From a virus: a DNA stretch of 28,343 nucleotides. The stretch's first letter is position 1; every line of letters begins with the position of its first letter. The position numbers and the translations under genes are program-made. The notes under the pieces are model-generated. The model was not told where the DNA came from. It did no database searches and worked only from the letters and a program-made list of their open reading frames with translations. This document shows, piece by piece, positions 1-28,343 of the stretch. The DNA lies in IMG/VR virus record IMGVR_UViG_3300023116_000257, positions 1 through 28,343 of that record, one strand, 5' to 3'.

Positions 1-2177
1 GCTTGAGTGTCGATATCTAAATAGTCAGGCACTATATTTTCTGCCTTCCAGTTAATTTTCTTCATGTTTTTGGTTATTTTAACCCATTTATGGTAGTTAT
101 AGACATCCTTTAAGCAGTGAGTCATCTCGCCTACATCACCACTAAAGTAGTTTTCTGCAAATTTAATTGCTCGCCTAATCCAATCTTCTTCCATCAAGCT
201 ACTTGGCTTAAATAGATCTCCCTGCCAGTGGCGTAATGCACCCTCGCAAGCACGCCATAAATCATCATTAAAGGCGTGTAGACCGTCCACTATTAACCCA
301 GAGGCAAAAAGTGCTGCATCTCCATAAAATTTAATCAAAGTATCAATGTCAAATACTTCTGTAAAGGGAGCTTGTGCATATGCTTTATCACCTGCCAGCC
401 CCAACAGGCTTATTCCAGCAAAATCTTCCCTATGATTAAATATATACTCTTCTACCTCATCCCAATCATTCACTTGAATAGTATTTGAAACATTATGCCT
501 AACTACAGGATTAACACATAAATGCTCATTAGTTCCATACTCTACCCAGTTATTTTGAGTAAGACGTACAAGTTCTAACTGATTTATGCCTACGAGATGA
601 CGCTTAAACAAAGAATTCTTGGGTGCTGTGACAGGAATAGAAAAAATCCAATCTGTACCCAACGGATTCCAAACACTTTGTTCTATTGCATCGGGGTTAT
701 ACTTTGCGAAAACTTTTGCAACATCGTTTTCTTTATTCATCTGCATATTTCTAAAGTATCTTGCCGCGTGCTCTCCGTGAATACCGCTAGCAGTCCCTAA
801 AAGAACTGAAGCATTTCCGCTTGGTTTTACACAGGTAGTTCTTGCAGATTGATTTATTCCAATAAGTCTAGCAAGAATTCTATTTGTAGCTTTTACGACT
901 TCTGCGCCTTCACGCTGCACGTCGGTATTGAACAATACTTCAGGATTATTTGTCCATCCTGTAACGGAAACTCCCAATAATGCTTCTCTTTCAAAGATAC
1001 GCTTAGAGGCTTCCTCCACGTATCGAAAATCAGTGTATCCAGCTTGAAGAGTCCCGATAATAGAAGCTGCTCTACAGGCTTCGTAAAATTTTTCTGGTGT
1101 GTCACAATATGCTCCATTTATCTCTGTAAGATTACAGCCTTGCCATCCACTTACACCATCTTCTGTAACTGGCCACATTCCGATTTCAACGCACGGATTC
1201 ACTGTAATGTCTTTATCGTCCACGAACACAAATCCAGGCTCGCCAAACTCTTTTACGCTTTTAAAAAGTGTAGAAAATTGCTCTCTTGTCACTTCATTTT
1301 TTACAAGCATAGCAGAGTTATTAGACCTGGCACGTTGAGGATTATCCATATACCAGTTGCCCGTTTTTGCGTTCATCATTTCTGTATCATCAGGCGAAAA
1401 GAGGCAGATTGTCGCAGCGCGACGAACGCCTCCGCTTAGGACAGCGTCTGCCATATGCATAGTTACATCATACGCTATGATAGGACGCCAAGCAGTCTCA
1501 CCTTTACCAGCCACTTCTCTTGTCAACAATTCCTCAATTTTACTCAAAGAGTGGCGAAGTCCGTCTGGCCCAGGAGCTTTAAAGCCGCCCGTAATTTTTG
1601 AACCTTTGGGACGAATTAAAGAATAATCAAAAGCAATGTGATGGCCTTCATACTCTGCAAACTTTGCTTCAGAGTTGTTAGGCGAAAAAGATGCAATTAA
1701 TGCACCGATTGCGTCACTCCATCCTTCTATCGAGTCAGGAATAATAAAAGTTTTTGCCTCTTTATCCCTCTCTTTTAGATTTGGAAGTTTTGCTACGTGA
1801 TGAAACTGTACGCTGAACCCTGTGCCGCACCCGCATAAAAGCCAGTACATACATTCACGGAAAAAATGCCTTCTGTCTACCCAAGTAGACAAGCAATTAT
1901 ACATTTTAGCCTCGTGCTTTAGCATAGGGTCGCCGCCCCACTGTAAAGCTCTTTGAGAGGCAAGCACCTTTTGCTCTAAGTAACATTCTTCTGCAAAATC
2001 AATCGCTGTAGCTAACTCTCTGTTAGCTTCTAACTCTTTAGCGTACTTTTTACGGTGCATATTCATTACGCGCTTTACACTATCTTCCCAGTTTTCTGTC
2101 TTTCCGACATCTTCCATGAATCTAGCATAATCGCTATAAAATTTTATATTGCTTGCATACTTGGTGCCGCCCTTCAT
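1..2177 (-). CDS. nrdJ: Adenosylcobalamin-dependent (class II) ribonucleotide reductase, 3' end cut by window
   Basis: The frame is open from ATG 2177 to the window edge, giving 725 codons with no stop. The C-terminus lies outside; the Lactobacillus leichmannii monomeric enzyme is about 739 aa, so little is missing if this one is similar. The enzyme reduces ribonucleotides to deoxyribonucleotides using B12 radical chemistry. Visible motifs are a cysteine in KMYNCLSTW (about residue 95), the radical-site NPCVE (Cys329, Glu331) and the partner cysteine in GCNLTEIN (Cys348), plus SGGVRRAATICLFSP (about 249-262). SQRALQWGGDP near residue 75 also fits the monomeric RTPR type. The start has GAGAGG upstream and overlaps the exonuclease stop by 4 nt (ATGA). 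It is the last visible gene of the P1 unit and would supply dNTPs for replication. No NrdB-like subunit is seen, as expected for class II. Confidence 0.92.
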   Translation of the reverse strand, partial: MKGGTKYASNIKFYSDYARFMEDVGKTENWEDSVKRVMNMHRKKYAKELEANRELATAIDFAEECYLEQKVLASQRALQWGGDPMLKHEAKMYNCLSTWVDRRHFFRECMYWLLCGCGTGFSVQFHHVAKLPNLKERDKEAKTFIIPDSIEGWSDAIGALIASFSPNNSEAKFAEYEGHHIAFDYSLIRPKGSKITGGFKAPGPDGLRHSLSKIEELLTREVAGKGETAWRPIIAYDVTMHMADAVLSGGVRRAATICLFSPDDTEMMNAKTGNWYMDNPQRARSNNSAMLVKNEVTREQFSTLFKSVKEFGEPGFVFVDDKDITVNPCVEIGMWPVTEDGVSGWQGCNLTEINGAYCDTPEKFYEACRAASIIGTLQAGYTDFRYVEEASKRIFEREALLGVSVTGWTNNPEVLFNTDVQREGAEVVKATNRILARLIGINQSARTTCVKPSGNASVLLGTASGIHGEHAARYFRNMQMNKENDVAKVFAKYNPDAIEQSVWNPLGTDWIFSIPVTAPKNSLFKRHLVGINQLELVRLTQNNWVEYGTNEHLCVNPVVRHNVSNTIQVNDWDEVEEYIFNHREDFAGISLLGLAGDKAYAQAPFTEVFDIDTLIKFYGDAALFASGLIVDGLHAFNDDLWRACEGALRHWQGDLFKPSSLMEEDWIRRAIKFAENYFSGDVGEMTHCLKDVYNYHKWVKITKNMKKINWKAENIVPDYLDIDTQ

Positions 2178-3013
2178 ATGATACCTCTCAATCTAGAATT
2201 CATATCTTCTACGTTTTCTAGTCCTATTGCTTCTTCGCAATACGTTAAAAGATCCATCAACTCTACATTTAGTAGTAGTTGATCCGCGTTTTCATTAAGT
2301 TCTTGAATAAACTTATATCTACTATCTATCGGTATAGCGTCGTGTATGTCAAAAACATCACCATACTGTTCTATTAAAGACACGGCTCTCTTAGGGCCGA
2401 TTCCTTTAATTCCATTTATATTATCGCCTTTATCTCCTACTAAACATTTATAGCTTATATAGTTTTCTGGAGCAACATCATAATGAGTATTCCAATTTCC
2501 AAGCGTAACTTCCTTCCTCGTCACATATGAAAACCTGTTTACACTATCATCTATGAGCAGATCCCAGTCTCTATCGGAACTGACTAGCCAAATTGTCTCA
2601 AATCCATACTTATCTTTGTTTTTGACCACTAAGCCTGCTAAGTCGTCAGCCTCTACGCCTTTATATCTTAAAACTGTATATTGTTCTGCTGCAAGATCAA
2701 GACTGGCTTCAAACTCTTCGAAAAATTCTTCAAAAGCTATTTTTTCTGCTTCTGTCTGATCTTTGAACCGTTCTTTTCTATCGGCCTTGTACTCGGGGTA
2801 CAGCCCCTTTCTATATGTAGAAGATCCCCAATCTGCACATAATATAATTGTTCCACAATTATACGATGTGGCTAAAGATTCTACTGTTTTTAGGTAGTCA
2901 AATCTAAAATCTGTTCTTCCTGCGTGTTTCCATCGAAACGCCAGGTTTAACGCATCTACCACAAGCACAGTGCTTGCCTCTACGTTTGTCATTTCTGTGA
3001 ATGTTTTAGCCAT
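2174..3013 (-). CDS. 5'-3' exonuclease / flap endonuclease (PolI N-terminal / T5 D15 type)
   Basis: This 279-aa protein has the full metal-binding set of the FEN/5' nuclease family. The residues are D20 (VVDALN), D61 (ADWG), the YPEYKADRK arch motif (72-80), E121/D123/D124 (VEADD), D147/D149 (SSDRDW) and D194/D197 (GDKGDN). The last runs into the helix-hairpin-helix GIKGIGPKRA (201-210). The family cleaves 5' flaps and RNA primers and degrades DNA 5' to 3'. The polymerase at 9.8-12.1 kb has no 5' nuclease domain, so this protein probably supplies that activity in trans, as D15 does in T5. It overlaps the upstream nuclease gene by 8 nt and the reductase by 4 nt, which indicates translational coupling. 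Confidence 0.93.
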   Translation of the reverse strand: MAKTFTEMTNVEASTVLVVDALNLAFRWKHAGRTDFRFDYLKTVESLATSYNCGTIILCADWGSSTYRKGLYPEYKADRKERFKDQTEAEKIAFEEFFEEFEASLDLAAEQYTVLRYKGVEADDLAGLVVKNKDKYGFETIWLVSSDRDWDLLIDDSVNRFSYVTRKEVTLGNWNTHYDVAPENYISYKCLVGDKGDNINGIKGIGPKRAVSLIEQYGDVFDIHDAIPIDSRYKFIQELNENADQLLLNVELMDLLTYCEEAIGLENVEDMNSRLRGII

Positions 3014-3449
3014 TTATAAACTCTATATCTTCTCTTTCTAGCCATTCTTCGGCTAGTGTTACATAACATTCCAGCCAAGGTAAATATATAAACTCTTCAA
3101 AGTTTTTTGGTTTTATTTCGGTACAGACATATACTTTTGATCTATTATATTTATAGAACAATAGAGGCTCTTGATTGCCTCCTTTTGCCTGTAATTTTAA
3201 TTTCTGCCACCACTTTATAAGATTATTTGTCTTGGGCTGGGTAAAAATTTTATCTGAAAAAGGAGAGTCTGAATAGTTTTTAACTTCTATACAGAATCTG
3301 TTTTTCTCGTGTGGTACATATAAATCTCCTTTGAGATACTCTAACGCGCCCGAGTTTGGTACTCTTTCAAACTGTAAATCCGTGTACAATCTTAGTATAT
3401 CTCTAACTATGTACTCTCCTCTAGCACCTTTTGCTCTTGAATCAACCAT
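3006..3449 (-). CDS. PD-(D/E)XK nuclease, Holliday-junction-resolvase-like
   Basis: This 147-aa protein opens with SRAKGARGEYIVRDIL, then RVPNSGALEYLKGDLYVP and IEVKNY. The pattern E12, D42, E55, K57 matches the PD-(D/E)XK core, and the order of motifs resembles archaeal Hjc and phage resolvases, which cut four-way junctions. The C-terminal half has no motif that I recognise. It sits between SbcC and the flap exonuclease in a recombination operon, which supports a role in processing recombination or replication junctions. It overlaps its upstream neighbour by 8 nt and the exonuclease by 8 nt. It could instead be a different PD-(D/E)XK nuclease. The fold assignment is more secure than the substrate. 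Confidence 0.7.
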   Translation of the reverse strand: MVDSRAKGARGEYIVRDILRLYTDLQFERVPNSGALEYLKGDLYVPHEKNRFCIEVKNYSDSPFSDKIFTQPKTNNLIKWWQKLKLQAKGGNQEPLLFYKYNRSKVYVCTEIKPKNFEEFIYLPWLECYVTLAEEWLEREDIEFING

Positions 3450-3654
3450 CTTCCTCTAATCCAAACTTACGAAGCATAAATAGTTTATCTTCGTACTCGG
3501 CCAGTTTAGCCAGCTCTTCTTCTAAAGTTTCCATAATATCAGGATGTTCAGGAACCGCTACAGGATTCTCTAAAATTAACTCAACGTTCATTTCATGATA
3601 AAGTATTCTACCTTCTAGATATACTTTTGCGGCTTTTAATATTTTCTCTCTCAT
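3442..3654 (-). CDS. 70-aa protein of unknown function
   Basis: I do not recognise this protein. It is short and acidic, predicted largely helical, with a Leu/Glu-rich C-terminal half (METLEEELAKLAEYEDKL) that could form a short coiled coil. GGAG lies 7 nt before the ATG. The gene starts 1 nt after the SbcC stop and overlaps the resolvase-like gene by 8 nt, so it belongs to the recombination operon and may be an accessory factor. That role is inferred from position only. Confidence 0.75.
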   Translation of the reverse strand: MREKILKAAKVYLEGRILYHEMNVELILENPVAVPEHPDIMETLEEELAKLAEYEDKLFMLRKFGLEEDG

Positions 3655-3655
3655 A

Positions 3656-5479
3656 TTACATCTCCAACTGACTTATATTGCCTTCTTTTACAACTTCTAT
3701 TTTATCCAGTAATGGGTGTGTCCATCCATGCGATACTATATAAGTGTTTAATTCTTCTCCAAGTAGAACTTCTACTAGCTTCTCTCTGCCTGCCTCATCT
3801 AAGACATTCATTACTTCGTCCAAAAACAGTATATTTATTCTCGATTTAGATATGCTACTCATTAGTTTTCTTATAGCTATGAGTGTTGCTGTATTTACTC
3901 TGGCGAGTTCCCCGGTAGAAAGTGCAAGAATATCTACAGACTTTCCATTATCTGTTATTTGGACATTTAATTTATCATTGCTTACCACAAACTCAAGAGT
4001 AAATCTACCATCAGATAGTTCTGCCAAATACGAGTTTGTGAGTTCTTCTAAATCCTTGACCAAGTTTTCTATTTTGTATGCCAATAGGCCATTTGTACTA
4101 AAGGCTTTTTTAAGGACTTCGACATTAGATAAAGATGCATCTATGCCTTTTAACTTTTTCTGAACTTGTCTTAACTCCTCTTCAAAATTATCTGTCTGTT
4201 CTTGAATTACTTCTATTCTTGTATTCCTGGCAGTTCTCTTAGCATTTTCCTCTGCTATCTCTTTTATCTTTGCTTTTGCTTCTCTAAGGCGATCAGAAAC
4301 TTCTTTTAATCTAATCTCTAATTCTTCTTGGTCTACTAAACTAGTAGGTAGATCATGGTCTATGCTTCTATATATGTCCGTCCACTGCTGCTCCAGTTTT
4401 TTAGCCTCTTGGTAAATTTTATTTCTTTCCTTGATTTCGGCTATTTTTGCCCTTAAATCGTCTATTTTTACTTGGCTTGTTTGAAGCATACTTTCTGCGC
4501 GACAAGCTATTTTATGTACTGCTTGTAGATCAATTTCTTGCCCGCAAGTAGGACAAGTATCATTATCATCTATAGGCACATAAAGACCTTGTTCTTCCTT
4601 ATACCCTTTTAGAACTTCTTTGGCTTCTGTGGCTCTGGACTGCCATCGTCCTATTTCAGTTTGCATATCATCATAAGACTCGATGCCAGAAATATCTATG
4701 TTCTGAAACTCTGAAACATTGATTTGTTGCAGTAAGTCTTTGAACTGATTATTTTTTGAAATTTTTTTATTGGTCTCCGAAATTTTTTCAATTTCTGTCG
4801 TCAACTGACGTAATTCTTTTTCGTCTGTATCCGTATTAATTTCTAAATTTAGCATTGGAAGTGTGGTAGTATCTGTCAATTTGTTGTCAGACAACCATTT
4901 TTCTATGGTATCTATCTGTGATTGTGCACTTCTTACTTCAATATTTAACTCTCTCGCTGCTTCTTTAAAAATATCAAACAGCTTTACGTATTCTTCTAAA
5001 TGCAACAAATCTATAAGAAACTTTTTTCTGTTAGTATCCGTAGCAGTTAAAAATTGTAAACTAGCGTTTGTATTTTGATAGACTAACTGCGAAAAGGTTT
5101 TAAAATCTATACCAATAATATTCTGTAAAGACTTATAAGTATTTGTAGCTGTATGGCTAGAAATATCCTTACCATTTTTCTCCAGCTTTACTTTGATACT
5201 AGTTTTTCTATCAACGGTGATTTTATATTCATCATCGTCTTTAGTAAAAGTAAGACTAATAAAGTATCCATCATTTACATATCTGTTAGGTATATCAGCT
5301 TTCTTAATTCCTTTTGAGTTTTTATTATAGCAAACTTCTTCGATAATCAATGGTATCGAAGATTTGCCCATTCCATTTGTTCCAATAATTTGAGTCAATG
5401 TGTTAGAGTCAAGAGCCAGAACATTGTCTGGCCCATAACTAAAACAATTACTCCATTGCAATTCTTTGAGAGTAATCAT
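3656..5479 (-). CDS. SbcC/Rad50-like recombination ATPase (T4 gp46 / T5 D13 type)
   Basis: This 607-aa SMC-like ATPase has a Walker A GTNGMGKSS (33-41) and a long charged coiled-coil region (about 170-470) broken by a zinc hook CPTCGQ (C309, C312). The ABC signature is LSTGELARVN (about 520-529) and the Walker B is ILFLDE (550-555), followed by a D-loop-like VLDEAGRE. This is the full domain order of the family at phage length, roughly half that of bacterial SbcC. With the nuclease encoded just upstream it should form the Mre11/Rad50-type complex that processes DNA ends for recombination-dependent replication. The start has AGGA 8 nt upstream and overlaps the nuclease gene by 32 nt. Confidence 0.93.
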   Translation of the reverse strand: MITLKELQWSNCFSYGPDNVLALDSNTLTQIIGTNGMGKSSIPLIIEEVCYNKNSKGIKKADIPNRYVNDGYFISLTFTKDDDEYKITVDRKTSIKVKLEKNGKDISSHTATNTYKSLQNIIGIDFKTFSQLVYQNTNASLQFLTATDTNRKKFLIDLLHLEEYVKLFDIFKEAARELNIEVRSAQSQIDTIEKWLSDNKLTDTTTLPMLNLEINTDTDEKELRQLTTEIEKISETNKKISKNNQFKDLLQQINVSEFQNIDISGIESYDDMQTEIGRWQSRATEAKEVLKGYKEEQGLYVPIDDNDTCPTCGQEIDLQAVHKIACRAESMLQTSQVKIDDLRAKIAEIKERNKIYQEAKKLEQQWTDIYRSIDHDLPTSLVDQEELEIRLKEVSDRLREAKAKIKEIAEENAKRTARNTRIEVIQEQTDNFEEELRQVQKKLKGIDASLSNVEVLKKAFSTNGLLAYKIENLVKDLEELTNSYLAELSDGRFTLEFVVSNDKLNVQITDNGKSVDILALSTGELARVNTATLIAIRKLMSSISKSRINILFLDEVMNVLDEAGREKLVEVLLGEELNTYIVSHGWTHPLLDKIEVVKEGNISQLEM

Positions 5480-6407
5480 GATATGTTCCTATAACATTGG
5501 ATATTTTATTTTCATCAAGTTCTAAAATATATGTTAGATACTCTACTAGTTCATCTTCTAGACTCATAGTGTTATCAAGCAGCAAAGTAGCTTCACTACT
5601 ACGTTTTACTACTTTTTTATCTAGCAGTTCTGAGTTCTTGACTCCAGCAAGATCTTGCATATCGCCTTCTAATTCATATATTGTATGATGGTAGTCTGTT
5701 GCAATCATTTCATCTGTAGACTGAACTGTCTTTCTTATTAGTTGAGGCAGTTCAAACTCGTGAAATTTCCAGTTCCAGTTATTTTCATCAATCATGAGAT
5801 AGCCTGTCTTTACTTCATTTCTATGAAAAGAAGTAGTCATGGGGCTGCCTGGGTATACAATGTTTCTCTGCGTATTAGAATGAGAGTGTAAGTCTCCCGC
5901 AAAAACCACAGGAAAATCCTTAAGCAAATCCAAGTCTATCTCAGGCTTAACATGGGGTGGAATTTCTCCACGAACATGGGTAAATACAGGATACTCAGTC
6001 TTAGACTGAATTTCTTTTATACAAGATTTTTTATGTAAGTCACAGTATGGAAGAATCCAAAAATCATGCCCAGGATAGAAAGTGGTGTTTGTTTGCACCT
6101 CTACTAAAGGATTAAGATTTTGTGTGACTCCTTGCAAAAAGTCAAAGAAAGTTTGATTCTTTTTTGTTGCCTCATGGTTCCCGTCAAAGATAATAGTAGG
6201 AACTTTTACGTTAGCAATAAATATAAAGAATAGTTCTAGTTCTTCCATAGTCGGTAGGCGATCAAATAGATCGCCTCCGATTATGTGAAGATCGCACTCT
6301 ATATTATGTACTTGATGAAAGAACTCAAGATACCTGCGTGAAGCCCAAGCAACTGGGACATTTTTCTGCCCTAGCTTTATGTGCCAGTCTGCTGTAAAAA
6401 GAATCAT
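5448..6407 (-). CDS. SbcD/Mre11-like exonuclease subunit (T4 gp47 / T5 D12 type)
   Basis: This 319-aa metallophosphoesterase shows all five family motifs: FTADWHI (D7, H9), GGDLFDR (D46), GNHE (N77, H78), THVRGE (H144) and GDLHSH (H174, H176). These residues coordinate two metal ions for the Mre11/SbcD nuclease. The last motif is GDxHxH where GHxH is more usual. The C-terminal third would be the capping and SbcC-contact region. AAGG lies 8 nt before the ATG, and ATGA overlaps the stop of the 194-aa gene. The order SbcD then SbcC, with a 32-nt overlap, is the common arrangement for this pair. Confidence 0.93.
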   Translation of the reverse strand: MILFTADWHIKLGQKNVPVAWASRRYLEFFHQVHNIECDLHIIGGDLFDRLPTMEELELFFIFIANVKVPTIIFDGNHEATKKNQTFFDFLQGVTQNLNPLVEVQTNTTFYPGHDFWILPYCDLHKKSCIKEIQSKTEYPVFTHVRGEIPPHVKPEIDLDLLKDFPVVFAGDLHSHSNTQRNIVYPGSPMTTSFHRNEVKTGYLMIDENNWNWKFHEFELPQLIRKTVQSTDEMIATDYHHTIYELEGDMQDLAGVKNSELLDKKVVKRSSEATLLLDNTMSLEDELVEYLTYILELDENKISNVIGTYHDYSQRIAME

Positions 6408-6988
6408 GAGTTGAACCTTGTATTTAGCACTAAAGTTTCTAATTTATCTTTTAAATCTTCCATTAGAGTATCCGTTCTATAACCGTTAATAGGAGGAATA
6501 ACGTATCTATCTATATAAGCTGAAGCGCCTTCGATTAAACTATCAATATTTGGCCCTATTTCATCATCTAGCCTATCAATATCAGCAATTAATTTCATTT
6601 CTACTTTAAGAGGAACTTTTCCTTCAGCTACCGCATAAGCAAAAGCTCTTAGGGAGGGCTTTATCAAGTGAGGAACACTAAACCCTGGCTTATAATACCG
6701 GGTTGTGCCCTCTCCACTCATTTTACCCCTTTTAAAGTAACTTGTCTTACCTGCGACAAAGACAAACTGGCAGGGCTCTATTAAGTAAAGATTTTCAACT
6801 TCTTCTTCCCAATAAAAATCTTTTAATTCTTTAGTTACGTGGGGGTTCGCATCTATATAAGCTCCCTTCATTGTATAAAGCTGTACAAACGCTTTTTTGC
6901 ACCCGGGCCCAAAACTACTTGCTTTTTGTCGTAGTAGTAGAAACCTATCGTCCGGTCGTTTACTCCTTTCATATGCATAAGCAGGCAT
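6404..6988 (-). CDS. 194-aa protein of unknown function
   Basis: No family is recognised. The protein is soluble, with a basic N-terminus (MPAYAYERSKRPDDRF), a central aromatic-rich stretch (YWEEEVENLYLIEPCQFVF) and an acidic helical C-terminal region with many Asp/Leu residues. The gene is placed between the SSB-like gene and SbcD and overlaps SbcD by 4 nt, suggesting a replication or recombination accessory role (inference). Its ribosome-binding region is unusual: AAGGAG is fused to a run of eight G residues ending 1 nt before the ATG. Confidence 0.8.
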   Translation of the reverse strand: MPAYAYERSKRPDDRFLLLRQKASSFGPGCKKAFVQLYTMKGAYIDANPHVTKELKDFYWEEEVENLYLIEPCQFVFVAGKTSYFKRGKMSGEGTTRYYKPGFSVPHLIKPSLRAFAYAVAEGKVPLKVEMKLIADIDRLDDEIGPNIDSLIEGASAYIDRYVIPPINGYRTDTLMEDLKDKLETLVLNTRFNS

Positions 6989-7003
6989 GCCCCCCCCTCC
7001 TTA
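6986..7003 (-). promoter_or_regulatory. Shine-Dalgarno with eight-G homopolymer
   Basis: On the minus strand the sequence reads AAGGAGGGGGGGGCATG. The tract of eight G residues (6997-6990) lies between the Shine-Dalgarno core and the ATG at 6988. A run this long in an otherwise AT-rich genome is prone to slippage, which would change the spacing but not the reading frame. Confidence 0.7.
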
Positions 7004-7627
7004 TGAAAACTCAGCTTCCAATGCTTCTTCGTCTACCTCCTCTTTGTTGCCGCCCGTGCGAACACGCTCCAGCAACTCTTTTTGTGCGTCAGGGGTAGGA
7101 CGAGGCATAACTTCATCCATAGAACGCAACTCTGAAATGAGTTCCATTTCAGTCTCATCAAGTTTACGCACTTTGCAACGAAGGGGTTGCAACTGATACT
7201 CTACGTTGAACGGCAGAGGGCCAGTTTTTACACGCTTGAACTTTACATCCCAACCAGTTTCAGGGTCGGTCGGATCTCCCAGATCCTCGGCAGCGGCCTT
7301 AATTTGATCCCAGAGCTTACGCTTGAGATTAAATACTTTCACTTCGCCATTGTGAATACATTGCATAGCGTATGACCAACCGCACCTGAGATCGGGGTAG
7401 TACTCACGAACCCAGTCTTTCTCTTTGTTGTTAAAGGTTTCCAAGTTACGATCAAAAGAAAGGCACTCCAGAGGAAGGTTCTTTTCATTCTCACCTTTAA
7501 TCCAATAAACATAACGGGCGAGTACATCGCCAACTAAACGAACGCTATTGTCGCCATCAACAAACTGATAGGAAACAATACTTGATTTTTGGGCTTGGCC
7601 CTTTGCTTGATTAAATCCAATAGCCAT
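7001..7627 (-). CDS. Single-stranded DNA-binding protein, gp32-like (probable)
   Basis: This 208-aa protein has a β-rich core (about residues 17-155: GDNSVRLVGDVLARYVYWI, RCGWSYAMQCIHNGEVKVFNL) and a strongly acidic tail (EEVDEEALEAEFS). This layout matches T4 gp32-like ssDNA-binding proteins of marine phages, where the acidic tail recruits replication partners. It lacks an obvious Cys cluster for the gp32 zinc site. A strong AAGGAG precedes the ATG, and the start overlaps the 135-aa gene by one base (TAATG). GC and codon use look richer than in neighbours, consistent with high expression. Placement near the head of a recombination/replication operon fits. The assignment rests on architecture rather than a decisive motif. 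Confidence 0.7.
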   Translation of the reverse strand: MAIGFNQAKGQAQKSSIVSYQFVDGDNSVRLVGDVLARYVYWIKGENEKNLPLECLSFDRNLETFNNKEKDWVREYYPDLRCGWSYAMQCIHNGEVKVFNLKRKLWDQIKAAAEDLGDPTDPETGWDVKFKRVKTGPLPFNVEYQLQPLRCKVRKLDETEMELISELRSMDEVMPRPTPDAQKELLERVRTGGNKEEVDEEALEAEFS

Positions 7628-8034
7628 TAGTGTTTCTCCTTTGGGACTTCTTCGTATACAAAATGTACTCTTCCATTCTGTACGTAAAGTAGCCTGTCAT
7701 CGTTAATAAATTCTTTAGGATCGTAGTCTAAATGAATAAGATCCAATGTTGTGTCTTTTGTGACTAAGTAATTTGCATAGCTTCTATAGGAAGCCATGGA
7801 AGCGTATATTCCTATATCTCTATAAGAATGTTTATAGGCATTGTATATTAGTACATCAGCATTGAGCATAAATGACTGACCCAGAAAGCTATGGCGTACT
7901 TTGTGGTACGGATAAATAGGATCAAATCTGTCTTTGGGAAATGTATTGTGAACTAACATTCTTAGAATTAAGAATATTTCGAACGCGTCTCCATCTGTCG
8001 CTGCAAAAATGCTTTTCCAATTATACAATAGCAT
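7627..8034 (-). CDS. 135-aa protein of unknown function; 5' end uncertain
   Basis: No family is recognised. The protein is soluble and rich in Tyr/Asp/His, with an N-terminal hydrophobic helix (FEIFLILRMLVHN). Its ATG at 8034 directly abuts the TATAAT of promoter P1 and lies upstream of the transcription start expected near 8028, so this ATG should not be in the P1 transcript. Alternatives are the TTG at 8028 (codon 3, about +1, leaderless) and the ATG at 7959 (residue 26). Neither has a clear Shine-Dalgarno. The stop overlaps the SSB-like start by one base, so the frame is probably translated. It is the first gene of the P1 unit. Confidence 0.7.
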   Translation of the reverse strand: MLLYNWKSIFAATDGDAFEIFLILRMLVHNTFPKDRFDPIYPYHKVRHSFLGQSFMLNADVLIYNAYKHSYRDIGIYASMASYRSYANYLVTKDTTLDLIHLDYDPKEFINDDRLLYVQNGRVHFVYEEVPKEKH

Positions 8035-8074
8035 ATTATACCAAAATTTTAAGCTTTTGTCAAGAACTATTTTT
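8035..8074 (-). promoter_or_regulatory. Promoter P1 (sigma70-type, extended family)
   Basis: On the minus strand, the element AAAAATAGTTC (8074-8064) adjoins TTGACA (8063-8058), then 17 nt, then TATAAT (8040-8035). Both hexamers and the spacing are consensus. It lies just after the SF2 helicase stop and drives the nuclease/SSB/RNR unit. Predicted start is near 8028. Confidence 0.9.
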
Positions 8075-9358
8075 TTATAGTTGGCGAATATTATAACCTT
8101 GACGCATATAATATCCTATACGGTTAGAAGCCTGCTTTCTTGCCGTATTGCCTTTTAAGTGTATATCTACTACTTTAGGCTGCTTTTTGTCCTCACGTTC
8201 TCTAATTACTCGACCGATTAGCTGAGTAAGCAAAGGGTCATTGTTAATTGGAGTGCCCAGGATTAAACAGCTCAAATTATCGACAGATATTCCCTCTGAG
8301 AAGATAGCTTGTGTGCCAAATAAAATATTCTTACTTCCACTTCTTATTTTATTTAACATATCATCCCTTTCCTCATGCGGAACATCTCCTGTAACACAGA
8401 TGGCAGACTCACCTGCTAACTGAGCACAATTTTTTAAAAATGTAACTCTATCACTAACTACTAGTACCTTATGTCCTTTTGCGGCATATGCTGATGCAAG
8501 CATAGCTATCAAGTGCTGGTACTCATGGTTATTTGCTAGATTATTTACTCTTAATGCCCAGGGGATTCTTGCTCCGTCCATAAATCTTATGTCTGTTTTG
8601 ACAACATCTATAGAAGGTATCATATAGTTTTCCTTTGGGGGACGAAGGACTTTATGTCCAAAATAATCTCTAAATACTACATGCTTTCCGTCTTTTCTTT
8701 CTATCGTGCCTGATAATCCAATCTTATATCTTGCATAATTTGTGTCGATAACTCTGGAAAAAGTTGGCGAAGATACGTGATGCATTTCATCTAGTATGAC
8801 TGTGCCAAACTCTTTTTTAATCTTGAGAATGTTTCTGTACAAAGTCTGCGTATTCCCTATCACGATAGGAGCATCAATTTCAAATCTACCGCTACCTATG
8901 ATACCTGGCGTAATTCCATAGACTTTCTCTACTTCTTTTGCCCACTGATTTCGTAGTGGAACAGTGTGTACAACTATAAGTGTTTTCTGCCGGAGTTTTC
9001 CAGCTATCGCCAACCCCGTGAAAGTCTTACCCCAGCTTACCCAAGCGTTGATTATAGCGTTATCATTTACCTCATCATAGGCCGCTTGTTGGCTATCACG
9101 AAGTTCAAACTTAAACTCAGGAAAGTCAGTTTCAATTTGTACTCTTTTATCTACTACTTCGTAGTCGTCGGGGATCAAATCTATTCTGCCAACAGGTATG
9201 CTAATTAGATTTTTTCTAATCCGTTGCATATTTTTTATGACAATAGGTGGATCATTCGGCTGTGGCGGAGGCACAATATAAGTAAGTTCTTTACTTATTT
9301 TGTCTCTCAGTTCATCAGTACAGTCCATATATATTCTATGGCTAATTACGGCTTTCAT
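8075..9358 (-). CDS. Superfamily II DNA helicase (UvsW/Rad25-like)
   Basis: This 427-aa protein is an SF2 helicase. A variable N-terminal region (1-80) is followed by FELRDSQQAAYDEV (Q-like motif, 84-97) and Walker A WVSWGKT (106-112). Motif II is DEMHH (190-194), motif III SGT (216-218), and the C-terminal domain has TGDVPHEERDDML and motif VI QLIGRVIRERE. Walker A has WG where SG is usual. Family members unwind branched DNA, as T4 UvsW does with recombination intermediates and stalled forks. It is the last gene of the P2 replication unit, after primase and polymerase, and overlaps the preceding gene by 4 nt. Promoter P1 begins right after its stop codon. Confidence 0.9.
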   Translation of the reverse strand: MKAVISHRIYMDCTDELRDKISKELTYIVPPPQPNDPPIVIKNMQRIRKNLISIPVGRIDLIPDDYEVVDKRVQIETDFPEFKFELRDSQQAAYDEVNDNAIINAWVSWGKTFTGLAIAGKLRQKTLIVVHTVPLRNQWAKEVEKVYGITPGIIGSGRFEIDAPIVIGNTQTLYRNILKIKKEFGTVILDEMHHVSSPTFSRVIDTNYARYKIGLSGTIERKDGKHVVFRDYFGHKVLRPPKENYMIPSIDVVKTDIRFMDGARIPWALRVNNLANNHEYQHLIAMLASAYAAKGHKVLVVSDRVTFLKNCAQLAGESAICVTGDVPHEERDDMLNKIRSGSKNILFGTQAIFSEGISVDNLSCLILGTPINNDPLLTQLIGRVIREREDKKQPKVVDIHLKGNTARKQASNRIGYYMRQGYNIRQL

Positions 9359-9846
9359 ACTTTTCGTCTTTTATCTTTTGTCTTGCCTTCTGCATAGTCA
9401 TACAACATCCAAGGTCTGTTATCTATGTGAAGAACCCCTGCCCAAGTAAACTCAGGCAGGGGAGGCCTCGGTATAGTAAAAGGAAAAGGTATTTTGTGAA
9501 GCCATAACAGAGAGGCTACTTCCTTTCTTACAATTTCTCGTATCGGAAAATACTTTACAACACAAAATTTTGTTTTTTCATAGATAAAACATCTGCCAAG
9601 ATTATCTATATAATACTTATGGGACTGCTTTAGTATTCCTACTAAAGTATTCAAAGACTTATTTAGTCGCTCCATGTCAAATGGGCTTTGAAGCCTTCTT
9701 TGCCCTAAAGTTTCTCCAGGCATATTTCTATCGTCAAAAAGTAGTCCATCTATATAAAGTAAGCCGTCTGTACATTCCCAATTACCGGAAGGCAGCTTAA
9801 AGACTGGCCACTCTATTAACTGTGCTGTCTTATAGGTCACTACCAT
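9355..9846 (-). CDS. 163-aa conserved-looking phage protein, function unknown
   Basis: No known domain is seen. The chain is rich in aromatic and basic residues (WPVFKLPSGNW, CVVKYFPIREIVRKEV, FPFTIPRPPLPEFTW) and ends in a highly basic KTKDKRRKV, so nucleic-acid contact is possible. The frame extends upstream to a GTG at 9897, but the ATG at 9846 has a GAGA-type site before it and leaves only a 17-nt overlap with the polymerase, so I prefer it. The gene sits between DNA polymerase and the SF2 helicase and overlaps both, which suggests a replication accessory role by context only. Confidence 0.75.
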   Translation of the reverse strand: MVVTYKTAQLIEWPVFKLPSGNWECTDGLLYIDGLLFDDRNMPGETLGQRRLQSPFDMERLNKSLNTLVGILKQSHKYYIDNLGRCFIYEKTKFCVVKYFPIREIVRKEVASLLWLHKIPFPFTIPRPPLPEFTWAGVLHIDNRPWMLYDYAEGKTKDKRRKV

Positions 9847-12103
9847 ATCTTTTCTCAAACTTACCCATTGAGTAGTCTTGACCAACTTCAAAATCACAAC
9901 CTACAGGACTTCCTGGAATCGTTAACCCTCTGTCCCTTTGTACATTAGATTGCAGTAAAATTGAATAGTCGTCAACTTCTTCGTCCGGCACTTCAGCCAG
10001 AATGGAGTCATGAACCAATGCAAAGATTCTAGACTTCATTTTTTGTGCTGCAATATCTGCATGGGAGTCTATTGCACCTAAAAGATTAATATCAGAAGCA
10101 GCAGACTGCACCAAAAAATTAAGGCCAGACCTAATACTATGACCTTTGATACCTTTATCCTCTGAAAAGACATTAGGGAGTCTCCTTTTCCTCCCAAAGA
10201 AGCTATATATGTAACCATTCTGCGAAATAAATTTTTCATTATTGTCAATCCATTCTCTTAGCTTAAAGAACGAGGAAAAATAGTCGTTAATAACTCCTTT
10301 AGCCTCTCCGACACTAAAAAATGTACCGGAATCTTTAGTTACTGTTTCGCTGATCTTTGCCGGGCCAGCACCATACATAATACCAAAACTAACTGCTTTT
10401 GCAGCTTGTCGCTTCATTGGATAAAGCTCTGCAACTTCATCAATCTCACATGGTAGTTTAAATACTTTATGTGCGATTGTACTGTGAAAGTTTCCTCCGG
10501 ATCTAAATACATCCATCAAGGCTTCATCGTTTGAAAGTTTTGCCGCAACATATACCTCTGCGGTAGTTAAGTCCATAGCCACAATCTTGTGGCCGGGTCT
10601 AGCAGATATACAACCCTTTACAATAGGATTATCCCTAGGTATTTGTTGCATATTCAGTTTACCACTACTACTCAGCCTGCCAGAGGTAGTGCCGTGCAGA
10701 TTAAAACCTGTGCGTAGCCTAGAATCTCTATCTAACTGAGGAATAATTTTATCCAAATACGTATTCTTGATTTTAGACTTTTGACGAATATCTAAAATCA
10801 ATCCTGGAACTTCTGACTGCTCTGACAGTTTTGTTAGCACTTCCGCATCTGTAGAATCTGCACCTGTTCCGGTCTTTTTGCCTGTTGGAGTCAAACCAAG
10901 GTAGTCAAACAGCAGTACTCGTAATTGTACTGTGCTATTAGGATTGAAGTCCTTACCTTGTACTTGCTCAAACTGTGAAATCTTCGGATTCTCGTAAAGA
11001 GTTGCAATGGCTTTATCAATCTCTGCTTGCATTAGCTCTTGTGCCGCAAACAGTCTTTTTCTGTTAAAAGGCACTCCATTATCTTGCATATCAATCAAGA
11101 ATCTGCAAGCTGGAATCAGAATATCATCATAAACTTTTGCTAGTTTAGTATTCTTTTTAATCTTTTTGAACTTTTGAAAGAGTTGAAAAGTAACTAACGC
11201 ATCCATTGATGCATACGTTTTCATTACATCAAAAGGGATAGCACTCCATTGGAAATCTGCTTTTAAAATACCATGTGCTCTGCGATAGTCCTCTATCCAG
11301 TCGTACATGGCTTTTTCGTAGTCTCCGTACTTGGTAAACTTGAGTGCCAAAGTCTTTAGACCATGTCCTCCAGGATTTTCGTCAATAAGATAATGCAGTA
11401 GCATTGTATCTTCAAATGTCGGAAATCTGAAGTTGAAATGATACTCAAAAAATGCTACGTCAAACTTAGCGTTATGAAATATCACTATTTTCTTTATGAA
11501 CAACTCTCTGAGCATACTTTCCAACTCTTCATCAATACACTCCGTATCAATATAGACCCCCTTCTCTCCGTCGTAACACATAGAGAGTCCCAGCATATAC
11601 CCATCTCTAGGATATAGCCCGGTCGTTTCAGAGTCAAGAGCAATATACTCTCCGGGATGATCTAAGGCTTCCTGAACCCACTGTTTCGCTTCGTCAGTAT
11701 CTTGAATACCTCGTACTATATCATCACCAACCTGTATATCTTCCAGATCACCGCTTATATATTTCTTAAGGTTTTCTTTTGATTTATCCCATACAGTTTT
11801 ACTTTCTGGTCTAAATGCGAGCATTGCAGGATTTATAATGGCAAGAAACTTATCTTCTACCTTTCTTCCAGAATACTCTGTCACTGATCGTACTTTTGTA
11901 AAATACTTCAGTGCATCACTACCTACAAGAATTATCCATTCGTACAGGCTAGTGTCAATATCAATATCGCAATCGCGTTTCAGAACTTTCTTTACACTAG
12001 GATCTGAACACAGTTGGTATTGATCGAACTCAAACGCATGGTCAAATGCGTCTTTAAAATTTGTTCTACTTGGTTTAGTTTCTATTAATGCAACTTTAGG
12101 CAT
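9830..12103 (-). CDS. Family A DNA polymerase with 3'-5' proofreading exonuclease
   Basis: This replicative polymerase has a divergent N-terminal part and a DEDDy exonuclease: ALDSETTG (D161, E163), FHNAKFD (D219) and YASMD (D305), numbered from an upstream ATG at 12115. The polymerase domain follows: TTSGRLSSSGKLNMQQIP (about 476-493), motif A VAMDLTTAEVYVAA (D515), motif B RQAAKAVSFGIMYGAG (569-584) and motif C VHDSILAEV (H702, D703). Motif A has LTTAEV where DYSxIELR is canonical, and motif C has HDS instead of HDE. The first ATG (12115) lacks a ribosome site. The ATG at 12103 has GGAAAAG upstream, giving 757 aa and an 8-nt overlap with primase. No 5' nuclease domain is present; the separate flap nuclease at 2.2-3.0 kb probably fills that role. 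Confidence 0.93.
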   Translation of the reverse strand: MPKVALIETKPSRTNFKDAFDHAFEFDQYQLCSDPSVKKVLKRDCDIDIDTSLYEWIILVGSDALKYFTKVRSVTEYSGRKVEDKFLAIINPAMLAFRPESKTVWDKSKENLKKYISGDLEDIQVGDDIVRGIQDTDEAKQWVQEALDHPGEYIALDSETTGLYPRDGYMLGLSMCYDGEKGVYIDTECIDEELESMLRELFIKKIVIFHNAKFDVAFFEYHFNFRFPTFEDTMLLHYLIDENPGGHGLKTLALKFTKYGDYEKAMYDWIEDYRRAHGILKADFQWSAIPFDVMKTYASMDALVTFQLFQKFKKIKKNTKLAKVYDDILIPACRFLIDMQDNGVPFNRKRLFAAQELMQAEIDKAIATLYENPKISQFEQVQGKDFNPNSTVQLRVLLFDYLGLTPTGKKTGTGADSTDAEVLTKLSEQSEVPGLILDIRQKSKIKNTYLDKIIPQLDRDSRLRTGFNLHGTTSGRLSSSGKLNMQQIPRDNPIVKGCISARPGHKIVAMDLTTAEVYVAAKLSNDEALMDVFRSGGNFHSTIAHKVFKLPCEIDEVAELYPMKRQAAKAVSFGIMYGAGPAKISETVTKDSGTFFSVGEAKGVINDYFSSFFKLREWIDNNEKFISQNGYIYSFFGRKRRLPNVFSEDKGIKGHSIRSGLNFLVQSAASDINLLGAIDSHADIAAQKMKSRIFALVHDSILAEVPDEEVDDYSILLQSNVQRDRGLTIPGSPVGCDFEVGQDYSMGKFEKRYGSDL

Positions 12104-12935
12104 GATCTTTTCCATATAATTTTTTACTAAGGTTTGCTATATGCGAAGCTGTTAGCGATCCGGGATCTCTATCTTTTATGTGTATATTTCGTGTCACTAA
12201 ATCGGCATCGCCGCATAATTTTTTTACTGCTTCTGCCGCTTGTTGCCCCGGTTCGTCACCGTCAAAGAAAATATCTATTTTAGTTACTCCACTAATCTTC
12301 AGTATGCGTAACTTATCTTCATTAACGTTTTTCGTGCCGAAACAACATACAGCATTAGTCAATCCTTTATCGTGTAGGTTTAGCATATCAAATATGCCCT
12401 CTACAAGAATCACGGTTGACCGTATGGGCGTTACAGCAGGAAACAATGGTAGTTTTGCACCAGGAGGACTAATCATGTATTTGGGTACTCCTCCAGAAGT
12501 GTGCCTACCATTGAATCCCACTATGCGTCCAGATATATCCGTTATAGGAAATACAATCCTGGAGGCATAGGGCGCATTTGCGTGCTGAAACGCTTTAAAT
12601 TTTGTATAGGTTTCTGGAGATATATCTCTCCAGTTTCCTACATACGGCATAAAACCTTTAGGCATAGTCAATCCTATGCTGTCGGCTCTTTTGTCTCGTA
12701 TCTTTTGCTTCAAAAGCTCTCGCTTTATCTGCATATAGTTTGCTTTTTCTCCATAGAGTTGAAATATATTTCCCTTGAAGCCGCAAGCAAAGCAGTTGAA
12801 TATACCGCTAATCTTATCAATCCTCATACTAGGATTTCTGTCCTCATGTTCTGGACTTAGACATCGTACTGCAAAATCTTTGCCTTTTGGTAAGTATCTT
12901 ATGTCTTTATCTATTAGCAGTTCTTCTACATTCAT
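12096..12935 (-). CDS. DnaG-type primase (CHC2 zinc finger + Toprim)
   Basis: The 279-aa protein starts with a CHC2 zinc-binding module (C25, H30, C48, C51 in CLSPEHEDRNPS and FNCFACG). The catalytic Toprim region has VILVEGIFDML (E179) and FFDGDEPGQQA (D225, D227), preceded by RIVFPITDISGRIVGFNGR. It should synthesise RNA primers for lagging-strand replication. No helicase domain is fused, unlike T7 gp4; the DnaB-type helicase is a separate gene at 13.3-14.6 kb in the adjacent unit. The protein is shorter than bacterial DnaG, lacking the helicase-binding C-terminus. It overlaps the 99-aa gene by 4 nt and the polymerase by 8 nt. Confidence 0.92.
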   Translation of the reverse strand: MNVEELLIDKDIRYLPKGKDFAVRCLSPEHEDRNPSMRIDKISGIFNCFACGFKGNIFQLYGEKANYMQIKRELLKQKIRDKRADSIGLTMPKGFMPYVGNWRDISPETYTKFKAFQHANAPYASRIVFPITDISGRIVGFNGRHTSGGVPKYMISPPGAKLPLFPAVTPIRSTVILVEGIFDMLNLHDKGLTNAVCCFGTKNVNEDKLRILKISGVTKIDIFFDGDEPGQQAAEAVKKLCGDADLVTRNIHIKDRDPGSLTASHIANLSKKLYGKDHA

Positions 12936-13231
12936 CGGCCAATATCTTTCACTACGCTTCGGTTTATAACTTGGTACGCGCCTTTGTTGTACGCAGGAGC
13001 AATAGTATACTGAGAAGAAATCTTCACTTTATAACTATTGTCTGGTGCTGTTGCATTGCCCACATAGTTGCGAGAAGGAATCTCGTCATGGCTTGATCTA
13101 CGAAAAGGCTTGATTCTTTCGTGAGAAAGCGTAACGTGTTTAATGCTAGGCTTAGCCTTAGCTTTAGTGGCCTTTGCAGGCCTTCTGCGGCCAGTGTACT
13201 CATAACGTAATGATGGGTTGATTATCGGCAT
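12932..13231 (-). CDS. 99-aa basic protein of unknown function
   Basis: This is a strongly basic protein with an N-terminal Arg/Lys/Ala cluster (TGRRRPAKATKAKAKPS) and no recognised domain. The open frame reaches upstream to 13285, inside the P2 promoter. I place the start at ATG 13231 because GGAG lies 6 nt before it and the predicted transcription start (near 13250) is upstream. As the first gene of the replication unit (primase, polymerase, helicase) it may bind nucleic acid, but that is inference from charge and position. Confidence 0.75.
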   Translation of the reverse strand: MPIINPSLRYEYTGRRRPAKATKAKAKPSIKHVTLSHERIKPFRRSSHDEIPSRNYVGNATAPDNSYKVKISSQYTIAPAYNKGAYQVINRSVVKDIGR

Positions 13232-13256
13232 ACTTGTCTCCAAAAAATGTAAACAT

Positions 13257-13296
13257 ATTATATCAAAAAATGAAATAAATGTCAAGAAATATTTTA
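13257..13296 (-). promoter_or_regulatory. Promoter P2
   Basis: The minus strand has TAAAATATTTC, TTGACA (13285-13280), a 17-nt spacer and TATAAT (13262-13257). Both hexamers are consensus. The upstream element contains the TAA stop codon of the DnaB-type helicase gene. Predicted start is near 13250, leaving a short leader with GGAG before the 99-aa gene. It heads the primase/polymerase unit. Confidence 0.9.
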
Positions 13297-14649
13297 GATG
13301 TCGTTTATTTCTTCGTCTGTTTTGAACTCCTGCTCTTCCTTTTGATCCGGGTTCAATACAGTATGGGGGCCTATCTTCAAAGTCTCCCAGTCCATATAAG
13401 AAGTAAATCCTATTTCATCCGTTCCACTTCGCATCTTTACACAATTAAAAGTCATACATTCATCTTGCTTTGTCCAACTCTCTAGTGTAAATGCGGCATC
13501 TGCGGCATCAAGAATACCTTTTGCAAACCTGGCCTCTCCACTTGCATCTGTCTGATATGGAGAAACCACAGGTACTTCATACTCCTGTGCCATAGATTTC
13601 AAAGCTTTGCTCACTTCTATTTGTTCTGTCCAGTCATACTGCCCCTGTCGAGAAGGTACGGCTGAACGTTTTACTTGGTTTAGATAATCGACTACAACCA
13701 CGCCCAGGTCCATATCGCTTTTTGCCCGCTTATCAAGCTCTGCTTGTATCTTGGCAAGAGTTAGGCTAGGCTCATAAACAATATCTATCTGTCGTCTGGG
13801 ATCTAGAGCGCACTTTGTACTTAACTTTTTATGTAACTCATCAAAACTTCTATGCTCTTTATATTCTTGAAGATACTCATCGCTCTTCTCGAATCTGTTA
13901 GCCCACCAGGTTGCAACTCTTTCCCATTCTGGAACAGAAAGATTTTTCATCTTCAACCTGGTGGCAGATACTTTTGCCCCCATTGCACAAACACGTTGTA
14001 AGGTTTCTCTCGCATCCATTTCTATAGTGAATATCATTGCGGAGCGACCGTTCTCGTACATATTGTTAGCAATGTTTGTACTTGTAAGAGACTTACCTCG
14101 CCCTCTCTTACCTCCCAGCAGTATGAGATCTCGGGGGCTGAACTGCATAATCTGGTCGTAATCCTCATTAAGGCCGAGGGCGAGGTAATTTTTCAATTCA
14201 TCGTCATCAATAAATAGTTCTATTCGTTGCATACTCTCCGAAGGAGGTTGCAAGTCTACTTTTGACTCTATGTCTCGGATGATTTCATGTAATTGTGTTA
14301 CTGATTCTTCAGCATCTTCAAAAGCTATAGAATTATCAATATAGCTTTCCAATGCCTTTAGAATCTCTGCCTGAGTATACTCATTCTTCAGGTATTCTAA
14401 AAGCATCGCTGCTTCTACGTCAACTTCAACAGTCTCTAGCGCATAGACTTTTTCTCGCGTAGAGCTGTCCCTGATCTCAAATTTAAGATCCTCAAACGTA
14501 GGAAGTTTGTGATATTTTTCAGTATGCTTGGATACTATTTTATGGAGGGTGTGGTATTCGGTAGGCAAATAATGCTTGTGCAAAAGCGTCCAAGCTTCAA
14601 AGTCTTGGAGCACAAGTATTTGTTTCAGTAATGCACTAGCAATGTTCAA
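13294..14649 (-). CDS. DnaB-type replicative DNA helicase
   Basis: This RecA-fold helicase has a helical N-terminal domain (about 1-130) and Walker A LLGGKRGRGKSLTS. It continues with AMIFTIEMDARETLQR (H1a region), Walker B GVVVVDYLNQV and VPVVSPYQTDASGEARFAKGILDAADAAF (motifs H3/H4 region). It should unwind the fork as a hexamer together with the separate primase. No ATG occurs near the 5' end. TTG at 14649 has GGGGGA 6 nt upstream and gives 451 aa; TTG at 14667 is possible but lacks a good site. A terminator hairpin lies just upstream of the start, so expression may depend on read-through from the P3 unit. Confidence 0.92.
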   Translation of the reverse strand: MNIASALLKQILVLQDFEAWTLLHKHYLPTEYHTLHKIVSKHTEKYHKLPTFEDLKFEIRDSSTREKVYALETVEVDVEAAMLLEYLKNEYTQAEILKALESYIDNSIAFEDAEESVTQLHEIIRDIESKVDLQPPSESMQRIELFIDDDELKNYLALGLNEDYDQIMQFSPRDLILLGGKRGRGKSLTSTNIANNMYENGRSAMIFTIEMDARETLQRVCAMGAKVSATRLKMKNLSVPEWERVATWWANRFEKSDEYLQEYKEHRSFDELHKKLSTKCALDPRRQIDIVYEPSLTLAKIQAELDKRAKSDMDLGVVVVDYLNQVKRSAVPSRQGQYDWTEQIEVSKALKSMAQEYEVPVVSPYQTDASGEARFAKGILDAADAAFTLESWTKQDECMTFNCVKMRSGTDEIGFTSYMDWETLKIGPHTVLNPDQKEEQEFKTDEEINDI

Positions 14650-14669
14650 TAGTGATCCCCCGATCAATT

Positions 14670-14695
14670 AAAAGACTGCCCCCGGAGGGGCAGTC
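14670..14695 (-). terminator. Rho-independent terminator after the four-repeat SANT-like gene
   Basis: On the minus strand, GACTGCCCC (14695-14687), loop TCCG, then GGGGCAGTC (14682-14674), followed by TTTT (14673-14670): a perfect 9-bp GC-rich stem and short T-run. A weaker hairpin (ACTACC/GGTAGT, 14704-14718) lies between it and the SANT-like gene. The helicase ribosome site starts about 20 nt downstream, so this may attenuate helicase transcription. Confidence 0.85.
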
Positions 14696-14737
14696 CAACT
14701 CCTACTACCCTTGGTAGTCGAGATAAGTTAAAACAGA

Positions 14738-15469
14738 TTAGCCTGCGGCCTGAGCCTTAGCCTGACGAGCAGCACCATCATAGTCTGCCGCCGTCAACCC
14801 ACGACGGGTCAACATTGTTTTAACACCGCGAGGCGTTTTCTCGATTGCATCAGCAATCTGCTCCACGGTCATGCCAGAAACGTCACCAAGTTCTGACAGG
14901 GGATCAGCCCGGTTAGCACTCTTGGTTTTTTCCTGGCGGGGGATAGCATCAATCTCACCGGAACGAAGCAGGCTGAGAGCCTTGCCACGGATGCTGTTGA
15001 TCGAACGATCAAGAGCGTCAGCAATCTGCTCAACAAATGCACCGTCGTTCACCATGCTGATGAAAGTATCTTCTTCCTCCGGAGAGTAAGTCCGAACACT
15101 TTCAGGCTTGGGAGCCGGCTTGACATGACCAGTCAGTTCCATTGACAGAATCTTGCCTTGGATTGACTTTGCGCTAAATGCGCCACCTTCGAAGTTCTCA
15201 GCAATCTGAGCATAGGTGTATTCACCGCTGTTATCCGTAACAAAAGCGGCCAGGGTTGCTTCCTGCTGCTCGGAAAAAGCCCGAGTAGCACGTGCAGAAG
15301 CGAGTTCCACTTCGTAACCCATTTTACGCAGTTTGCTAGAAACTGAACGGGTAGAAGTTTCAAGATGCTCTGCGGCGTCAGCCACAGTAGCTTGGGAGAC
15401 AGGGGACTCGTCTCCGACAAAGTTTTCGAGCGAAGAAGTACGCTCATCAGTCCACTTGGGAAGTGCCAT
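14738..15469 (-). CDS. Protein with four tandem SANT/HTH-like repeats, probable DNA-binding
   Basis: The 243-aa chain contains four repeats of a three-helix pattern. R1 (4-55) has KWTDERTSSLENFV and RSVSSKLRKMGY. R2 (64-115) has FSEQQEATLAAFV and YAQIAENF. R3 (128-172) has YSPEEEDTFISMV and VEQIADALDRSINSIRGKAL. R4 (about 198-226) has TVEQIADAIEKTPRGVKTML. Repeats 1-3 begin with an aromatic plus acidic segment like Myb/SANT domains, and all carry an xxIAxxL...S-kL helix-turn-helix-like core. It is probably a DNA-binding regulator or DNA-organising protein. TAGGAG precedes the ATG, the region is GC-richer than its neighbours, and a strong terminator follows, all consistent with high, separately tuned expression. 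No exact family was identified. Confidence 0.8.
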   Translation of the reverse strand: MALPKWTDERTSSLENFVGDESPVSQATVADAAEHLETSTRSVSSKLRKMGYEVELASARATRAFSEQQEATLAAFVTDNSGEYTYAQIAENFEGGAFSAKSIQGKILSMELTGHVKPAPKPESVRTYSPEEEDTFISMVNDGAFVEQIADALDRSINSIRGKALSLLRSGEIDAIPRQEKTKSANRADPLSELGDVSGMTVEQIADAIEKTPRGVKTMLTRRGLTAADYDGAARQAKAQAAG

Positions 15470-16226
15470 AATTTTCTCCTAGTAATTCCGATATATCGGT
15501 TACAATAGTTATGCCGTTCGACACGGCTCGTTGCGTTTTAGAGGATTCAATACCACTCTCATTCACTAGAATAGACACATCCTTTGTCATACTGGATTTT
15601 ACAATGTATCCGTACTTTTCTAGTATTTCTGTAGCTTGCGCTTTAGTTTTGTAACTTTTCAGCTTCCCGGAAATGCAGACTGTGCCTCGATTTTCCTTTG
15701 TACTTACTAAGTTACGTCTCTTGAATTTAAAGTCAAAAGGGTATAGAGATAATACATCATGATTATCTTTAAGCCAGCTGAGAAGGTTGTTAGTTGCCTT
15801 TGGGCCAAGCCCTGCTCTCGCGCAAGTCGTCTCGTTTATATCAATCAATTTCTCACAGACTGTAGACAACTTTTCGGTGGCAGTTCGGCCAATCAAAGGA
15901 ATACTGAAACTAGGTAATACCATGTTTAGTGGTGCGTTCCTCGATTTCTCAATTTCATAGAATAGTTTTTGACCCAGTTTAAGGGAGGATAGAGCATCCG
16001 CCAAATATTCCGTATCTAGATAGTACAAATCGTAAGGCTCTGCAATGTTCAACTTACGAATTGTAGACGGGCCTAGACCTTTAATCTTCATAGTCTTGGC
16101 GAAATGCTCTATCCGTTTTGCTACTTTACTGGAGCAAGCGGGGTTCTTGCAGTAAAGCAGATGGTTTTCCCACTCAAGTTCAAACTTACAGCTTGGGCAG
16201 TGAGTGGGCGGCGTAATTTCTAACAT
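15447..16226 (-). CDS. ligB: NAD+-dependent DNA ligase, C-terminal subunit (zinc finger, HhH, BRCT)
   Basis: This 259-aa protein matches the C-terminal half of bacterial LigA. A Cys4 zinc finger (C10, C13, C26, C31) is followed by a helix-hairpin-helix region (KIKGLGPSTIRKL, FSIPLIGRTATEKL, RAGLGPKATNNLL). A BRCT domain occupies about 170-250 (GTVCISGKLKSYKTKAQATE, then KDVSILVNESGIESSKTQRA). The adenylation and OB domains are on the separate gene at 16307-17242. T5 has a comparable two-subunit NAD+ ligase. A TTG at 16229 precedes the ATG at 16226; AGGA lies 9 nt before the ATG, which I prefer. It is the first gene of the P3 unit and overlaps the SANT-like gene by 23 nt. Confidence 0.9.
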   Translation of the reverse strand: MLEITPPTHCPSCKFELEWENHLLYCKNPACSSKVAKRIEHFAKTMKIKGLGPSTIRKLNIAEPYDLYYLDTEYLADALSSLKLGQKLFYEIEKSRNAPLNMVLPSFSIPLIGRTATEKLSTVCEKLIDINETTCARAGLGPKATNNLLSWLKDNHDVLSLYPFDFKFKRRNLVSTKENRGTVCISGKLKSYKTKAQATEILEKYGYIVKSSMTKDVSILVNESGIESSKTQRAVSNGITIVTDISELLGENYGTSQVD

Positions 16227-16253
16227 CAATACTTTTCCTATGTCTGAATATAT

Positions 16254-16293
16254 ATTTTACACTAATTATGATAATTTGTCAAGAACTATTTTT
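16254..16293 (-). promoter_or_regulatory. Promoter P3
   Basis: The minus strand reads AAAAATAGTTC, TTGACA (16282-16277), 17 nt, TAAAAT (16259-16254). Predicted start is near 16247, about 20 nt before the ligase C-terminal subunit. It lies between the two ligase genes, so each half has its own promoter. Confidence 0.85.
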
Positions 16294-16306
16294 TGCCAGG
16301 TCCTTG

Positions 16307-17242
16307 TCATCCTACGCGAGCCACGATTCTAGGAATAATGTCCCCACTTCGGATAACTTCCACTTGGCAACCTATTTCAAGGTTAAGCCCTTCAATATAT
16401 TCAATGTTGTGTAGCGTGGCTCTTGAAACGTTAGCTCCATCAATCGCCACAGGGTCGAGTACAGCTACGGGGCTAACTACGCCTGACTTCCCGACTTGCC
16501 ACACAACATCACGTAGAGTTGTTACTACGCCTTTCTTTTGCGTTTTGAGTGCAAAAGCCCCTCTAGGATGGTGAGAGGTATACCCCAACCTTTTGTACTC
16601 TGAATTATTATCCAGTCGATAAACCTGCCCATCGGTAGGAAAATCTGTAGCATCAAAAGTTGTTACAACATTGAACCCATTATTCTCGTGCAAGACTTGC
16701 ATATCGTAACCATATGAAGCGAAACCAGAATCAACCCACTCATATGCAACGAAGTGCATATTCTTTGAACGGGATTTGAACTCGTCTAAGTCTTTAAGGT
16801 TGAGAGAACCGGCAGCATAGTTCCTGGCATTGTCTATAGTGCTAGGAACCACGACTTCGCCATTTATCTGGCAAATACCGGGGTTGGGTTCAGAGAAACA
16901 AAATGGGGCAAGAAGCTCCATTTTTTCTGTAATGTCGCGACCAATCTTACCGTCACCTCTTGTAAGTGCCATTACTAGATCGCCTCCGACATATAGCAGA
17001 GATACTGCCGCACCATCCAACTTCGGAGTAACGACACAATTCTTTAAGGGAATAGGACTATCACTCAAATCAAAAACTTTTTGAAGTGAGTACATCCTAT
17101 GAAAATGCTCAACACCGTCTGTTACCGTATATCCTACGGTCTTGTATCCAAAGTGTGACGCCAGTATATCAAACTCTGCGTCTGACATAATGGGTTTACC
17201 TTCGTAATACTTTTTAGATGCAAGGTCAAGAAAATTGTGCAT
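16307..17242 (-). CDS. ligA: NAD+-dependent DNA ligase, adenylation/OB subunit
   Basis: This 311-aa protein matches the N-terminal half of bacterial LigA. Domain Ia has YYEGKPIMSDAEFD (12-25) for NAD+ binding. The adenylation domain has MYSLQKVFD and the lysine motif TPKLDGAAVS (K74), then GDGKIGRDITE, INGEVVVP and FVAYEW. The OB fold has WQVGKSGVVSPVAVLDPV and ends at SGDIIPRI. Zinc finger, HhH and BRCT domains are on the next gene (15447-16226). The nucleotidyl lysine should be adenylated by NAD+ and the complex should seal nicks. GGAG lies 8 nt before the ATG. The gene stands alone in the P4 unit, and no frameshift joins it to the second half. Confidence 0.93.
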   Translation of the reverse strand: MHNFLDLASKKYYEGKPIMSDAEFDILASHFGYKTVGYTVTDGVEHFHRMYSLQKVFDLSDSPIPLKNCVVTPKLDGAAVSLLYVGGDLVMALTRGDGKIGRDITEKMELLAPFCFSEPNPGICQINGEVVVPSTIDNARNYAAGSLNLKDLDEFKSRSKNMHFVAYEWVDSGFASYGYDMQVLHENNGFNVVTTFDATDFPTDGQVYRLDNNSEYKRLGYTSHHPRGAFALKTQKKGVVTTLRDVVWQVGKSGVVSPVAVLDPVAIDGANVSRATLHNIEYIEGLNLEIGCQVEVIRSGDIIPRIVARVG

Positions 17243-17267
17243 ATACTTCTCCGAATTTCTGATATAT

Positions 17268-17307
17268 ATTTTAACAGAAATAGATCAGAAAGTCAAGAAC
17301 TATTTTA
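17268..17307 (-). promoter_or_regulatory. Promoter P4
   Basis: The minus strand reads TAAAATAGTTC, TTGACT (17296-17291), 17 nt, TAAAAT (17273-17268). The TAG in the upstream element is the stop codon of the PC4-like gene. Predicted start is near 17261, giving a short leader with GGAG before the ligase adenylation subunit. Confidence 0.85.
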
Positions 17308-17602
17308 AGTATATCTCATCTAAAAGGTCTTTGAAGTGCTCCTCCAGGATATTTTTGGTTTCTGCAAGAGAAAGTATCTCTACCAAACCTGCAAAAAGCT
17401 CTCTGGAGTTGTCAAAGTCTAAAGCCATGGCTACGCCTTCCTTGGACGGCAGCCATTCTTCTTCAAAGTCCAAATAGTATTTTCTTAGGTGTAAGTATTC
17501 TACACCCCTAAAAGTATTGACACAGAGTCTAATCTGTATCTCTTTATTACTATCATAGTGAATGATGCGCTCATATAGCGCAGGTGCTTCATGCAGTAGC
17601 AT
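17300..17602 (-). CDS. PC4/Sub1-like single-stranded nucleic-acid-binding protein (probable)
   Basis: In this 100-aa protein residues 21-75 resemble the PC4 fold. Strands are EIQIRLCVNTF, RGVEYLHLRKYYLDFEEEW and LPSKEGVAMALD, followed by a helix (NSRELFAGLVEILSLAE). PC4 homologues bind ssDNA and melted duplex as dimers, and a phage T5 homologue is known. The order IRxxxxxF, GxxYLxxRxYY, PSKEGVAM matches the family consensus. The ATG overlaps the 89-aa stop by one base (TAATG). It lies with replication genes, consistent with a role in transcription or replication of unwound DNA. The gene stops inside the P4 promoter element. Confidence 0.68.
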   Translation of the reverse strand: MLLHEAPALYERIIHYDSNKEIQIRLCVNTFRGVEYLHLRKYYLDFEEEWLPSKEGVAMALDFDNSRELFAGLVEILSLAETKNILEEHFKDLLDEIYLK

Positions 17603-17871
17603 TAGTCGTCCTCGTTTTTTAGCACCGAGGCTAACGGTACTACACTTGTCACGTTTCTAGGATTTAATTTTCGGTAAGAGTCCGTATCCCAGCAAAATAA
17701 CAGTAATTCATTTTCGTTTTCTTTTGCTCTGTTTGTCTTATTCTGAATATATGGAGTGCTAAAATCTAACGTACAAACATTGTATTTTAACTTATTAGAG
17801 TTCTTACTTCTGTAAGTTATAATTGCATCGCCATATTCATTGACAAGCTGTGCTAATTCTTCTTTTTTCAC
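17602..17871 (-). CDS. 89-aa protein of unknown function, β-rich
   Basis: I do not recognise a family. The chain has alternating strand-like segments (DAIITYRSK, YNVCTLDF, ELLLFCWDTDSYRKL) and ends with NVTSVVPLASVL, which suggests a small β-barrel. The LLLFCWDTDSYRKL part is faintly WYL-like, but too short to claim. The start is GTG at 17871 with AAGGAG 6 nt upstream. It is coupled to the PC4-like gene through a one-base overlap. A terminator-like hairpin lies upstream, between this gene and the SANT-like gene. Confidence 0.75.
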   Translation of the reverse strand: MKKEELAQLVNEYGDAIITYRSKNSNKLKYNVCTLDFSTPYIQNKTNRAKENENELLLFCWDTDSYRKLNPRNVTSVVPLASVLKNEDD

Positions 17872-17948
17872 AATTACTCCTTTGGTACCAGATTAGCAAA
17901 CTTTTTTACTTTGCTGAACTCAAAGGTTAAATGCGTAGATGTGAAGAA

Positions 17949-17975
17949 ACCTGGGAAGGATTAACCTCCCCAGGT
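17949..17975 (-). terminator. Terminator-like hairpin after the P5 SANT-like gene
   Basis: On the minus strand ACCTGGG(G)AGG pairs with CCT(T)CCCAGGT across a 5-nt loop: ten base pairs with one mismatch, followed by TTTCTTC. The T-run is weak, so partial read-through into the 89-aa and PC4-like genes is likely. The position is directly after the 145-aa gene stop. Confidence 0.65.
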
Positions 17976-17996
17976 ATATACTTCAAAGGTAGTTCG

Positions 17997-18434
17997 TCAG
18001 CCTGTTACAGCGTTGAGTACCGTTGTAAAGTATTGAGCCGCCTTACCAGTCAGTTTGCTGACGATATCCTCGTCTACTTCCTGACCTGCATCCGTAAGGG
18101 CTGCTACGAGAGCTTCTTGAGCCGCAGCCTTAGAAACTCGTCCACCGCCAGTTGAGCCGGAGCTCTTTGATGCCGGTGCTTTTTTGACGTACACTTCAGC
18201 ACGAGAAAGAACCATGCGAACCCCGTTGGCGCTCTGCTCAAATTCTTTCGCAATATCCTTTACAATCTCCATACTAGTTTCTGGAGTAGGATCTTGTGCC
18301 AAGTATGCATCAATAACTTCTTGTTTTAATTCATCAGTCCAAGCCACTTTTTGTTTCCTCTTTAACTGTGTTATACTTAGCTTCTGTTCGGGTCGTTTAA
18401 GTTTGTACATTTGGTTATACCACCTATCGCCCAT
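17997..18434 (-). CDS. SANT/HTH-like DNA-binding protein (145 aa)
   Basis: Residues 30-83 contain VAWTDELKQEVIDAYLAQ and VKDIAKEFEQSANGVRMVLS, the same aromatic-acidic start and helix-turn-helix-like core as the repeats in the 14738-15469 protein. A Ser/Gly linker (about 90-103) and a helical C-terminal domain (SKAAAQEALVAALTDAG to the end) follow. It is probably a phage DNA-binding regulator. The ATG at 18434 has GGAGG 5 nt upstream. An internal GTG at 18347 has GAGG 9 nt upstream and would give a 116-aa form beginning at the domain (AWTDELK). The long form carries a basic 29-residue extension. Its leader is about 40 nt from the P5 start. Confidence 0.78.
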   Translation of the reverse strand: MGDRWYNQMYKLKRPEQKLSITQLKRKQKVAWTDELKQEVIDAYLAQDPTPETSMEIVKDIAKEFEQSANGVRMVLSRAEVYVKKAPASKSSGSTGGGRVSKAAAQEALVAALTDAGQEVDEDIVSKLTGKAAQYFTTVLNAVTG

Positions 18435-18480
18435 AGAAACCTCCGATTCAAAAATGTAATAATATCAAATTTCAAAATCT

Positions 18481-18520
18481 ATTATACTAAAGAAAAGCAC
18501 GAATGTCAAGAATTATTTTC
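18481..18520 (-). promoter_or_regulatory. Promoter P5
   Basis: The minus strand reads GAAAATAATTC, TTGACA (18509-18504), 17 nt, TATAAT (18486-18481). Both hexamers are consensus. The element overlaps the stop of the HTH gene (TGA, 18521-18519). Predicted start is near 18474, with a 40-nt leader before the SANT-like gene. Confidence 0.9.
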
Positions 18521-19235
18521 ACACTCGGTTTAAATCTACCCCATACTTCTCTAGATGCGATAACTTGCCTAAATCGTATGCGGGAGATACTGCAAAATAA
18601 CCTCCACTTACTATGTGAGGAAAAAATGTATCTTCACTATTTACTGCCTCTGTAACATATATCGAATACATTTTTGAACCGTACTTTTTTTCGTAATCTA
18701 CAGGGGTTATACCTTTTCTACTCTGCTGGTATTCCAGGCTTAACTCCTCTTTAATAACCGCTGTTGTATGGTGCTTGGCAGACCATACAATTTCTCCGAC
18801 TTCAAATCTGTCGGCCACGCAAGAATCAGGAATATAATCAATACCTTGCTTATCTTCTTTACTAGTGGGGCGTTGTGGTACTCCGGTTCTTTCAATAATT
18901 GATCGTACAAACGAAGGCGATCTAAAAAGTCCTTTTGCGATTTCGGAGACTGAATCACCTGCAAGGTATTCGGTGATAGCAGTTCTAATTTCTGTAGTAT
19001 CTGCTTGTCTACCTCGATTGGCGGCTTTTCGTCTAGCAATATTATCTTGTCTTTGCTGATAGTCATTAAAAATTCTCTGCAATCTTGTTGTATTATAAGC
19101 AATGTTTAATATACTACAGGCTTCTTTTTTAGTTATAGGAGTTCCTTCTTCTGGATTTAACAGAGTCATTACCTTTCGAATGTTACTATCCGAAAGATTC
19201 TCATGTGCTTTCTTTTTTATTCCTCTAGTTGCCAT
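18519..19235 (-). CDS. HTH-containing protein (238 aa), probable DNA-binding regulator
   Basis: The N-terminal half is basic, with two helix-turn-helix-like stretches. One is around KKEACSILNIAYNTTRLQRIFNDY. A clearer one is ITEYLAGDSVSEIAKGLFRSPSFVRSIIERTG, which looks like the HTH of resolvase/regulator-type proteins. The C-terminal half (GEIVWSAKHHTTAVIKEEL, MYSIYVTEAV, GGYFAVSPAYDLGKLSHLEKYG) is β-rich and unassigned. The ATG at 19235 has GAGGA 6 nt upstream and is preferred over the ATG at 19250. It is the last gene of the P6 unit, after thyX. No catalytic motif was seen, so a regulatory role is inferred from the HTH alone. Confidence 0.75.
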   Translation of the reverse strand: MATRGIKKKAHENLSDSNIRKVMTLLNPEEGTPITKKEACSILNIAYNTTRLQRIFNDYQQRQDNIARRKAANRGRQADTTEIRTAITEYLAGDSVSEIAKGLFRSPSFVRSIIERTGVPQRPTSKEDKQGIDYIPDSCVADRFEVGEIVWSAKHHTTAVIKEELSLEYQQSRKGITPVDYEKKYGSKMYSIYVTEAVNSEDTFFPHIVSGGYFAVSPAYDLGKLSHLEKYGVDLNRV

Positions 19236-19236
19236 A

Positions 19237-19314
19237 CTAGTCCTCGTCATAGGGTGTTAATATTGCTAAAATTACTATAACTATAAGTACCCAGGTTAAT
19301 ATATCAATAATCAT
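19237..19314 (-). CDS. 25-aa single-pass membrane micropeptide (tentative)
   Basis: The peptide starts MIIDILTWVLIVIVILAILT and ends PYDED: a clear transmembrane segment with an acidic tail. Its ATG overlaps the thyX end by 11 nt and its stop is 1 nt before the HTH gene ATG, so it fills the gap between the genes exactly. The ribosome site is weak and translation would rely on coupling with thyX. No function is assigned. Confidence 0.5.
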   Translation of the reverse strand: MIIDILTWVLIVIVILAILTPYDED

Positions 19315-19969
19315 CAGTAGCCCATTCATTTAGAAAAGGAAACTTCAAACAAAGAATAGCCCAACAGCGTCTAGCAACATAGATATGCTCCTTTTGAGTT
19401 CCGTGTGCCATTCTTAGATCACAGTAATGTATCCAAGAGCGCAAAGACCCGGCCATATATAACCTAGACTTTGTAAGACCCTCTGGCAATACTACTCTTG
19501 CTTGTTCTTTTGCAATTCCTTCCTTTAAAGCCCAATCATAAGCTGCCATACAAGTATTTATAACTTCTTGTTGATATTTTTTCCACTGAGCCTCAAGTTG
19601 TACATCCCCACTTTCTAGACTGTTTTGCCTGTTTGTGTAGTCTTGTAATCTTGCATCTCTGCTTTCAATAAATCCTGGAGCCTCCGCGTACCGTTGGCTA
19701 AATTCTTGGAAAGAGAAACTTCTATGCCTGAGAATTTGCCTAGCAATATCTCTAGTTGTTTCTATCTCCATAACAACATGAACCATCTCGAAGGGGCTCC
19801 AGTGTTTATGTTTGATAAGGTACTTTAGTAATTTAGATACTGTTTTCTTATTGTTCTGGTTATCGGGATTACTCACTCTAGCAACATAGCCTATAAGATC
19901 TTCGGCTGTTTCGTCCTCTCCTCTAAAAGGCTGTGTAACTCCTATGAGCTTTACAGTGCTGTTATCCAT
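19304..19969 (-). CDS. thyX: Flavin-dependent thymidylate synthase ThyX
   Basis: The 221-aa protein has the ThyX signature RHRSFSFQEFSQRY (81-94), matching RHRxxSxxxxSxRY that binds FAD and dUMP. Also present are HWSPFEMVHVVMEIE (56-70), EQARVVLPEGLTKSRLYMAGSLRSWIHY and the C-terminal RMAHGTQKEH. The enzyme methylates dUMP to dTMP with methylene-tetrahydrofolate and FAD. Together with the B12-dependent reductase and MazG it forms the phage's nucleotide supply module. The start overlaps the upstream gene by 8 nt. Length is typical of the family. Confidence 0.95.
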   Translation of the reverse strand: MDNSTVKLIGVTQPFRGEDETAEDLIGYVARVSNPDNQNNKKTVSKLLKYLIKHKHWSPFEMVHVVMEIETTRDIARQILRHRSFSFQEFSQRYAEAPGFIESRDARLQDYTNRQNSLESGDVQLEAQWKKYQQEVINTCMAAYDWALKEGIAKEQARVVLPEGLTKSRLYMAGSLRSWIHYCDLRMAHGTQKEHIYVARRCWAILCLKFPFLNEWATDDY

Positions 19970-20477
19970 TCTGTACTAGTCCTATATCTCTAGTGTACCA
20001 TTCTGGTGCTTCTCTGCCCTTCTCCCACTTTGCAAATCTAGATTTGTCCATGAGATAGAAAAGCTGATAGGCTCCGATCGTATCGTTTTCAGTTTTATAT
20101 TCATCAGGCATACACTGGGGAGGGGTGGTGAAAGGCCCTGCTGGCAGCCCCCCAGGATACTGCTTTAATATGTGTCGCAATTTTTTGTCGGACAGATGAA
20201 CTTTACCATACCGACGAGTATACTCATCAGCTAACCCAATAAAGTGTTCGTAAAGCCAGCGATAATTGCCCCGTGTTTCTCTAAGCCAGATATTACATGG
20301 ATGGTTTTTATGCGTAGGTTTGTACAACAAATCAGGTGGGTCGATAATATCGTCCCACATTTCAATCTGACAAGTTGATAACATTTGTGCGCTTTCTAGT
20401 ACCATTTTTACAACGTGCTTATCACATTGCATTTGTGCGGCTATAACCGGATCAGGGTCAAGGTAAAATATATTCAT
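19962..20477 (-). CDS. Conserved viral protein with DKHVVKM motif, function unknown
   Basis: The 171-aa protein starts MNIFYLDPDPVIAAQMQCDKHVVKMVLESAQML, followed by YKPTHKNHPCNIWLRETRGNYRWLYEH and EYTRRYGKVHLSDKKLRHIL. The many conserved-looking His, Asp, Glu and Lys residues suggest an enzyme. I recall the same opening in other phage and large-virus proteins, sometimes labelled pyrimidine dimer glycosylase, but I see nothing here that proves that activity. It sits directly upstream of thyX with an 8-nt overlap, and overlaps the 79-aa gene by 4 nt. The context hints at DNA or nucleotide metabolism. Confidence 0.8.
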   Translation of the reverse strand: MNIFYLDPDPVIAAQMQCDKHVVKMVLESAQMLSTCQIEMWDDIIDPPDLLYKPTHKNHPCNIWLRETRGNYRWLYEHFIGLADEYTRRYGKVHLSDKKLRHILKQYPGGLPAGPFTTPPQCMPDEYKTENDTIGAYQLFYLMDKSRFAKWEKGREAPEWYTRDIGLVQNG

Positions 20478-20713
20478 AGTCCGTAGTAATTCTTTATAGT
20501 TGATTCAAAAATATTTGCGTCTATTTCATTTTCAAAAAGGTAACTGTGTTGATATACGTCAGTCCACTTTTTGAAGTGCCATTTATGGGGTGGTAGTTGT
20601 TGCTTTACGATGTATCGAGCAATGTGGTCACTCAAGTCAGAATGTATCGTAACTGCGTAACCAGGTAGCCATTTCATTTTGTAATCCCATATTTCTTGCG
20701 GTGTCATACTCAT
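20474..20713 (-). CDS. 79-aa protein of unknown function, probably on a leaderless mRNA
   Basis: No family is recognised; the protein is small and aromatic-rich (MTPQEIWDYKMKWLPGYAV, HKWHFKKWTDVYQHSYLF). The ATG at 20713 starts six bases after the P6 TATAAT, so the expected transcription start is the A of the ATG. A second ATG at 20707 (residue 3) has AGGA 5 nt before it, but that AGGA would lie upstream of or at +1. It is the first gene of the P6 unit and is coupled to the next by a 4-nt overlap. Confidence 0.72.
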   Translation of the reverse strand: MSMTPQEIWDYKMKWLPGYAVTIHSDLSDHIARYIVKQQLPPHKWHFKKWTDVYQHSYLFENEIDANIFESTIKNYYGL

Positions 20714-20719
20714 CCTATT

Positions 20720-20759
20720 ATTATACTAAAAAATGTGTAAAATGTCAAGATATATTTTA
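20720..20759 (-). promoter_or_regulatory. Promoter P6
   Basis: The minus strand reads TAAAATATATC, TTGACA (20748-20743), 17 nt, TATAAT (20725-20720). Both hexamers are consensus. Predicted start is near 20713, which coincides with an ATG. It heads the thyX unit and begins about 10 nt after the preceding gene. Confidence 0.9.
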
Positions 20760-20767
20760 ACATATGC

Positions 20768-20947
20768 TTACTTCATTTCTTCCTTCGTTAGCCAAATTAG
20801 TTTATTATTTTTACATACTAATGATGCTGTTTTTCCGCCTCTTTGGCAGCAATTCTTTTCATTCTTTAGAACGACCCATCCTGTAGCCCCATGATTTTTT
20901 ACTATATCTTTAAGTCGCTCCGTTATCGGGTTTATTCTGATCGTCAT
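20768..20947 (-). CDS. 59-aa protein of unknown function
   Basis: This small basic ORF starts MTIRINPITERLKDIVKNHG, continues GWVVLKNEKNCCQRGGKTASL and ends WLTKEEMK. It looks like a compact α/β protein with an adjacent Cys pair. GGAG lies 7 nt before the ATG. It overlaps the 84-aa gene by 38 nt and fills an otherwise empty stretch up to promoter P6, which supports it being real. It is the last gene of the P7 unit. No function is assigned. Confidence 0.65.
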   Translation of the reverse strand: MTIRINPITERLKDIVKNHGATGWVVLKNEKNCCQRGGKTASLVCKNNKLIWLTKEEMK

Positions 20948-21164
20948 GATGTGTCTCCTGATGTCTGAGTATAAACTCTAAACCCTTATCGCCATAAATG
21001 GCGTATATTGTTTCCAATAGAAAACGACTAGCATAGTCAAAGTAGTCCTTCTCTACCAACCTTTTCTGCGATGCACACTCAGCAAAGAAATCCGCCGCTA
21101 ATGTATGCACTCTTGATAATTCTGGTTCTCCTACCATTGGCTTAGGAAGTATTATAGTTCCCAT
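20910..21164 (-). CDS. 84-aa protein of unknown function
   Basis: The protein is soluble and mostly helical (SRVHTLAADFFAECASQKRLV, DYASRFLLETIYAIYGDKGLEFIL), ending in a His/Asp-rich tail. The ATG shares one base with the endolysin stop (TAATG), and GAGG lies 7 nt before it. The position right after the lysis genes suggests a late or lysis-related accessory role, but nothing in the sequence shows it. Confidence 0.75.
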   Translation of the reverse strand: MGTIILPKPMVGEPELSRVHTLAADFFAECASQKRLVEKDYFDYASRFLLETIYAIYGDKGLEFILRHQETHHDDQNKPDNGAT

Positions 21165-21616
21165 TATACAGCCTCCAGCCTATCCATTAACTCTTTGCCT
21201 CGTCGACCCACTTGAGTATACCAAAGGCTGTCTCTACCTTCTGCGGCAGCTTTCGTCCAGTTCCTAGCGTATAGTGCCTCTTTCATCTTGACAAACTTTT
21301 TAAATTTATGGTATCCTAAATTAAATGCCATGTTAATACAGATTTCCCGAACTTCCTCCGGCCAGTCTGTCCATTCTTCAAATTTAAAAAGAATTTCACA
21401 ATCTTCTATTGCGACTGCTAAATCTTGTTTCAAGGCTTGATTGACGCGAAGCGGGAGAACTGAAGTGCCGACTGGCTGTTCCCACTCTGGATCTCCGTCT
21501 TTAATTAAATGCCCTACTCCAAAGGTTTTAAATCCTAATGGGTCGAGATATATTTCGTAAATTACACCCTCATGTCTTCTGAGGTCATTCATTATCCTCT
21601 GTTCGTTGTACATCAT
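21164..21616 (-). CDS. Endolysin, T4-lysozyme type (GH24 muramidase)
   Basis: This 150-aa lysozyme has the GH24 catalytic triad: E16 in RRHEG, D25 and T31 in YLDPLGFKTFGVGH. The spacings of 9 and 6 residues equal those of T4 lysozyme (E11, D20, T26). Other family features are NMAFNLGYHKFKKF and the basic C-terminal WYTQVGRRGKELM. It cleaves the glycan strand of peptidoglycan. No signal peptide is present, so release needs a holin; candidates are the small membrane proteins of the same unit. AAAAGGA precedes the ATG. It overlaps the outer spanin gene by 32 nt and lies in a spanin-lysozyme cluster. Confidence 0.94.
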   Translation of the reverse strand: MMYNEQRIMNDLRRHEGVIYEIYLDPLGFKTFGVGHLIKDGDPEWEQPVGTSVLPLRVNQALKQDLAVAIEDCEILFKFEEWTDWPEEVREICINMAFNLGYHKFKKFVKMKEALYARNWTKAAAEGRDSLWYTQVGRRGKELMDRLEAV

Positions 21617-21968
21617 ACGAATCCTTTTGTGCTAAACTTTCATAATATTCTATTAACTCAGTTTGCTGTCTTAAATACCTGAGTATCTCTGCCATGTTCA
21701 AACTGAGGTTTTCGTAGTATCGAACGTCAAAAGCAATAAAAGCAGTATCTCCGTTCCGTGCCATGTTCGCATTTAAATAATCTTCTAAATTTTCTGAACT
21801 TACTGCTTGAGCAACTACTTGATGTAAATTTATGGGGCGAGGACGCTCTCGCAACAATATTTCTCTATCTACATAAACTGTTGTAGTTGTCGGTGTAGCA
21901 GCACAGTTAACCAGTATCAGACTTGCCGCTAGCACGCTCAAAATCTTTCCAAACCTGTTCAATACCAT
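21585..21968 (-). CDS. Outer-membrane spanin-like lipoprotein (Rz1-type)
   Basis: The 127-aa protein begins with a lipoprotein signal (MVLNRFGKILSVLAASLILVNC): basic start, hydrophobic core and lipobox LVNC at about residue 22. The mature part has a Thr-rich linker, RERPRPINLHQ, and a helical region ending acidic. Its 5' end overlaps the Rz-like gene in another frame by 62 nt, the typical overlapping spanin layout. It should anchor in the outer membrane and pair with the inner spanin to fuse membranes at lysis. It is longer than lambda Rz1. Direct similarity to known spanins was not checked, so the call rests on topology and position. Confidence 0.78.
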   Translation of the reverse strand: MVLNRFGKILSVLAASLILVNCAATPTTTTVYVDREILLRERPRPINLHQVVAQAVSSENLEDYLNANMARNGDTAFIAFDVRYYENLSLNMAEILRYLRQQTELIEYYESLAQKDSYDVQRTEDNE

Positions 21969-22275
21969 CGTTAATTCTCTTTTCTACTAATCCTGGTTTT
22001 GCTATTACTAATCGTGTTAGATCATGTCTTTGCAAAACTCCGATCAGCCTGTCCCTATCATTCTCCCACTTATTTAGGTCTCTTTGATAGGCTCTTGTTG
22101 CTTCTTCAAAAACTTCTCGTTCTTTCTGCAACTGTTTTATAGTATCTTGACTTTGTAAAAGCGATACTTCCATCTGTGCCATAGTCTTAGTCATTCTGTC
22201 ATACTGAATTTTTCCAAAGTATGCCATGCCAGATATGACACCCAGTAAAACTAAAATAGTAAAAATTCTATACAT
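21907..22275 (-). CDS. Inner-membrane spanin-like protein (Rz-type)
   Basis: The 122-aa protein has one N-terminal membrane helix (IFTILVLLGVISGMAYFG), then a long periplasmic helical, coiled-coil-prone region (about 30-85: TKTMAQMEVSLLQSQDTIKQLQKERE). A C-terminal part (VEKRINDGIEQVWKDFE) follows. This is the N-in/C-out layout of inner spanins. It overlaps the lipoprotein gene by 62 nt and is followed by the lysozyme. AGGA lies only 2-3 nt before the ATG, so initiation may be weak. The preceding gene is Hsp20, separated by a strong GC-rich hairpin. Confidence 0.78.
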   Translation of the reverse strand: MYRIFTILVLLGVISGMAYFGKIQYDRMTKTMAQMEVSLLQSQDTIKQLQKEREVFEEATRAYQRDLNKWENDRDRLIGVLQRHDLTRLVIAKPGLVEKRINDGIEQVWKDFERASGKSDTG

Positions 22276-22290
22276 AGTCCTGATTATAGA

Positions 22291-22312
22291 GCCTGGCGCG
22301 CAGGCGCCAGGC
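22291..22312 (-). terminator. GC-rich hairpin between Hsp20 and spanin genes
   Basis: On the minus strand GCCTGGCGC pairs with GCGCCAGGC (9 bp, loop CTGC). It is followed by TCTATAATC rather than a T-run, so it is a weak or factor-dependent terminator, or an mRNA processing or stability element between Hsp20 and the lysis genes. Confidence 0.5.
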
Positions 22313-22322
22313 CCCGTTGAGA

Positions 22323-22742
22323 TTAAAGAATCTCGATTAGTTTTGGCAACTCTGCTTCTGGAATCTGTTTGCTAAACTCTATGTTCAACATTCCGCTTTC
22401 CAGATACGCTCGATCAAGGATTAAGTTTTCCCCAATCGAAAAAGTGCGTTGAAAGTTCTTAGTGCTAAGACCTTTATGGGTATAGCTCTCTCCTTTTTCA
22501 AGATATTCCTCTTTCATCTCTCCCCTTACAAGCAAAGTAGACTTTTCGAGTTCCAGAGTAAGATCTTCTTTATCCCACCCTGGAACCGCTACTTCAATCC
22601 TGTATCCTGTAGCGGAATTGATAATATTATATCGAGGATAAGAATGTTGATCTATGGTGGGCATTGTAAATACTCGATCCAAAAAATCGTCTGCTCCCAG
22701 CATAAACTTTCTCAGGTCATTAACATTTTGTAACTTCGTCAT
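22323..22742 (-). CDS. Small heat-shock protein (Hsp20/IbpA family)
   Basis: The 139-aa protein has an α-crystallin domain: YPRYNIINSATGYRIEVAVPGWDKEDLTLELEKSTLLVRGE, then GLSTKNFQRTFSIGENLILDRAYLESGMLNIEF (the AxxxxGxLxI-type end motif). It has a short C-terminal tail. Hsp20 proteins are ATP-independent holdases that keep unfolding proteins soluble. The start is ATG 22742, with GGAG 7 nt before it; the open frame upstream to 22793 is not needed. It overlaps the 73-aa gene by 23 nt. Phage Hsp20 genes are known from marine myoviruses, and its placement in a lysis and tmRNA unit suggests protein quality control late in infection (inference). Confidence 0.92.
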   Translation of the reverse strand: MTKLQNVNDLRKFMLGADDFLDRVFTMPTIDQHSYPRYNIINSATGYRIEVAVPGWDKEDLTLELEKSTLLVRGEMKEEYLEKGESYTHKGLSTKNFQRTFSIGENLILDRAYLESGMLNIEFSKQIPEAELPKLIEIL

Positions 22743-22941
22743 TTTTTTCTCCGTGCGCCCGTTCGGTACGCTCTTTAGATGCCATACGGTCATCTATATT
22801 ATTTTTGGGTAGTTGTCCTACCCACGACATAAAGCTAGCTTTTGGCCCGGTCTGATACCGTGGCTTGCTAGCTGCACCTTTCTCCTCTCGTTCGAGAAGA
22901 GACATATAATATTCGTGCATCATTTCGTTTCTAGTTTTCAC
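22720..22941 (-). CDS. 73-aa charged protein of unknown function
   Basis: This is a highly charged, probably flexible protein (MKTRNEMMHEYYMSLLEREEKG, SKERTERAHGEKNDEV) with no recognised domain. It is coupled to the methyltransferase gene by a 4-nt overlap (ATGA) and to Hsp20 by a 23-nt overlap. The frame is coding judged by tight packing, not by similarity. Confidence 0.7.
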   Translation of the reverse strand: MKTRNEMMHEYYMSLLEREEKGAASKPRYQTGPKASFMSWVGQLPKNNIDDRMASKERTERAHGEKNDEVTKC

Positions 22942-23465
22942 AATGCTTTTACAAAAACTCTAACTTCTCTTGTACCGTTTGTTTGAAAGTCTACTATTTC
23001 GAATAGAGTATTCACTTTTTCAATCCACCATTGCGCTGGCTTTACAATCAAGTGAGCGTTTCTACCGTCTTTTAATTTTTTGACGGCAGGTCTTGTGGCA
23101 ATCTGAAAAAGTCCATACTCTTTAGTAACTCTTTGTAGATCCTTTAAAACATTGTCTATATATTCTGGTTCTATATGCTCTAAAACATCTATGCACAGTA
23201 CCATGTCGTGAGGCTCTGGAGGGGCGGAAACTTCTGGCCTTCCAGGTTCATACTCGGTTATTTTGTACTTATGTCCCCAAACTTTTTTCAAACCTCCATG
23301 GCCTGCACCATAGTCCAGAAACTTAGTAGCATTTACACGTTTTAGATATGGTTCTATGATATGTAGCATATTTTGGGCTGTTGTGCCCCAGAGATCTTTA
23401 TTCTCTAAATGTTCGTACTCTAATAATGCTCTGTACTCATCTGATACTAGGTTATTTGTATCCAT
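22938..23465 (-). CDS. Class I SAM-dependent methyltransferase
   Basis: The 175-aa protein has motif I FLDYGAGHGGLKKVW (49-63), an acidic residue after strand 2 (EYEPG), DMVLCIDVLEHIEPEYIDNVL (motif IV and the following helix) and a strand/helix series ending FETVDF-like (LFEIVDFQTNG). The fold resembles UbiE/UbiG-type class I methyltransferases, whose substrates range from lipids to nucleic acid and small molecules. No DNA-methylase motif (DPPY/NPPY) is present, so base modification is less likely. The substrate is unknown. The start overlaps the 48-aa membrane protein gene by 14 nt. Confidence 0.85.
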   Translation of the reverse strand: MDTNNLVSDEYRALLEYEHLENKDLWGTTAQNMLHIIEPYLKRVNATKFLDYGAGHGGLKKVWGHKYKITEYEPGRPEVSAPPEPHDMVLCIDVLEHIEPEYIDNVLKDLQRVTKEYGLFQIATRPAVKKLKDGRNAHLIVKPAQWWIEKVNTLFEIVDFQTNGTREVRVFVKAL

Positions 23466-23598
23466 TTGTGGTAAATTTATCTACAAGATCCAAAATTTTG
23501 TCATAAACCCAATCCTGGACTTTTTTAGCCCAGCTAGGCTGTGGTACGTGCCAGCCAACAAAACAGCCAGTTATAAAAAATACTATTGACCAAAACAT
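23452..23598 (-). CDS. 48-aa single-pass membrane protein
   Basis: The chain starts MFWSIVFFITGCFVGWHVP, a short hydrophobic helix, followed by QPSWAKKVQDWVYDKILDLVDK, an amphipathic helix. GGAG lies 8 nt before the ATG, and the gene fills the gap between SleB and the methyltransferase. The length and topology (short TM plus amphipathic C-terminus) would fit a pinholin or holin accessory protein, but no family was recognised. It is a candidate for the missing holin of this lysis unit. Confidence 0.72.
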   Translation of the reverse strand: MFWSIVFFITGCFVGWHVPQPSWAKKVQDWVYDKILDLVDKFTTNGYK

Positions 23599-23601
23599 AT
23601 A

Positions 23602-24042
23602 TTACTCCGTATAAAAAATGTGCTCGCCTATCACTACAGAAGGTTCGTAATGATAAGACCAAAAAGGTATAACTTTCTTACTATGATAATAGGTCGATCC
23701 ATTTGTTGGATCAAAAAACTTTATGATAGGCCAAGTATGTATGACAAAACTGGACAGCCAACTACTTGACTCCCATGCTTTTAGTTCTAGTTTTGTTTCT
23801 TTAGGAGCATCTGACTTTCCGTCATGCGTCCAAGAAAATTGTCTAGGTTGCCATACTACTTCGCATACAGTATCAGGAAATCGCTCCGATACTACTCTAT
23901 TTAGAGTTGTGTATGCAACAGCTAGTTGCCCTGTAAGGGATTCCCCTCTCGCCTCAAAATATATATTCTGCGTCAAGCAATAAGTTTCGTCCGTGCAGTA
24001 GCAAGATAGGGGAAGAAATATTGCCAGTAAATTTTTGACCAT
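23602..24042 (-). CDS. SleB-type cell-wall hydrolase (Hydrolase_2), with signal peptide
   Basis: The 146-aa protein carries an N-terminal hydrophobic signal (MVKNLLAIFLPLSCYC). The Hydrolase_2/SleB core follows: CLTQNIYFEARGES (catalytic Glu30), GQLAVAYTTLNRV, FPDTVCEVVWQPRQFSWT. It then has the usual AY..A and GSTYYHSKKVIPFW-type end motif. The family are lytic transglycosylase-like enzymes acting on peptidoglycan. It is a second cell-wall enzyme alongside the GH24 endolysin; the signal peptide suggests holin-independent export. GGAGGAG precedes the ATG. It follows the tmRNA gene directly, so its transcript and tmRNA would be co-transcribed from P7. Confidence 0.88.
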   Translation of the reverse strand: MVKNLLAIFLPLSCYCTDETYCLTQNIYFEARGESLTGQLAVAYTTLNRVVSERFPDTVCEVVWQPRQFSWTHDGKSDAPKETKLELKAWESSSWLSSFVIHTWPIIKFFDPTNGSTYYHSKKVIPFWSYHYEPSVVIGEHIFYTE

Positions 24043-24106
24043 AGTTCTCCTCCGTAAAATTTAATAGCCCATTTCGGTAAGAAGGCTGGGCAAGACCTCC
24101 TCAGAA

Positions 24107-24151
24107 TTAAGCGGCCAGCGCCATCTCCTGATAGTAGTTGTCATCGTTTGC
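24107..24151 (-). other. tmRNA tag reading frame
   Basis: The resume codon GCA at 24151 opens a 14-codon frame encoding ANDDNYYQEMALAA, ending with TAA at 24107. It is preceded by AAAAAACTATAGTTGC, close to the usual tag upstream region. The ALAA end is the degradation signal recognised by ClpXP-type proteases, and AND-N starts are common in alphaproteobacterial tags. Confidence 0.93.
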
Positions 24152-24241
24152 AACTATAGTTTTTTGCAGAATTACGGTCTAGCTTACCGTCCTCTCCAGT
24201 TTCCTATTTATCGTCCGTCGAATCCATTTCAGCCCCATCAG

Positions 24242-24328
24242 AAGCATATTAGCGTGAAACTTTCAGCCATCTTTAACTTACGCTAGGTTTCAGGTTGCGA
24301 TCCTAAATTGCCTATTACTAATATGCTT
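24242..24328 (-). repeat. Inverted repeat framing the tmRNA intervening segment
   Basis: AAGCATATTAG (24328-24318) is an exact 11-nt complement of CTAATATGCTT (24252-24242). It extends the acceptor stem of the precursor, with a small internal loop holding CCA-A and CTGAT. The 65-nt loop between is removed in other permuted tmRNAs to give two pieces. The left arm contains the stop codon of the BFD-like gene. Confidence 0.88.
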
Positions 24329-24494
24329 TTGGTGGAGCTGGCGGCTTCGAAGCCGCGTCCGCCCGATTTTCAGTCCCTTTCATCAAGGAAATAAATTCTA
24401 TACAAGTGCCGCACTCTGTACCGCAAGCACTTATAAGTTCAGGATTATTTTTCAAATCCTGGTCTGTGATTTCATTACAGACACATATGTACAC
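24318..24494 (-). CDS. Bacterioferritin-associated ferredoxin (BFD)-like [2Fe-2S] protein
   Basis: The 58-aa frame starts VYICVCNEITDQDL and continues PELISACGTECGTCIEF. Cysteines C4, C6, C28 and C31 fit the BFD pattern CxC...CxxC for one [2Fe-2S] cluster, with C24 extra and a spacing shorter than E. coli Bfd. The domain ends near residue 36. The rest (GTENRADAASKPPAPPKAY) is low in complexity because it is read through the tmRNA acceptor sequence. The GTG start shares one base with the stop of the 48-aa gene (TAGTG); the ribosome site is weak (GAAGAAG), so translation is probably coupled. BFD proteins pass electrons to release iron from bacterioferritin, or act as assembly or regulatory modules. 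Confidence 0.72.
   Translation of the reverse strand: MYICVCNEITDQDLKNNPELISACGTECGTCIEFISLMKGTENRADAASKPPAPPKAY
24330..24370 (-). other. tmRNA acceptor piece (T-arm and CCA end)
   Basis: The segment contains GGGC, GGAC, the T-arm, the 3' acceptor strand CAGCTCC, discriminator A and encoded CCA. The T-arm GCGGCTTCGAAGCCGC is a perfect 16-nt palindrome, so the loop would be 6 nt rather than 7. The last 15 or so codons of the BFD-like gene overlap this region. The upstream limit is not determined. Confidence 0.85.
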
Positions 24495-24640
24495 TAATCT
24501 TCTTCAAGTTCAAGCACACCTTCGTCAATTAGATATTGTACTGTTCCTTCGATTCCGGCTCTGCGTCCTAGATTCCAGGCATGAATCCCGCAACCTATTA
24601 GACAGGCGGCAAACAGTAAATATGCTTCATAAATATTCAA
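24494..24640 (-). CDS. 48-aa single-pass membrane protein
   Basis: The start is TTG at 24640 with AAGGAG 7-8 nt upstream. The peptide NIYEAYLLFAACLIGCGIHA is a membrane helix, followed by WNLGRRAGIEGTVQYLIDEG and an acidic end. Similar GRxxGIExTVxYLIDxG tails recur in small phage membrane proteins as I recall, but no function is known. It is the first gene after P7 (predicted start near 24690). A holin or anti-holin role is possible because the unit contains lysis genes, without direct evidence. Confidence 0.7.
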   Translation of the reverse strand: MNIYEAYLLFAACLIGCGIHAWNLGRRAGIEGTVQYLIDEGVLELEED

Positions 24641-24696
24641 GGGTTGTCTCCTTTTTCGCTTTGTTCAAAAGAGCTGAACGTGAATTTCGATTATTT

Positions 24697-24736
24697 ATTT
24701 TAACAAAAATCAACATGAAAGTCAAGAACTATTTTT
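24697..24736 (-). promoter_or_regulatory. Promoter P7 (divergent with P8)
   Basis: The minus strand reads AAAAATAGTTC, TTGACT (24725-24720), 17 nt, TAAAAT (24702-24697). Predicted start is near 24690. It drives the small membrane protein, BFD-like gene, tmRNA, lysis and Hsp20 unit down to about 20.77 kb. The -35 elements of P7 and P8 are about 57 nt apart. Confidence 0.87.
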
Positions 24737-24770
24737 TGTTTTCTTCAATAAAAACTTTTTAAGCCTGGCT

Positions 24771-24810
24771 AAAAATAGTTCTTGACATTTTATGGATATT
24801 CGCGTATAAT
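24771..24810 (+). promoter_or_regulatory. Promoter P8 (plus strand)
   Basis: The plus strand reads AAAAATAGTTC, TTGACA (24782-24787), 17 nt, TATAAT (24805-24810). Both hexamers are consensus. The ATG of the first gene begins at 24818, eight bases after TATAAT, so the mRNA is expected to be leaderless. It drives the whole plus-strand block. Confidence 0.92.
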
Positions 24811-24817
24811 ATATAGC

Positions 24818-24997
24818 ATGAAAGAATACAAGAAAGTTCCGTGGACAGAGAATGAACGCAGAATCCTTCAATTATATTACTATACTGTGCCGAGAGGCGT
24901 TCTGCTCAATCTACTTCCCACTAGGAATATGAACTCTATTCGTAAACAAGTTAAATACTTAAAAGATCGAGGAAGGAGGTTTGATATAAATGGATGA
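24818..24997 (+). CDS. 59-aa SANT/HTH-like DNA-binding protein, probably leaderless mRNA
   Basis: The chain starts MKEYKKVPWTENERRILQLY, then VPRGVLLNLLPTRNMNSIRKQVKYLKDRG. The VPWTENE start and the IRKQVKYL recognition-like helix match the single repeat of the other SANT-like proteins in this window and the Myb/SANT layout. It is the smallest member. Expected transcription from P8 begins at or 1 nt before the ATG, so translation would start without a leader. An in-frame TTG at 24782 is part of the -35 box and cannot be the start. It overlaps the 61-aa gene by 8 nt. Confidence 0.75.
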   Translation: MKEYKKVPWTENERRILQLYYYTVPRGVLLNLLPTRNMNSIRKQVKYLKDRGRRFDING

Positions 24998-25175
24998 AAA
25001 AATTAGCCAATATTTACAAGCGTGTTCGGATCTTGAGGCAATGATTGCACTTGGCCCTAACAAGTACAACTTTGAAACTTTTGCGGACGACTTCAACAAA
25101 CTGCGAATGGAGATCGAAAATATGGAACGAACTCTTGATGGATACTATTCTCAGTCCGAGCTGCATACATTTTAA
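24990..25175 (+). CDS. 61-aa protein of unknown function
   Basis: This is an acidic helical protein (MDEKISQYLQACSDLEAMIA, FADDFNKLRMEIENMERTL), probably coiled-coil. AGGAGG lies 10 nt before the ATG, the strongest ribosome site in this block. It is packed between the SANT-like gene and a small membrane protein. No family is recognised. Confidence 0.7.
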   Translation: MDEKISQYLQACSDLEAMIALGPNKYNFETFADDFNKLRMEIENMERTLDGYYSQSELHTF

Positions 25176-25177
25176 AA

Positions 25178-25312
25178 ATGAAAGAAATAATTACAATTAT
25201 GCTAGTTTTTGTCTATCTAATAGCACTGACTGTAGCGTGTCTTATTATAACCGCAACTCTAGAGTTTGCAAACTATCTTGCTGAAAAATGGAGAAATCTG
25301 TGGCAGAAATAA
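25178..25312 (+). CDS. 44-aa single-pass membrane protein
   Basis: The sequence MKEIITIMLVFVYLIALTVA, then CLIITATLEFANYLAEKW, gives one long membrane helix and a short polar tail. It starts 2 nt after the 61-aa stop and overlaps the DUF3310-like gene. There is no Shine-Dalgarno, so coupling is needed. No function is assigned. Confidence 0.6.
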   Translation: MKEIITIMLVFVYLIALTVACLIITATLEFANYLAEKWRNLWQK

Positions 25313-25761
25313 CCTTTTACAAATTTAACGAAGAACATTACCTGGGTATGGCTCAAGGCTATATTGAAAATACCTACGAACAACATTATAGTGATGGCAA
25401 ACGCCAGGCTATAGAGAACATCATGGATGCAGGTCTTGCTAATGGATTTCTTATGGGTAATATTATTAAGTATGCTACCCGTTTCGGTAAAAAAGGAACT
25501 TCAGAGGATTGGGAAAAAGACCTCTACAAAATTATACACTATGCTGTTATTGCATTGTATGATATGCACCACAACCAATTCGGTGAGCTTTGGGATGATT
25601 CCGAAGAGAACTGGCCGCAGTCTAGATCTAAAGACCAGGATGAGTGCGATAAGAACTGGAGGAAATGGGCAAAAGACAACCCTCAGTACTTCACAGAGGA
25701 AAAGCCCCTGTTTGCTCACTTTAACATGGGCGACGTGTATAAGGAGACGGATAATGAGTGA
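25288..25761 (+). CDS. DUF3310-like protein
   Basis: The 157-aa chain contains YEQHYSDGKRQAIENIMDAG, then FLMGNIIKYATRFGKKG, then EDWEKDLYKIIHYAVIAL: the HY-IE-GNxxKYxxRxxxK-Y pattern of the DUF3310 family, common in phages and sometimes labelled nucleotide kinase-like without biochemical proof. The C-terminal part is acidic and Trp-rich and unassigned. ATG 25288 is possible, but GTG 25300 has GGAGA 5 nt before it and gives 153 aa. It overlaps the small membrane protein gene and the 56-aa gene. The role is unknown. Confidence 0.78.
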   Translation: MEKSVAEITFYKFNEEHYLGMAQGYIENTYEQHYSDGKRQAIENIMDAGLANGFLMGNIIKYATRFGKKGTSEDWEKDLYKIIHYAVIALYDMHHNQFGELWDDSEENWPQSRSKDQDECDKNWRKWAKDNPQYFTEEKPLFAHFNMGDVYKETDNE

Positions 25762-25924
25762 CCACTATAACGAAATGCTAAAAGCAATGCTCGATTTGGC
25801 AACTAGCATCTCAGGTGAGCCTGTTGAGATAGAGCTGGAGGATGAAGGAGTAGAACTCATGAAGGAAATGAGTATGTTAAAATACTTGCAGTCTCTAGAA
25901 GATGAGGATTTCTACCAGGCATGA
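25754..25924 (+). CDS. 56-aa acidic protein of unknown function
   Basis: The protein is strongly acidic and helical (MSDHYNEMLKAMLDLATSIS, EIELEDEGVELMKEMSML, EDEDFYQA). AAGGAG lies 7 nt before the ATG. It overlaps both neighbours (8 and 4 nt). The frame also stays open upstream as an overlapping reading of the DUF3310-like gene, but the ribosome site fixes the start at 25754. Confidence 0.7.
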   Translation: MSDHYNEMLKAMLDLATSISGEPVEIELEDEGVELMKEMSMLKYLQSLEDEDFYQA

Positions 25925-26154
25925 CAGTCACGATTGGTATAGAAACCCGAGAGGCTTGGGAAGAAAAAAGATACAAGGATCTTCGGGCAGAATTCGGTAG
26001 CTGTCCCGATATGCTATGGGAAACTTTTTTAGATCAACGCTACAAAGAGTATCAAGACGAGTTAATTAAACAAGCAACTGACAGCTACTATAGATTTGCA
26101 GTTGAGTACACAAAATCAGTAAGGAGAAGTTTAGATGGGAAAGAAACGCAGTAA
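25921..26154 (+). CDS. 77-aa protein of unknown function
   Basis: This is a charged, helical protein (REAWEEKRYKDLRAEFGSCP, DQRYKEYQDELIKQATDSYY). It starts with the 4-nt ATGA overlap and overlaps the 90-aa gene by 20 nt. No domain is recognised. Confidence 0.7.
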   Translation: MTVTIGIETREAWEEKRYKDLRAEFGSCPDMLWETFLDQRYKEYQDELIKQATDSYYRFAVEYTKSVRRSLDGKETQ

Positions 26155-26407
26155 AAATAATCGCAAAGGTCAATACGTCAGCAAAGGCGTCGTTGGACAT
26201 TCTATGCGATTGCGTGAGCGTGATCCTGCGAGGCGCATCATGAATCAACTTGATGCTTGGATTGCAGGCAAAAATGTTGTTCTGAGTCGCCCTGATCCTG
26301 CTCGTAGTGATGGTCAGCATCAAAAGATCAAAGCTACGGATTTTTGGGGTCCGCCTCCCTCTGCGACTCGTCGTTTTGCTCGTATGACTGGGGATGACAT
26401 GGAATAA
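26135..26407 (+). CDS. 90-aa basic protein of unknown function
   Basis: This is a basic protein (MGKKRSKNNRKGQYVSKGVV, RLRERDPARRIMNQL) with a Pro/Arg-rich C-terminus (WGPPPSATRRFARMTGDDM). AAGGAG lies 8 nt before the ATG. It directly precedes the bS21 gene with a one-base overlap (TAATG). Its charge and its link to bS21 make RNA or ribosome contact conceivable, but no family is recognised. Confidence 0.72.
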   Translation: MGKKRSKNNRKGQYVSKGVVGHSMRLRERDPARRIMNQLDAWIAGKNVVLSRPDPARSDGQHQKIKATDFWGPPPSATRRFARMTGDDME

Positions 26408-26598
26408 TGCGAGTCTCAGTTAGAAACAATAACGTCAATCGCGCACTGTCGATCTTCAAGAAGAAATCCGGAGAGATTCTTCTTGAGGTTCGTAGGCGTG
26501 AATACTATGAAAAACCTACGGCAGAAAGAAACCGGCGGCGTAAGGCCGCCGAGTTGAGAGAAAAACGTAGGCAAGCACAAGCGAGGAGTTGGGTTTAA
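26407..26598 (+). CDS. rpsU: Ribosomal protein bS21 (phage-encoded)
   Basis: This 63-aa protein aligns along its length with bacterial bS21: RVSVRNNNVNRALSIFKKKS, then EVRRREYYEKPTAERNRRRKAAE, with the RRREYYEKPTxER hallmark, and a basic helical end. bS21 sits on the 30S platform near the anti-Shine-Dalgarno and helps mRNA binding. Phage bS21 genes are known from marine phages and huge phages, where the product may replace the host protein and bias translation initiation. The gene is coupled to the 90-aa gene through TAATG. This gene and the tmRNA are the two translation-related genes in the window. Confidence 0.95.
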   Translation: MRVSVRNNNVNRALSIFKKKSGEILLEVRRREYYEKPTAERNRRRKAAELREKRRQAQARSWV

Positions 26599-26599
26599 A

Positions 26600-27037
26600 A
26601 TGAAAGTCAATATTGATTGGTCAAAACTCGAAGACGATACCTACGAGCCTAAAGTAAATGTAACTATTGACCCGCCGGATATCTGGGATCTCTCTAATAC
26701 CCTGGCACACGTTGTCGTCCCTGCACTCGTAGCTATGAGAGAGACCAAAGCTGGTGCTCCTTCTGTATGTAACCAGGACGTACCAGAGGAATTGCGATCG
26801 AAAGACCCAGAAGTGTGGAGCGTTTCAGGAGACCTAGACGAGCACTGGTTTGATCGCTGGGACTATGTTCTGGAAGAAATGATCTGGGCGTTTGAGCAGA
26901 TTAGGGATCATAACGATGGCTTTAATGTTACTTTTGAAAAGGAAATACACTATGAGCCTGTTGGAAGGGAGTGGGATGAGCGTATCCAGAACGGGCTTAG
27001 ACTTTTTGCAGAATACTACAGGAGTCTCTGGACATGA
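26600..27037 (+). CDS. 145-aa protein of unknown function
   Basis: The acidic protein contains PPDIWDLSNTLAHVVVPAL, WFDRWDYVLEEMIWAFEQIR and RIQNGLRLFAEYYRSLW. I recall similar WDxxLxEMIWAFEQ sequences in T4-like marine phage proteins of unknown role. Several Trp/Asp/Glu positions look conserved, but no catalytic motif is evident. It starts 1 nt after the bS21 stop and overlaps the 82-aa gene by 4 nt. Confidence 0.8.
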   Translation: MKVNIDWSKLEDDTYEPKVNVTIDPPDIWDLSNTLAHVVVPALVAMRETKAGAPSVCNQDVPEELRSKDPEVWSVSGDLDEHWFDRWDYVLEEMIWAFEQIRDHNDGFNVTFEKEIHYEPVGREWDERIQNGLRLFAEYYRSLWT

Positions 27038-27282
27038 GTAAAGGATCAAAACGTAGACCACAGCAAGTAAATGAAATGGAAATGGCTCGTAGGTGGGCTC
27101 TTGTTTTTCGTAAGAGTGTTGATTTAGACACTTTTGAAAGTCTTTGGTATGATGAGATACAATGTATTGCTGCCGAGACAGGAACCGATAGAGAACTTGA
27201 CTATGATCCGGAAATGTTTGTAGACAACTTGTATCAACAATTTATTGAGGGAAAATATACTCCCCCGCTGAGAAACTGGTAA
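27034..27282 (+). CDS. 82-aa protein of unknown function
   Basis: A basic N-terminus (MSKGSKRRPQQVNEMEMARR) is followed by an acidic, aromatic C-terminal half (DLDTFESLWYDEIQCIAAE, DYDPEMFVDNLYQQFIEGKY). No family is recognised. ATGA overlap with the preceding gene; 10 nt separate it from MazG, holding GAGG. Confidence 0.72.
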   Translation: MSKGSKRRPQQVNEMEMARRWALVFRKSVDLDTFESLWYDEIQCIAAETGTDRELDYDPEMFVDNLYQQFIEGKYTPPLRNW

Positions 27283-27292
27283 GAGGTAAAAA

Positions 27293-27676
27293 ATGCACCA
27301 CACAAATTTTGATAAAGTAGGAGAATTCATGAAGGCGTTTGGCCAGGAGGTTAATACAACCCCGCAACGACTTGATGAAGATACAGAACTGCTTCGAATA
27401 AATCTCATACATGAGGAAATGCTAGAAGTGAAAGAGGCTGTTCACTATGAGGGACTGCCTGAAATTGCAAAAGAACTTTGCGATCTGCTGTATGTCGTAT
27501 ACGGCATGGGACACTCTATGGGTATTGATCTAAACGCCTGCTTTAATCGTGTGCATGAAAGCAACATGAGTAAACTTGGCCCGGATGGTAAGCCGATTTA
27601 CCGCGAGGACGGTAAAGTGCTTAAGGGGCCGAATTACTGCGCGGCATCTCTAACGTCGCTGTTTGAAAATGATTAG
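27293..27676 (+). CDS. mazG: MazG-like nucleotide pyrophosphohydrolase
   Basis: The 127-aa protein matches the all-α NTP-PPase superfamily. An ExxxE helix, LIHEEMLEVKEAV (E41, E42, E45), pairs with KELCDLLYVVYG (E61, D64), giving the EExxE...ExxD metal site. FMKAFGQEV at the start and NMSKLGPDGKPIYREDGKV at the end are typical of phage MazG. The enzymes hydrolyse NTPs/dNTPs to monophosphates. Phage MazG has been proposed to alter nucleotide pools or host starvation signals. AGAGG precedes the ATG by 7 nt. It overlaps the oxygenase gene by 8 nt and fits the nucleotide metabolism set (RNR, ThyX). Confidence 0.9.
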   Translation: MHHTNFDKVGEFMKAFGQEVNTTPQRLDEDTELLRINLIHEEMLEVKEAVHYEGLPEIAKELCDLLYVVYGMGHSMGIDLNACFNRVHESNMSKLGPDGKPIYREDGKVLKGPNYCAASLTSLFEND

Positions 27677-28343
27677 TCCCAATTACAAGCTAGTAGAGCG
27701 ACAGTCTGAGCCAGTTAACTTCATCACTTTTGATAATTTCATTAGTGATGAACTGGCTCAGACTCTTTACGATGAAATACTTACAATTCCACAAATTGAA
27801 CTAGACTATGCCTGGGGCGGAGAGGCAAATAACTCCGTGAAAAAATTTTATATAAATGACTACTCCAAGTTTGGTAACGAAAAAATACTTTCTGTACTTA
27901 ACTGGTTCAACAGTATGCATTGTATGAGTCATCTAAACAGGTTTATGCCTTTGGGTAATTTAATACCTGATCCGCTATTTAACGGCGGTGGCATACACAT
28001 TACATATCCAGGTGGTACTCTTAGATTTCACACAGATTTTACCACTCCTAAGATGTTCAACACTAAACTCAAAAGGATTAGCAATCTGCTTATATATCTT
28101 ACTCCTGATTACTATAGCACTAACTCAGGCGGAGAACTTTGTTTTCGTAATGGAAATGGCGAGATATATCATTCGATAGAATTAAAGCAGAGTCGTGCCG
28201 TATATTTTGAGACCAACTCCACCTCGGTGCATGGGCACCCGACCCCGGTTCAAGGTGAAAAGCCGCGAGTTAGCATAGCTTTTTACTACTACGTATCTCC
28301 CGATGATGAATTTGATGTAACTAGAGGGGCAACCTGGTTATAA
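27669..28343 (+). CDS. 2-oxoglutarate/Fe(II)-dependent oxygenase (P4H-like)
   Basis: The 224-aa protein has the double-stranded β-helix iron motif: RFHTDF (H121, D123), the distal His in SVHGHP (H188), and R200 in KPRVSIAFYYY for the 2-oxoglutarate carboxylate. GGIHITYPGGTLRFH, LLIYLTPDYY and GGELCFRNGNG match P4H-type members. The family hydroxylates proteins, nucleic acids or small molecules; 2OG-Fe(II) oxygenases are frequent in marine phages with unknown substrates. The ATG at 27669 overlaps MazG by 8 nt; the TTG at 27663 is less likely. The stop is the last base of the window, so the downstream context is unseen. Confidence 0.9.
   Translation: MISPNYKLVERQSEPVNFITFDNFISDELAQTLYDEILTIPQIELDYAWGGEANNSVKKFYINDYSKFGNEKILSVLNWFNSMHCMSHLNRFMPLGNLIPDPLFNGGGIHITYPGGTLRFHTDFTTPKMFNTKLKRISNLLIYLTPDYYSTNSGGELCFRNGNGEIYHSIELKQSRAVYFETNSTSVHGHPTPVQGEKPRVSIAFYYYVSPDDEFDVTRGATWL

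Follow-up and report, generated by a model that had tools for sequence, protein, structure and literature searches.

A phage-encoded, circularly permuted tmRNA gene adjacent to a SleB-type hydrolase gene

Introduction

Does a phage genome encode its own tmRNA in circularly permuted form, and what would such an RNA contribute to infection? The question is raised by a minus-strand locus in a virus record of 28,343 bases, probably a fragment; this whole record is referred to as the window. A sequence-only reading had proposed a phage-encoded permuted tmRNA at this locus, and had regarded this form as much less familiar in phages than the one-piece form. The first proposal was borne out by ARAGORN, by the Rfam model RF04321 and by compensatory changes among relatives. 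The supposed rarity was not: a two-piece tmRNA in the OM43 (Methylophilales) phage Melnitz was published in 2022, when 53 of 133 unique phage tmRNA structures were called two-piece, 50 of the 53 from marine or aquatic samples (PMC9004378), and permuted genes are frequent in IMG/VR contigs. A 2014 survey listed ten phages with ssrA (PMC4131195), and a 2025 tmRNA database contains 79 sequences from phages (PMC11915505). The window gene is a divergent addition to the known phage two-piece tmRNAs, and it adds a complete example to the viral ribosome-rescue RNAs, whose existence is on record but which have received little study.

Results

The phage record and the neighbourhood of the locus

The window carries genes for a DNA polymerase, an SbcC-like nuclease subunit, a DNA helicase, a primase, a DnaB-type helicase, ThyX, a 5'-3' exonuclease, an NAD-dependent ligase, a SleB-type hydrolase and a MazG-like protein. 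The DNA polymerase is 44-45% identical to the polymerases of Vibrio, Aeromonas and Salmonella phages of ~110-120 kb, which we take to be of the T5-like kind, and the window therefore belongs to a phage whose polymerase is T5-like and which lacks a close isolate. The tmRNA gene lies directly upstream of sleB, whose start codon is at 24042; phage T5 also encodes a SleB homologue. The candidate promoter listed for the locus (Table 1) is weak, as the region contained 6 promoter-like hits versus 4.3 expected. A 48-aa ORF just upstream of the tmRNA gene (24494-24640, minus strand) has a possible ribosome-binding site and no Pfam match. Elsewhere on the minus strand, the NAD-dependent DNA ligase is seemingly split between neighbouring ORFs at 15447-16229 and 16307-17242, the adenylation and OB domains being followed by what may be the C-terminal part, which has no Pfam match, and an Hsp20-type small heat shock protein (phrog_432) is encoded at 22323-22793.

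Detection of the permuted tmRNA gene

ARAGORN reported one RNA gene within the 28,343 bases, a permuted tmRNA of class 'tmRNA*' with the tag ANDDNYYQEMALAA. When the window was searched with cmscan, RF04321 (tmRNA_permuted) was the single Rfam match at the gathering threshold, with a score of 101.3 bits (E 6e-19; cut-off 47) and an alignment that spans the entire model (positions 1-213 of 213). The sequence-only reading had proposed the Rfam permuted models as a check, and the outcome was divided: RF04321 agreed, whereas the betaproteobacterial model RF01850, the best-scoring clade model, reached 54.5 bits against a cut-off of 84, and the alphaproteobacterial model RF01849 reached 46.9 bits against a cut-off of 50. 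RF04321 also scores weakly in many Pseudomonadota genomes (28-65 bits, beneath a gap starting at 113), and its matches in one-piece tmRNA controls such as E. coli were under the cut-off. Because of the weak matches elsewhere, a score near the cut-off would be insufficient, but 101 bits combined with a readable anatomy suffices. All of the parts that had been named beforehand were located on the minus strand, from 24389 to 24067, and the form and anatomy of the gene are established. Judged from its sequence, the gene is complete, rearranged and real, and it looks functional.

Table 1. Positions of the tmRNA gene, its parts and the flanking elements in the window.
Feature	Position	Strand	Source or remark
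Candidate sigma-70-like promoter TTGACT-17-TAAAAT	24697..24725	(-)	upstream of 48-aa ORF and tmRNA; weak
Permuted tmRNA gene	24016..24421	(-)	ARAGORN; outer ends approximate, low end overlaps sleB start codon
RF04321 match	24107-24389	(-)	covariance model
Acceptor (3' CCA) piece	24330..24389	(-)	RF04321 alignment and parse
Joining-helix strand UCCUU	24389-24385	(-)	within acceptor piece; RF04321 alignment
T arm GCGGC-UUCGAA-GCCGC	24356-24341	(-)	within acceptor piece
Acceptor 3' strand CAGCUCC (DNA CAGCTCC)	24340-24334	(-)	parse
ACCA end	24333-24330	(-)	parse
Intervening sequence (IVS), 93 nt, expected to be removed	24237..24329	(-)	parse
IVS stem 5' strand AAGCATATTAGT	24317..24328	(-)	parse; covariation in relatives
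IVS stem 3' strand GCTAATATGCTT, then CTGAT, then GGGG of the next half	24242..24253	(-)	parse; covariation in relatives
Acceptor 5' strand GGGGCUG (DNA GGGGCTG)	24236-24230	(-)	parse
Signature of tmRNA 5' half, ATGGATTCGACGG	24215..24227	(-)	RF04321 alignment
Tag frame ANDDNYYQEMALAA and UAA	24107..24151	(-)	ARAGORN
H-type pseudoknot 3' of tag; S1 TGAGGAGG/CCTTCTTA, S2 GCCCA/TGGGC	24067..24103	(-)	pairing search and relatives
SleB-type cell wall hydrolase (Hydrolase_2 / endolysin), next gene downstream	23602..24042	(-)	PF07486; phrog_938

The tRNA-like domain, tag and pseudoknot

The order of the two halves is as the sequence-only reading had described it: on the minus strand the CCA-bearing half lies upstream of the GGGGCTG half, and the IVS lies between them. 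The two acceptor strands match at all seven positions, G3-U70 included, and the expected signature of the 5' half is present. The PK1-like stem that had been noticed corresponds to a CGGU/ACCG hairpin visible in the RF04321 alignment. Alanyl-tRNA synthetase (AlaRS) reads the G3-U70 pair, and the window gene has this identity pair together with A73, followed by an encoded CCA. All 63 parsed viral genes have G3-U70, and 62 of the 63 have ACCA. The T loop has 6 nucleotides (UUCGAA) and is closed by a C-G pair, which differs from the usual 7-nucleotide loop.

Two side observations concern these elements. The T arm of the window gene is a palindrome, GCGGCTTCGAAGCCGC, and among 63 viral and 48 bacterial genes the T-arm form CTTCGAAG occurs only in the window gene and in locus L046. 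The viral permuted tmRNA L159 is without an encoded CCA and has ATTG after the acceptor strand; its tag of 21 residues ends in VAA and is similar to that of the cyanobacterial gene L220.

The 14-residue tag frame ending in ALAA was recovered as predicted, with a resume codon and a terminal stop. Most relatives have tags that end in LAA, and the tags vary between phages, as they do among bacteria. The predicted H-type pseudoknot is likewise present and complete. Its score was 31, compared to a maximum of 21 among 8 shuffles; as there were only 8 shuffles, the comparison with relatives carries more weight. In the relatives the CCTT strand of the first stem is constant, and the second stem is fully re-paired with unrelated sequences (GCCCA/TGGGC, TGGTCC/GGACCA, GCCGGGA/TCCCGGC and GCAAGGTG/CACCTTGC).

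Relatives among viruses

A BLASTN search of 50,697 phage records gave no full-length relative of the locus, and the comparative data were therefore drawn from IMG/VR and a few isolates. A permuted tmRNA was found within ~1.2 kb at 35 of 80 viral SleB-relative loci, 28 upstream and 7 downstream, in a set that is partly redundant and includes two near-copies of the window. The tmRNA of two close relatives is identical to that of the window, so comparative support comes solely from more distant phages. An IMG/VR scan for the 5'-half signature, with a pattern biased toward genes whose junction reads TTGATGGGG, returned 64 loci, and a permuted tmRNA was called in 55 of these. Three sleB-adjacent genes from IMG/VR (L028, L038 and L042) share the gene order, the kind of pseudoknot and ANDD-type tags with the window gene, but differ from it in the length of the IVS (60, 99 and 12 nt), in tag length and in most of the sequence.

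Among isolates, RF04321 was above the cut-off in Pelagibacter phage Mosig, Pseudomonas phage SM1, Xanthomonas phage Rb1, Alcaligenes phage QDWS595 and Caulobacter phages CcrBL9 and CcrRogue, and ARAGORN concurred except for CcrRogue. Only Mosig has a tmRNA annotation (SsrA); CcrRogue, CcrBL9, SM1, Rb1 and QDWS595 (L089, L091, L092, L093, L094) are without one. The tmRNA of Pseudomonas and Xanthomonas themselves is one-piece, so that SM1 and Rb1 carry a form unlike that of their hosts.

The intervening sequence and its stem

The inverted repeat that joins the two halves had been put at 11 bp; it is present, but its length is 12 bp including one terminal T-G pair. None of 300 IVS shuffles reached the inverted repeat observed in the window gene. 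The predicted folding energy of the precursor is 18 kcal/mol lower than that of its dinucleotide shuffles (z -3.4, 0/100), and in this fold the acceptor stem stacks on the IVS stem. When distinct phage genes were aligned by the ends of the IVS, each of 11 stem positions was paired in 32-38 of 38 genes; these 38 are the genes, from 40 candidates, with the best stem in one register, and the percentage paired is thus biased upwards, whereas the variety of pair types is unaffected by that choice. Several pair types occur at most positions, for example GC, GT, AT and TA at position 4 and TA, CG, TG, AT and GC at position 7. The conservation of the stem is established, and both the inverted repeat and the pseudoknot stems of the window gene are preserved through compensatory changes in relatives.

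Of the 56 viral genes whose IVS has at least 25 nt, 44 have a stem that was reached in <2% of IVS shuffles; viral genes outside these 56, in which the IVS is short (10-14 nt), lack the stem. Among 31 bacterial genes whose IVS has at least 25 nt, 13 also showed the stem, most or all of them alphaproteobacterial (e.g. AAGCACAC/GTGTGTTT in L239), with a final gene parser that left 6 genes unparsed and misparsed L275 and L220. The idea that the stem is a phage invention was rejected, because alphaproteobacterial genes share it. With the stem present in bacterial genes and absent from short-IVS viral genes, these sequences indicate an optional element of the permuted precursor that is common to phages and bacteria.

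Comparison with bacterial lineages

The window gene shares with betaproteobacterial permuted tmRNAs (RF01850) the permuted order, a tag ending in ALAA and a CCTT.TTACC-like core of the pseudoknot region: its core CCTTCTTACC resembles CCTTGTCACCC of L278, a genome hit that passes the betaproteobacterial model. The window tag, with 14 residues, is longer. Alphaproteobacterial permuted tmRNAs (RF01849) have the same permuted order, and some of them (L239, L245, L257, L266, L269) an IVS stem of the same layout, but the downstream element of the window gene does not resemble the GCAACAGAA form that the alphaproteobacterial genes examined have. Another sleB-associated phage group (tags ANDYDLALAA) does pass the alphaproteobacterial model, with 107.9 bits, and has the GCAACAGAA element. 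The occurrence of both types in phages indicates that the permuted tmRNA entered phages more than once or diverged far. A pattern scan of GTDB genomes (53 of 61 hits one-piece tmRNAs, only two permuted) yielded no host, and a phylum-wide beta_tmRNA search gave a single genome above the cut-off, which does not suffice to build a tree of origin.

Discussion

Taken together, the sequence data make it likely that the window holds a phage-encoded, circularly permuted tmRNA gene whose RNA would be processed to two pieces and which, with the AlaRS and SmpB of the host, would rescue ribosomes during infection. We infer expression, processing and function from the gene. There would be one precursor transcript, probably shared with the downstream sleB. 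In this precursor the IVS stem would position the acceptor 3' strand beside GGGGCUG, so that the tRNA-like domain could fold within it, and aiding this folding ahead of cleavage is the likely role of the stem. By analogy with known permuted tmRNAs (PMC11915505), host RNase P and 3'-processing enzymes would then excise the 93-nt IVS, and two pieces held together by base pairing would remain; that there are two mature pieces is deduced from the form of the gene. Host AlaRS would charge the product with alanine (G3-U70, A73), and host SmpB would deliver it to ribosomes stalled on broken mRNA, where ANDDNYYQEMALAA would be added for proteolysis. The search for smpB that had been suggested for the rest of the genome gave none in the window, itself a 28-kb fragment, or in 15 related viral records (16 in total, mostly fragments); the same search detects smpB in 10 of 14 control genomes. 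Host SmpB is therefore probably needed.

The most likely function, as read from the gene, would be to supplement the tmRNA of the host and, with the AlaRS, SmpB and proteases of the host, to rescue ribosomes in infection; the phage gene might instead replace the host tmRNA. The benefit would probably be that ribosomes are kept circulating while host mRNA is broken down. This ribosome recycling is preferred over selective tagging and over a decoy role. A functional tmRNA that mainly redirects tagging, for example by marking host proteins for degradation so that amino acids are recycled, has been proposed for phage Melnitz (PMC9004378) and would agree with the intact tag and its degradation-type end; as tags vary from phage to phage, like those of bacteria, and nothing in these data singles out host targets, we consider it improbable. 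A decoy that titrates host SmpB or blocks host trans-translation has a precedent in the domain-only tmRNA of mycobacteriophage DS6A (cited in PMC4131195, PMC11915505) and would fit the lack of a phage smpB among the records searched, but a decoy would need neither a complete tag frame nor a pseudoknot kept across relatives, and its probability is very small. A functionless remnant of a passively captured host gene or attachment site is equally hard to credit: although tmRNA genes are often integration sites of genomic islands (PMC11915505) and some phage records match the acceptor half only, at an integrase gene (Pseudomonas phages MR13 and MR15), here both halves, tag and pseudoknot are intact, pairing is kept across divergent phages, the position beside sleB recurs, and the failure of the alphaproteobacterial and betaproteobacterial models shows that it was not copied recently from a host gene of either type.

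Among known phage systems, the complete permuted tmRNAs of the marine phages Melnitz, compared by description only, and Mosig (PMC9004378; MT647606) are the closest points of reference. Mosig resembles the window gene in having an IVS stem, of 11 bp in Mosig, and a tag ending in ALAA; it differs in the tag itself (GEDNFALAA), in passing RF01849, and in its neighbours, a late-promoter accessory gene and thyX instead of sleB. In the literature examined, older two-piece tmRNA papers excepted, no earlier report was found of the recurrent sleB adjacency or of a covarying IVS stem in phage genes, and the recurrence beside sleB together with the conserved precursor stem suggests selection. Pelagibacter phage Mosig and Pseudomonas phage SM1 are examples of isolates in which the supply of trans-translation by a phage can now be tested.

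A broader proposal is offered tentatively and is rather doubtful: aquatic phages may keep their own long-lived two-piece tmRNA lineages, apart from the alphaproteobacterial and betaproteobacterial ones, passed between phages in blocks (L042 versus L052) and with use also in hosts that have a one-piece tmRNA (SM1, Rb1), which would make a phage rescue RNA a general part of takeover.

In L042 (3583-3894) and L052 (20-394), the flank, tag and pseudoknot are nearly identical, and the block from the T arm through the IVS to GGGG differs, with CGCCTCC/GGGGGCG and a 12-nt IVS in L042 versus CAGCTCC/GGGGCTG and a 75-nt IVS with a stem in L052. In sequence this looks like a block exchange that preserves the acceptor pairing. 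A similar pattern was observed for L045 and L046.
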